From Actinomycetota bacterium (GTDB lineage Bacteria > Actinomycetota > Actinomycetes > Streptosporangiales > Streptosporangiaceae): a stretch of DNA of 45,875 nt. A program made the position numbers and the translations under genes. Location of the stretch: the NCBI GenBank assembly GCA_021324595.1, contig JAJPIV010000100.1, positions 1 to 45,875 of the forward strand. Reading direction: 5' to 3'. Below the pieces are notes generated by a model. The model made no database searches. It was not told the origin of the DNA and worked only from the letters and a program-made list of their open reading frames with translations. This document shows positions 1 through 45,875 of this stretch, piece by piece; position 1 is the first letter of the stretch, and each line of letters starts with the position of its first letter.

Positions 1-715
1 CGTCCAGCACGAGCGGGTCCGGCACCCAGGCGCCGTCCAGCCAGGCGTCCTGCGGCGGGAACCCCGGCTCGTACCCCGTGGTCCGCGCGACCTCGCCGGT
101 CACCAGCACCGAGCCGTCCAGCAGGAAGCTCGGCTGCGCGTCCTCGATCCCCTCGAACCCGGCGTCCTCCAGCGCCCGCTTGCTCACGCTCGGGATCTCC
201 TGCGGCTCCAGCCCGGGCAGGCGGACCCGCCGCCGCCGCCAGAAGTGCGGGTGGATGAGCACCGGCATGCTCGCCCGGCCGAGCGCCCGGGTCAGCCCGT
301 CGATCCCGGTCGTGTGGTCGAAATGCCCGTGGCTGCAGACGATCGCCTCGATCGAGCCGGGGTCGATGTCCAGGCGGCGCATGTTCTGCACCACGCCGTC
401 CGGGCTGACTCCGGCGTCGAAGAGGACGCGGTGCTCGGCATCCCCGGCGCGCACCGTGACCAGCGCCGAGAAGCCGTGCTCGGCGACCAGCGAGTCCAGC
501 GCCTGCCCGTCGGCCATGACCGGGCTCGCGACCGGCCGCCGCGGCGGCCCGGGGCGCCTGGCCGGGCCCTGGTCGGGCATGAACACGTCGGTGACGTTGT
601 CCATCAGGGACACGATCTCGACCGAGTCCACCGGCTGCAGCGGGATCTGCTGCCGCACCTCGACGTCGTGCAGCACGGCGGGCGCGTGCGCGGGCAGGCT
701 GGGGTCCTGGCACAC
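1..715 (-). CDS. MBL-fold metallo-hydrolase (C-terminus outside window)
   Basis: Reading the minus strand gives a metallo-beta-lactamase-fold protein cut off by the left window edge. The metal-binding signature SHGHFDHTTG (HxHxDH) is clear and is followed by a strand with HPHFWRRRR. A segment before it (VEIVSLMDNVTDVFMPD) resembles the N-terminus of the MBL subfamily related to dihydropterin beta-ribofuranosylaminobenzene phosphate synthases; that subfamily placement is inference. The frame is open upstream. I chose the GTG at 715, but GTG at 676, just before the motif HDVEVR, is an equally good start. It is divergent from a TetR gene with palindromes in between, so TetR control is likely. 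The substrate is unknown. Confidence 0.8.
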   Translation of the reverse strand, partial: MCQDPSLPAHAPAVLHDVEVRQQIPLQPVDSVEIVSLMDNVTDVFMPDQGPARRPGPPRRPVASPVMADGQALDSLVAEHGFSALVTVRAGDAEHRVLFDAGVSPDGVVQNMRRLDIDPGSIEAIVCSHGHFDHTTGIDGLTRALGRASMPVLIHPHFWRRRRVRLPGLEPQEIPSVSKRALEDAGFEGIEDAQPSFLLDGSVLVTGEVARTTGYEPGFPPQDAWLDGAWVPDPLVLD

Positions 716-745
716 GGCCGCCTCCAGGCACTTGGCGCAGCATTG

Positions 746-769
746 CTGTATTAATACAGTGGTACTGTA
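746..769. promoter_or_regulatory. Overlapping palindromes, probable TetR operator
   Basis: CTGTATTAATACAG (746-759) is a perfect 14-bp palindrome. It overlaps a second inverted repeat, TACAGT-GGT-ACTGTA (755-769). Together they sit immediately in front of the TetR start codon at 776 and face the divergent hydrolase gene. TACTGT at 763-768 could also be the -10 box of a leaderless tetR transcript, so a bound repressor would block its own promoter. Operator identity is inferred from position and symmetry. Confidence 0.65.
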
Positions 770-775
770 AGCGTC

Positions 776-1459
776 GTGCGGGGCAGCGTCAACCGGCGGC
801 CAGCGCCCGACGCGCGGCCAGACGGGCGCTCGGCCCGCGCCGACCGGACCCGCGCGCGGGTGCTGGAAGCCGCCCGCCGGCTGTTCGCCGCCCGCGGCTA
901 CGCGGCGACTAGCATCGAGGCGGTCGCGGCGGCGGCCGGGGTCTCGGCGGAGACGATCTACAAGCGGTTCCGGAACAAGCGCAATCTGCTGCTCGCCGTC
1001 CTGGAGGGCCAGGTGGTGCCGGCCGGGCCGCCGCAGGAGTCCGCCACCGGCTTCCTCGCCGCGCCTGGGCTCAGCCGGGTGCGGGCGATGGCCAGCCAGC
1101 GCGACCAGGTGCGCGCGCTCGCCGCGTTCTCCCGCTCGGTGCTCCAGCGCGCGGCCCCCCTGCACGCGGTGCTCCGGGCCGCCGCCGCGGCCGACCCCGA
1201 GCTCGCTGGCGTGCTGCATGCCGACCACCAGGCGCGGCTGCGCGCCCAGCGCGGGCTCATCGACATGCTGGCCAGCCGCGGCCCGCTGCGCGAGGGCCTG
1301 ACCCGGGACGAGGCGGCCGGCACCTATTCGGCGCTGGCCAGCCCCGAGCTGTTCACCCTGGTGACGACCGCTCATGGCTGGAGCCCCGAGCGGTACGAGG
1401 CCTGGCTGGCCGACACGCTGACCCTGCTTCTGCTGCCGCCGCCGGGCAAGGCCCCGTAG
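776..1459 (+). CDS. TetR/AcrR-family transcriptional regulator
   Basis: This is a 227-residue protein with a typical TetR N-terminal DNA-binding domain at about residues 25-75. The stretch RVLEAARRLFAARGYAATS is followed by the helix-turn-helix and the motif SAETIYKRFRNKRNLL. The C-terminal ligand-binding part is helical and alanine-rich and gives no ligand clue. The start is GTG, seven bases after a -10-like TACTGT and with no Shine-Dalgarno sequence, suggesting a leaderless mRNA. Overlapping palindromes directly upstream suggest autoregulation and control of the divergent MBL-fold hydrolase. The family call is secure; the target and effector are unknown. Confidence 0.9.
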   Translation: MRGSVNRRPAPDARPDGRSARADRTRARVLEAARRLFAARGYAATSIEAVAAAAGVSAETIYKRFRNKRNLLLAVLEGQVVPAGPPQESATGFLAAPGLSRVRAMASQRDQVRALAAFSRSVLQRAAPLHAVLRAAAAADPELAGVLHADHQARLRAQRGLIDMLASRGPLREGLTRDEAAGTYSALASPELFTLVTTAHGWSPERYEAWLADTLTLLLLPPPGKAP

Positions 1460-1585
1460 CCCCGCGGCCCGCGGGACGGCCCCTGCCCCAGAGGATCGGC
1501 CGCGGATCTGCCAGGCCATCGGCGCCATCAATGGCTGTTCCCTCGGCCAGATGTCCGTCACCAGTCAGGGGTCGGGGTTGGTTGA

Positions 1586-2119
1586 TCATGCTGGCTGGGG
1601 TGGCATCCAGGGGTTGCCGTTGAGGGCGTCGCGGATAGCGGCGAGGGGGTGGTGGCCGTGGCTGCGGGCGGTGGTGAGGCAGGAGCGGATGCGGCAGTGG
1701 CGCTGGAGGGTGGCGAGGGTGCGCCAGCAGCCGCCGGCCGCCGGTCACCCCCGGCGGCGGGACCGCGGCCGTGACCCGCCCGCACCCGCAGGCGCGGCTC
1801 ATCATGCGGTACTCGGTCACCGTCAGCGCGGGCGGCGGCATGTCATGCACCTGCACCGCGGACGCGACCCGCCCCGGAGCCCCCGACAGTTCCGCCCCGC
1901 ATCCGCCGCAGGCACCCGGCTCGACGGCCACGATCTGATCCGGCCGCGCCGGCCAGGCCAGGCTCGCGCCCCCCGGCGCAGCGCCGCCGCCTCGGCCCGC
2001 AGCGACCCGACCAGCGCGGCCTGCTCCGCCACCACCGCCAGCAGCTCAGCGACCCGCGCGGCCAGCTCCGCGTTCGAGTCAGCCAGCTCCTCATACGACG
2101 GCTGCCCCAAAGGGGGCAT
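1586..2119 (-). pseudogene. IS66-family transposase relic with the catalytic middle deleted
   Basis: Three pieces of an IS66 transposase follow each other on the minus strand in different frames. From 2119 comes the N-terminal leucine-zipper-like region (SYEELADSNAELAARVAELL). Next comes the zinc-binding region with CGGCGAEL and later CGCGRV. Last is the conserved C-terminus, readable as GCWRTLATLQRHCRIRS and then GNPWMPPQPA before TGA at 1586-1588. Intact members are roughly 450-550 residues; here the DDE catalytic core is missing and frames shift between pieces. No clear terminal inverted repeats were found. It is a dead element next to the SNF2 gene pair. Confidence 0.8.
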
Positions 2120-2271
2120 CCCGGAACCAAACCATGATCACAAAGTGGACGCCAGCGCCGACACGCCGCAGATCAAAGAGAAGCCTGACTGGTTACAGAT
2201 GTCCGGTCCGCGTTTGTCGGTCCGTTCCGCTATGGTCATGGCCGTCGCCCTGCGGTCCTGGTGGAGTTGCA

Positions 2272-5200
2272 ATGGCACGGCTCGAAGAGCTTACGAAGGG
2301 CGCCCTGGTCCGGGGCATCCTGGGTGAACGGGTCGTCAAGGTGGTTGACGCGGCCTGGCACGGCTCCAGCGCAATCACGCTGATCTACGCCGACGTGGCG
2401 ACGGGCAGGGTGGACCGGGAACTGCTGTACCGCGACGACGAGCCCAGGCTGAGCGTGGATCAGCCCGGGCCGTCCTGGGACATGAGCGGCGACGGCCGGA
2501 TGTTCCGGCTCGTGTCCGAGGCCGAGCGGATCTCGCTGGCTTATCTGTTCGATCCGTTCCTGGCGGTTCAAACCTCCAATCTCGACCCGCTGCCGCATCA
2601 GATCGAGGCGGTGTACGAGAAGATGCTGCCGCGTCAGCCGCTGCGGTACCTGCTCGCCGACGACCCAGGTGCCGGGAAGACGATCATGGCGGGGCTGTAC
2701 TGCAAGGAGCTGATGGCGCGAGGCGACGTCGAGCGGTGCCTGGTGATCGCGCCGGGGAGCCTCGTGGGGCAGTGGCAGGACGAGCTGTGGGAGAAATTCG
2801 GCCTGTCGTTCGACATCCTGACCCGCGACATGATCGAGGCCACCCGGAGCGGGAACCCGTTTGCCGAGCGGCCGCTGATGATCGCGAGGCTGGACCACCT
2901 GGCGCGGAACGAGGAGCTTCGGGCGAAGCTGGAGATCACCGACTGGGACCTGGTGATCGTGGACGAGGCTCACAAGATGTCCGCGCATCTCGTGAACGGC
3001 GATGTCAAGGAGACCAAGCGGTACCGGCTCGGCCGCCTCGCCGGCTCGGTGGCCCGGCATCTGCTGCTCATGACAGCGACGCCGCACGCGGGGATCGACG
3101 AGGAGTTCCAGCTGTTCCTCGCGCTGCTCGACAGTGACCGCTTCGAGGGCAGGCCGCGGCATGCCGCCAGGTCGGTGGACACCTCCGACCTGATGAGGCG
3201 GCTGGTGAAGGAGTCGCTGCTCACGTTCGACGGCACGCCATTGTTCCCTGAACGGCGCGCCTACACGGCCATCTACCCGCTGTCGGACAGCGAGGTGCTG
3301 CTCTATAAGCGGGTCACCGAGTACGTCCAGGATGAGATGAACCGCGCCGACCGGCTGCGGGCGGCGGGGGAGGGCAGGCGGGGCGCCATCGTGGGCTTCG
3401 CCCTGACGACTCTCCAGCGCCGGCTGGTGTCCTCGCCGGAGGCCATCTACCAGTCGCTCGTCCGGCGGCGCCGGCGGCTGGAGAGCCGCCTCGCCGAGGA
3501 GAGGATCCGCAGGCGGGGCGGCGAGATCGCGGCCGCGCTTGGCACGCCGAGGATCCCGGTCGGCTTCAGCGGCCCGGACGACGACTTCGATGCCGATGAC
3601 CTTCCCGACGGCGAGCTGGAGGACCTGGAGGAGGAGCTGGTTGACGAGGCGTCGGCGGCCAGCACGATCGCAGAGCTTGAGCGCGAGATCGCGACGCTGG
3701 CCGACCTGGAGGACCTTGCCCGCCAGCTGCGCGCCTCCGGCGAGGACCGCAAGTGGGAGGAGCTGGCGGGCCTCCTGCAGCGGACCCCCGAGATGTTCAT
3801 CCCGGGCGGTGGACGGAGGAAGCTGGTCATCTTCAGCGAGCACCGCGACACGCTCAACTACCTGGCCGGCAAGCTGCGTGGCCTGCTCGGCAGCGCCGAG
3901 GCGGTCGTCTGCATTCACGGCGGGATGCCGCGGGAGCAGCGCCGCAAGGTTCAGGAAGCCTTCGTCCAGGACAGGCGAGTGCTGGTGCTCGTGGCGACTG
4001 ACGCGGCCGGCGAGGGCATTAACCTCCAGCGCGCCCATCTGATGATCAACTATGACCTGCCCTGGAACCCGAACCGGATCGAGCAGCGATTCGGGCGGAT
4101 CCACCGAATCGGGCAGACCGAGGTGTGCCATCTGTGGAACCTGGTCGCCGAGGACACCCGCGAGGGTCAGGTGTTCGCGCGGGTGTTCCAGAAGCTCGAA
4201 GAGCAGCGCAGAGCCCTCGGCGACCAGGTCTTCGACGTCCTCGGCGAGGCGTTCCGCGACCGGAGCCTGCGCGACATGCTGATCGAGGCGGTGCGCTATG
4301 AAGAGCAGCCCGAGCGGCGGCGCTACCTGGCCACGGTCGTGGACGAGACCATCGGGGAGAGGCTGCGCGACGTCGTGCATGAGCGGGCACTGGTCAGCGA
4401 CGTGATGACGGCCGCGGACGTCGAGCGCATCCGGGACGAGATGGACCGCGCTGAGCTGCGCCGGCTGCAACCGCAGTTCGTGCAGTCGTTCTTCCTGGCG
4501 GCGTTCGAGCACCTCGGCGGGGTCCTTCGCGAGCGCGAGCCCGGGCGCTTTGAGATCACGAGGGTTCCCGCCGAGATGTGCCGGCGCGACCGGCAGGTCG
4601 GCACGAGGGCGCCGGTGATGCAGCGATACGAGCGGGTGACGTTCGAGAAGGGCCTCATCACCATGAAGGGCCGGCCGCAGGCTGAATACCTGGCTCCCGG
4701 CCACCCGCTGCTCGAGGTAGCGATCGACCTGATCATCGAGCGCCATCGCAATGCCCTGCAGCGGGGGGCCGTGCTGGTCGATGAGAGCGACCACGGCTGC
4801 GTGCCGTCCGTGCTGGTCTACCTGAAGCACTCGGTGGTCGATGGCCGGGCCGGCGCGGCGGGCGACCGCCGGGTCGTCTCCGAGCGCTTCGAGTTCGTCA
4901 CCGTCGGCCCGGACGGGACGGTGCGCGGCGCAGGTTGGGCTCCCTACCTCGACCTCCGCCCGGCGACGCCGGGTGAATTCAGCCTGCTGGCCGACGTCAA
5001 GCGCGGTGCCTGGCTGCGCGCCGGCTTGGAGGAAGCCGCGATCGGCTATGGCGTGGAACGCGGCCGGCTGCACCTGGAGGAGGTCCGGCGGAGGTGCCTG
5101 GACCGCATCGACCGGACCGCGCGGGCCGTGAGGGCCAGGCTTGAGTCGGAGATCCAGTACTGGGACCACCGGGCCCGCCAGCTCAGAGAACGCGAGGAGG

Positions 5201-5802
5201 CCGGCAAGCTGCCCAGGAGCGGGATGAACTCCGCGAGGGCGCGCCAGCGGGCAGAGGAGCTGCAGGTGCGGCTGAGGCGCAGGCTTGAGCAGCTGGATGC
5301 CGAGCGGCAGCTGTCCTCTCTCCCGCCCGTCGTGGCCGGCGGCGCGCTGGTTGTCCCGGCGGGCTTGCTCGCATCGCTTGGCGGTGCCGACGCCGACGGC
5401 ATCGCGCGGCGAGCGCAAGACCGCCGCGCCACGGACCGGGCCGCGGTCGAGGCCGTCCTGGAGACTGAGCGGGCCCTGGGCCGCAGCCCCGCCAAGGCGC
5501 CTTCCGATCGCCCGGAGTGCGACGTCGAGAGCAGGAGCGCCGACGGCCGCCAGCTGTTCATCAAGGTCAAGGCGAGGGCAGCCGGCTCGGAGACGTTCAC
5601 CGTCTCCAGGAGCGAGATCGGCGCCGCGCGGAACAAGCCCGATCAGCACATCCTGGCGCTGGTGGAGGCGCCGCCGGGCCGGCAGCCAGCGGTCCGGTAC
5701 CTGAGGCGGGCCTTCCACGACGTCGCGGGCGTCTCCTTCGACACTGCGGCCGTCAGCCTCCCCTGGCGCCCCTACTTCGACCGGGCCGAGGCACCGTCCT
5801 GA
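2272..5802 (+). CDS. SNF2/RapA-type helicase with C-terminal DUF3883-like domain
   Basis: A 1176-residue superfamily 2 ATPase. Walker A (LADDPGAGKT) lies near residues 128-138, DEAH near 230, TATPH near 266, and the C-terminal helicase lobe has VIFSEHRDT near 518, ATDAAGEGINLQ near 575 and QRFGRIHRIGQ near 605-615. Residues about 1082-1145 (FIKVKARAAGSETFTVSRSEI and what follows) resemble DUF3883, a domain common on defence-associated helicases. I chose ATG 2272, giving MARLEELTKGALVRG, because GGAG sits five bases upstream; the frame is open 138 bases further. The architecture is seen in anti-phage islands and overlaps DrmD-like helicases of DISARM, but no methyltransferase or other Drm partner is present. 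ATP-dependent DNA translocation is expected; the role is unknown. Confidence 0.88.
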   Translation: MARLEELTKGALVRGILGERVVKVVDAAWHGSSAITLIYADVATGRVDRELLYRDDEPRLSVDQPGPSWDMSGDGRMFRLVSEAERISLAYLFDPFLAVQTSNLDPLPHQIEAVYEKMLPRQPLRYLLADDPGAGKTIMAGLYCKELMARGDVERCLVIAPGSLVGQWQDELWEKFGLSFDILTRDMIEATRSGNPFAERPLMIARLDHLARNEELRAKLEITDWDLVIVDEAHKMSAHLVNGDVKETKRYRLGRLAGSVARHLLLMTATPHAGIDEEFQLFLALLDSDRFEGRPRHAARSVDTSDLMRRLVKESLLTFDGTPLFPERRAYTAIYPLSDSEVLLYKRVTEYVQDEMNRADRLRAAGEGRRGAIVGFALTTLQRRLVSSPEAIYQSLVRRRRRLESRLAEERIRRRGGEIAAALGTPRIPVGFSGPDDDFDADDLPDGELEDLEEELVDEASAASTIAELEREIATLADLEDLARQLRASGEDRKWEELAGLLQRTPEMFIPGGGRRKLVIFSEHRDTLNYLAGKLRGLLGSAEAVVCIHGGMPREQRRKVQEAFVQDRRVLVLVATDAAGEGINLQRAHLMINYDLPWNPNRIEQRFGRIHRIGQTEVCHLWNLVAEDTREGQVFARVFQKLEEQRRALGDQVFDVLGEAFRDRSLRDMLIEAVRYEEQPERRRYLATVVDETIGERLRDVVHERALVSDVMTAADVERIRDEMDRAELRRLQPQFVQSFFLAAFEHLGGVLREREPGRFEITRVPAEMCRRDRQVGTRAPVMQRYERVTFEKGLITMKGRPQAEYLAPGHPLLEVAIDLIIERHRNALQRGAVLVDESDHGCVPSVLVYLKHSVVDGRAGAAGDRRVVSERFEFVTVGPDGTVRGAGWAPYLDLRPATPGEFSLLADVKRGAWLRAGLEEAAIGYGVERGRLHLEEVRRRCLDRIDRTARAVRARLESEIQYWDHRARQLREREEAGKLPRSGMNSARARQRAEELQVRLRRRLEQLDAERQLSSLPPVVAGGALVVPAGLLASLGGADADGIARRAQDRRATDRAAVEAVLETERALGRSPAKAPSDRPECDVESRSADGRQLFIKVKARAAGSETFTVSRSEIGAARNKPDQHILALVEAPPGRQPAVRYLRRAFHDVAGVSFDTAAVSLPWRPYFDRAEAPS

Positions 5803-5857
5803 CGGCCGGTCAGCAGCCGCCCCGCGCCTGCATCACCCCGGCCAGACCTGAACGCGA

Positions 5858-8203
5858 ATGGTGACAAGCAGCAGCATGGACAACCCCCATGGCCCCGCCC
5901 GGGAGTTCGCTCGGACCGGCAGCCCCGCCGATGCCACGGTGCCCTCGCCGAGATCCTCGGAAGGCGGATCACCCGCGCATGCCATCGAGCCGGGGCGGCT
6001 CCCGCTGAGGCCGGGCGGGGCGAGCCGCGCGCTGGTCTCTGACGCCCGCAGGCTGCAGGGCCAGATCTCCGGCCTGCTCGCCGAGCCCTCCGCGCGGCGC
6101 GCGGCCGCGCGGAGGGCCTTCGACGCGGTGCGCGACGCCACCGTCCGCCAGCAGCTGCACGCGATGCCGCTGGAGCGCCTGAAGGAGACCACCGAGGGCC
6201 GGCTCAGGCTGGGGATGATCGAACGGGCCGGCTACCGGACGGTGGGCGCAGCCGCGGCCGCCGGGCGGCACCGGCTGGAGCAGCTGAACGGGGTGGGCCC
6301 GCAGACCGCGTCGAAGGTGATCGGCGCGGCGCTCCAAGTCCAGCAGGCGCTGCGGCAGACCGTCCGGGTACGGATCGACGCGGACCGCAGGCCGGAGCTT
6401 CACGCGAAGCTCCTCGGCGAACTCCGCGCCTTCGACCTGGCCGAGTCATCGGTCGCGCCGCTGCGCGACGGCATGACCGGGCTCAATGGCCGGCTGGACC
6501 TGATCATCCCCGATGCCCGCCGCGCTGCCAGCCGGCTGCGGATGTTCTTCTCCAGCCCGCGCCGCCGCGAGGAGGCGCGCGAGGCGCTCAGGCAGCTGGA
6601 CTTGCTCGTCTCGTCGCCGGAGTACGCGATGGTCCTCGGGCAGGTGGAGAAGGCGCAGGCCATTCTCCGGCAGCCAAGGCCCGGAGCCGCGGAGCTGTGG
6701 GAGGACTACGAGAGGCGGCCCATTGCCTACAACGGCCGGCTCATCGAGATCGGCGAGCTGGCGGCCGGCGCCGAGGCCGGCCAGGGCTTCCTGCCTTCCG
6801 ATGTCGCGTCGCGAGTCCGTGAGCACCCGCTCGACCTGAGCCTGCTGAAGGTCCCGCTGCGCGGCTACCAGGCGTTCGGCGCGAAGTTCGCCCTGGCCCA
6901 GGGCAAGACGATCCTCGGCGACGAGATGGGGCTCGGCAAGACCATCGAGGCGCTGGCCGCGATGTGCCACCTCCGTTCCCGCGGCGCCACCCACTTCCTG
7001 GTCGTCTGCCCGGCCAGCGTCCTCATCAACTGGGCGTACGAGATCCGCGGGCACAGCGAGTTGCAGTCTTACCGGCTGCACGGCGCCGACCGGGACCTGA
7101 ACCTCCGGGCCTGGGCTCACCGGGGCGGGGTGGCCGTCACCACCTACGAGTCGCTCCGCTCGCTCCGCAGGCCCGCCGGAGTCCAGCTCGGCATGCTGGT
7201 GGCCGACGAGGCCCACTACGTGAAGAACCCGGCCGCCGCGCGGACCAAGGCCGTGCGCTCCTGGGCAGGAGCCACCGACCGGGTCCTGTTCCTCACCGGG
7301 ACGCCGCTGGAGAACCGCGTCGACGAGTTCCGGTCGCTGGTCGGCCACCTGCGGCCCGACGTGGCCGCCCGCGTCAATTCGGTGGACAGCCTCCTGGGCG
7401 CGCCCCGGTTCCGCCAGGCACTCGCGCAGGTCTACCTGCGGCGGAATCAAGAAGACGTGTTGGACGAGCTGCCGCCGCTGATCGAGTCGGAGGAGTGGGT
7501 CGAGTTGGAGGGCCCGGCGCTGGCCGCGTACCGGGATGCCGTCGCCTCGGGCAACTTCATGGCCATGCGCCGGGCCGCGTACGCGCCGGCGACCAGGGAA
7601 GGATCGGCCAAGCTCGCCCGGCTGGCGGAGATCGCCGAGGAAGCATCGGACAACAACCGGAAGGTGGTCGTCTTCTCCTACTTCCTCGACGTCCTCCAGG
7701 CCGCAGGGGCGGTGCTCGGCAATCTCGCGGTCGGCCCGCTGACCGGCAGCATCCCCGCTCAGAAGCGGCAAGGGCTGATCGACGAATTTGCCGCCCGCAA
7801 GGGGCCAGCCGTGCTGGTCAGCCAGATCCAGGCAGGCGGGGTGGGGCTGAACATCCAGGCCGCTTCGGTCGTCATACTCGCCGAGCCGCAGTGGAAGCCG
7901 ACGATCGAGGAGCAGGCGATCGCGCGGTGCCACCGCATGGGCCAGGTCCACTCGGTCGATGTGCACCGGCTCCTGGCGGAGGACAGCGTCGACCGCAGGA
8001 TGCTGGAGATCCTCGCCGCGAAGTCGGTCCTCATCGACGAGTACGTTCGCCGGAGCGAGCTGAAGGACCTCGCTCCGGACGCCGTCGACGTCTCCGACCT
8101 CAGGAAGACCCAGGAAGCGGTCAGCCAGGCGGAGGCCGAGCGCCGGATCGTCGAGGCGGAGCGCAAGCGCCTGCGCCTGGAATCGGAAGGCGCGCCCGGC
8201 TGA
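5858..8203 (+). CDS. SNF2-family DNA-dependent ATPase with helix-hairpin-helix
   Basis: A 781-residue protein 55 bases downstream of the first helicase, on the same strand and probably cotranscribed. The N-terminal 330 residues are not a known enzyme domain but contain a helix-hairpin-helix (LNGVGPQTASKVIGAAL, about 143-160), a DNA-backbone-binding element. The SNF2 core follows: DEMGLGKT near 355-362, DEAH near 450, TGTPLENR near 480, FSYFLDVL near 605, QAGGVGLNIQ near 657 and ARCHRMGQ near 688. The C-terminus is a charged helix. The start is uncertain because no ribosome binding site precedes ATG 5858; ATG 5876 is possible. It probably acts on branched or modified DNA together with its neighbour (inference). 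Confidence 0.87.
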   Translation: MVTSSSMDNPHGPAREFARTGSPADATVPSPRSSEGGSPAHAIEPGRLPLRPGGASRALVSDARRLQGQISGLLAEPSARRAAARRAFDAVRDATVRQQLHAMPLERLKETTEGRLRLGMIERAGYRTVGAAAAAGRHRLEQLNGVGPQTASKVIGAALQVQQALRQTVRVRIDADRRPELHAKLLGELRAFDLAESSVAPLRDGMTGLNGRLDLIIPDARRAASRLRMFFSSPRRREEAREALRQLDLLVSSPEYAMVLGQVEKAQAILRQPRPGAAELWEDYERRPIAYNGRLIEIGELAAGAEAGQGFLPSDVASRVREHPLDLSLLKVPLRGYQAFGAKFALAQGKTILGDEMGLGKTIEALAAMCHLRSRGATHFLVVCPASVLINWAYEIRGHSELQSYRLHGADRDLNLRAWAHRGGVAVTTYESLRSLRRPAGVQLGMLVADEAHYVKNPAAARTKAVRSWAGATDRVLFLTGTPLENRVDEFRSLVGHLRPDVAARVNSVDSLLGAPRFRQALAQVYLRRNQEDVLDELPPLIESEEWVELEGPALAAYRDAVASGNFMAMRRAAYAPATREGSAKLARLAEIAEEASDNNRKVVVFSYFLDVLQAAGAVLGNLAVGPLTGSIPAQKRQGLIDEFAARKGPAVLVSQIQAGGVGLNIQAASVVILAEPQWKPTIEEQAIARCHRMGQVHSVDVHRLLAEDSVDRRMLEILAAKSVLIDEYVRRSELKDLAPDAVDVSDLRKTQEAVSQAEAERRIVEAERKRLRLESEGAPG

Positions 8204-8575
8204 CGCCGGGTGCGGGTCCGCGCCGCGGTGCCCGACGACGCCGGAGCTGCCGCCCTCCCGCCACGACTGCGCGCAGCCCGGCCGCGCACTTCGCCCGAGC
8301 CCGTCGCTGCTCCGGGGAACTGGGGGCGGGGATTCGCAGGCCGGGTGCGCACTCGCCAGGCTGCCTGGCCGCCGCGGCGGCCTGCCTGGCGCGCGGGTGG
8401 GCCGGCGGGGCGGCGAGGCCGGCTCGGATCAGCCCGCCTGGCGGGGATGGCGCCGGGAGGCTGCCGGCGGCCCGTCCGGCCCTGGGGCCGGCCCGCGGGG
8501 CGTTCTACGGTGTCCATGGTCGCCTGCGCAGGCAGGCAGAGGCGCCCGCAGGCCATTGCAGCAAGGGAGAGACGA
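8204..8575. other. Intergenic stretch, no gene seen
   Basis: This is very GC-rich sequence with no convincing coding frame. It contains a perfect 16-bp palindrome GGCCGCCGCGGCGGCC at 8367-8382, which could end the helicase transcript. A weak -10-like TACGGT at 8516-8521 lies ahead of the RidA gene. Confidence 0.5.
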
Positions 8576-9064
8576 ATGACCGGTGACGGTGCAATGAGCT
8601 ATGAGGCGAGGATCCGCGAGCTCGGCCTGGAGCTACCGGGGCCGCACCTGCCGCATCCGCCGCTCGTCGGAGCCCTCGTGTGGGCCGGCCGGGCCAGGAC
8701 CAGCGGCCAGTTGCCCAGGGCGGGCGGCGAGCTGGTCTGCACCGGCCGGCTGGGCGAGGATGTGAGCGAGGCCGACGGCCGCGAGGCCGCCCGGCTCTGC
8801 GCGCTCAACGCGCTCTCGGTGCTCCGGCATGAGCTCGGCAGCCTGGACGCCATCGAGCGGGTGCTCTGCGTGCTCGGCTTCATCGCGAGCGCGCCCGGCT
8901 TCCGACGGCAGCCGCAGGTGCTGAACGGCGCGAGCGACGTGCTCGCCGAGATCTTCGGCGCTGCCGGAGCGCACACCAGGTCCGCCGTCGGCGTGGCCGC
9001 GTTGCCGCACGGTGGCCCGGTTGAGATCGAGCTCGAGGTCGCGCTGCGGCCCGGCTGGACGTGA
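8576..9064 (+). CDS. RidA-family (YjgF/UK114) protein
   Basis: A 162-residue protein of the Rid superfamily, whose classical members hydrolyse reactive enamine/imine intermediates from amino-acid metabolism. Family features are RTSGQLPR near the N-terminal third, the helix EAARLCALNALSVLRHELG, and the C-terminal block GASDVLAEIFG...HTRSAVGVAALPHGGPVEIE. The canonical RidA C-terminal arginine (R105 in E. coli) may correspond to the R of HTRSAVGV, but I could not align it rigorously. It belongs to the longer ~150-residue subgroup, whose substrates are poorly known. ATG 8576 has AGGGAGAG upstream; a second ATG at 8594 would give MSYEARIREL. A strong hairpin ends the gene. Confidence 0.88.
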   Translation: MTGDGAMSYEARIRELGLELPGPHLPHPPLVGALVWAGRARTSGQLPRAGGELVCTGRLGEDVSEADGREAARLCALNALSVLRHELGSLDAIERVLCVLGFIASAPGFRRQPQVLNGASDVLAEIFGAAGAHTRSAVGVAALPHGGPVEIELEVALRPGWT

Positions 9065-9074
9065 CGGCGGAAGG

Positions 9075-9114
9075 CGGCCGGCGATCCGAGCCAGCTGGCA
9101 CGGATCGCCGGCCG
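9075..9114. terminator. Bidirectional hairpin terminator
   Basis: CGGCCGGCGATCCG (9075-9088) pairs perfectly with CGGATCGCCGGCCG (9101-9114) around a 12-base loop that itself contains GCCAGCTGGC. It fills the gap between two convergent genes (RidA and a 2-hydroxyacid dehydrogenase). There is no long U tract, as is usual for actinomycete terminators. Confidence 0.75.
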
Positions 9115-10029
9115 TCAGGACAAAGCGGGGCGCACGACGTTGCGCAGCGGCCGGCCCGAGAGATGCCGGGCGGCCTGCTCGGCGGTGAACGCGGGCGCGC
9201 GGGCGGCGAACAGGAAGGTGTCACCGCCGATGTGCGGCGTGATGATCACGTTCGGCAACTGCCATTCGGGCCGCTCGGCGGGGAGCGGCTCGATGTCGAG
9301 CACGTCGAGGGCGGCGCGCAGCCGCCCGGAGAGCAGCTCGCGGCGCAGGGCGTCGCTGTCGACGATGGCGCCGCGAGCGACATTGACGAGCAACGCCCCG
9401 TCAGGCATCGCGCTCAGCACCGATTCGCTGATCAAGCCCCGGGTGGCCGGCGACAGCGCAATGCACGTCACCATCACGTCGGCGGTTACGGCGAGCTCGG
9501 GCAGGGCTTCGAGCGGATGCACGTGCTCCCGCGCCGTCCGGGAGACCTTGGTCACCAAGGGGCCGAAGGGGATGAGCCGCTGCTCGATGGCCATGCCCAT
9601 CGGGCCGTAGCCGACGATCAGGACCCGCTTGCCCTCCAGGGTGTCGGTCCGGGCGTGCTTCCACTCGCGCCGGTCCTGGTGCCGCAGGAACGACGGCAGC
9701 TGGCGCAGGCTCGCCAGGATCAGGGTGACGGCGAGGTCGGCCGTTCCTTCTTCGTGGCGCAAGCCCTGTCCGTTGCATAGCGTCACCGCCGGGGGCAGGT
9801 GGCCGAGCACGTCATCGACGCCGCTGCTCAGGCTCTGCACGACCGCGAGCCTGGGCAGCTCGCCGATGAGCGCGACGCTGGCGGCGTCGCCCATGTAGGG
9901 CAGGCAGTAGAACGTGACGTCGCGCAGCGCGTCCGGGGACGCCTGGCCGTACCGGAGCACGGGCACTCCGGGCACGGCTCGCTCGACGAAGTCGGCGATG
10001 CCGTCGGAGTCCGGGAGCAGGAGTGACAT
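9115..10029 (-). CDS. D-isomer-specific 2-hydroxyacid dehydrogenase
   Basis: A 304-residue NAD(P)-dependent dehydrogenase of the D-2-hydroxyacid family. The Rossmann motif VLIVGYGPMGMAIE is near residues 137-150. The catalytic triad is visible as Arg in NVARGAIVDSD, Glu in DVLDIEPLP and His in TPHIGGDT. Such enzymes interconvert 2-keto acids (glyoxylate, hydroxypyruvate, phosphoglycerate-like substrates) and 2-hydroxy acids. ATG 10029 is preceded by GAGGAG, and the gene lies 14 bases after a ThuA-like gene, so the two are probably one transcript. It is the first of two paralogous dehydrogenases in the region. The substrate is unknown. Confidence 0.9.
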   Translation of the reverse strand: MSLLLPDSDGIADFVERAVPGVPVLRYGQASPDALRDVTFYCLPYMGDAASVALIGELPRLAVVQSLSSGVDDVLGHLPPAVTLCNGQGLRHEEGTADLAVTLILASLRQLPSFLRHQDRREWKHARTDTLEGKRVLIVGYGPMGMAIEQRLIPFGPLVTKVSRTAREHVHPLEALPELAVTADVMVTCIALSPATRGLISESVLSAMPDGALLVNVARGAIVDSDALRRELLSGRLRAALDVLDIEPLPAERPEWQLPNVIITPHIGGDTFLFAARAPAFTAEQAARHLSGRPLRNVVRPALS

Positions 10030-10043
10030 GGTGATGCTCCTCG

Positions 10044-10763
10044 TCAGACCGCCCGGGTGAAGGCGGTGCCCTGGCCGGGAGGCCGCTCCGCCGCGAGCAC
10101 CCACTCGATCCCGCCCCGGATGTGCTGAAGGTACCTGGCGTCCTCGTAGGCCGCGACGAAGTGGCCGAGCGAGGTGTAGAAGGTGCGCATCGGCGGCTGG
10201 TCCCGGCACCAGGCCAGCGGGAGCCGGACGGCGCCGGGCGGGTCTCCCAGCTCCACCGCGAGGAGGATCCGCGCGTCCGGCATCAGGTCCCGGAACAGGT
10301 AGAGCTCGTCGTGGAACCGCCACGGCGAGGCCAGGTGCGCGGTCGCCGGGTGATCCCGGTCGACGACGGTGACCGGCAGCTCGCCGGTGATCGGGTGCCC
10401 GCTGAACCGGGCGCCCAGGAGCTCGCCCATGGCGGGCCAGCCATAGGCGGCGTCCGAGGCGGAGTGGAGCCCGACGACGCCGAGAGCGCCGGCCCGGGCC
10501 CGTTCCTCGATCACCGCCCGCTGCTCGCTCGTCCACGGCGTCTCGCCGATCGTGTACAGGACGAGCAGGCGGGCGGCGCGCAGGTCGGCCGTCGTGAGGT
10601 CCCCGGCCCTGGCCGCGTGCCGGAACCCCAGGCCGTTCATGCCGGCGATCTCGGCGACGGCCACGGCGGCGGATCCGAGCGACTGGTGGACCCCGGCCAT
10701 CAGGTCGCGCTGCGCCTGGTGCCGGTAGGGCGAGACATCGGTGAGGAACAGCAGGTCTGGCAT
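10044..10763 (-). CDS. ThuA-like domain protein
   Basis: A 239-residue protein resembling the ThuA (trehalose utilisation) family, which has a class I glutamine-amidotransferase-like fold. Seen features: the opening strand LLFLTDVSPYRHQ, the central VVGLHSASDAAYGWPAMGELLGARFSGHP, and near the end FYTSLGHFVAAYEDARYLQHIRGGIEWVL, where TSLGH is typical of the family. ThuA proteins accompany Gfo/Idh/MocA dehydrogenases and are linked to 3-keto-sugar metabolism. ATG 10763 is preceded by GGAGGAGT-type sequence. It lies between a second ThuA paralog (gap 96) and the dehydrogenase (gap 14). Its biochemical role is inference. Confidence 0.85.
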   Translation of the reverse strand: MPDLLFLTDVSPYRHQAQRDLMAGVHQSLGSAAVAVAEIAGMNGLGFRHAARAGDLTTADLRAARLLVLYTIGETPWTSEQRAVIEERARAGALGVVGLHSASDAAYGWPAMGELLGARFSGHPITGELPVTVVDRDHPATAHLASPWRFHDELYLFRDLMPDARILLAVELGDPPGAVRLPLAWCRDQPPMRTFYTSLGHFVAAYEDARYLQHIRGGIEWVLAAERPPGQGTAFTRAV

Positions 10764-10859
10764 CGGGACTCCTCCGGGAATGGGAACGGGGGGGCGCCCG
10801 CGGCGCCCGGAGGCACCGCAGGCGGCCTGGCCGCGTGGCCGGCGGGATGGTCCGGGTGG

Positions 10860-11531
10860 CTACCGGCTCGCGGAGGCCCAGAGCATGCCGCGCTCAACGA
10901 TGAGCCGGGCCTCCGGCACGTCGAAGTCGGCCGCCGAGTGGCCCCAGGAGACGTAGAAGATCCGGCCATCGCCCCAGCGCCGGCGCCACGCCGCCGGGAT
11001 GATCGCCTGCTCGATCCAGGGCGCCTCCTCGGGCCGCCGGAACGTCGTCGTGGCGAGCACCTCCACGGCCGGGTCCACGGCCAGGTAGTACTGCTCGGAC
11101 ACCAGTGAGAACGACGGCCCGATGCCGGCCATGATCGGATCGGCGAGCGCGCCGGGCGCGATGTCGACGGTGTACTCCGCATGGCTCCCGCCGGGATGGG
11201 CCAGCCACTGGCCCCCGGTCATGAACTGATAGGGCGGGAGGTGGCGGAAGGCGTCGCAGAGCCCGCCATGCCATCCGGCCAGCCCGGCGCCTGCCAGCAC
11301 CGCGTCCCGCAGGCCCTGGAACTGGGGCATCGTCAGGTCACCGGTGGTCCAGTTCTGCAGGATCAGCCGGACGGAGGACATCAGCGCGGCGTCCTCGTAG
11401 GCGGCCAGGTCGTCCCGCTCGACGACGGCGAAGCCCGCGGACCGCAGGAACGGGATGAACCGCTCCACCGCCTCCCTCGGCTGGTGCCCAGGGTAACCAC
11501 CCCACACGACTAGCGCATTCTTCCGGGACAT
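10860..11531 (-). CDS. ThuA-like domain protein, second paralog
   Basis: A 223-residue ThuA-like protein beginning MSRKNALVVWGGYPGHQP, with the family core GLAGWHGGLCDAFRHLPPYQ and the C-terminal GRIFYVSWGHSAADFDVPEARLIVERGMLWA. The GWHGG segment corresponds to the nucleophile-elbow region of the amidotransferase fold. It is clearly distinct from the downstream paralog, so this is not a recent duplication. I chose ATG 11531; TTG 11555 would add eight residues, and an AGGAAAGG stretch lies between the two. It heads a three-gene minus-strand unit divergent from the RraA-like gene. The function in the sugar pathway is inferred from family and position. Confidence 0.84.
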   Translation of the reverse strand: MSRKNALVVWGGYPGHQPREAVERFIPFLRSAGFAVVERDDLAAYEDAALMSSVRLILQNWTTGDLTMPQFQGLRDAVLAGAGLAGWHGGLCDAFRHLPPYQFMTGGQWLAHPGGSHAEYTVDIAPGALADPIMAGIGPSFSLVSEQYYLAVDPAVEVLATTTFRRPEEAPWIEQAIIPAAWRRRWGDGRIFYVSWGHSAADFDVPEARLIVERGMLWASASR

Positions 11532-11679
11532 TGCGCGGACCGCCTTTCCTGGCAATGGTGAACTAGGTGCTATGGAATTCCGGAAATCAGCCGGGCAGGC
11601 GGGGCCAAGCCCCCGGGCCCGCGCCGTAAAACAACCACCCCGCCGTGCGCGCCGGCGCGTCAGGAGCTATTCTTCCGGT

Positions 11680-12339
11680 ATGAGCGAGCACGACACGGAT
11701 GGCGGCGGGATCGAGTCCGCGGGAAGCGCCCGAGATCGCCTGCTGAATTTTGGCTCGGCGACGCTCGGCGAGTGCGGCGCGCTGATCCTCGATCCCGCGA
11801 TCAGGCACATGTGGCGGGGCGCGGCATTTTCCGGGCCCGCCTTCACCGTTCGCTGCGCGCCGGGTGACAACCTGGCCATCCACGCGGCCGTGGCGCGCGC
11901 GCCCCGGGGTTGCGTCCTGGCGGTGTCCGTCACCGATCAGACCGTCCGGGGCTACTGGGGAGAGGTGCTGACCATCGCGGCGATGACCGCGGGGATCGCC
12001 GCCTTCCTGATCGATGGCCACGTGCGCGACATCGCCGCCATCGAATCGCACCGGTTCCCGGTGTTCGCCCGCGGCACCGCCCTGCGGGGGGCGAGCAAGC
12101 GCGGCCCAGGGGAGATCGGCGCGGCAGCGGTCGTGGGCGGCGTTCTCGTGCGGACAGGGGACTGGCTGGTCGGCGATGCCGATGGCGTCGTGTGCGTCCC
12201 GGCCGCCCGGCTCGGTGAATGCCAGGCCGCGGCGGCTCGCCGGGCCGAGGCGGAGCGGGGCTATCTCCAGCGGATCCGGGCAGGCGAGACGACGGCGCAG
12301 CTGCTCGCCCTCGACCTGGGGTCCATCGCCGGGACCTGA
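11680..12339 (+). CDS. RraA-like aldolase/oxaloacetate decarboxylase family protein
   Basis: A 219-residue protein of the RraA/HMG-aldolase family. Many members are Mg-dependent class II aldolases for 4-hydroxy-4-methyl-2-oxoglutarate or related 2-keto acids; RraA itself inhibits RNase E. The metal-site motif AFLIDGHVRD (Arg-Asp), the preceding GYWGEVLTIAAM (G-x-GE) and the terminal GDADGVVCVPAA are all present, so a lyase/decarboxylase rather than the regulatory form is favoured. ATG 11680 follows AGGAG by about 13 bases; the frame is open further upstream in low-quality sequence. It is divergent from the ThuA unit and close to sugar-acid genes, which supports cleavage of a keto-acid intermediate. 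Confidence 0.87.
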   Translation: MSEHDTDGGGIESAGSARDRLLNFGSATLGECGALILDPAIRHMWRGAAFSGPAFTVRCAPGDNLAIHAAVARAPRGCVLAVSVTDQTVRGYWGEVLTIAAMTAGIAAFLIDGHVRDIAAIESHRFPVFARGTALRGASKRGPGEIGAAAVVGGVLVRTGDWLVGDADGVVCVPAARLGECQAAAARRAEAERGYLQRIRAGETTAQLLALDLGSIAGT

Positions 12340-12422
12340 GGAGGCCCGGTCCCCGCGAGGCGGCCCCGGTTGGCGTGGAGCGGCGCGCCGCGACCCGTCG
12401 CCTGGCCAGCCACGCATGGTCG

Positions 12423-12809
12423 TCAGTGCGTGGTGTAGTTGATCTGGCCAGCCCCCGGGCAGGCGACGGCGAAGCAGAAGCAGCGGATGGGCGCGTTGTC
12501 GCTGATCGCCCTGAGGCTGTGCACCTCATTCGGCGGGATGTAGACAAGGTCTCCCTGGCTGATCTCGCGGCTCTCCTCGCCGATGATCATCGTCCCCTTC
12601 CCGTACAGGACGTAGTAGAACTCGTGGGTTGGATGGGTATGCGGATCAACCGCGCCGCCGCCGGTGATCTCGAATTCGTTCACGAGTTCCAGTGAGCTTC
12701 CCGCCGTGATCTCTCGCATCGTTCCGGGGGGCATGAGGTACCACACCGGGGTCGTGCCGTTGTGCTCGGCGACGGGCCGCACGGAGTTGATGTTCCGGAT
12801 GTCCATCAT
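12423..12809 (-). CDS. Small cupin-domain protein
   Basis: A 128-residue single-domain cupin. The metal-binding motif 1 reads DPHTHPTHEFYYVLYGKG (His, His, Glu) and motif 2 reads QGDLVYIPPNEVHSLRA (His), so a metal site is intact. Small cupins of this kind include isomerases, lyases and sensors of sugar metabolism; nothing here identifies the reaction. ATG 12809 is followed at once by a second ATG at 12806, with AAGGATC just upstream. It is divergently transcribed from an AllA-like gene across a 76-base AT-rich promoter region. The gene lies between the RraA-like gene and the SorC-controlled transporter operon, so a role in the same pathway is likely. Confidence 0.85.
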   Translation of the reverse strand: MMDIRNINSVRPVAEHNGTTPVWYLMPPGTMREITAGSSLELVNEFEITGGGAVDPHTHPTHEFYYVLYGKGTMIIGEESREISQGDLVYIPPNEVHSLRAISDNAPIRCFCFAVACPGAGQINYTTH

Positions 12810-12885
12810 TTGATCCTTACTCTAGCCGGGCCGGTGGTAGCGGGCATATAATTCACGTGATCACCGGAAGTGACAGGGAGGGCGC
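12810..12885. promoter_or_regulatory. Divergent promoter region with TATAAT and TCACGTGA palindrome
   Basis: This is a locally AT-richer gap between two divergent genes. TATAAT at 12847-12852 is a good -10 for the plus-strand gene, though no good -35 was seen. The palindrome TCACGTGA lies directly after it, followed by TGATCA, so a regulator could bind over the transcription start. Confidence 0.45.
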
Positions 12886-13401
12886 ATGGCACAATTCGCA
12901 GGCAGCATCAAGGCCGAGGACTTCGACGCCGGGGCCTGGTCCGAATACGGCTGGGTGCCGGTCCCCGACACCGATTCGCGTGACGGGGAGCACCGGCTGC
13001 ATTTCGAATGGGCCGACGCCCACGTGAACTTCATCGGGCACGATGCCAGCGAGGTGACCTACACCCCGGAGGGCATCGTGTGCGAGATGCTGTTCCGACA
13101 TCACACGCACACCCAGGCGCTCATGGTCCTGAACTGCCCGGCGGCCATGGTGGTCGCGGCTCCCGGCACGAAGTTCCGGGGCCCGCAGGACGCGTCCAAG
13201 CTTCGCGCGTTCCTGCTCAGGCCGCTGGACGCCTTCGTGCTGCACCGGGGCACCTGGCACTGGGGACCGTTCCCCGTCGGGGCGCCGCGCGTCGAGATGT
13301 ACAACGTCCAGGGCCTGCGGTACGCCGAGGACAACGACTGCGTGCGGCTCGACCGGGTGGGGGCGAGCGTTCAGGTGCTCACCGGGCGTGCTGATCATTA
13401 G
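12886..13401 (+). CDS. Ureidoglycolate-lyase (AllA)-like cupin-fold protein
   Basis: A 171-residue protein resembling the ureidoglycolate lyase/AllA family, which releases urea and glyoxylate from ureidoglycolate in the dimeric cupin fold. Matching features are the early LHFEW segment, FRHHTHTQALMVLNCPAAMVV, the Pro-rich central FRGPQDASKLRAFLL, and FVLHRGTWHWGPFPVG, which is the family's W-H active-site strand. There are no other allantoin genes nearby, so ureidoglycolate may not be the substrate; a related glycolate-derived intermediate is possible. ATG 12886 follows GGGAGGG. The last four bases overlap the end of the convergent SorC-type gene. Confidence 0.78.
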   Translation: MAQFAGSIKAEDFDAGAWSEYGWVPVPDTDSRDGEHRLHFEWADAHVNFIGHDASEVTYTPEGIVCEMLFRHHTHTQALMVLNCPAAMVVAAPGTKFRGPQDASKLRAFLLRPLDAFVLHRGTWHWGPFPVGAPRVEMYNVQGLRYAEDNDCVRLDRVGASVQVLTGRADH

Positions 13402-14399
13402 GCACCCTCCAGCAGGACCCGGGCGGTGGCGACATCGGTGACCAGGATGTTGATCAGGCCCCCGTGCATGGCCGCCGCCAGCGGCCCGACCTTGCTCGGG
13501 CCGCCGGCGGCGGCCACGCGGCTGGGAATCTTCCGGAAGGCGTCCAGCGAGAGCCCGATGATCCGGCCGTTGATGTCGCTGTCGATCTCCTGCCCGCGCG
13601 CGTCGAAGAACCGGCCCCCGATGTCGCCGACCATCCCCCGGTCCAGCAGCCCGGCCCACTCCGCGTCCGTGATGTTGGCGCCGTGGCTGAAGTTGATGCG
13701 GTCATCGACGCCGCCGATCCCGACGAAGGCGATCGTGGCGGCCGCCGCTCGCTCCAGCGTGCCGGCGATCGCCGGGTCGGCGCGCAGGTGCAGCGCGACC
13801 GCGGGATCCTGCACGAGGACCGGCGCGTGGATGTTCTCCGCCTGGCCGCCGAACGCGGCGGCCAGGGCGTCGGTGGCCTGATACGGGTTGCCGCTGCCCT
13901 GCCCGCCTGACCGGATCGCGCCGACGAGCGACACGAAGGTCATCGCCGCTGGCCGGGGGTTCACCAGCATCCGGGGCATCTGGCCGATGGTGCGGCTGAG
14001 CCCGACGGCGACCACGAGGCCGTCGCGGGCGACGCGCTCCAGGTACGACGCGGCCCCGCGGGCGAGGGCCGCCCGCAGGCCGCTGCCGTCCGCGCCGTTG
14101 CCCGGGGTCGGCACGATGATGGCCTCACGCAGGTCGAACGCGGTCAGCAGCCGTCCTTCGAGCTCGGCGAACGGGCTGACCCGGCTGTCGACGATGACCT
14201 TGACCAGCCCGCTCTGGCGGGCCAGCTTGATCAGGCGGGTCACCTTGACCCGGGACAGGCCGAGGGCCTCGGCTGTCTCCTGGTGCGTGAGCCCGAATTC
14301 GAAGTGCAGCCGGGCTGCCCTCGCTGTCAGGTCCGCCCCTGCGAGCGCCGGGGGCGGCGGCGCCGATCGGTGAGCTGGGAGGGATTTCTCCTCGATCAT
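13398..14399 (-). CDS. SorC/DeoR-type sugar-binding transcriptional regulator
   Basis: A 333-residue SorC-family regulator. The N-terminal helix-turn-helix is at about residues 27-65 (HQETAEALGLSRVKVTRLIK). The C-terminal effector domain has family features SRTIGQMPRML, AFVGIGGVDD, DIGGRFFDARGQ and a final AAMHGGLINILVTD. Members bind phosphorylated sugars or sugar acids and release DNA or activate on binding. It is the last gene of the minus-strand transport/catabolic operon, 54 bases after the solute-binding protein gene. Its likely operators are the paired palindromes at 24890-24926 upstream of the first gene; that link is inference. It overlaps the convergent AllA-like gene by four bases. 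Confidence 0.9.
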   Translation of the reverse strand: MIEEKSLPAHRSAPPPPALAGADLTARAARLHFEFGLTHQETAEALGLSRVKVTRLIKLARQSGLVKVIVDSRVSPFAELEGRLLTAFDLREAIIVPTPGNGADGSGLRAALARGAASYLERVARDGLVVAVGLSRTIGQMPRMLVNPRPAAMTFVSLVGAIRSGGQGSGNPYQATDALAAAFGGQAENIHAPVLVQDPAVALHLRADPAIAGTLERAAAATIAFVGIGGVDDRINFSHGANITDAEWAGLLDRGMVGDIGGRFFDARGQEIDSDINGRIIGLSLDAFRKIPSRVAAAGGPSKVGPLAAAMHGGLINILVTDVATARVLLEGA

Positions 14400-14453
14400 T
14401 GTCTATCCATCTCGGGTGCGCGTCTTACAGCGGGGGCAGCCTGGCATGGCGGG

Positions 14454-15869
14454 TTACTTCAGCGTCTCGACGCTGCCGGCCCCCAGCTGCTGGGTGATGA
14501 GGTTGGCCATGATGGTCAGCGCCTGGCTGACGCTCATGTTCGGGTTCTGGGCGAAGTCGCCCGTCACCGTGTTGAGCGCCCGGGCGTAGACGGTGAAGTT
14601 GCCGTTGTTCGGCAGCGGGACGCCGTACTTGGAGTAGTCGTTGAAGGCGGCCTGGAACGGCGGCGCGTAGTTGACGAACGGCGCCTCCTGGCCGACGCTC
14701 AGGTCCGGCGGGACGAATCCGGACCACAGCGCGGTGTTGAGCTGGTTCTGCGGCTGCTCGGCGAGCTTGATGAAGTTCCAGGCCATGGCGGCGTTCGGGG
14801 AGGACCTGGCGATGGCGAACGCCCAGCCGCCGATGGTGGAGGCCCCGCCGGGCGCCTGGCCGTTCTGCGTCGGCACCGGGGCGACGCCGACGTCATCCTT
14901 CGCCGCGGCCCACGGCGCCGCGGACTTCGGATCGACCCAGACCGTCGGGTACCAGTTCGACCCGATCGCGATCGCCAGCTTGCCCTGCTTCATCAGCAGC
15001 GGGGGCTGCCCGACCGCGTCGGTCCTGAAGAGCTGCGACGTCGGGGAGCCGAGGCCCTCCTTGAACATGGACCGGTAGAACTGCAGCGCGGCGCGCAGGC
15101 CCGGGCTGTCGACCACCCACTTGTTCGTCTTGGTGTCGAACATGACCGGCGTCACGGACCCGTCGATCAGGTTGCCGATTCCCTGCAGCACGTTCGTGGG
15201 CCCGGCCGCGACGCCCGCGGCCAGCCACAGGGGGTAGACGCCGGGGTTGGCCTTCTTGACCGCCGCCGCCACCTTGAGGATGTCCTGCCAGTTCGTCGGG
15301 TGCCACGGCAGCGGGATGCCCGCCTTGCGCAGCATGATCTTGTTGTAGAGGATCCCGGAGTCGTTGTTGCCGGCGTTCACCGCGTAGACCTGACCGCCGA
15401 TCGTGCTCATCGCCTGGACGCCCTTCGGCATCCCCGTCCAGAACGATGGCGGGTTCGGCCCGCTGACGAACTTGTTGAGCGGCAGCAGGTAGTTGGAGGA
15501 GCTGAACTCGCCGACGTAGGTGGTCGGGAGCTGGATGACGTCGGGCGTGGTGGACGGGCTCCGGAACAGAATGGCGGCCTTGTTCATCAGGTCGATGTCC
15601 GTCCCGCCGGTGCCGAGCAGGTCCAGCTTCACGTGCGGGTAGAGCCTGGCCCACTGCCTGGCGATGCCGTTCCACCACTGGTTCGCGAGCTGGTCGGAGT
15701 TGAACACGTAGTTGTTGGAGAAGAGCACGGTGAGCGTGCGGGTGCCGGTGGCTCCCGGCGAGCTTCCCGATGAGCCGCTGCAGGCGGCCAGTAGAGTGGG
15801 CAGCAGGAGAGCGACTGCTAGCGTGAGCCTCCTGCGGGGTCGTGCGATCTTCGGCATGCGTGCGGTCAC
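14454..15869 (-). CDS. Sugar ABC transporter solute-binding lipoprotein
   Basis: A 471-residue extracellular solute-binding protein of the carbohydrate (CUT1-associated) type. A basic N-terminus (PKIARPRRR) leads to a hydrophobic signal ending in the lipobox LLAAC, followed by a Ser/Gly-rich linker, so it is lipid-anchored outside the membrane. The body shows GNNDSGILYNKIMLRKAGIPLPWHP-like and GWAFAIARSSPNAAMAWNFIK segments typical of the family. GTG 15869 is preceded by AAGGGA; ATG 15857 is an alternative. It is followed by the regulator and preceded by ATPase and permease genes; the 125-base gap upstream is the largest inside the operon. The ligand cannot be predicted beyond carbohydrate. 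Confidence 0.92.
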   Translation of the reverse strand: MTARMPKIARPRRRLTLAVALLLPTLLAACSGSSGSSPGATGTRTLTVLFSNNYVFNSDQLANQWWNGIARQWARLYPHVKLDLLGTGGTDIDLMNKAAILFRSPSTTPDVIQLPTTYVGEFSSSNYLLPLNKFVSGPNPPSFWTGMPKGVQAMSTIGGQVYAVNAGNNDSGILYNKIMLRKAGIPLPWHPTNWQDILKVAAAVKKANPGVYPLWLAAGVAAGPTNVLQGIGNLIDGSVTPVMFDTKTNKWVVDSPGLRAALQFYRSMFKEGLGSPTSQLFRTDAVGQPPLLMKQGKLAIAIGSNWYPTVWVDPKSAAPWAAAKDDVGVAPVPTQNGQAPGGASTIGGWAFAIARSSPNAAMAWNFIKLAEQPQNQLNTALWSGFVPPDLSVGQEAPFVNYAPPFQAAFNDYSKYGVPLPNNGNFTVYARALNTVTGDFAQNPNMSVSQALTIMANLITQQLGAGSVETLK

Positions 15870-15994
15870 TGCAGGGGTCCCTTCTGTCGAGCGGGGAACT
15901 CGGTGGGGGGGAGGAGCCGGCCCAGGCCCCTGTGCCTGGGCCGACTCGCTGGGGGCCGGATCGCGGCCGGCGCCGCGTGCGGCTGGGACATGGG

Positions 15995-17089
<1,095 letters not shown>

Positions 17090-17136
17090 TGCCTTCTCCT
17101 CGTGCTGGCCGCCGGCGGCCGCCGGCCGTGGCCCGG

Positions 17137-18066
17137 TCAGCCTTTGATTCCGCCGGCGAATGAGAAGCCTCCGCTGAGCCAGCGGGAGCTGATGAGGTAC
17201 AAGATGATGACGGGCAGGGAGAACAAGATGCCATAGGCGGCGAGCGGCCCGAACTGGACCTGGCCGTTGGCGCTCATGAACTGGTAGATGCCCACGGCGC
17301 CGGGGGTATCCGATGGGTTGGCATCGAGGACGAGCGGGATGAGGAACGCTCCCCACGAGTTGATGAAGGTGAGAATGGCCGAGACCAGGACTCCCGGCAT
17401 GATGAGCGGAACGACGACCGTCAGCAGCACCCTGAACTGACCGGATCCCTCGATCGCGGCCGCCTCCTCGAACTCGCGGGGGACCTGGTCGATGAAGTTC
17501 TTCAGCAGCCAGATGGCGAACGGGACGCTGGTCGCGGCGAGGACCAGCGAGGTGTAGAAGGGCGAGTCGAGCCAGCCAATGCTCACGAAGATCTGGTAGA
17601 TCGGGATGAGCAGCAGCGTGACCGGCAGTCCGGTCAGGAAGATGATGACGACGAGGGCCGCGCCCTTCAGCGGCACGTAGTGCCGGGAGAGCACGTACCC
17701 CGCCAGCGTCGATACCACGGTCGCTATCACCGTGGAGACGCCGGCGAGGTACAGGCTGTTCATGATCGCGCCGCTCGCCCCGGACTGGAGCGCCTGGGTG
17801 AAGTTGGCCAGCGAGAACCTCGGGGTCACGACGCCCGGCGAGGCGTGCGGGTTGAACGCCGCCAGGATCAGCCAGGCCAGCGGGAGCAGGAAGATTACCC
17901 CGATGATCGTCATCGCCAGGTTCCCGATGATCGCGGGCAGGACCTTCGTGCGCAGGCGCCGGGCCGCTGCGGGGAAGGCGGTGCCGCGCGGGGCGGCGCC
18001 GCCGCCGGCGCCGGGCCGGGCGGCGGCCTCGCCCGGCGGTTCGTCACGGTGCGGTGCGACTGTCAT
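17137..18066 (-). CDS. Carbohydrate ABC transporter permease (MalG-like)
   Basis: A 309-residue inner-membrane permease with six expected transmembrane helices after a charged, proline-rich cytosolic N-terminus (about 45 residues). The EAA loop that contacts the ATPase is visible as EFEEAAAIEGSGQFRVLLTVVVPLIMPG. ATG 18066 is chosen because an excellent ribosome binding site, GGGAGGAGGAGG, lies upstream; the frame continues open upstream only through the partner permease's antisense-like reading. The 23-base gap to the upstream permease implies cotranscription and partnership in a heterodimeric channel. Confidence 0.93.
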   Translation of the reverse strand: MTVAPHRDEPPGEAAARPGAGGGAAPRGTAFPAAARRLRTKVLPAIIGNLAMTIIGVIFLLPLAWLILAAFNPHASPGVVTPRFSLANFTQALQSGASGAIMNSLYLAGVSTVIATVVSTLAGYVLSRHYVPLKGAALVVIIFLTGLPVTLLLIPIYQIFVSIGWLDSPFYTSLVLAATSVPFAIWLLKNFIDQVPREFEEAAAIEGSGQFRVLLTVVVPLIMPGVLVSAILTFINSWGAFLIPLVLDANPSDTPGAVGIYQFMSANGQVQFGPLAAYGILFSLPVIILYLISSRWLSGGFSFAGGIKG

Positions 18067-18089
18067 CTGCGTCCTCCTCCTCCCGCCGG

Positions 18090-19016
18090 TCAGCGGCCGC
18101 GGCGGAGCTCGGGCCTGAGCTGGCGGATGTAGACGATCGAGAGGATCGCGCCGATGATCATCAGCGCGAGGGCGATGGTGGTGCCGTAGCCGAGCGCGTT
18201 GAACTGGAATGCCTCGATGTACATGTACACGGGCAGGATCGCCGTCTCGTTGCCCGGGCCGCCCTGGGTCATCGCGAAGACGAGCGTGAAGTCGGAGATC
18301 GTGCCGAGGGTGATCAGGAGCATGTTGATCATCAGGGTGGGCCGGATGATCGGCAGGGTCACCCGGAACAGCCGGGTCCAGTACGACGCGCCTTCGAGCT
18401 GGGCGGCCTCGTCGGCCTCCTGCGGGACGTTCCGGAGGCCAGCGCTCAGCACCAGCATCGAGAACGCGGTCCCGCGCCAGGCGTTGGCGAGGCACACGAT
18501 CAGGAGCGGCGCGGTCGACAGGAAGTCGCTCGAGGTGCGCCCGATCAGCTCGCCGAGCATGCCGCCGGCTTGGCTGAACGAGTACCAGATGAAGGCGACG
18601 CAGATCTCGGGGAGCACCCAGGCCAGCACCACGATCGAGCCGACGCTGGCCCGGACCATCACGTGCGCGCGCTGGCCGAGCAGCGCGAGGGCCAGGCCGA
18701 GCACGGTCTGGGCGACGATCCCGGAGCCGACGACGAAGATGAGGGTCAGCTTGACGCTGGACCAGAAGACCGGGTCGTGCGCCATCCGGCTGACGTTGGC
18801 CAGGCCGGTGAAGCTGTAGTCCTGCGCGAGCGGCCCGAGCAGCTCGATGTTGGTGAAGCCGAGGTAGACGGCGTAGCCCACCGGCACCAGGAAGAGGCCG
18901 ATCAGCAGGGCGGCGGCGGGCAGCAGCCAGCCGATGGTGGAGATCTTGACCTTGTCGGCGTCGGCCCGGCGCCACCGGGCGCGCCCGCCGGCGCCGATCT
19001 CCTGCGCCGCTGTCAT
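18090..19016 (-). CDS. Carbohydrate ABC transporter permease (MalF-like)
   Basis: A 308-residue permease with a first helix at about residues 28-48 (IGWLLPAAALLIGLFLVPVGYAV cut here into the family pattern) and further helices through the C-terminal YGTTIALALMIIGAILSIVYI. The EAA motif is QEADEAAQLEGASYWTRLFRVTLP. The conserved sequence VFAMTQGGPGNET, typical of MalF/UgpA-type proteins, is present. It lies 58 bases after the GH4-family gene and 23 before the second permease. Together with that permease, the ATPase and the lipoprotein it forms a complete CUT1 importer. Confidence 0.93.
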   Translation of the reverse strand: MTAAQEIGAGGRARWRRADADKVKISTIGWLLPAAALLIGLFLVPVGYAVYLGFTNIELLGPLAQDYSFTGLANVSRMAHDPVFWSSVKLTLIFVVGSGIVAQTVLGLALALLGQRAHVMVRASVGSIVVLAWVLPEICVAFIWYSFSQAGGMLGELIGRTSSDFLSTAPLLIVCLANAWRGTAFSMLVLSAGLRNVPQEADEAAQLEGASYWTRLFRVTLPIIRPTLMINMLLITLGTISDFTLVFAMTQGGPGNETAILPVYMYIEAFQFNALGYGTTIALALMIIGAILSIVYIRQLRPELRRGR

Positions 19017-19074
19017 GGCTGGTGGCCGGTCCCCGGCCCGGGCGGCGGCGTCGGGCTGTCGGCTGGCTGGGATG

Positions 19075-20427
19075 TCACGGGCGGCTCCCGTCTGGCGGAA
19101 CGTCTCTGAACTGCGGCAGGTGAGGCGCGTTGGCCTGGAGCATCTCGGTCATGAGGGCGGTGATCTGGGGTGGCTCGAGGGTGGCGTCCAGCAGCGGGTC
19201 CGCCGTCATGGCCTGGCGGAGCAAGCCGGTGCTGCCGGCCAGGGCGGCTCTCGCGGTGAGCTCCTCCACCATGGCGTGCCGGGTGAGCACGGCGGCGAGG
19301 CCGGGCGGCAGCTCGCCGATGCCGACCGGGTGGATTCCCTCCGCGTTCACGACGGCGGGGACCTCCACGGCAGCGGTTGCGGGCAGGTTCGGGATGAGGC
19401 CGTTGTTGATCGTGTTGACGATGAACAGCTCGCTCGTGTCCTCGATCACGGCGGCCATGACGTCGGCCACGACGATGCCCTCGTCCTCCGGCCCGGGCGG
19501 CAGGTCGGCGAGCCGGTGCTCGCCGGGGTCGGCCGCCCACCGGGCTGCGAGGCGCTCCCAGCCGGCGACCCGCTGGCGCTGCGCGGTCATGTCATAGATG
19601 TGCCGGCCGTATCGCATGGGCAGGCCCTGGGCGCGGCCGCGATACGGCGCCTCCAGCCGCTGCAGCTGGGGGAAGAACTCCAGCCAGTGCCCCCAGCAGT
19701 AGGGGATCGCGCCGAAGGTGTCGATGCCCCAGCGGACGATCTCCTCCTCGGCCCGTTCCCGGACCAGCGGCATGGCATCCCGTCCGTCTTGCAGCCGCAG
19801 CGAGAAGATGCCGGTGCAGTGGTTGATGCCACCGACCCGCAGCGGCCGCACGATCTCGTCCTCGGCCACGCCGGCCAGCCCGGCGATCCAGGACCGGTTG
19901 AACGGCAACGGCGAGCACGAGCACAGCGACACCGACCGGACCGGAGCGGCGCGCGCCATGGCGATCGCGTTCGCGCTGGCCGGGTTGGTGTAGTTGAACA
20001 GGATCGCCGACGGCGCGAGCTCGGCCAGGTCGCGGGCGACATCGGCGACCACCGGGGTGGTGCGCAGCGCGCGGAAGATCCCGCCGGGCCCGACCGAGTC
20101 GGCGATGTGCATGAAGACGCCGTGCCTGGCGGGGATCTCGATGTCGGCCTCCCACGCCGCCATGCCGCCGACCGAGATCGCGACGATCGCGAAATCCACG
20201 TCGCGCAGCGCCCGTGCTCGGTCCGTCGTCGCCGTGACGGTGAGGTCGTGCCGCTCGGCCCGGGCGACCCGCGTGCCGAGCTCGCGCATCACGTTCACGC
20301 GGCGCTCGTCGACGTCCATCAGCCGCAGCTCGGCGCCGGCGAAGCAGGGGATCTCGATCAGCCGCCGGATCAGGCCCGGCACGAACATGCTGCTGCCGCC
20401 GCCCACGACCGCGATGCGCGCGCTCAT
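19075..20427 (-). CDS. Glycoside hydrolase family 4-like NAD-dependent enzyme
   Basis: A 450-residue GH4-type protein. GH4 enzymes use NAD+ and a divalent metal to oxidise C3 of a glycoside, eliminate the aglycone and re-reduce. The N-terminal NAD motif is VVGGGSSMFVPGL (7-19), FNYTNPAS lies near 144-151, and the metal ligands are probably Cys171 (in SLCSCSPLPFN) and His203 (in GGINHC). The usual alpha-galactosidase/glucuronidase CH pair is CS here, so the subfamily is unusual. ATG 20427 overlaps the upstream stop (ATGA) and has GGAG seven bases before it. Its substrate is presumably the sugar brought in by the adjacent transporter. Confidence 0.88.
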   Translation of the reverse strand: MSARIAVVGGGSSMFVPGLIRRLIEIPCFAGAELRLMDVDERRVNVMRELGTRVARAERHDLTVTATTDRARALRDVDFAIVAISVGGMAAWEADIEIPARHGVFMHIADSVGPGGIFRALRTTPVVADVARDLAELAPSAILFNYTNPASANAIAMARAAPVRSVSLCSCSPLPFNRSWIAGLAGVAEDEIVRPLRVGGINHCTGIFSLRLQDGRDAMPLVRERAEEEIVRWGIDTFGAIPYCWGHWLEFFPQLQRLEAPYRGRAQGLPMRYGRHIYDMTAQRQRVAGWERLAARWAADPGEHRLADLPPGPEDEGIVVADVMAAVIEDTSELFIVNTINNGLIPNLPATAAVEVPAVVNAEGIHPVGIGELPPGLAAVLTRHAMVEELTARAALAGSTGLLRQAMTADPLLDATLEPPQITALMTEMLQANAPHLPQFRDVPPDGSRP

Positions 20428-21566
20428 GGCCGGTCTCCGGTCGTCGCCCGGGGGGCGGGGTCGCCGGCCGGCGTGCGCGCCGCAGATCCGGGCGACTGCC
20501 TGCCTGGGCGCCCGTGCCGCCAGGCGCCCGCCAGCTCGGGGTTGCGGACGGGGAGCCGGGACCAGTCCGAGTCGTCCGCGTAGACGCCGCGGATCGCGTC
20601 GAGGATGATCTCGGACTGGCGGTGGGCCACCTCCTGCGACGCGCCCGCCAGGTGCGGGGTCAGGGTGAGCCCGGGATGCGTCCGCAGCCAGCTCGCGGTG
20701 GGCAGCGGCTCCTGCGGGAAGACATCCAGCGCCGCGGCCCGCAGGTGGCCGGCGGCGAGCGCGTCCGTGAGCGCCCGGTAGTCGAGCACCGTCGCCCGGG
20801 CGGTGTTGATCAGGTAGCTCCCCTGCTTCATCCGCGCCAGCTCGGCGCGCCCGATGATCTGGGCGCTGCTCCGGGCGTGGATGGTCACGACGTCGGCGGT
20901 GGCGAGCAGCTCGGCGAGGCTGGCCGGGACGCATCCGGAGCCGGAGATCTCGCCGGCCGGGACGGCCGGGTCGGTGACCAGGATCTCGCGCACGAGGCCG
21001 GCGAACCGCCTGGCCACCGCCCGCCCGGTGGCCCCGAAGCCGATGACGCCCAGGCTGAGCGAGGCCAGCTCGCGGCCCTTGTACCGGACGTAGGGAATGG
21101 GGGCGTCCGGGTTTTCGGGCCGCCAGATCTTGTCGCCGGCCGCGACGAGCAGGCCCCGCGCCGGGGCGTCCGCGGTGAGCTCGCCGGAGACGATGCCGTG
21201 GTGGCCGACCGCGATGTTGCGGACGACGGCCAGGCACAGCCCCAGGGTGAAGTCGGCGACGGCCTCGGCGTTGCGGCCCGGAGTGTGCACGACGGCCACG
21301 CCGCGGGCGGTTGCCGCCGCCACGTCGACGTTGACCGGATCGCTGCGCAGGCAGGCGATGAGCTCGAGCCCGTCCAGCTCGCTGAGCAGCGCGGCGCCGA
21401 CCGGCTCAGCCTCGATCACCAGCGCGCGGACCGCGCCGCGCGCGGCCTGGCTCATGCCGCGAACCGCGTCGGCGACAAGCGGGACATGGCGCAGTCGCCA
21501 CGAGCGTTCCCGGGCCAGCGCTTCCTGCGCCTGCGGCGTCAGCGCGGCGCTCACGAGTGCCAGCAT
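20424..21566 (-). CDS. D-2-hydroxyacid dehydrogenase (PGDH-like), second paralog
   Basis: A 380-residue member of the D-2-hydroxyacid dehydrogenase family. It has the NAD motif SLGVIGFGATGRAVARR, catalytic Arg in NTARATVLD, Glu in DVFPQEPLP and His in LTPHLAGAS. The C-terminal ~40 residues after the last helix are Pro/Arg-rich and extra to the fold. It is related to but clearly different from the dehydrogenase at 9115-10029. ATG 21566 lies inside the end of the kinase gene (16-base overlap) and its stop overlaps the GH4 start, so translation is coupled both ways. It probably handles a keto acid or hydroxy acid of the pathway. Confidence 0.9.
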   Translation of the reverse strand: MLALVSAALTPQAQEALARERSWRLRHVPLVADAVRGMSQAARGAVRALVIEAEPVGAALLSELDGLELIACLRSDPVNVDVAAATARGVAVVHTPGRNAEAVADFTLGLCLAVVRNIAVGHHGIVSGELTADAPARGLLVAAGDKIWRPENPDAPIPYVRYKGRELASLSLGVIGFGATGRAVARRFAGLVREILVTDPAVPAGEISGSGCVPASLAELLATADVVTIHARSSAQIIGRAELARMKQGSYLINTARATVLDYRALTDALAAGHLRAAALDVFPQEPLPTASWLRTHPGLTLTPHLAGASQEVAHRQSEIILDAIRGVYADDSDWSRLPVRNPELAGAWRHGRPGRQSPGSAARTPAGDPAPRATTGDRP

Positions 21567-23062
21567 GGGCCCCCCGATCCCGGCCGCGCGACCTCGCGCT
21601 GCACCTCCCGGTAGACCGCCTGGTACCTGGCGCACTCCTGCTCCAGCTCCGCTGACCGGTCAGGCCGCGGGGAGAAGATCAGTTCGCCGTCCGCGGGGGC
21701 GGCGGGCTGCTGGGCGATGAGCGCAGCGCCGGCCCGGCCGGCGATCTGGTCGAGCGGGAACACCCGGACGGCCGTGCCGGTGACATCGGCGAGCAGCTGG
21801 GCCCAGGCGGCGTCCCGGCTCATGCCCCCGGTCGCGGTGATGCCGGCGGCCGCGTGGCCGGGGGCGCTGGCGAGCGTGCCAAGTATCGAGCGGATCGCGA
21901 AGCAGGTGCAGCGCAGCGCTGCCCGCCGGACGTCCGCTCCGGTATGCCCGGGCTGCAGGCCGATCACCGTGGGCGGCGGAAGCGCCTGCCAGCCGTCCGG
22001 GCCGAAGTGCGGATTGCCCGCCAGGACCATGACGTTGTCGCCATCCCGCAGGGCCATGCCCCGGCGGGTGAGCTGCTCGCGCAGTTCGGCGCCGCTGAGG
22101 CCGGCGAGGCCGTCGAGCATCGCGAGGACACCGCCGGCGAATCCCGCGTTTGCCTCAAGCGCCCACTGGCCCGCGACGACGTGCTCGCTGACCAGGAGCG
22201 GATAGGCGCTGGCCGTGGGGCGGGGCAGCCGGTCGCGTGGCACCGTCACGATGGCCGGCGCGGTGGTCCCCGCGACGACGACCTTAGAGGCCCGGCCGGC
22301 GCCCTGAGCGGACGCGGCGGACAGGTGCGTGTCGCCGCCGCCGACGTGGACCGGGAGTCCGGCAGGCAGCCCGGTGGCGGCGGCCACGCCCGGCCGCAGG
22401 CCGCCGGCGACCGAGCCGGCCGGCACGAGCTCGGGGAAGAGGCTGGCCTTGATGCCGACGGCGCTGAGCACCTCGCCGGCCCAGGACCTGCCCGTGACAT
22501 CCAGGCTCTGGCTCATGGCCGCCGACGAGGGTTCGCTGACGATCGTGCCGCTGAGCTTGTAGATGAACCAGTCGTGCAGCTGCAGCAGATGACGGGCGCG
22601 TGCCCAGGCGCCTGGGAAGCGCTCCCGGTTCCACAGCATCTTCGCCAGGCCGAACTCTGGAGCGAGCCAGTGACCGGTCTGGCGGTAGATCTCGGCCTGG
22701 CCGACTGCCGCGGCGAGCTCGGCGACCTGGCCTTCGGCGCGCCGGTCCTTGTTGAGCAGGCCCGGCATGACCACGTCGCCGTCCCTGCCGAGCAGCACGA
22801 ACGGGATCCGGATCGCGCTCACGGTGACCCCGGCGTAGCTGCCGCCAGGCACGTCGAGCTGGTCGCGCAGGACGCGAAGTGCCGCCACTGCCGACAGCCA
22901 CCAGCTGTCCGGCTCGAACATCCCCGGGTCGGACGGCAGATGCGGCGCGGCGTAGGGCGCTGCGGCCATGGCGGCCGTGCGTCCGCGCTGGACGTCGTAG
23001 GCGTAGGCCTTGGCGGCGCTGCCGCCGATGTCCAGCGTGATGGCGAGGGCGGGGGAGGTCAT
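21551..23062 (-). CDS. FGGY-family carbohydrate kinase
   Basis: A 503-residue sugar kinase with the two-domain FGGY fold. Seen: the N-terminal phosphate loop ITLDIGGSAAKAYAYD, the central LLNKDRRAEGQV, where Asp of NKDRR is the likely catalytic base, the adenosine-side motif HVGGGDTHLSAASAQGAG, and the C-terminal ATGGMSRDAAWAQLLADVTG. FGGY kinases phosphorylate ketoses such as xylulose, ribulose, rhamnulose or fuculose, or polyols. The next gene upstream encodes a class II aldolase with coupled translation (ATGA overlap at 23059-23062), which suggests phosphorylation at the position needed for aldol cleavage. The exact sugar is unknown. Confidence 0.92.
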   Translation of the reverse strand: MTSPALAITLDIGGSAAKAYAYDVQRGRTAAMAAAPYAAPHLPSDPGMFEPDSWWLSAVAALRVLRDQLDVPGGSYAGVTVSAIRIPFVLLGRDGDVVMPGLLNKDRRAEGQVAELAAAVGQAEIYRQTGHWLAPEFGLAKMLWNRERFPGAWARARHLLQLHDWFIYKLSGTIVSEPSSAAMSQSLDVTGRSWAGEVLSAVGIKASLFPELVPAGSVAGGLRPGVAAATGLPAGLPVHVGGGDTHLSAASAQGAGRASKVVVAGTTAPAIVTVPRDRLPRPTASAYPLLVSEHVVAGQWALEANAGFAGGVLAMLDGLAGLSGAELREQLTRRGMALRDGDNVMVLAGNPHFGPDGWQALPPPTVIGLQPGHTGADVRRAALRCTCFAIRSILGTLASAPGHAAAGITATGGMSRDAAWAQLLADVTGTAVRVFPLDQIAGRAGAALIAQQPAAPADGELIFSPRPDRSAELEQECARYQAVYREVQREVARPGSGGPCWHS

Positions 23063-23787
23063 GGCGTCGTCCGCCCTCGGGGCCGGGCTGGGGCGCCGAT
23101 GGCTGCCGCAGCCGGTTCCTTGTCCTGGTACTTGGCCATGACCTCGGCCATCTGCTCTGGCGAGAGGATGTTCGGCGCACCCGCGACGATGGCGCGGTAG
23201 TAGAAGCCCGCCAGGGTCTCCACGGCCTCGGCGACGAAGGCGGCGTCGGCCAGCGTGGGGCCCGCGGTCACGAGCCCGTGATTGGCGAGCAGGACGGCTC
23301 TGGCTGGCGCGCCGAACGCGGCCCGCACGTTCCGGGCCAGCTGCTCGGTCCCGTAGGTGGCGTACTCGGCGACGGGAACCGTGGTCACCCCGGTGACGGC
23401 GATCATGTAATGCACGGCCGGGATGGGCGTGCCGAGGATCGCCAGCGTGGTGGCCATCGGCGAATGGGTGTGCACGATCGCTGACACGTCGGGCCTGCTG
23501 CGGTACGCCAGGCAGTGCAGTGGCGTCTCTGACGAGGGCTTCCGCGTTCCGCGCACGGGGTGGCCGGATCGGTCCACCACCACGATGTCAGCCGGCCCGA
23601 TCTCGTCGTACGGCATCGAGGATGGGGTGATGCAGATGACGTCGTCACTGATCCGGATGCTCATGTTGCCGGAGGTCTGGCTGAGCAGGCCGCGGGCGAG
23701 CAGGTGGCGTCCCATCGCGGCCAGCTGGCGGCTCGCTTCCGCGATCTGGCCGGGCTGCCGGCTGGGCGCCGGCTGGCTAGCTGGCAC
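23059..23787 (-). CDS. Class II aldolase/epimerase (FucA/AraD family)
   Basis: A 242-residue zinc-dependent class II aldolase-family protein. The phosphate-binding segment QTSGNMSIRI (about 37-46) and SSETPLH carry the family pattern. Likely zinc ligands are His106 and His108 (VHTHSP) and His170 (ANHG), with Glu87 as the catalytic acid/base. Relatives cleave L-fuculose-1-P or L-rhamnulose-1-P to dihydroxyacetone phosphate and lactaldehyde, or epimerise ribulose-5-P. It overlaps both neighbours (11 bases with the oxidoreductase, 4 with the kinase). With the FGGY kinase it forms a phosphorylate-and-split pair; the aldehyde product could feed the divergent flavin oxidase route. Confidence 0.92.
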   Translation of the reverse strand: MPASQPAPSRQPGQIAEASRQLAAMGRHLLARGLLSQTSGNMSIRISDDVICITPSSMPYDEIGPADIVVVDRSGHPVRGTRKPSSETPLHCLAYRSRPDVSAIVHTHSPMATTLAILGTPIPAVHYMIAVTGVTTVPVAEYATYGTEQLARNVRAAFGAPARAVLLANHGLVTAGPTLADAAFVAEAVETLAGFYYRAIVAGAPNILSPEQMAEVMAKYQDKEPAAAAIGAPARPRGRTTP

Positions 23788-24877
23788 GGGCCGTCACCGC
23801 CCGGGCGAGCAGCATCCCAGCCGTCCCGTCGTGGTAGATCGGCTGGCCGTCGGTGATCGGCAGCGCGACCGGCCGCTGGTCGGCGGTGGACTGGTATGCG
23901 GCGTGCGCGATCTCCAGGGTCCGCCGGCCGTGCCGGCCGAAGGACGCGAACGAGGCCGCGTCTCCCGAGACGGTCCTGACGAGGTCCTCGAACAGCTCGG
24001 GCGTGAACTGGGTCCGGCCCGGCGGGACCAGGTGGATCTCGGTGGGCTTGCCCGAGGCGGCGACCCGGACGGCGCGGACGGGAGCGCCGAAGTACCCGGC
24101 GCCCTCGTCGTAGATGTAGGAGATGTAGCCGTCGGTCCCGTCGATCTCGAACCGGGCGCTGCCCTCGCCCCATGCGATGTTGACCAGTCCCGTTCCGCCG
24201 CCCCGCATCGCGAGCGTGCAGTAGGCGTGGTCATCGGCGCCGCTGCTGCCGAACCGCATCCGCGCGATGACCGATTCGGCGGGGCCGGAGTGAAAGAGCT
24301 CGGTCAGGTAGTAGGCGTGCACGCCGATGTCCATGACGACGCCGCCGCCGGCGATCCGCGGGTCGTACCGCCAGCCGGGCCGGTACTGCTCCGCGCCCAG
24401 CCACGGCTGCGATCCGAGCCCGCAGATCTCCGTCGCGACGACCTCGCCGATCGTGCCATCGGCGATGAGCCGGCTGGTCAGGCGGTGCTCGTAGTAGTAG
24501 AGGTAGTTGTGGTAGACGGCCAGCGTCACGCCGGCCTGCTCGCACGCTGCGATCATCTGGTCCGCCTCGGCCAGGGTGAGGGCAAGGGGCTTCTCGCAGA
24601 TCACGTGCTTGCCCGCGGCGGCGGCATCCATGACGATCCCGGTCCTGGTGCTGGGCGGCGTCGCCACGCTGATGATGTCGACGTCGGCGCGGTCGAGCAG
24701 GGCGCGGTGGTCGGTGTAGCAGGCTGACGGGTCAAGCCCGGCGATCGCGCCGGCGAGCTGGGCGCGCCCGGGCGACGGATCGGCCGCCGCGACGATGTCG
24801 ACGCCGGCGGCCTTGAGCATGGCCGGGATGTGATCCCGTTCGGCGATCCACCCGCAGCCGACTATCCCGAACCGCAT
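23777..24877 (-). CDS. Gfo/Idh/MocA-family oxidoreductase
   Basis: A 366-residue NAD(P)-dependent sugar dehydrogenase-type protein. The Rossmann motif is IVGCGWIAERDHIPA at residues 4-18. The signature EKPLALTLAEA lies near 95-105 and GGGVVMDIGVHAYYLTELF, with the catalytic Asp and His, near 175-195. Members oxidise sugar hydroxyls (often C1 or C3) or reduce keto-sugars; ThuB of trehalose utilisation belongs here, which fits the two ThuA-like proteins nearby. ATG 24877 has AGGAGT eight bases upstream. It is the first gene of the long minus-strand operon, directly behind paired palindromes. Substrate unknown. Confidence 0.92.
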   Translation of the reverse strand: MRFGIVGCGWIAERDHIPAMLKAAGVDIVAAADPSPGRAQLAGAIAGLDPSACYTDHRALLDRADVDIISVATPPSTRTGIVMDAAAAGKHVICEKPLALTLAEADQMIAACEQAGVTLAVYHNYLYYYEHRLTSRLIADGTIGEVVATEICGLGSQPWLGAEQYRPGWRYDPRIAGGGVVMDIGVHAYYLTELFHSGPAESVIARMRFGSSGADDHAYCTLAMRGGGTGLVNIAWGEGSARFEIDGTDGYISYIYDEGAGYFGAPVRAVRVAASGKPTEIHLVPPGRTQFTPELFEDLVRTVSGDAASFASFGRHGRRTLEIAHAAYQSTADQRPVALPITDGQPIYHDGTAGMLLARAVTARAS

Positions 24878-24889
24878 GCCGGACTCCTG

Positions 24890-24926
24890 TGAACAAATGT
24901 TCAGTAAGTTTGCTATTGTTCAATAG
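24890..24926. promoter_or_regulatory. Paired palindromes, probable SorC-type operators
   Basis: TGAACA-AA-TGTTCA (24890-24903) and CTATTG-TT-CAATAG (24913-24926) are adjacent inverted repeats, both containing TGTTCA or TTCAA-type half sites, in an AT-rich island. They lie between the operon's first start codon and its promoter and face the divergent flavin oxidase gene. TGAACA-like half sites are common for SorC/DeoR-type regulators, and the operon's last gene encodes one. The assignment is inference. Confidence 0.65.
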
Positions 24927-24952
24927 CCTAACTTCATGGCTGAATGTGTCAA
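24925..24952 (-). promoter_or_regulatory. Promoter of the ten-gene catabolic operon
   Basis: On the minus strand TTGACA (24952-24947) is followed after 16 bases by TAGGCT (24930-24925), a good actinomycete sigma-70-type pair. Transcription would start inside the palindrome at 24913-24926, so a regulator bound there would block initiation. Confidence 0.6.
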
Positions 24953-25112
24953 GAGGGGTCATGCGGGGCGTTCCATCTCATCAGCGGACGAGCAGGCTGA
25001 GCGACCAGCGCCCTCGTCACGCGGCTCGCCGCCTCGCTCAGCCGCCAGGCTCGGCGGCAGGATGGGTGAGCCGCGGCGTGCCCCCAAGCCGCCATGCAGA
25101 TGGGGAGTGGTC

Positions 25113-26333
25113 ATGCTGAGGACGCTCCGGTCGGTCCTGCGGATCCGCGAGGTCGAGTTCAGGGCCTCCGGCCGCCGGCTCGCCCGCGCCGCCAGCATCG
25201 CCGACCTGGGCCGGATCGCCCGGGCGCGGCTGCCGCGCGGCGTCTTCGATTACATCGATGGCGGCGCCGAGGACGAGCTGACGATGCGCCGCAACATCGC
25301 GGCGTTCAGGCGGCTGGAGTTCGTGCCGCGCGTGCTGCGCGACGTGGCAGCCATCGATACCACGACGACCCTGCTCGGCCGCCCCCTGCCGCTGCCGCTG
25401 GTCCTCGGGCCGACCGGGTTCACCAGGATCGTGAGCCCGGGTGGCGAGCTCGATGTCGCCCGCGCTGCCGCCCGGGCCGGGCTGCCGTACACGCTGTCCA
25501 CGATGGCGACTCGCTCGATCGAGGAGGTCGCCGCCGTCAGCACCGGGGCGAAGTGGTTTCAGGTCTACGTCTGGCGGGACCGGGCATTGGTCCGGGACAT
25601 GCTCGCCCGTGCGGCATCGCAAGGCTATGAGGCGATCGTGGTGACCGTGGACACCGCAGTGCTCGGCCGCCGGGAGCGCGACGTCCGGCGCGGGTTCCTG
25701 CTGCCGCCCAAGATCGGGCCCGGCACCCTGATCGACGGCGTGCTGCATCCCGGCTGGACATGGGACTTCATCAGGGCGGAGCCGATCACCTTCGCCAACG
25801 TGGCCGGCACCGGCGCGGCCGACGGCAGCACGGCGGTGGCGCTGTCGGACTACATCAACAGCCAGTTCGATCCGGCGCTGTCGTGGCGGGAGGTCGGCTG
25901 GTTCCGGGAGAACTGGCCTGGCCCGGTGGTGCTGAAGGGGATCCAGACGGTGGCGGACGCGCGGCTGGCGGCCGACGCCGGGGTCGAGGCGATCGTGCTG
26001 TCCAACCACGGCGGCCGGCAGCTCGACGGCGCGCCGCCCCCCCTGGAGGTCCTTCCCGGGGTCGCGGACGCCGTGGGCGACCGGATCGAGATCCTCTGCG
26101 ACGGCGGGGTGCGGCGGGGCAGCGACATCGTGAAGGCGGTTGCCCTCGGTGCCCGGGCGGTCATGATCGGCCGCGCCTACCTCTATGGCCTGGGCGCCGC
26201 GGGCGAGAAGGGCGTGGACGCCGTGATAGCCCTGCTCGATGCGGGCATGCGCCGGACGATGGCGCTAGCCGGGGTCTGCTCTGTCCCGGAGATCGGGCCT
26301 GATCTGGTGCGCTGGCGGCCGACGCCGCGGTGA
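25113..26333 (+). CDS. FMN-dependent alpha-hydroxyacid oxidase/L-lactate dehydrogenase
   Basis: A 406-residue flavoenzyme of the L-lactate dehydrogenase (LldD)/glycolate oxidase family. It has the N-terminal FDYIDGGAEDELTMRRN, the central FQVYVW and the catalytic SNHGGRQLDGAPPPLEVLP (base His, substrate Arg). The phosphate-binding end DGGVRRGSDIVKAVALGARAV follows. It oxidises a 2-hydroxy acid to a 2-keto acid, passing electrons to oxygen or the respiratory chain. ATG 25113 is preceded by GGGGAG; the frame is open upstream to 24936 but that part looks non-coding. Divergent from the sugar operon across the palindromes, it may consume lactate or glycolate derived from aldolase products (inference). 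Confidence 0.92.
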   Translation: MLRTLRSVLRIREVEFRASGRRLARAASIADLGRIARARLPRGVFDYIDGGAEDELTMRRNIAAFRRLEFVPRVLRDVAAIDTTTTLLGRPLPLPLVLGPTGFTRIVSPGGELDVARAAARAGLPYTLSTMATRSIEEVAAVSTGAKWFQVYVWRDRALVRDMLARAASQGYEAIVVTVDTAVLGRRERDVRRGFLLPPKIGPGTLIDGVLHPGWTWDFIRAEPITFANVAGTGAADGSTAVALSDYINSQFDPALSWREVGWFRENWPGPVVLKGIQTVADARLAADAGVEAIVLSNHGGRQLDGAPPPLEVLPGVADAVGDRIEILCDGGVRRGSDIVKAVALGARAVMIGRAYLYGLGAAGEKGVDAVIALLDAGMRRTMALAGVCSVPEIGPDLVRWRPTPR

Positions 26334-26426
26334 CGGACGGCACGCCCGCCCCACGCGCCGCGCCGGCGGGAGCGCGGCGGGGGAGCGGCCCGGCAGGGTG
26401 CCCGGTGCGCGGCGCGCCGCCTGTGG

Positions 26427-27227
26427 TCACTTGGTGGCGAGGATTTCGCCGTGCGGGACGGCGAACCAGCCGTCGGGGTGGGCGCTCCAGTCGCGGAAGG
26501 CCCCGGCGATCCGGTTGAGCGCGGCGGAGTCGGCCAGGCCCAGTTCCCTGGCCCGGCCGGCGATCGCGGAGTCGCGGATGCGGTCCGCCCACATCCCGCC
26601 CCACCAGGCGCGGTCCCGTGGCGTCGCGAAGCACCACACCGAGGCAAAGGCCCGCACCCGCCGCAGGCCCGCGGCGTGCGCCCAGCCCAGGAGGCGCCGG
26701 CCTGCGTCGGGCTCGCCGCCGTTGGCGCGGGCGACCGCCCGGTACAGGGCCAGCCACTCGTCGAGGCGGGGATCGGGCGGCGCCCAGGCGAAGGAGGCGT
26801 AGTCCGCGTCGCGGGCGGCGACCAGCCCGCCCGGCTTGCAGACGCGGCGCATCTCCCGCAGGGCCGCAACCGGGTCCGCCAGGTGCTGCAGGACCTGGTG
26901 GGCGTGGACGACGTCGAAGGCGTCGTCGGGATGGCCGAGGCGGTAGGCGTCGCCCACGGTGTACCGGAGGTTCGCCGCGGGTCCGGTCCCCTCCCGCGCC
27001 CTGGCGACGGCCTCCGCGGCCGCGTCCACGCCCACGACCGGGCCCGGGCTGACGAGCCGGGCCAGGCCGGCGGTGATCGTGCCGGGCCCGCATCCCACGT
27101 CCAGCACGCGCAGGCCGGGCCCGAGGTGGGCGAGCAGGTAGGCCGCGGAGTTCTCGGCGGTCCGCCAGGCGTGCGAGCGCAGCACCGACTCGTGGTGGCC
27201 GTGGGTGTAGGTCTCCTCGGTCGCCAT
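26427..27227 (-). CDS. Class I SAM-dependent methyltransferase
   Basis: A 266-residue methyltransferase with SAM-binding motif I VLDVGCGPGTITAGLA (about 41-56), an acidic strand-2 end VVGVDAAAEAV, motif IV FDVVHAHQVLQHL and a post-motif REMRRVCKPGGLVA. This UbiE/COQ5-like layout is typical of small-molecule methyltransferases. ATG 27227 is preceded at six bases by CATACT and no ribosome binding site, suggesting a leaderless mRNA. It is convergent with the flavin oxidase and follows a lipoprotein gene on the same strand. No neighbour identifies the substrate. Confidence 0.88.
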   Translation of the reverse strand: MATEETYTHGHHESVLRSHAWRTAENSAAYLLAHLGPGLRVLDVGCGPGTITAGLARLVSPGPVVGVDAAAEAVARAREGTGPAANLRYTVGDAYRLGHPDDAFDVVHAHQVLQHLADPVAALREMRRVCKPGGLVAARDADYASFAWAPPDPRLDEWLALYRAVARANGGEPDAGRRLLGWAHAAGLRRVRAFASVWCFATPRDRAWWGGMWADRIRDSAIAGRARELGLADSAALNRIAGAFRDWSAHPDGWFAVPHGEILATK

Positions 27228-27277
27228 CGGGCAAGTATGCCAACGCCGGCCCGGGCGGCCGGCCGGGCGGGCGCGCC

Positions 27278-27706
27278 TCAGAACCGCGGGAGCCTCACCC
27301 CGGCCCTGGCGCAGTCGTCGCGGAGCAGCGCGAACGCGATCGGCGCGATGCCGGTGTGCTCCAGGTCCTTGACGGCCGTCCGGGCGTCAGCGGCCATCCG
27401 CGGATCCCTGGCATGGTCAGCGACCTCCCGGAGGGCCCGCTGGCCGGGCGCGCCGCCGGTGCGCCGGACGTCGGCGAGCAGCCGATCGCACGCCTGGCGC
27501 CGCGTGAGCGCGGGCCGCGCGGGCTGGGAGCCGGGCCGCGCGGGCGGGGAGCCGGGCCGCGCGGGCGGGGAGCTCAGGGCGGGCCGTGGCGCCGCCGGCG
27601 GTCCGCCGCAGCCCGTCGCGGACAGCGCTGCCACGACCGCGGCGGCCGCCAGCGGGCCCCTCATCGCCGGGCTGCCGGAGCGGCCCGGGCGGCGGCGTTC
27701 CCCCAT
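27278..27706 (-). CDS. Small putative lipoprotein with proline-rich linker
   Basis: A 142-residue protein with an Arg-rich start, a hydrophobic signal (PLAAAAVVAALSATGC) ending in a lipobox cysteine, and then a repetitive linker with three near copies of PPARPGS. The C-terminal ~75 residues (QACDRLLADVRRTGG and following) are helical and contain a second cysteine near the end (DDCARAG), which could pair with that of QACDRL. I do not recognise a named family. The start could be ATG 27706 or ATG 27664, which leaves a conventional signal length. It is probably exported and lipid-anchored; function unknown. Confidence 0.7.
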   Translation of the reverse strand: MGERRRPGRSGSPAMRGPLAAAAVVAALSATGCGGPPAAPRPALSSPPARPGSPPARPGSQPARPALTRRQACDRLLADVRRTGGAPGQRALREVADHARDPRMAADARTAVKDLEHTGIAPIAFALLRDDCARAGVRLPRF

Positions 27707-27872
27707 GCGACCGAGTGTGTCATCGCCGGGCCGCAGGCGCCACGGGGCGGGCCGCCGGCAGGCGCGGCACCGGCCCGCGCAGGTCCACCCGACCGGGCGG
27801 GCCCGGCGCGCGGGATTCCGGCGGGCGAGGCGGCGGGGGTCCTGGCGGGCCGGGCCGGCGCACAATGATGGG

Positions 27873-28199
27873 GTGAAGCGCCTGCCATCCCTCTACGACG
27901 ACGGCCGGATCGCCTGCGACGACGAGGGCATCACCATCCGCTGGTACTACCTGTGGGGCGCCAAGCGGATCCCGTTCCGCGCGATCCGCTCCGCCGTGAC
28001 GTACCCGCTCTCGCCGGTCCGCGGGAAGTGGCGCATCTGGGGGTCGGGGGACCTCGTGCACTGGTACAACCTGGACGGCAGCCGGCCGGGCAAGGACACC
28101 GGCATCGAGCTCGACCTGGGCAAGGCGGTGCGCCCGTGCATCACGCCCGACGACGTGGAGGCCGTGGCGCGGATCATCGCCGAGCACGTCCCGGCCTGA
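27873..28199 (+). CDS. Small PH-domain-like hypothetical protein
   Basis: A 108-residue protein rich in aromatic beta strands: YDDGRIACDDEGITIRWYYL, then GAKRIPFRAIRSAV, with a C-terminal helix VEAVARIIAEHV. The pattern of a seven-strand barrel closed by a helix resembles bacterial PH-like domains, but I cannot assign a function. GTG 27873 lies six bases after CACAAT and has no ribosome binding site, suggesting a leaderless transcript; the same frame is open far upstream in sequence antisense to neighbouring genes, which I reject. The divergent neighbour is the lipoprotein gene. Confidence 0.72.
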   Translation: MKRLPSLYDDGRIACDDEGITIRWYYLWGAKRIPFRAIRSAVTYPLSPVRGKWRIWGSGDLVHWYNLDGSRPGKDTGIELDLGKAVRPCITPDDVEAVARIIAEHVPA

Positions 28200-28270
28200 C
28201 CCGGCCACCTGCCGGGGCGTGCGGCCGGCGCCCGGCGCCGCTGGCGCGCGGCACCGCCGCGGCCCCCTCG

Positions 28271-28382
28271 CGCGGGAGCTGGTGCCCGCCGGCGTTCGCG
28301 CGCACGGAGTCCTCCCCGCGCCGTCCTCCCCGCGCGGGAGCTGGTGCCCGCCGGCGTTCGCGCGCACGGAGTCCTCTCCGCG
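28271..28382. repeat. 50-bp direct repeat, two copies 62 bp apart
   Basis: The segment starting CGCGGGAGCTGGTGCCCGCC occurs at 28271-28320 and again at 28333-28382 with one mismatch near the end. It lies in the gap between the PH-like gene and the M13 peptidase gene, with no coding frame of its own. A recent tandem duplication is the simplest reading. Confidence 0.85.
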
Positions 28383-28451
28383 CCCGGCCCCGGCATAGGA
28401 GGGCGAGCGCCGCCGTGGGGATCGTTCCCGGCCGGGCGCCGGCCGGCGGGG

Positions 28452-30401
28452 CTACCAGACGCGGACGCGCGCTGCGGGCTCGAGCCACAGCTCGTCGCCC
28501 GCGCGGACGCCGAAGGCGTCGTAGAACGCGTCGAGGTTCCGCACGACCTGGTTGCAGCGGAACTCGTTGGGCGCGTGCGGGTCGATGGCGAGCCTGCGGA
28601 TGACCTCCTCGTCCCGCTGCTTCACCCGCCAGGCGCGCGCCCAGGACAGGAAGAAGCGCTGGGCGCCGGTCAGGCCGTCGATCACCGGCGCCTGCCCGCC
28701 GTGCAGCGACATCAGGTAGGCCTTCCACGCGATTCCGAGGCCGCCGAGGTCCCCGATGTTCTCCCCGATCGTGAGGGCTCCGTTGACGTGCTGGCCGGGA
28801 GCCTGCCTCGGGGCCAGGGCGTCGTACTGCTCGATCAGGGACCTGGCCCGGGCCTCGAACGCCTGCCGGTCCCCCGCGCTCCACCAGTCGGTGAGCCGGC
28901 CGTCACCGTCGAACTTGGAGCCCTGGTCGTCGAAGCCGTGGCCGATCTCGTGGCCGATGACCGCGCCGATCGCCCCGTAGTTGGCCGCGTCGTCGCGGCC
29001 GGGGTCGAAGAACGGGTCCTGCAGGATGGCCGCGGGGAACACGATCTCGTTCATGCCGGGGTTGTAGTAGGCGTTCACGGTCTGGGGGGTCATGAACCAC
29101 TCGCCGCGGTCGATGGGCTTGCCGATCTTGCGCAGCTCGCGGCGGAGCTCGAACTCGTGAGCGGCCCGCACGTTGGCCATGAGGTCGGCCGGGTCGATGC
29201 TGAGTGCCGAGTAGTCGCGCCAGCAGTCCGGGTATCCGATCTTCGGCGTGAACTTCGAGAGCTTGTCGAGCGCCCGGCGGCGGGTCTGCGGCCCCATCCA
29301 GTCCAGATCCGTGATGCTCTGGCGGTACGCCTCGATGAGGTTGGCGACCAGGACGTCCATCCGCTCCTTGGCCTGGGGCGGGAAGTGCCGGGCGACATAG
29401 GCGCGCCCGGCGGCTTCTCCCATCGCCCACCCGATCAGCGAGACGCCGCGCTTCCAGCGCTCGCGCAGCGTGGGGGTGCCGGTCAGCACGCGGCCGTAGA
29501 AGTCGAAGTCCTCCTGCACGAACGCATCGGACAGGTACCCTGCGGCGCCGTGGATCACTTGCCAGCACAGCCAGTCCCGCCACGCGGGCAGGTGCTCGTG
29601 GGTGAGCAGCGAGGCCAGCCCGGTGCTGAAGCTCGGCTGGCGGAGCACGATCTCGTCGAACGCGCCCGCGGGCGGGTCCAGGGCCGCCAGCCACCCGCCC
29701 AGGTCCGGTCCCCAGGCCATGGCGTCGGACCAGGTGAAGAGGTTGTACGTCTTCTCGCGGTCACGGCTCGCGACCTTGTCCCAGTGATGCCCGGCCACCG
29801 CCGCCTCCAGCTCGGCGACCCGCCGGGCCGCCTGCTCGGCGTCCGGCAGCCCGGCCAGCTCGAACATCCGCGCCACGTGAGCGGCGAATGCGTCGCGGAC
29901 GGCGGCGAACCGCTCCTCGCGGTAGTAACTCTCATCCGGCAGCGAGATGCCGGACTGCTCGAAGAACACCAGGTAGCGCTCCGGGTCCCCGGGGTCGGTG
30001 TCGACGAAGAGCCGGTACAGGCCCTGCACCCCCAGCCGCTCCAGCCGGCCGAGCAGCGCCAGCAGCTCCGGGACGGAGCCGACGGCCCGGGCCGCCGCGA
30101 GCATCCCGCGGATGGGCTCCGGGCCCAGGCGCTCGGCTCGCTCCGCGTCCATGAAGCTGGCGTACAGGTCACCCAGCTTGCGCTCCTCGCTGCCCTCCGG
30201 CGCCGACGCGGCCTCCTCCGCGATCTCGCGCACCGCCTTCTCGGCTTCCTCGGCCAGGATCAGGAACGATCCGTAGCCTGCGCGGTCCGCGGGTATCTCG
30301 GTCCGCGCCATCCAGCGACCGTTGACGTGCCTGAACAGGTCGTCCTGGGGACGGATGGCCGGATCGAGATCGTCGACGGGAATGCCGGAGGGGAGTGTCA
30401 T
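28452..30401 (-). CDS. M13 (neprilysin-like) zinc metallopeptidase
   Basis: A 649-residue M13-family endopeptidase. The zinc motif GHEIGHGFDDQG is near residue 484, preceded by VNAYYNP (NAYY substrate-binding motif) and followed by NIGDLGG, which carries the third zinc ligand in the ENIGD pattern. The end EPAARVRVW matches the family's conserved C-terminal tryptophan. No signal peptide or membrane helix is visible, so it is probably cytoplasmic, as for many actinobacterial members that degrade peptides. ATG 30401 follows TACGCT by seven bases with only weak Shine-Dalgarno content, so the mRNA may be leaderless. Confidence 0.95.
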   Translation of the reverse strand: MTLPSGIPVDDLDPAIRPQDDLFRHVNGRWMARTEIPADRAGYGSFLILAEEAEKAVREIAEEAASAPEGSEERKLGDLYASFMDAERAERLGPEPIRGMLAAARAVGSVPELLALLGRLERLGVQGLYRLFVDTDPGDPERYLVFFEQSGISLPDESYYREERFAAVRDAFAAHVARMFELAGLPDAEQAARRVAELEAAVAGHHWDKVASRDREKTYNLFTWSDAMAWGPDLGGWLAALDPPAGAFDEIVLRQPSFSTGLASLLTHEHLPAWRDWLCWQVIHGAAGYLSDAFVQEDFDFYGRVLTGTPTLRERWKRGVSLIGWAMGEAAGRAYVARHFPPQAKERMDVLVANLIEAYRQSITDLDWMGPQTRRRALDKLSKFTPKIGYPDCWRDYSALSIDPADLMANVRAAHEFELRRELRKIGKPIDRGEWFMTPQTVNAYYNPGMNEIVFPAAILQDPFFDPGRDDAANYGAIGAVIGHEIGHGFDDQGSKFDGDGRLTDWWSAGDRQAFEARARSLIEQYDALAPRQAPGQHVNGALTIGENIGDLGGLGIAWKAYLMSLHGGQAPVIDGLTGAQRFFLSWARAWRVKQRDEEVIRRLAIDPHAPNEFRCNQVVRNLDAFYDAFGVRAGDELWLEPAARVRVW

Positions 30402-30796
30402 GCGCCCCAGCGTAGGGCAGGGGCCCGGCGCGCCGGGACCGTGAGCCAGGCAGGGGCCTGAGGGCGCGCTCCCCGGCGGACCGCCGAGCCCGCTTGCCGG
30501 AAGCCGGCAAGGCCACGATGCTCGCCTACCGGCACGCCAGCGCGGGCCACCGCTCAGCGGTCACCGAGGTCGATCACAGCGCTCCCGGCTCAGCAACCGT
30601 GGCCAGGGCCGCGCCACCATCCGGCCGGTGGCCGCGCAGGCGGGGGGTGCCACGACGTCTCGGGCGCGCGGGCAACGTTCCGTCGGCCACGCCCGACACC
30701 GCGGGTGCTTGGCCCCGATGCGGCGATGAGCCTGGCCGGGACCCGCTGCCTCGCGGATGAGCGCGGCCCGGGTTGCGGCGCGTGCCGGGCTAGCGC
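30402..30796. other. Intergenic stretch with a possible integrase-like scrap
   Basis: No intact gene was found between the M13 peptidase and SnoaL-like genes. On the plus strand at about 30494-30590 a frame reads KATMLAYRHASAGHRSAV, which recalls the tyrosine-recombinase C-terminus around the catalytic Tyr (pattern T-x3-Y-x-H-A). The match is about 20 residues only and may be chance. Confidence 0.3.
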
Positions 30797-31204
30797 TCAC
30801 GCCTGGACGCCGGCCCGGGCTGCGGCCACCGCCCGGTCGTCGAAGCCGCGGATGTCCGCGATCCGATCACCGCGCACGGTCAGAACCTGCCAGCGCCTGA
30901 CCGGTCCGCCTGCCTCGCGAGCGGCCTGCGTGCCGGTGACCTCCAGTCCTACCAGGAGGGTCCCGTTGCCAGGGCTCACTTCGGTGACCGTTGCCCGCGC
31001 TCCGGCGGCCCTGGCGCTGGCCCACCAGGCGACAACCTCGTCCCGGTTGCGGCAGTCGGCCTCGTGCGGCCCCTCAGGCGCGCCCCAGTGGGCATCGGGG
31101 TCGAGCAGGCCAGCGATGGCATCCAGGTCACCTGACTCCAGGGCGGACCGGACCCGTTCGGCGAGCGCGCGCGGCTCGCGTCCGACGCTGACATCGCCGG
31201 CCAT
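30797..31204 (-). CDS. SnoaL-like/NTF2-fold protein
   Basis: A 135-residue protein of the SnoaL-like (NTF2 fold) type: N-terminal helices ALAERVRSALESGDLDAIAGLL, the characteristic DPDAHW strand, a helix RDEVVAWWASARA, and C-terminal strands with RWQVLTVRGDRIADIRGFDD. This fold includes polyketide cyclases, limonene-epoxide hydrolases and many unknowns. ATG 31204 (or 31207, adjacent) is preceded by AAGGGAG. It is isolated between intergenic gaps with no operon partner, so no specific function can be given. Confidence 0.8.
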   Translation of the reverse strand: MAGDVSVGREPRALAERVRSALESGDLDAIAGLLDPDAHWGAPEGPHEADCRNRDEVVAWWASARAAGARATVTEVSPGNGTLLVGLEVTGTQAAREAGGPVRRWQVLTVRGDRIADIRGFDDRAVAAARAGVQA

Positions 31205-31469
31205 CATGATCTCCCTTGCCGTTTCCGGCTGGCCGGCCGAGCGTAGCAGCGCTGGCCGCCAACGGTCCAGGCTCGTCAAGGCTGACGTGACCGTGAGCGA
31301 CGAAGTGGCCTGATCCTGCGCGGTAGCGGGGGCCCGCGGTCGGCTTGCGGCGGCAGCAGGGCACGAGCCGCCCGCTACGGGAACGCGCGAGGCCGGGCCG
31401 TTGCGGCCCACCGCGGCTGTGCCGGACAGCCCGTCATGCGCTCGCTGACGACCCCGTGGAATCGTTCGT
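31205..31469. other. Intergenic region, nothing recognised
   Basis: About 265 bases between the SnoaL-like gene start and the toxin gene end, both on the minus strand. No RNA gene or repeat was recognised, and small frames here look non-coding. Confidence 0.4.
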
Positions 31470-31895
31470 CTAGACCGAGAACGGGCTGCGGACCTGGACG
31501 CCCTCGTATCCTTGGCCCGGATTCAGATCCTCCGAATGCACGGTCTTGCAGCCGAGCTGCTGTGCGCTGCGGAGGATCATCGCGTCCCAGAACGACGTTC
31601 CGGCTCGCTGATGGATGTCGATGGCCGCGAGCACATCGCTGGCGGAGGGAGCATGCACGTGCCAGTGCGCCAGGTCCTCGACGATCCGCGCGGCCGCCGG
31701 CACGTCGAGCGGCCTGGCGATCTTCCGCGTCGTGATGACGAAGAACTCTTGCAGCACCTGAACGCTCAGGCAGCCCTCCCGCGTGCCCCACAGTTCCTCC
31801 ACCAGGGCACGTGCCCGGCTGTGCTTGTCTCCCGCCGTCACGTCATGCGCGTAGACGAGAACATTCGTGTCGACGAACTGGCGGTTACCGCTCAT
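31470..31895 (-). CDS. VapC-like PIN-domain toxin
   Basis: A 141-residue PIN-domain protein. The acidic catalytic residues are visible in FVDTNVLVYAHD (first Asp), QEFFVI (Glu), SFWDAMIL (Asp) and HSEDLNPGQ (last Asp). This is the order expected of Mg-dependent RNases of the VapC type. Its start overlaps the antitoxin gene end by 11 bases, giving translational coupling. Such toxins cut tRNA or rRNA when freed from their antitoxin. The pair sits next to a tRNA-derived attachment-site scar, consistent with a mobile-element origin. The acid quartet is intact, so it may be active. Confidence 0.88.
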   Translation of the reverse strand: MSGNRQFVDTNVLVYAHDVTAGDKHSRARALVEELWGTREGCLSVQVLQEFFVITTRKIARPLDVPAAARIVEDLAHWHVHAPSASDVLAAIDIHQRAGTSFWDAMILRSAQQLGCKTVHSEDLNPGQGYEGVQVRSPFSV

Positions 31896-32127
31896 GCAGG
31901 TCTTCCCGCGACCAGGTCACGCGCCCGCCGGTGCCAAGATCCGCGCCCTCGCGCAGCACGGCCAGGCTGTGCTCCTTCGCAGCGTCATATCCCGTCTCCC
32001 GCTCCACGGTCTCGCGGAGCACGCGGGCCAGGAGCTGCGACACCGAGGTACCGCGCCGCGCCGCCAGTATCCGCGCATCCCGCAAGTCCTCCTCGGGAAG
32101 AGACAGCGTGATGTTCTGATTAGCCAC
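31885..32127 (-). CDS. VapB-like antitoxin (ribbon-helix-helix)
   Basis: An 80-residue protein with a short N-terminal strand NITLSLPEEDL followed by helices RDARILAARRGTSVSQLLARVLRETVERE, the ribbon-helix-helix pattern of CopG/VapB-type antitoxins. The C-terminus (SLAVLREGADLGTGGRVTWSREDLHER) would wrap the toxin. GTG 32127 is chosen because GGGTGAG precedes it; the frame continues upstream but its extension lacks family features. An inverted repeat CGTGCT...AGCACG (32149-32154, 32171-32176) around a TACACT -10-like box upstream could be the autoregulatory site. Confidence 0.82.
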   Translation of the reverse strand: MANQNITLSLPEEDLRDARILAARRGTSVSQLLARVLRETVERETGYDAAKEHSLAVLREGADLGTGGRVTWSREDLHER

Positions 32128-32148
32128 CGCGCTCACCCCACGATCCAA

Positions 32149-32176
32149 CGTGCTCCACGCAGGACAGTGTAGCACG
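32149..32176 (-). promoter_or_regulatory. Inverted repeat at the vapBC promoter
   Basis: CGTGCT (32149-32154) and AGCACG (32171-32176) are complementary, with TACACT (minus strand) between them as a possible -10. Autoregulation by a VapBC complex binding here is the usual arrangement; this is inference. Confidence 0.4.
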
Positions 32177-32217
32177 CAACACCGTGAGGCCGTCGGTGCC
32201 AACGGGAGAGATCCCTC

Positions 32218-32250
32218 CAGGATTCGAACCTGCGCACACGGCTCCGGAGG
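32218..32250. repeat. Distal attachment-site copy (tRNA-Arg fragment)
   Basis: 33 bases identical to the anticodon-to-T-loop part of the tRNA-Arg(CCG) gene at 33339-33371, in the same orientation, with no rest of a tRNA. This matches the core repeat left by tyrosine-integrase insertion at a tRNA 3' part. Confidence 0.8.
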
Positions 32251-32461
32251 GGCTTGCCCCGAACGTCCCTGACCAGCGCGAATAGTGTCTGCGGCGGGCT
32301 GACCTGGCGCGTATCGGGCACTGCGCGGGGTATCTGGTCTGCGGGGAGGCCCAGCTGGGGCGCTGCCGGTGAGCGTCGAGGCGTCTCGTGGGCGCTGAAC
32401 CTGGCGCCGGTCCCGGTCGATCGTGGGGGCCAGCCTTCCAGCGCGTGCAAGTTCGTGCCTG

Positions 32462-32677
32462 ATGCGGCCGGAGATCTACCAGCGGGCCGACGAGATCGGC
32501 CAGGTCTGGGAGCACGACATCATGCCGCTGCTGGAGGACCTGTTCTACGGGCGGCGGGACCTAGTCGGCCAGTACGGGCTGAACAGCCTGCGCAAGCACC
32601 TGGCGAATCGCGGGGTTCCCCTGGAAGCGCGGACACTTCGAATTGAGCTGATCTTGCTTGTTCCCGCTTCCTGCTAG
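32462..32677 (+). pseudogene. C-terminal fragment of a McrB-like AAA ATPase
   Basis: A short frame from ATG 32462 reads EIYQRADEIGQVWEHDIMPL then LLEDLFYGRRDLVGQYGLNS before running out. This resembles the extreme C-terminus of McrB-type GTPase/ATPase subunits of methylation-dependent restriction systems (a helix bearing WEHEILPLLEE then YGxxDLxxxYGL). All nucleotide-binding motifs and the rest of the protein are missing. It lies inside the tRNA-bounded scar. The McrB link is recalled family similarity over about 55 residues and is tentative. Confidence 0.5.
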
Positions 32678-32808
32678 CTGCCATGTAACGGCCGGAGCGC
32701 AGGCGCTGTCGAGGTGGAGCCCCCGCAGGGCCGTCAGGCCCGGGGAGGGACGGCCTTGACCGGGCCGGGCACCGGCCGGTCGTGAAGGCGGCGGGAAGCG
32801 GGAGCATG

Positions 32809-33095
32809 TCAGGCTGCCTGCCCGGCGGCCAGGGCCTGCTCGTAGGCGAGCGGGCTGCGCATGCCCAGCGCGGAGTGCCGGCGGGCGGTGTGGGAGTCCT
32901 GGATCCAGGTCGCCACTTCGGCCCTGGCCTGTGCTCTGGTGGCGAGGCGCCGGTCGCGGGGGGCTCGCATTCCAAGGTCGAGTGCCAGGCCTCGATGACG
33001 GCGTTGCCCAGCGCCGGTCCGGGCCGGCCCATGGACTGGGTGATGCCCATCCGGTCGCACGCCTGGCGGAAGCCCCGGGCGGTGCGTCGCCGGGC
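32809..33095 (-). pseudogene. IS3-family transposase, C-terminal remnant with frameshift
   Basis: On the minus strand one frame reads ACDRMGITQSMGRPGPALGN then AVIEAWHSTLE, the end of the IS3-family integrase core. The next part continues in another frame as ARAEVATWIQDSHTARRHSALGMRSPLAYEQALAAG, the family's conserved C-terminus (the RRHSALG motif). The N-terminal three quarters, including two of the DDE acids, are absent and a frameshift separates the parts. It is therefore a dead fragment inside the attachment-site scar. Confidence 0.82.
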
Positions 33096-33304
33096 TTGAG
33101 GACGTATGGGTCGCACGCATGGAGGCCACCCTGCGGCCATCCGAGGATCACGAGGAGGAACCGTGATACCGAATCCGCCGATGCGTTCGATGTCCTTCGG
33201 AGCCGCTGGCCGGTCGCGTATCGTCGCGGAAGCCGGCCCGGGGTGGCCTGCGGACGATGGTGGAACGGCTTCGATCTCCGGAGAGGTGTTTACGCAGGTC
33301 AAAT

Positions 33305-33318
33305 CCTGTTTCAACAGG
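33305..33318. repeat. Palindrome next to the tRNA 3' end
   Basis: CCTGTT-TC-AACAGG is a 14-bp inverted repeat nine bases past the encoded CCA of the minus-strand tRNA-Arg gene. It may be a transcription stop or a recombinase-arm site; the loop is too short for a classic terminator. Confidence 0.4.
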
Positions 33319-33326
33319 TCGCGGCT

Positions 33327-33401
33327 TGGCGCCCCCAGCAGGATTCGAACCTGCGCACACGGCTCCGGAGGCCGTTGCTCTATCCCCTGAGCTATGGGGG
33401 C
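33327..33401 (-). tRNA. tRNA-Arg, anticodon CCG
   Basis: The minus strand folds as a full cloverleaf: acceptor GCCCCCA pairing with TGGGGGC, D-arm GCTC...GAGC, anticodon stem ACGGC/GCCGT with loop CTCCGGA (anticodon CCG), and T-arm GCAGG-TTCGAAT-CCTGC. Discriminator G (33330) and an encoded CCA (33329-33327) follow. It reads the arginine codon CGG, common in GC-rich genomes. A 33-bp part of it is duplicated at 32218-32250, so this gene has served as an integration site while staying intact. TACCCT upstream on the minus strand near 33440 is a possible -10. Confidence 0.96.
33339..33371. repeat. Attachment-site copy within tRNA-Arg
   Basis: This is the 33-bp part of the tRNA gene (anticodon loop to T-loop) that is repeated exactly at 32218-32250, 1,121 bases away. 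The copies bound the scar that holds the McrB-like and IS3 fragments. Confidence 0.8.
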
Positions 33402-33507
33402 TGGCGCGGTGGCCGCCGCAGGCCGCGGCGACTGAGCAAGGGTACCAGCACCGGGCCGCCCCGGCGACACGTGGCCGAACCGCCAGCACCGCCTGGCCGC
33501 CGCCCGG

Positions 33508-33513
33508 TAGCCT
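33508..33513 (+). promoter_or_regulatory. -10 box for a leaderless response-regulator mRNA
   Basis: TAGCCT ends six bases before the GTG start at 33520, and no Shine-Dalgarno sequence is present. This is the usual layout for leaderless actinomycete transcripts. Confidence 0.55.
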
Positions 33514-33519
33514 CACGCC

Positions 33520-33915
33520 GTGGCGACCGGACTCGGGCGAGTGCTCGTTGTCGATGACGATGAGGTCATCAGGCAGCTTATCGCCGTGAACCTCACCCTG
33601 GAGGGGTTCGAGGTGTTCACGGCCGCGGATGGCCAGGAGTGCCTGGACCGGGTCGCCGAGCTCAGGCCCGACGTGGTCACCCTGGACGTGATGATGCCCC
33701 GCCTGGACGGGTGGGTGACCGCCATGCAGCTGCGGCAGAACCCGGAGACCGCCGGGATCAGGGTCGTCCTGATCACGGCCCGCGCGCAGGAGGACGACCG
33801 GGACCGGGGCCGCCAGGTGGGCGTGGACGCCTACCTGACCAAGCCGTTCGACCCCGCAGAGATGATCCGGGTGGTCCGGGAGCTGGCCGGCGCGCCGAAC
33901 TCCGCGTACGACTGA
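33520..33915 (+). CDS. Single-domain response regulator (CheY-like receiver)
   Basis: A 131-residue receiver domain without an output domain. The acidic pocket is DDDE (about residues 11-14), the phosphoacceptor Asp lies in VVTLDVMMPRLDG near residue 55, the conserved Thr is replaced or shifted in VVLITARAQ, and the Lys is in YLTKPFDP near 109. The fold is complete. It is the first gene of the nrtL-rho block; in many actinobacteria a response-regulator gene sits beside nrtL/argS. No histidine kinase is present in the window. GTG is the start and the transcript is probably leaderless. Confidence 0.93.
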   Translation: MATGLGRVLVVDDDEVIRQLIAVNLTLEGFEVFTAADGQECLDRVAELRPDVVTLDVMMPRLDGWVTAMQLRQNPETAGIRVVLITARAQEDDRDRGRQVGVDAYLTKPFDPAEMIRVVRELAGAPNSAYD

Positions 33916-33935
33916 CCGCCCGGCCACGCGCCGTC

Positions 33936-35270
33936 ATGATCACGACTGACCTCACCGCCGAGGTCTCCCGCGCGCTGCGGGAGCTCGCCCGCGCAGGCGA
34001 GCTCCCGCCGGGTGCCGCCGCGATGGCCGTCGCCGGCACCTGGCGGCCGCCGCCGGACCGCGTTCCCGGCACCGCCCCGGCGGCGGAGGGCCGTCGCGTC
34101 CGGCCGGGGACGTACTCGACCTCGCTCCCGCTGGCCCTGGCGCGCCTGGCGGGCCGCCCGGCGCCCCAGGTGGCCGCCGGCCTGGCCGGCCGCCTCGCCG
34201 CGGTCCGGTGGGTCGCCGCGGCGCAGGTGACCGGGCCGGGGTACCTGACCGTCACGGTCACCCCGGACCACCTCGCCGGGCTGGCCGTCCGGGTGATCGC
34301 TGCCGGCCCGGCGGCGGCCGACAGCCCGGCGCTGGCGGGCATGGCGCTGGCGGCGCCGCCCCTGCCCGATCTGCCCGCGGCCCGGGGCTGGGCGCAGGCG
34401 TGGCGGGATCAGCGCGACGCCGTGGCCGGCCGGCTCGCGTGGGCTGCCGGCGCCACCGTGGTGTTCGCAGGCGATGGTGAACGAGAGGCCTGCCCCGGCT
34501 CGCCCGCGCCGCGGGGTCCGAGCGCGGGGCCGGCTCCCGGACGGCGCCCGCCCGCCGCCTCGCCTGCGCTGCCGGGACCGGGCGGTGAGCGGCGCCCGGG
34601 CCACGGCTCGCCCGCCCCGGCCGGCCCGGGTCCGGTGGCGGGTGCGGTGGCCGGGCATGGCACCGACGCGGTCCGCTACGCGCTGGCTGGCTCGCCGGCG
34701 CCGCTGGCCCGGCTGATCGAGGGCCGGCTGAGTCGGCGCCGGGACCTGGACGACCCGTTCACGCTGGTCAGGTACGCGCACGCGGACGCCGCGAGCACCG
34801 GCCGGTGGGCACTCGACCTGGGAATCGCCGCCGCTGGGACGCCGGCCGGGCGGGTGAGCGCGAGCCCGGCGCGGGCCGGCGGGGCGGCGGTGCCTGCCCT
34901 GGCCGGCGGGGCGGCGGTGCCTGCCCTGGCCGGCGGGGCGGTAGCGGGCCCGGCGCGCGTCAGCGCGCGGCTGCTGAGCCCGCCCGAGCTGGACCTTCTG
35001 GAGGTGATCTCCTGGCTGCCCGAGCGCGCCGCCGCGGCCGCCCGCCGCCGCGACCCGGCGGTGCTCGCCACGCACCTGGAACGCCTGGCCGCCGCCTGGC
35101 TGTCCTGCCGCGAGGAGTGCCCGGCGCTGCCGTTCGGCGGGCGCCGTGCCCCGGACCCGGCACGCCGGCCCGGTCTGGTCTCGGCCCGGCTGACGCTGGC
35201 CGCAGCGGCGCAGGCCGCACTGTGCGCGGGACTCGGCGTGCTCGCGGTCGCGGCCCCGGACCGGGCGTGA
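33936..35270 (+). CDS. nrtL: ArgS-related anticodon-binding protein NrtL
   Basis: A 444-residue protein with the N-terminal additional domain of arginyl-tRNA synthetase (about 1-110, with YSTSLPLALARLAG and VTGPGYLTVTVTP) and the C-terminal DALR anticodon-binding domain (about 260-444, with FTLVRYAHADAAS and ARLTLAAAAQAALCAGLGVL). The Rossmann catalytic domain with HIGH/KMSK is missing between them, replaced by a Pro/Gly/Ala-rich low-complexity stretch and tandem repeats. The product therefore cannot charge tRNA; tRNA-Arg binding is plausible. ATG 33936 lies 20 bases after the response regulator stop, so they are probably one transcript. NrtL is the name used for this actinobacterial family. 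Confidence 0.85.
   Translation: MITTDLTAEVSRALRELARAGELPPGAAAMAVAGTWRPPPDRVPGTAPAAEGRRVRPGTYSTSLPLALARLAGRPAPQVAAGLAGRLAAVRWVAAAQVTGPGYLTVTVTPDHLAGLAVRVIAAGPAAADSPALAGMALAAPPLPDLPAARGWAQAWRDQRDAVAGRLAWAAGATVVFAGDGEREACPGSPAPRGPSAGPAPGRRPPAASPALPGPGGERRPGHGSPAPAGPGPVAGAVAGHGTDAVRYALAGSPAPLARLIEGRLSRRRDLDDPFTLVRYAHADAASTGRWALDLGIAAAGTPAGRVSASPARAGGAAVPALAGGAAVPALAGGAVAGPARVSARLLSPPELDLLEVISWLPERAAAAARRRDPAVLATHLERLAAAWLSCREECPALPFGGRRAPDPARRPGLVSARLTLAAAAQAALCAGLGVLAVAAPDRA
34874..34942 (+). repeat. 27-bp tandem repeat inside nrtL
   Basis: Two full copies (34874-34900, 34901-34927) and 15 bases of a third of a unit starting GGCCGGCGGGGCGGCGG encode GGAAVPALA repeats in the linker between NrtL domains. 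The unit length keeps the frame, so copy number could vary without breaking the protein. Confidence 0.85.
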
Positions 35271-35866
35271 CCGGCCGCGCCGGGGTGATGGCGCCGAGGT
35301 GATTAAGCCCCGGGGAACCGGGTATCGGATGCGGTGTAAGCCCCCAAGGTGTCGAGATCTCGGCGTGGCTGAGCCCCCTTGCCGGCGGCGTGCCCGTGGC
35401 GGCCGGCCGGCCAGAGCGACCCGGAGCCGAGTGCTCGCTGGCATTGTGACAGGTGTCGCTGCCTACCCGGCTGGTGTTCGCCGGTCTGCGCGAACGCGGC
35501 CGACGGCCCGGAAGGAATGCCGTGACCGCGGTTGGTGTTAGGATGGCCAAGGCACCAGGTGCCCCGTCCCGGGGTGAGGTGCGTATCCGCATCCCGTCAC
35601 GCCAGTGCAGGCCAAGCCCGCGCGCGACCAGGTGCCGCCGTGACAGGCGGTGGCGGGCTGCTCTCGGTGACAGGCATCCGTCAGGAGACGCTCAGCGCAC
35701 GTGCGATCCGCGGCCCGGACGGATGAGGCACGCGATCCGGCTGGACCCGGGCGGGCCGGACACGCGGAGTGCACATGGCCGGCGCGGCAGGACGGGATGG
35801 CGGCGGTGGCTGGGAGTGCGCTGTGACGAGTGCGGCCGATGATCCCGTACCGTGGAAGGACTGTTT
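35271..35866 (+). promoter_or_regulatory. Long rho leader with candidate promoter and hairpin
   Basis: About 600 bases without a convincing gene separate nrtL from rho. Three AAGCCCC/GAGCCCC motifs sit at 35305, 35338 and 35371, each 33 bases apart, and CGAGATCTCG at 35353-35362 is palindromic. TAGGAT at 35539-35544 is a good -10-like box. It is followed by the hairpin GGCACC-A-GGTGCC (35551-35563), leaving a leader of roughly 310 bases before the rho start. A long leader is consistent with autogenous attenuation of rho, which is known in other bacteria. No known riboswitch was recognised. Confidence 0.5.
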
Positions 35867-38176
35867 GTGACTGACACCACCGACCTGCTCCCTGACCCCC
35901 CGCGCGCGGTGTCGCCGGACGGGGCATCGGCCGCCGAGGCGGTCAAGGAATCCGGAGCAGCTCATGGCGCCGCGGGGGCTTCCCCGGGGCAGGGCGGCGC
36001 GGTACGCTCCTGGCCGGGTGGCCGGGACGCCGAGGACGCGGCCGGCGAGCGCCTATCGGCCATGCTGCTGCCCGAGTTGCAGCGGCTCGCGCAGTCGCTC
36101 GGCGTGACCGGGACCGGCCGGATGCGCAAGGGCCAGCTCATCGCTGCGATCGGGGAACGACAGCACGGCGGCGACGGCGCCGCGGAGGCGATCGTCGTCG
36201 GCCCGGCCGGCGCGGATGGGACTTCTCATGGCAATCACAGCGCAGTAGACGGAATGTCGGTCGAGCGGAGCGTGTCTGCGGGAGCCGGCGCCAACCGCAC
36301 CTTCGAGCAGGACGCCATGGAATCTCAAGAATCAGGGCAGCTCAGCATGGTCAGTGAGTACTCGGGTGAGTCCAGCGGGAACTCGCCAGGAACGGCATCG
36401 GCCGCGGCCGCACAGGCGGGCCGGGACTTCGGCGCGGCGGCGCCAGCGGCCGCGGGGCCGGGGTACGGCGATCAGCCAGCACACGGGGGGGATGTGAGCA
36501 GGCCCGTTCAGGCTGAGCAGGGCCCGGCCGGTCCCGCCCCGGCGGCCGCGGCGACTGCCCTGGCTCCGGCGGCCCCGGCTCCGGCGGCCCCGGCTCCGGC
36601 GGACGCCCCGCCCGGCCCGGCCGGCGCGCAGCCCGGCGTCGGCGCCGTGCTCCCGGCGGCCCCGCCCGGCCCGGCCGGCGCGCAGCCCGGCGCGGTCGGG
36701 TCCGGGCAGGCCGCGGAGGCCGTTCCCGCCGGGCACGGCGAGGCCGGCCAGGCGGAGCCTGCGGGCCGGCGGGACCGGGGCGACCGGCGCGACCGGCGCG
36801 ACCGGGCGGGGAACGGCCGCCGCGACGAGCACCGGCCATCCGGGGACGGCGAAGCGGGCCGGGCCGACCATGGCGGCCGCGACCAGCGCGAGCAGGGCGC
36901 CCGCGGCGACTACCGCGAGCAGGGCGGCCGCGACGACGAGCGCGACGGGCAGGGCCGCCGCAGCCGGGACCGGTTCCGTAGCCGCAGCCAGCAGGGCGGT
37001 CGCCGCCGCGAGCGCGGCGGCGAGGCCGAACCCGTGATCACCGAGGACGACGTGCTGATCCCGATCGCGGGCATCCTCGACGTGCTGGACAACTACGGCT
37101 TCGTGCGCACGAGCGGGTACCTGCCGGGGCCGAACGACGTGTACGTGTCGCTGTCCCAGGTCCGCAAGTACGGCCTGCGCAAGGGCGACGTGATCGAGGG
37201 CGCCATCCGCCAGCCGCGCGAGGGCGAGCGGCGGGAGAAGTTCAACGCGCTCGTCCGGCTCGACAAGGTGAACGGGCTCGACCCGGAGGAGTCGAAGGGC
37301 CGTCCGGAGTTCGCCAAGCTGGTGCCGCTGTACCCGCAGGAGCGGCTGCGCCTAGAGACCGACCCGGCCAACCTGACCACCCGGATCATCGACCTGGTCA
37401 GCCCGATCGGGAAGGGCCAGCGCGGGCTGATCGTCTCCCCGCCCAAGGCCGGCAAGACGATGATCATGCAGGCGATCGCCAAGGCGATCACCAAGAACAA
37501 CCCGGAGTGCCACCTCATGGTCGTGCTCGTGGACGAGCGGCCCGAGGAGGTCACGGACATGCAGCGGACGGTCAAGGGCGAGGTGATCCACTCGACCTTC
37601 GACCGGCCGGCCGATGACCACACCACGGTCGCGGAGCTGGCGATCGAGCGGGCCAAGCGGCTGGTAGAGATGGGGCACGACGTGGTGGTCCTGCTGGACG
37701 GGATCACCAGGCTCGGCCGCGCCTACAACCTGGCGGCCCCGGCCAGCGGCCGGATCCTGTCCGGCGGCGTGGACTCGGCGGCGCTGTACCCGCCGAAGAA
37801 GTTCTTCGGCGCGGCGCGCAACATCGAGAACGGCGGCTCGCTGACGATCCTGGCGACCGCGCTGATCGAGACCGGCTCCCGGATGGACGAGGTCATCTTC
37901 GAGGAGTTCAAGGGCACCGGCAACATGGAGCTGCGGCTGCGCCGCGAGCTGGCGGAGAAGCGGCTCTTCCCGGCGATCGACGTGGATGCCTCCAGCACTC
38001 GGAAGGAGGAGCTGCTGCTCGAGCCCGACGAGCTGAAGATCATCTGGCAGCTCCGCCGGGTGCTGCACGCGCTGGAGCCCCAGCAGGCGCTCGAGGTGCT
38101 GATGCAGCGGATGAAGGAGACCAAGAGCAACGCCGAGTTCCTGCTGCTCGTGCAGAAGACCTCTCCGGCGACCTGA
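35867..38176 (+). CDS. rho: Transcription termination factor Rho
   Basis: A 769-residue hexameric RNA-dependent ATPase that ends transcripts. The N-terminal helical Rho_N motif (about 65-95, LLPELQRLAQSLGVTGTGRM) is followed by an insert of ~280 residues that is Gly/Ala/Pro/Arg/Asp-rich and disordered, then the RNA-binding cold-shock-like domain (GILDVLDNYGFVRTSGYLPG) and the ATPase with Walker A PPKAGKT near 525 and DERPEEVTDM. Actinobacterial Rho usually carries such an insert; E. coli Rho has 419 residues. GTG 35867 is preceded by GAAGGA. The insert includes a Ser/Asn/Gln-richer patch with lower G+C at about 36225-36390. Confidence 0.97.
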   Translation: MTDTTDLLPDPPRAVSPDGASAAEAVKESGAAHGAAGASPGQGGAVRSWPGGRDAEDAAGERLSAMLLPELQRLAQSLGVTGTGRMRKGQLIAAIGERQHGGDGAAEAIVVGPAGADGTSHGNHSAVDGMSVERSVSAGAGANRTFEQDAMESQESGQLSMVSEYSGESSGNSPGTASAAAAQAGRDFGAAAPAAAGPGYGDQPAHGGDVSRPVQAEQGPAGPAPAAAATALAPAAPAPAAPAPADAPPGPAGAQPGVGAVLPAAPPGPAGAQPGAVGSGQAAEAVPAGHGEAGQAEPAGRRDRGDRRDRRDRAGNGRRDEHRPSGDGEAGRADHGGRDQREQGARGDYREQGGRDDERDGQGRRSRDRFRSRSQQGGRRRERGGEAEPVITEDDVLIPIAGILDVLDNYGFVRTSGYLPGPNDVYVSLSQVRKYGLRKGDVIEGAIRQPREGERREKFNALVRLDKVNGLDPEESKGRPEFAKLVPLYPQERLRLETDPANLTTRIIDLVSPIGKGQRGLIVSPPKAGKTMIMQAIAKAITKNNPECHLMVVLVDERPEEVTDMQRTVKGEVIHSTFDRPADDHTTVAELAIERAKRLVEMGHDVVVLLDGITRLGRAYNLAAPASGRILSGGVDSAALYPPKKFFGAARNIENGGSLTILATALIETGSRMDEVIFEEFKGTGNMELRLRRELAEKRLFPAIDVDASSTRKEELLLEPDELKIIWQLRRVLHALEPQQALEVLMQRMKETKSNAEFLLLVQKTSPAT

Positions 38177-38331
38177 CGGCCGGGCCCGGCCTGGTCGGCG
38201 GGAATCGCCGGGGCCAGGATCTGGTTGACGGTGTGGCACACTGGTGAGCCGATCAGCGTGGTACCGGTTCACGCCTGCGGCGCGGGCGCGCCGCGCGGCG
38301 ACCCGGCGACCGCCCGAGCCAGGAGAGACTC

Positions 38332-38571
38332 ATGAAGCCCGACATCCACCCGGAGTACGTGGTGACCACGGTCACCTGTACCTGCGGGAACACGTTCACG
38401 ACCCGGAGCACCGCGCGCAACGGCGTGATCCACGCCGACGTCTGCTCCAGCTGCCACCCGTTCTACACGGGCAAGCAGAAGATCCTGGACACCGGCGGCC
38501 GGGTTGCCCGGTTCGAGGCCAGGTTCGGCAAGCAGGGCCAGGGCAAGCAGGGCCAGGGCAAGGGCAAGTAG
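38332..38571 (+). CDS. rpmE: 50S ribosomal protein L31, zinc-binding type
   Basis: A 79-residue L31. The zinc ligands are all present in CTCGNTF (two Cys) and [12 protein letters not shown] (two Cys), so this is the C+ form used when zinc is sufficient. The end is a repetitive Lys/Gly/Gln tail ([14 protein letters not shown]). ATG 38332 is preceded by AGGAGAG. It follows rho by 155 bases, which contain a palindrome (38178-38191) right after the rho stop, and is followed by a very strong hairpin. The rho-rpmE-prfA order is conserved in actinobacteria. Confidence 0.97.
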
Positions 38572-38577
38572 CTCGCC

Positions 38578-38617
38578 GGTCTGCCCGGCCGCCGGATCGC
38601 CGGCGGCCGGGCAGACC
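38578..38617 (+). terminator. 18-bp-stem hairpin after rpmE
   Basis: GGTCTGCCCGGCCGCCGG (38578-38595) pairs perfectly with the complementary arm at 38600-38617 around the loop ATCG. It starts seven bases after the rpmE stop and has no U tract. It could terminate or process the transcript between rpmE and prfA. Confidence 0.75.
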
Positions 38618-38659
38618 ACGTTCACGGTCGGCCCGTCGCGCAGGCAAAGGAGGTCAGCG

Positions 38660-39739
38660 ATGCTTGAGCGCCTTGCCGACCTCGCATCCGAGCACGAGCA
38701 GATGGAGCGTGACCTGGCCGACCCGGCGGTCCACGCCGACCAGGAACGGGCCAGGGCGCTGGGCCGGCGGTACCGGGAGCTCACCCCGATCGTGCAGGCC
38801 TACCGGCAGTGGCGCCGGGTGTGCGACGACGAGGCCGCCGCCGCCGAGCTCGCCGCCGAGGACCCCTCGTTCGCGCAGGAGGCCCGCCAGCTCGCCGTCC
38901 GGCGGGCCGAGCTCGAGGAGCGCCTTGAGCAGCTGCTCGTGCCGCGCGACCCGCTGGACGGCAAGGATGTGATCCTGGAGATCAAGGCCGGGGAGGGCGG
39001 GGAGGAGTCCGCCCTGTTCGCTGCCGACCTGCTGCGGATGTACCTGCGCTACGCCGAGCGCCAGGGCTGGCGGGCCGAGGTGCTCGACGCCACCGCGACC
39101 GGCCTGGGCGGCTACAAGGACGTGACCGTGGCGGTCAAGGCGGCCGGGCGCGGCAGCCTGGCGGGCACCCCGGACGGCGCCTGGTCGCTGCTGAAGTACG
39201 AGGGCGGGGTGCACCGGGTGCAGCGCGTGCCGGTCACCGAGTCGGCAGGGCGGATCCACACCTCGGCCGCCGGGGTCCTGGTGCTCCCCGAGGCCGACCC
39301 GGTCGAGGTCAGCATCGACCCGGGCGACCTGCGGATCGACGTGTTCCGCTCCACCGGGCCGGGCGGCCAGAGCGTCAACACCACCGATTCGGCGGTGCGG
39401 ATCACCCACCTGCCGACCGGCATCGTGGTCTCCTGCCAGAACGAGAAGAGCCAGCTCCAGAACAAGGAGGCGGCGCTGCGGATCCTGCGCGCCCGGCTGC
39501 TGGCCCTGGCAGAGGAGGAGGCCGCCGCCCAGGCCTCCGCGGCCCGGCGCAGCCAGGTCGCCACCGTGGACCGGTCCCAGCGGATCCGGACCTACAACTA
39601 CCCGGAGAACCGGATCTCCGATCACCGGGTCGGCTACAAGGCGTACAACCTGGACCAGGTGCTCGACGGCGATCTGGACGCGGTCATCGCCGCGCTGGTG
39701 GAGGCCGACCGGGCGGAGAAGCTGGCCGCGCGGCGATGA
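38660..39739 (+). CDS. prfA: Peptide chain release factor 1
   Basis: A 359-residue class I release factor that reads UAA/UAG and hydrolyses peptidyl-tRNA. The catalytic GGQ is at residues 235-237 ([10 protein letters not shown]). The codon-recognition domain precedes it, and the family ending [22 protein letters not shown] is present. In this family the stop-codon tripeptide is PxT; here the corresponding region reads RVPVTES (PVT), as expected for RF1. ATG 38660 has AGGAGGT just upstream. It is followed after four bases by prmC, whose product methylates the GGQ glutamine. Confidence 0.97.
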
Positions 39740-39743
39740 GGCG

Positions 39744-40613
39744 GTGGCCCGGGTGAGCCTGCTGATGTCCGAGATCGCCGTCGCGGTCGCCCGGCTCGCC
39801 GAGGCCGGGGTCGAGTCCCCGCGCGCGGATGCCGAGCTGATCGCCGCGTGGCGGCACGGCGTGCCGCGTTCGCGGCTGCACCTGGTGCCCGACCGGGACT
39901 TCGACCCGCGGTTCTGGGACGACGTGGCCCGGCGGGAGGCGCGCGAGCCGGTGCAGCACATCACCGGGGCCGCCTACTTCCGGTACCTGGAGCTGGAGGT
40001 CGGGCCGGGGGTGTTCCTGCCGAGGCCGGAGACCGAGGAGATGACCGGCTGGGCGATCGGGCGCCTGCGCGAGATGGACGTCGCCGAGCCGGTCGTCGCG
40101 GACCTGGGCACGGGCTCGGGGGCGATCGCCCTGGCGATCGCCCAGGAGGTGCCGCGGGCGCGGGTGCATGCCGTGGAGGCGGACCCGATCGCCCTGGAGT
40201 GGGCCCGCAGGAACGCCGGGCGCTGCGCGGCCGCCGCCCCGCACCTGGCCGGGCGGGTCACGCTCCACGCCGGGGACTTCGCGGTCGCGCCGGCCGGCCT
40301 GGACGGCGCCGTGGACCTGGTGATCGCCAACCCGCCGTACATCCCGGCCGGCGCGCTCGTGCCGCCGGAGGTCGGCGAGTACGAGCCCGCGGCGGCGCTG
40401 TTCGCGGGGCAGGACGGGCTGGACGCCATCCGCGTGATCGAGCGGGCGGCCAGGCGGCTGCTGCGCCCCGGCGGGGTGGTCGCCGTCGAGCATGGCGCGC
40501 CGCAGGGCGCGGCGGTCTACTGGGTGTTCGCCGAGGAGAACGGCTGGCTGGGCACGCGCAACCACCGTGACCTGGCCGGCCGCGACCGGTTCGTCACGGC
40601 CACCTGGCCCTGA
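39744..40613 (+). CDS. prmC: Release factor glutamine N5-methyltransferase
   Basis: A 289-residue methyltransferase for the GGQ glutamine of RF1/RF2. It has the N-terminal helical release-factor-binding domain (about 1-85, with EPVQHITGAAYFRYLELEV), SAM motif I VADLGTGSGAIALA near 110-123, and the catalytic NPPY in VIANPPYIPAG near 198-205. Position directly after prfA supports the call. GTG 39744 is used; GTG 39753 is an alternative. The stop codon itself is the first unit of a short tandem repeat array. Confidence 0.95.
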   Translation: MARVSLLMSEIAVAVARLAEAGVESPRADAELIAAWRHGVPRSRLHLVPDRDFDPRFWDDVARREAREPVQHITGAAYFRYLELEVGPGVFLPRPETEEMTGWAIGRLREMDVAEPVVADLGTGSGAIALAIAQEVPRARVHAVEADPIALEWARRNAGRCAAAAPHLAGRVTLHAGDFAVAPAGLDGAVDLVIANPPYIPAGALVPPEVGEYEPAAALFAGQDGLDAIRVIERAARRLLRPGGVVAVEHGAPQGAAVYWVFAEENGWLGTRNHRDLAGRDRFVTATWP

Positions 40614-40696
40614 GCGGGCGGGCTGAGCGGGCGGGCGGGCTGAGCGGGCGGGCTGATCGGGCGGGCGAGATGATCGGGCGGGCCGGGCGGGCGGGC
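40611..40696 (+). repeat. GC-rich tandem repeat beginning at the prmC stop
   Basis: Units of TGAGCGGGCGGGC (13 bp), some with an extra GGGC, start at 40611, 40624 and 40641, with TGATCGGGCGGGC variants at 40654 and 40671. The array lies between prmC and sua5 and ends just before a TAGAGT -10-like box at 40697-40702. Confidence 0.8.
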
Positions 40697-40727
40697 TAGA
40701 GTCGGCAGCCAGGAGGAGGGTGCAGCG

Positions 40728-41375
40728 GTGAACGAGATCTACGACTGCCTCGATCCGGAGCGGCGATCGGCTGGGCTGGGCGCCGCGGCCGAGGCCGTGC
40801 TCAAGGGGGCGCTGGTGGTGCTGCCGACCGACACCGTGTACGGCATCGGGGCCGACGCGTTCCGGCCGGCGGCGGTCGGGCGGCTTCTGGCCGCCAAGGG
40901 CCGCGGCCGCCAGATGCCGCCGCCGGTCCTGGTCGGCTCGGTCCGGGCGGCCGACGCGCTGGTCGAGGACCTCGGCGGCTACGGGCAGAAGCTGATCGAC
41001 GAGTTCTGGCCGGGCGGGCTCACCCTGGTCTGCCGGGCCAACCGGTCGCTGAGGTGGGACCTGGGCGAGACCAGGGGGACGGTCGCGCTGCGGATGCCCG
41101 ACCACCAGGTCGCGCTCGACCTGCTCGCGCAGACCGGGCCGATGGCGGTCAGCAGCGCGAACCTGACCGGAGCCCCGCCCGCCGCCACGGCCGCGGCGGC
41201 GCGCGAGCAGCTCGGCGGCTCGGTGGAGGTCTACCTCGACGCCGGGCCGTGCCCGGGCGGCGTCCCCTCGACGATCGTCGACCTCACCGACGACATGCCG
41301 CGCCTGCTGCGCGCCGGGGCGGTGCCGATCGGCCGGCTGCGCGAGATCGCGCCGGTCGCGATGGGGCCGGAGTAG
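40728..41375 (+). CDS. L-threonylcarbamoyladenylate synthase (TsaC/Sua5)
   Basis: A 215-residue YrdC/Sua5-type protein making threonylcarbamoyl-AMP from threonine, bicarbonate and ATP for the t6A37 modification of ANN-decoding tRNAs. Features: VVLPTDTVYGIGADAF, KGRGRQMPPPVLVGS (KxR active site), EFWPGGLTLVC, and VSSANLTGAPP. GTG 40728 is preceded by AGGAGGAGGG, and TAGAGT at 40697 may start its own transcript. The extra Sua5 C-terminal domain is absent, so it is the short TsaC form. The prfA-prmC-sua5 order is conserved. Confidence 0.95.
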   Translation: MNEIYDCLDPERRSAGLGAAAEAVLKGALVVLPTDTVYGIGADAFRPAAVGRLLAAKGRGRQMPPPVLVGSVRAADALVEDLGGYGQKLIDEFWPGGLTLVCRANRSLRWDLGETRGTVALRMPDHQVALDLLAQTGPMAVSSANLTGAPPAATAAAAREQLGGSVEVYLDAGPCPGGVPSTIVDLTDDMPRLLRAGAVPIGRLREIAPVAMGPE

Positions 41376-41410
41376 GCGGCCGGATCCGTCGGCCGCGCCG
41401 CGCGGTGCCC

Positions 41411-41449
41411 TACAGTGGTCGTGATGCCCGACCGCCTGCCAGCCCGGTG
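41411..41449 (+). promoter_or_regulatory. Promoter and possible leaderless 8-codon upstream frame
   Basis: TACAGT (41411-41416) lies seven bases before ATG 41423, which begins an eight-codon frame (MPDRLPAR) ending TGA at 41447-41449. The transferase gene starts at GTG 41457, seven bases on, without its own Shine-Dalgarno sequence. Translation could re-initiate from the short frame. Confidence 0.4.
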
Positions 41450-41456
41450 ACCAGCG

Positions 41457-42581
41457 GTGCGCGACTACGCCCTCCCGCTGCTGGTCACGGCCGCCGTCAC
41501 GTACCTGCTGACGCCGCTGGTGCGCCGCGCGGCGATCCGGGCCGGCGCGGTGATCCCAGCGCGCGACCGCGACGTGCACGCCGGGCCGATCCCCCGGATG
41601 GGCGGGCTGGCGATGTTCCTCGGCGTCCTCGCCGGCCTGGTCTGCGCGACCCAGATCGGGCCGCTGCGCGGCGTGATCTCCGGCTACGGCCTGCTGCTCG
41701 CCGCCGCCGTGATCGTAGTCGTCGGCCTGATCGACGACCGCTGGGGCCTGAACGTGGTCGCCAAGCTGGCCGGGCAGGTCACCGCGGCGGCCATCCTGTT
41801 CGCCAGCGGGGCGCGGCTGACCAGCTTCCCCGAGCCCCAGGACCACGTCTTCAACCTGACGCCGAACGAGTCGGTCGTGGTCACGATCCTGGTCGTGGTG
41901 GCGACGATCAACGCGGTCAACTTCATCGACGGGCTCGACGGCCTCGCGGTCGGCATCGTGTGCATCGCCGCGGTCTCGTTCTTCGTCTACTACTACTCCC
42001 TGACCCAGTCCGAGGGCCTGGCGCCCGAGGCGCCGCCCGCGCTCGCCTCGGTGGTGCTGGCCGGGGCGTGCCTGGGGTTCCTGCCGCACAACTTCTACCC
42101 GGCCAGGATCTTCATGGGCGACACCGGCTCGATGCTGCTCGGCCTGCTGCTGGCGTACGTGCCGATCCAGGCGATCTCCCCGATCGACTACGTCAGCCTG
42201 AACTACCGGGCGAACCGGTTCGCCGAGATCCTGCCGCTGCTGCTGCCCGCGGCCGTCATGGTGATCCCGTACACCGACATGCTCCGCGCGGTCGTGCGGC
42301 GGACCCGCGCGGGCCAGTCGCCGTTCGCCGCCGACCGCAAGCACCTGCACCACCGGATGCTGGAGATCGGCCACTCGCACCGGTCGAGCGTGCTGATCCT
42401 GTACGGCTGGGCGGCGCTGTTCTCCGGGGCGGTCGTGGGCCTGTCCATCGCCACCGTCCACCTGCAGGTCCTCGTGGCGATCACGCTCGCCGCGGTGCTG
42501 GTGCTGGTGCTGCTGTCGATCCCGAAGCTGCGCTGGTGGGAGCGGCGCAGGCCGGCCCCCGAGCCCGGCCGGCCCCGGTGA
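41457..42581 (+). CDS. Polyprenyl-phosphate GlcNAc-1-phosphate transferase (WecA/TagO-like)
   Basis: A 374-residue integral membrane protein with about eleven transmembrane helices. It is a MraY-superfamily enzyme that loads a sugar-1-phosphate from its UDP form onto undecaprenyl or decaprenyl phosphate. Key segments: [31 protein letters not shown], the Mg-binding [12 protein letters not shown], and the loop [18 protein letters not shown] typical of WecA/TagO (HLHHR) rather than MraY. It starts cell-wall glycopolymer or linkage-unit synthesis, such as the arabinogalactan or teichoic type. It sits between sua5 and the atp operon, as in many actinomycetes. GTG 41457 is used. Confidence 0.93.
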
Positions 42582-42664
42582 GGGCCCGCCGTCCGGGGCG
42601 CCCGGGCCCGCGGCCGGTAGCATTCGTCACGTTCGGTGACCTGCTGCGGCCAAGGTCGGAGAGC

Positions 42665-42682
42665 TTGTGATATCTTTCACGA
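42665..42682 (+). promoter_or_regulatory. Probable Rex operator upstream of the atp operon
   Basis: TTGTGATATCTTTCACGA matches the Rex operator consensus TTGTGAANNNNTTCACAA at 12 of 14 defined positions. Rex senses the NADH/NAD+ ratio and represses respiratory genes; atp operons are reported Rex targets in Streptomyces coelicolor. It lies 166 bases before the first gene of the atp cluster. Confidence 0.75.
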
Positions 42683-42743
42683 GCGCCCGCGCGCTGCGCG
42701 GCGCGCTGTCCGTGATACGTTGCGCTCGCCTGAGCGCTCGGGT

Positions 42744-42779
42744 CCCCGCCGCGGCGGTCTGGTGACCGCCGCGGCGGGG
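42744..42779 (+). other. 15-bp-stem leader hairpin before atpI
   Basis: CCCCGCCGCGGCGGT (42744-42758) pairs perfectly with ACCGCCGCGGCGGGG (42765-42779) around CTGGTG. It lies between the Rex site and atpI. It could end the transferase transcript or, if the atp promoter is upstream, act as an attenuator or stabiliser in the leader. Confidence 0.7.
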
Positions 42780-42847
42780 CGCCGGCGCCCGCGCCCGAGC
42801 ACGGCTGGCTGACCCGCCGGCCGACGAGTCATTCGGAGTGACCGCCG

Positions 42848-43252
42848 ATGCTGGCGAACTACGCCTGGATCGTCCGCCGCTCGGCGGCCGTGACGGCCAT
42901 CGCGGCGGCGATCATGCTCGCCGTCAGCGCCGCGATCGACGGGATCAAGGGCCTGGCAGGCGCGGCGGTCGCGATCGCGGTGGTCACGGCCTTCTTCGGG
43001 ATCAGCATCATCGCGGTGGGGCGCGCGGCCCGGGTCGGCCCGCACGTGATGATGGCGACCGCCCTCGGCACGTACCTGCTCAAGATACTCGCGCTGCTGA
43101 TCCTGGTGGGCCGGTTCCAGGGGACGACGGCGTTCAGCCCGAGGCTGTTCGGGGTGACCGCGATCGCCTGCGTGCTGGTCTACTCGGCTGCCCAGATCGG
43201 CTGGTCGGTGCGGCGCAAGGCGCTCTACGTCGAGCCCGACGGGCAGCGGTGA
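42848..43252 (+). CDS. atpI: ATP synthase-associated membrane protein AtpI
   Basis: A 134-residue protein with four predicted transmembrane helices (RRSAAVTAIAAAIMLAVSAA, an alanine-rich second helix, TALGTYLLKILALLILVGRF, and LFGVTAIACVLVYSAAQIGW). The tail RRKALYVEPD matches the (A)KILYVDPD ending I recall for streptomycete AtpI. AtpI proteins help assemble the c-ring or supply Mg. ATG 42848 follows GGAGTGA by nine bases. It is the first gene of the atp operon, behind the Rex-like site and leader hairpin. Sequence divergence in this family is high, so the call rests on topology, tail motif and position. Confidence 0.83.
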   Translation: MLANYAWIVRRSAAVTAIAAAIMLAVSAAIDGIKGLAGAAVAIAVVTAFFGISIIAVGRAARVGPHVMMATALGTYLLKILALLILVGRFQGTTAFSPRLFGVTAIACVLVYSAAQIGWSVRRKALYVEPDGQR

Positions 43253-43255
43253 GCC

Positions 43256-43516
43256 GTGACGGGCACCTCGCGGGGCGGGACGCTGATGGCGGCGCAGGAG
43301 GAGGGCCAGGGGCCGGCGGGCCCCGGGCGGCGGCCGCCCTCGGAGTCCATGGGATGGGCGATCCTCAGCTACCTGATCGGGGGGATGCTGCTGTACGGCG
43401 GCATCGGCTGGGCGATCGGGCGGTGGGCGCACCTGCCGGTCCTGCTCCCGCTGGGGATGCTGGCCGGCCTGGGGCTGGCGACCGCCCTGATCATCTTCAG
43501 GGTGACGAGGTCATGA
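43256..43516 (+). CDS. AtpZ-like small membrane protein
   Basis: An 86-residue protein with two transmembrane helices (MGWAILSYLIGGMLLYGGIG and the segment VLLPLGMLAGLGLATALIIF) after a Gly/Pro-rich N-terminus. The pattern GGIGWAIGRW between helices resembles the AtpZ/AtpQ-type ATPase-associated family. AtpZ and AtpI form ion channels in some bacteria. GTG 43256 is three bases after the atpI stop; ATG 43286 is an alternative that removes a low-complexity start. Its position between atpI and atpB supports a role in ATP synthase assembly. Confidence 0.7.
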   Translation: MTGTSRGGTLMAAQEEGQGPAGPGRRPPSESMGWAILSYLIGGMLLYGGIGWAIGRWAHLPVLLPLGMLAGLGLATALIIFRVTRS

Positions 43517-43570
43517 GCGCGGGCGCGGCGCCCCGCGGGCGCCGGATGACGATCACAGCGCAGGGAGCAC

Positions 43571-44383
43571 ATGGTGAGTGACGCGGCGGCAGTCGCCGCG
43601 GCGGGCGGGTGCCACATCTTCTCCGGGTGCGGCTACCCGGCGCCGTCGATATCGGACTTCTTCTTCAAGCCGATCTTCACGATCGGGTCCTTCGAGTTCA
43701 CCAAGCCGATCCTGTTCATGCTGGTGGCCGCGGCGATCGTGCTGGCCTTCTTCTGGCTCGCGTTCCGCAGGCCGCAGCTGGTGCCCCGCGGCGCCCAGAA
43801 CCTCGGCGAGGTCGGCATCCTGTTCGTCCGCGACCAGATCCTGCGGCCCCAGCTGGGCAAGCAGGGGGACCGGTACCTGCCGTTCATCGTCTCGCTGTTC
43901 TTCTTCATCTGGATCATGAACATCTTCGAGATCATCCCGGGCGTCATGTTCCCGGTGACCTCGAAGTACGCCTTCCCGTTCGGGCTGACGATCGTCGTGT
44001 GGGTCACCTACGTGTCGATCGGGATCCGGCACCAGGGGCCGATCGGCTACTTCAAGAACATGATGACCCCGAGCGGCGCGCCGGCCTGGATCCTGCCGCT
44101 GCTGGCCCCGATCGAGCTGCTGTCGAACCTCATCATCCGGCCGTTCACGCTCTCGGTCCGGCTCATGGCCAACATGCTCGCCGGGCACGTGCTGCTGCTG
44201 GTGTTCGGGCTAGGCACGTGGTACCTGTTCAGCCTGTCGATCGGCCTGCTCTTCTCCGCGACGTCGCTGATCGTCTACCTCCTGGTCACGCTGCTCGAGG
44301 TGCTCGTGACCTTCCTGCAGGCGTTCATCTTCGCGACGCTCGCGGCCTTCTACATCTCGGACTCGCTGAAGACCTCGCACTAG
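43571..44383 (+). CDS. atpB: F0F1 ATP synthase subunit a
   Basis: A 270-residue, mostly hydrophobic subunit a of the F0 motor, forming the proton half-channels beside the c-ring. The essential arginine lies in IRPFTLSVRLMANMLAGH near residue 197. The C-terminal helix LLEVLVTFLQAFIFATLAAF carries the polar Gln of the outlet channel. The N-terminal ~40 residues (SGCGYPAPSISDFFFKPIF) match the actinobacterial form. ATG 43571 has AGGGAG upstream. It is followed by atpE after 59 bases. Confidence 0.97.
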   Translation: MVSDAAAVAAAGGCHIFSGCGYPAPSISDFFFKPIFTIGSFEFTKPILFMLVAAAIVLAFFWLAFRRPQLVPRGAQNLGEVGILFVRDQILRPQLGKQGDRYLPFIVSLFFFIWIMNIFEIIPGVMFPVTSKYAFPFGLTIVVWVTYVSIGIRHQGPIGYFKNMMTPSGAPAWILPLLAPIELLSNLIIRPFTLSVRLMANMLAGHVLLLVFGLGTWYLFSLSIGLLFSATSLIVYLLVTLLEVLVTFLQAFIFATLAAFYISDSLKTSH

Positions 44384-44412
44384 ACCGAACCGACCAGCCT
44401 CCGGCGGACTGA

Positions 44413-44718
<306 letters not shown>

Positions 44719-44744
44719 CGCCGCGAAGCGGGGTGGCACCAGCC

Positions 44745-45287
44745 ATGATGCACCTGGCGCAGAGCGGCACCCAGAACCCGCTCGTGCCCAACACCACCGA
44801 GCTGATCCTCGGGCTGGTCGCGTTCTTCGTCATCTTCGGCGTGCTGGCCAGGATCCTGCTGCCGCGGATCACCCGGACGCTGGAGGCCCGGACCGACCAG
44901 ATCGAAGGCGGGCTGCGGCGCGCCGAGGAGGCGCAGGCCGAGGCCAGCCGGGTGCTGGCCGAGTACCGGGCCCAGCTCGCGCAGGCCAGGCACGAGGCGG
45001 CGCGGATCCGGGAGGCGGCGAAGGAGGAGGCCGCCCAGATCGTCGCGCAGGGCCGGGCCGAGGGAGCGGCCGAGCGGCAGCGGATCATCGACTCGGCCAG
45101 CGCGCAGATCGAGGCGGACCGGCAGCACGCGCTCGCGTCGCTGCGGGCCGAGGTCGGCGCCCTCGCGGTCGAGCTGGCCGGCCGGATCGTCGGGGAGTCG
45201 CTCGCCGACGAGGCCAGGCAGGCCCGCATGGTCGACCGGTTCCTCGCCGAGATCGAGCGGCAGCCGCGCGGGGTGGCCGCCCGATGA
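44745..45287 (+). CDS. atpF: F0F1 ATP synthase subunit b
   Basis: A 180-residue stator subunit. One transmembrane helix (ELILGLVAFFVIFGVLARIL) is followed by a long heptad-rich coiled coil (ITRTLEARTDQIEGGLRRAE onward) that links F0 to F1, ending in a segment that binds delta. ATG 44745 is followed directly by a second ATG at 44748; the frame is open upstream into the atpE end but that part is a shadow. It overlaps atpH by four bases (ATGA), so the two stator genes are translationally coupled. Confidence 0.96.
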   Translation: MMHLAQSGTQNPLVPNTTELILGLVAFFVIFGVLARILLPRITRTLEARTDQIEGGLRRAEEAQAEASRVLAEYRAQLAQARHEAARIREAAKEEAAQIVAQGRAEGAAERQRIIDSASAQIEADRQHALASLRAEVGALAVELAGRIVGESLADEARQARMVDRFLAEIERQPRGVAAR

Positions 45288-45875
45288 GGGGCACGAGCCG
45301 CGGCTCGCTGGCCGGCGCCAAGGACCGGCTCGCCGCGATGCTGGCCGGCGCGCCGGGGGAGCGGGCCGCCGCGCTCGGGGACGAGCTGTTCGCGGTGACC
45401 AGCCTGCTAGACCGCGAGCCGGGCCTGCGCCGCGCGCTCTCCGACCCCTCGCGCACGGGGGAGGAGCGGGCCGGGCTGGCGGCCGGGCTGCTCGGCGGCC
45501 GGGTCAGCGACGCGGCGGCCGAGGTCGTCGCGGGCCTGGTCCGCGCCCGCTGGTCCGAGCCGGCCGACCTGGCCGACGCCGCCGAGCAGCTGGCCGTGCT
45601 CGCGATCGCGCAGTCTGCCGAGGCCGCCGGCCAGCTCGACGAGCTTGAGGACGAGCTGTTCAGGTTCAGCCGGATCGTCGGCGCGAACCCGGACCTGCGC
45701 GCGGCGCTGTCCAACCGGTTCGCGCCCGCCGCCGCCCGCGGGCAGCTGGCGGCCGACCTGCTGGCCGGCCGGGTCAGCGCGGCGGCGCTGCGCCTGATCA
45801 GCCAGGCCGCGGTGCACCCGCGGGGACGTAGCCTGGATGCAGGGCTTGAGTCCTACGCGAACCTGGCCGCCCAGC
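45284..45875 (+). CDS. atpH: F0F1 ATP synthase subunit delta (cut by window edge)
   Basis: The first 197 residues of subunit delta, which caps the F1 hexamer and joins the b stator. The N-terminal helical bundle is seen in DELFAVTSLLDREPGLRRAL and DAAEQLAVLAIAQSAEAAGQL, and a second similar domain follows (RFSRIVGANPDLRAALSN...), as in the ~270-residue actinobacterial delta subunits. The ATG overlaps the atpF stop. The rest, with the downstream F1 genes, lies outside the window. Confidence 0.95.
   Translation, partial: MRGTSRGSLAGAKDRLAAMLAGAPGERAAALGDELFAVTSLLDREPGLRRALSDPSRTGEERAGLAAGLLGGRVSDAAAEVVAGLVRARWSEPADLADAAEQLAVLAIAQSAEAAGQLDELEDELFRFSRIVGANPDLRAALSNRFAPAAARGQLAADLLAGRVSAAALRLISQAAVHPRGRSLDAGLESYANLAAQ

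Follow-up and report, generated by a model that had tools for sequence, protein, structure and literature searches.

The two adjacent ATPase genes of the window (the whole stretch of 45,875 nucleotides analysed here) may constitute a reduced and recurrent derivative of the Hma anti-phage system, a reading to which we assign a probability of about 0.42: a methylase-free, nuclease-dead HmaA would lie in tandem with a second SNF2-family ATPase, and the two proteins would serve as a pair of DNA translocases. We use “SNF2b” as a working name for the second protein of the window and its relatives.

According to this model, HmaA would have left behind the methyltransferase HmaB and the DUF499 ATPase HmaC, would have lost its own C-terminal nuclease active site, and would have come to sit in tandem with SNF2b, and hmaA and SNF2b would be carried on one transcript. 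Both ATPases may act jointly on double-stranded DNA that enters the cell: HmaA would move along the duplex as does RapA; SNF2b would load on the DNA through its helical N-terminal region; and the two motors could dislodge or block the complexes of replication and transcription, or pass the DNA to a host nuclease, with no cutting of their own. The absence of hmaB would then be explained as well, because protective methylation would be unneeded where no active nuclease is present.

Two open genes in a metabolic neighbourhood

The window corresponds to contig C101; the assembly has 4.09 Mb in 168 contigs (96.9% complete, 4.1% contaminated). The DNA of the window has a G+C content of 73%. An earlier note on this DNA had described two large SNF2 ATPase reading frames on one strand, 55 bp apart; both frames are open, and their coordinates hold:

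1356–1931, minus strand: reading frame with the zinc-finger match of an IS66-family transposase remnant upstream of hmaA (PF13005 zf-IS66, E 4e-5, 24.3 bits, under the cut-off of 27.3), the remnant as a whole being placed at 1356–2119
2272–5802, plus strand: hmaA-like gene (protein 1, 1176 aa; PADLOC PDLC00659, Pfam, predicted structure)
2584–3087, plus strand: first ATPase lobe (ResIII/SNF2) of protein 1, Walker A and DEAH present (Pfam PF04851, residues 105–272)
3817–4113, plus strand: second ATPase lobe of protein 1, Helicase_C with motif VI (Pfam PF00271, residues 516–614)
5437–5700, plus strand: NOV_C / PD-(D/E)XK nuclease domain of protein 1, catalytic residue lost (PF13020, residues 1056–1143)
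5563–5565, plus strand: AAG codon of Lys1098 in place of the Glu of the ExK motif (alignment; Glu in 45/46 non-tandem HmaAs)
5803–5857, plus strand: spacer between hmaA and SNF2b, 55 bp
5858–8203, plus strand: SNF2b gene (protein 2, 781 aa; helical N-terminal region and SNF2 ATPase; Pfam, predicted structure)
6218–6322, plus strand: weak helix-hairpin-helix match in the N-terminal region of SNF2b (PF14520, HHH_5, 21.0 bits, cut-off 27)
6866–7942, plus strand: SNF2 core of SNF2b, both ATPase lobes (PF00176, residues 337–573; PF00271, residues 585–695)

The hmaA-like open frame extends back to position 2134. At 73% G+C, and with an antisense ORF of 1160 aa also in the window, long open frames are weak evidence of genes here; we regard both genes as real because of their full-length homology (1501 bits to the HmaA model and 618 bits to PDLC02627). 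Translations and alignments bear out the earlier description of intact Walker A, DEAH and helicase-C (motif VI) motifs in both proteins.

Upstream of hmaA lie the IS66 remnant and a TetR gene; downstream of SNF2b lie genes for RidA, a 2-hydroxyacid dehydrogenase, two ThuA proteins and RraA, and the neighbours are metabolic. PADLOC returned zero matches on 10 other window proteins, and a profile search found no HmaB or HmaC match within the window. As the earlier note had stated, no methyltransferase, nuclease or Drm gene adjoins the pair among the window neighbours scanned with Pfam and PADLOC; the same scans of those neighbours found no drmA, drmB or drmC and no further BREX gene. Elsewhere in the window (31473–32202, minus strand), a PIN-domain gene overlaps a small gene whose DUF6364 match lies below threshold; the two look like a VapBC-type toxin-antitoxin pair.

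Protein 1 is assigned to HmaA

Judged by its sequence, protein 1 is a complete HmaA, which is the RapA-type SNF2 helicase found in Hma, a DUF499 BREX-related anti-phage system: it matches the PADLOC HmaA model (PDLC00659) at 1501 bits over model positions 1–1154 of 1176 and residues 1–1155, and its Pfam domains are SNF2-rel_dom, ResIII, Helicase_C and NOV_C (PF13020, residues 1056–1143). NOV_C, which we take to be the former DUF3883, scores 44.9 bits against a cut-off of 22.1, and the DUF3883 reported previously in this protein is thereby corroborated. The predicted structure (pLDDT 87.3; top five PDB matches all RapA) comprises an N-terminal beta domain, a SNF2/RapA-type ATPase core, a RapA-like middle and a degenerate C-terminal PD-(D/E)XK domain, in which the predicted order of the NOV_C fold is helix-strand-strand-strand-helix-strand. 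Protein 1 is thus not without known defence kin, as HmaA belongs to a described anti-phage system.

In the accessible text of the sources, Hma is a candidate defence system present in 26 phyla (PMC8565338); it is named the Type-1 DUF499-centred BREX-related (BR) system, with experimental phage defence by HmaA cited, the helicase fused to a nuclease in 79% of Type-1 taxa, and different nucleases encoded close by in the remaining taxa (PMC12839542); DUF3883 is identified as an REase domain fused to the HmaA-type SNF2 helicase (PMC3710099); and Hma is placed among nickase-driven systems, with reference to a study that, by its title, attributes defence to the nuclease domain (PMC11890865). The window protein resembles the Type-1 BR helicase in its full length and in its order of N-terminal beta domain (TUDOR in the accessible text of PMC12839542), SNF2 core, middle region and C-terminal PD-(D/E)XK domain, but the window locus differs in that HmaB and HmaC are absent beside HmaA, the nuclease Glu is replaced, and a SNF2 ATPase is placed downstream.

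Other families fit protein 1 less well. Its NCBIfam scores lie under the cut-offs for DrmD (364.7 vs. 610 and 152.8 vs. 950 bits), for DpdE of Dpd (183.5 vs. 500 bits) and for ZorD of Zorya (38 vs. 1500 bits); RapA has the same SNF2/RapA architecture and fold, yet protein 1 scores 165.7 bits against the RapA cut-off of 576. BrxHII of Type-3 BREX shares the SNF2/RapA architecture (PADLOC BrxH, 312.9 bits) but differs in context, no BREX partner gene standing among the scanned window neighbours.

Protein 2 belongs to a mostly solitary SNF2 family

Protein 2 contains SNF2-rel_dom (114.2 bits) and Helicase_C (56.5 bits), and its N-terminal region (residues 54–325) is helical in the predicted model (pLDDT 87.8). 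The SNF2 core aligns to Ino80 (Z 31.8, residues 326–731), and a fold search that covered this core (residues 314–734) matched mostly eukaryotic remodellers. The label “HhH-bearing” given to protein 2 earlier is weakly supported: a match is present, but at 21.0 bits it falls below the HHH_5 cut-off of 27.

The best PADLOC model for protein 2 is PDLC02627, labelled DrmD (618 bits, residues 55–773), and the protein lies below the cut-off in all nine NCBIfam models matched. These include DrmD (78.5 vs. 610 and 87.0 vs. 950 bits), DpdE (86.9 vs. 500 bits), ZorD (94 vs. 1500 bits) and RapA (48.2 vs. 576 bits). Protein 2 is thus like DISARM DrmD in being a SNF2-type ATPase and in its PADLOC label, but differs in its NCBIfam scores and in having no drmA, drmB or drmC among its scanned neighbours. 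By its 618-bit match it is a member of a solitary Actinomycetota SNF2 family (PDLC02627), from which it differs in standing in tandem with HmaA. The relatives of SNF2b are mostly solitary: at 78 of 80 loci from named genomes, nothing hma-like exceeds 100 bits in the available flanks. Across 90 SNF2b loci read with a home-made ORF caller, the SNF2b cluster itself occurs in 85 and the next commonest neighbour family in 13, so that no neighbour family recurs strongly. Lentzea californiensis carries two distinct SNF2b genes (L082, L112).

The pair recurs in other genera, mostly apart from hmaB and hmaC

We searched a class sample of 296 Actinomycetes genomes, own genome included, with an HmaA threshold of E up to 1e-60; these scans scored the best two or three candidates per genome, and second copies can be missed. 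HmaA was found in 25 genomes, SNF2b in 36 and both in 10; the two genes are adjacent in 8 of these 10 (the window included) and megabases apart in the other two (G271, G407). With the own genome set aside, co-occurrence has a hypergeometric p of 6e-4, and chance would be expected to place the genes side by side in about 0.01 of 9 genomes, by which we reject chance adjacency; both figures treat genomes as independent, which they are not. The pairing that the earlier note had proposed to look for is therefore found elsewhere, and the seven further adjacent loci remove the possibility, named there as a refutation, that it occurs in this genome only. At six of those seven, the stretch read contains neither hmaB nor hmaC.

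Outside the class sample the two genes meet rarely. Among 60 relatives, HmaA occurs in 8 genomes, SNF2b in 8, and both in the own genome and G183, where they are 1.1 Mb apart; among 149 phylum genomes, HmaA occurs in 12, SNF2b in 5, and both in the own genome only. Typical HmaA relatives stand in hmaA-hmaB-hmaC operons (e.g. L041–L043). No published description of a methylase-free HmaA-SNF2 pair was found in the accessible text of the literature searched, supplements aside.

Counting the window, SNF2b directly adjoins hmaA at 13 loci; as these came to light by different routes, they do not form a random sample. At six of them the two genes diverge and hmaB is present (L046, L048, L116, L117, L267, L448), the hmaC of these loci being complete, partial, or cut by the end of the contig or stretch. 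Another four (L271, L274, L277, L278) are also divergent, and about 20 kb around them contains neither hmaB nor hmaC, an extra 10 kb having been read on one side for L271, L274 and L277. The remaining three are tandem pairs without hmaB or hmaC: the window, G460 (L280, L322) and G457 (L288, L324, L323), the L323 contig having 3684 identical bases in common with the other G457 pair contig. The tandem pairs span three genera, with a 55-bp gap in the window, a GTGA overlap in G460 and a TGATG overlap in G457, spacings that depend on the start codons chosen.

The link between SNF2b and the absence of hmaB was assessed at 26 hmaA loci from 24 class-sample genomes, with the own genome left out and HmaA pieces on contig C77 of G299 excluded (L454; neither hmaB nor SNF2b in 16 kb). 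SNF2b lies beside 6 of 8 hmaB-less loci vs. 1 of 18 hmaB-bearing loci (Fisher p = 8e-4 for 26 loci whose genomes are not independent). Outside the divergent clade the counts are 2/2 vs. 0/12 (p = 0.01), and inside it 4/6 vs. 1/6 (p = 0.24). The two hmaB-less loci without SNF2b, L279 and L289, hold a truncated hmaA and a fragment. The same counts qualify the idea that relatives of protein 1 always accompany a methyltransferase: they usually do (18 of 26 class-sample loci outside the window), but 8 of 26 lack hmaB.

These loci bear on an explanation that we consider unlikely, namely that SNF2b is an accessory or silencing partner (a helper or a brake) of Hma-type helicases generally, and that the window pair works with modification genes elsewhere in its genome. 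Such a role would account for the divergent SNF2b genes beside the six hmaB-bearing hma loci; against it, SNF2b is absent from 17 of 18 hmaB-bearing class-sample loci and solitary in 78 of 80 loci, and the HmaB and HmaC matches of the own assembly are broken copies on C139 and C31 only.

A phage-borne module was also considered and rejected. No phage record matches HmaA at E 1e-30; the viral-labelled HmaA relatives (L158–L170, 13 of 80 loci) have HmaB in 10 cases and SNF2b in none; and among the best 80 viral-labelled SNF2b relatives L342 alone is close (49% identity), the others having 33% identity or less.

The tandem HmaAs have lost nuclease residues and kept the helicase core

We aligned the nuclease region of 50 HmaAs, of which 47 are non-tandem and 46 non-tandem rows have letters at the motif. 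In these rows the PD-(D/E)XK residues are nearly invariant: Asp1084 in 46/46, Glu1098 in 45/46 and Lys1100 in 46/46. The single non-tandem HmaA without the Glu is the second copy in L027 (8302–15371, G119), where two tandem hmaA genes lie upstream of hmaB and the second has Gly for the catalytic Glu (FIGVK).

All three HmaAs of the tandem pairs have lost PD-(D/E)XK catalytic residues or the whole domain; for protein 1, this damage is missing from the earlier note. The motif is Asp, Lys, Lys in the window (Glu to Lys, with Asp and Lys kept) and Val, Asp, Ala in G460 (all three residues replaced), whereas in G457 the Asp is Pro and the ExK part is missing as a gap. Conserved helicase columns are kept at 209/218 in the window, 213/218 in G460 and 210/218 in G457, vs. 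17/20, 9/20 and 4/20 conserved nuclease columns, respectively. The helicase cores of the tandem HmaAs are still constrained, and the aligned residues show clearly that the G460 and G457 proteins no longer have the nuclease. The window protein has changed only at the catalytic Glu and at two further conserved positions, and the change of Glu to Lys could be recent drift or a consensus error; with Lys at the catalytic Glu, the window HmaA is predicted to lack the active C-terminal nuclease expected of a Type-1 BR helicase.

The divergent pairs L271, L274 and L277 (G337, G249 and G383), with no hmaB or hmaC nearby, have an intact ExK motif, which shows that methylase loss alone does not bring nuclease loss. 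In the fourth divergent pair of this kind (L278, G278), the HmaA match stops at residue 1047 and holds 2 TGA codons, and the SNF2b match holds 1 TGA; by these stops the pair looks like decay.

Decay is the strongest alternative to a functional module

Decay of an Hma locus is the strongest alternative for the window itself, and we regard it as a serious, if tentative, possibility: hmaB and hmaC would have been lost, possibly via IS66, and an orphan hmaA would be drifting, nuclease first, beside a solitary housekeeping or repair SNF2b. The sub-threshold IS66 zinc-finger remnant upstream of hmaA, the lost catalytic Glu, the complete hma locus around the nearest HmaA kin (G131), and the stops in the G278 pair are all consistent with this explanation; and the credit given to the nuclease for defence, so far as the accessible text of PMC11890865 goes, weighs against HmaA function after nuclease loss.

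The own assembly (G000) also holds a second hma locus, split over contigs C102 (L030), C139 (L031) and C31 (L287), which share exactly 106 and 107 bases where their ends overlap. Stops interrupt the hmaA of this locus twice on C102 and once on C139, its hmaB is spread over several frames, and a frameshift breaks its hmaC; across the assembly, HmaB matches are confined to the broken copy on C139 and HmaC matches to pieces on C139 and C31. The HmaA of this locus falls in a different clade from the window HmaA, and its binning is not certain in view of the 4.1% contamination of the assembly. Together with the IS66 remnant, the broken locus suggests that decay is happening in the own lineage.

However, the contrast within this one assembly also counts against decay of the window pair: the second locus is broken in all three genes, whereas the window pair is open, its hmaA having 1176 stop-free codons and 209 of 218 helicase columns kept. 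Moreover, the same arrangement and nuclease loss are seen in two other genera, with overlapping reading frames, and the two genes lie next to each other in 8 of the 10 class-sample genomes where both occur. We rank a functional two-ATPase module above decay because the arrangement recurs in G457 and G460, where the reading frames overlap; this recurrence supports the module for the window only by analogy, and the base of support is limited to three tandem pairs.

Tandem pairs probably arose at least twice

The HmaA tree, which leaves out the distant rows L171, L172 and L290 and for which matches shorter than 1500 bases were not collected, groups the window HmaA with Hma-type HmaAs, its nearest relative being that of G131, in a full hma locus. 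The HmaAs of G460 and G457 group together on long branches with a support of 98. In a quick tree of 26 chosen rows, the log-likelihood falls by 85.7 units when the three tandem HmaAs are forced to be monophyletic, and a single origin is rejected by the AU test (p-AU = 5.6e-7). The SNF2b partners scatter among solitary SNF2b proteins: that of the window falls with its nearest relatives L051–L054, which are solitary; that of G457 groups with three solitary relatives of its own family; and that of G460 stands apart on a long branch. As the one-clade HmaA tree is rejected and the SNF2b partners occupy separate places, the tandem nuclease-degenerate pair must have had two or more origins, barring repeated loss of pairs.

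A broader generalization, which we think rather unlikely, is that HmaA lineages more than once dropped HmaB, HmaC and the nuclease site and became coupled to a captured SNF2 protein, giving a two-motor immunity that would rely on no methyl mark and on no nuclease within the module. If true, pure DNA translocation would be a sufficient anti-phage effector. Current models of Hma/BR and BREX systems have methylation protecting self-DNA and nucleases carrying out restriction; a derivative without methylation or nuclease would offer a small two-gene test of whether translocation alone stops phage. The loci would also form a natural series (complete hma, hma with SNF2b, HmaA-SNF2b with the nuclease, and HmaA-SNF2b without it) from which the order of loss of defence parts could be read.

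Defence context of the pairs

The earlier note asked whether the pair sits in defence islands, and one tandem pair does. In G460 (G460:C1:304000-337900; L280 and L322), genes for HNH, a C5 methyltransferase, DrmC, DrmB, DrmA, DrmMI and DrmD lie beside the pair on the same contig, a Drm set that is presumably a class I DISARM, and a GmrSD-type gene lies upstream of the pair. The scanned neighbours of the window pair are metabolic and gave no PADLOC match. Of the divergent pairs, L274 is flanked on both sides, at distances of up to about 3.5 kb, by matches to HEC-01B and PDC-S57, two candidate defence models. The scanned neighbours of the pairs in G337 (one) and G457 (two) gave no PADLOC match, and those in G383 and G278 (one each) are metabolic by Pfam and not defence-like.

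A role outside defence, in which the two translocases would together serve DNA repair or remove stalled RNA polymerase in the manner of RapA, would suit the best fold matches, which are RapA for protein 1 and, for the SNF2 core of protein 2, mainly remodellers of eukaryotes. We consider it very improbable: HmaA belongs to a phage-defence system in the accessible text of PMC8565338 and PMC12839542; presence is patchy, neither hmaA nor SNF2b being found in four genus mates (77–98% complete); and the G460 pair lies inside the DISARM/GmrSD island.

Further genes were seen beside these loci. Directly downstream of the HmaA-SNF2b pair on one G457 contig (L323, 10874–14231, minus strand; G457:C142) lies an AAA ATPase gene, presumably STAND-like, followed by a gene for a 510-aa protein without a Pfam match. 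In L443 (8437–10125), a large gene annotated DUF262 lies inside the hma operon; the hma operon of G131 (L025, 6801–8642, minus strand) likewise contains a large gene, whose start looks similar to that of the L443 DUF262 gene.
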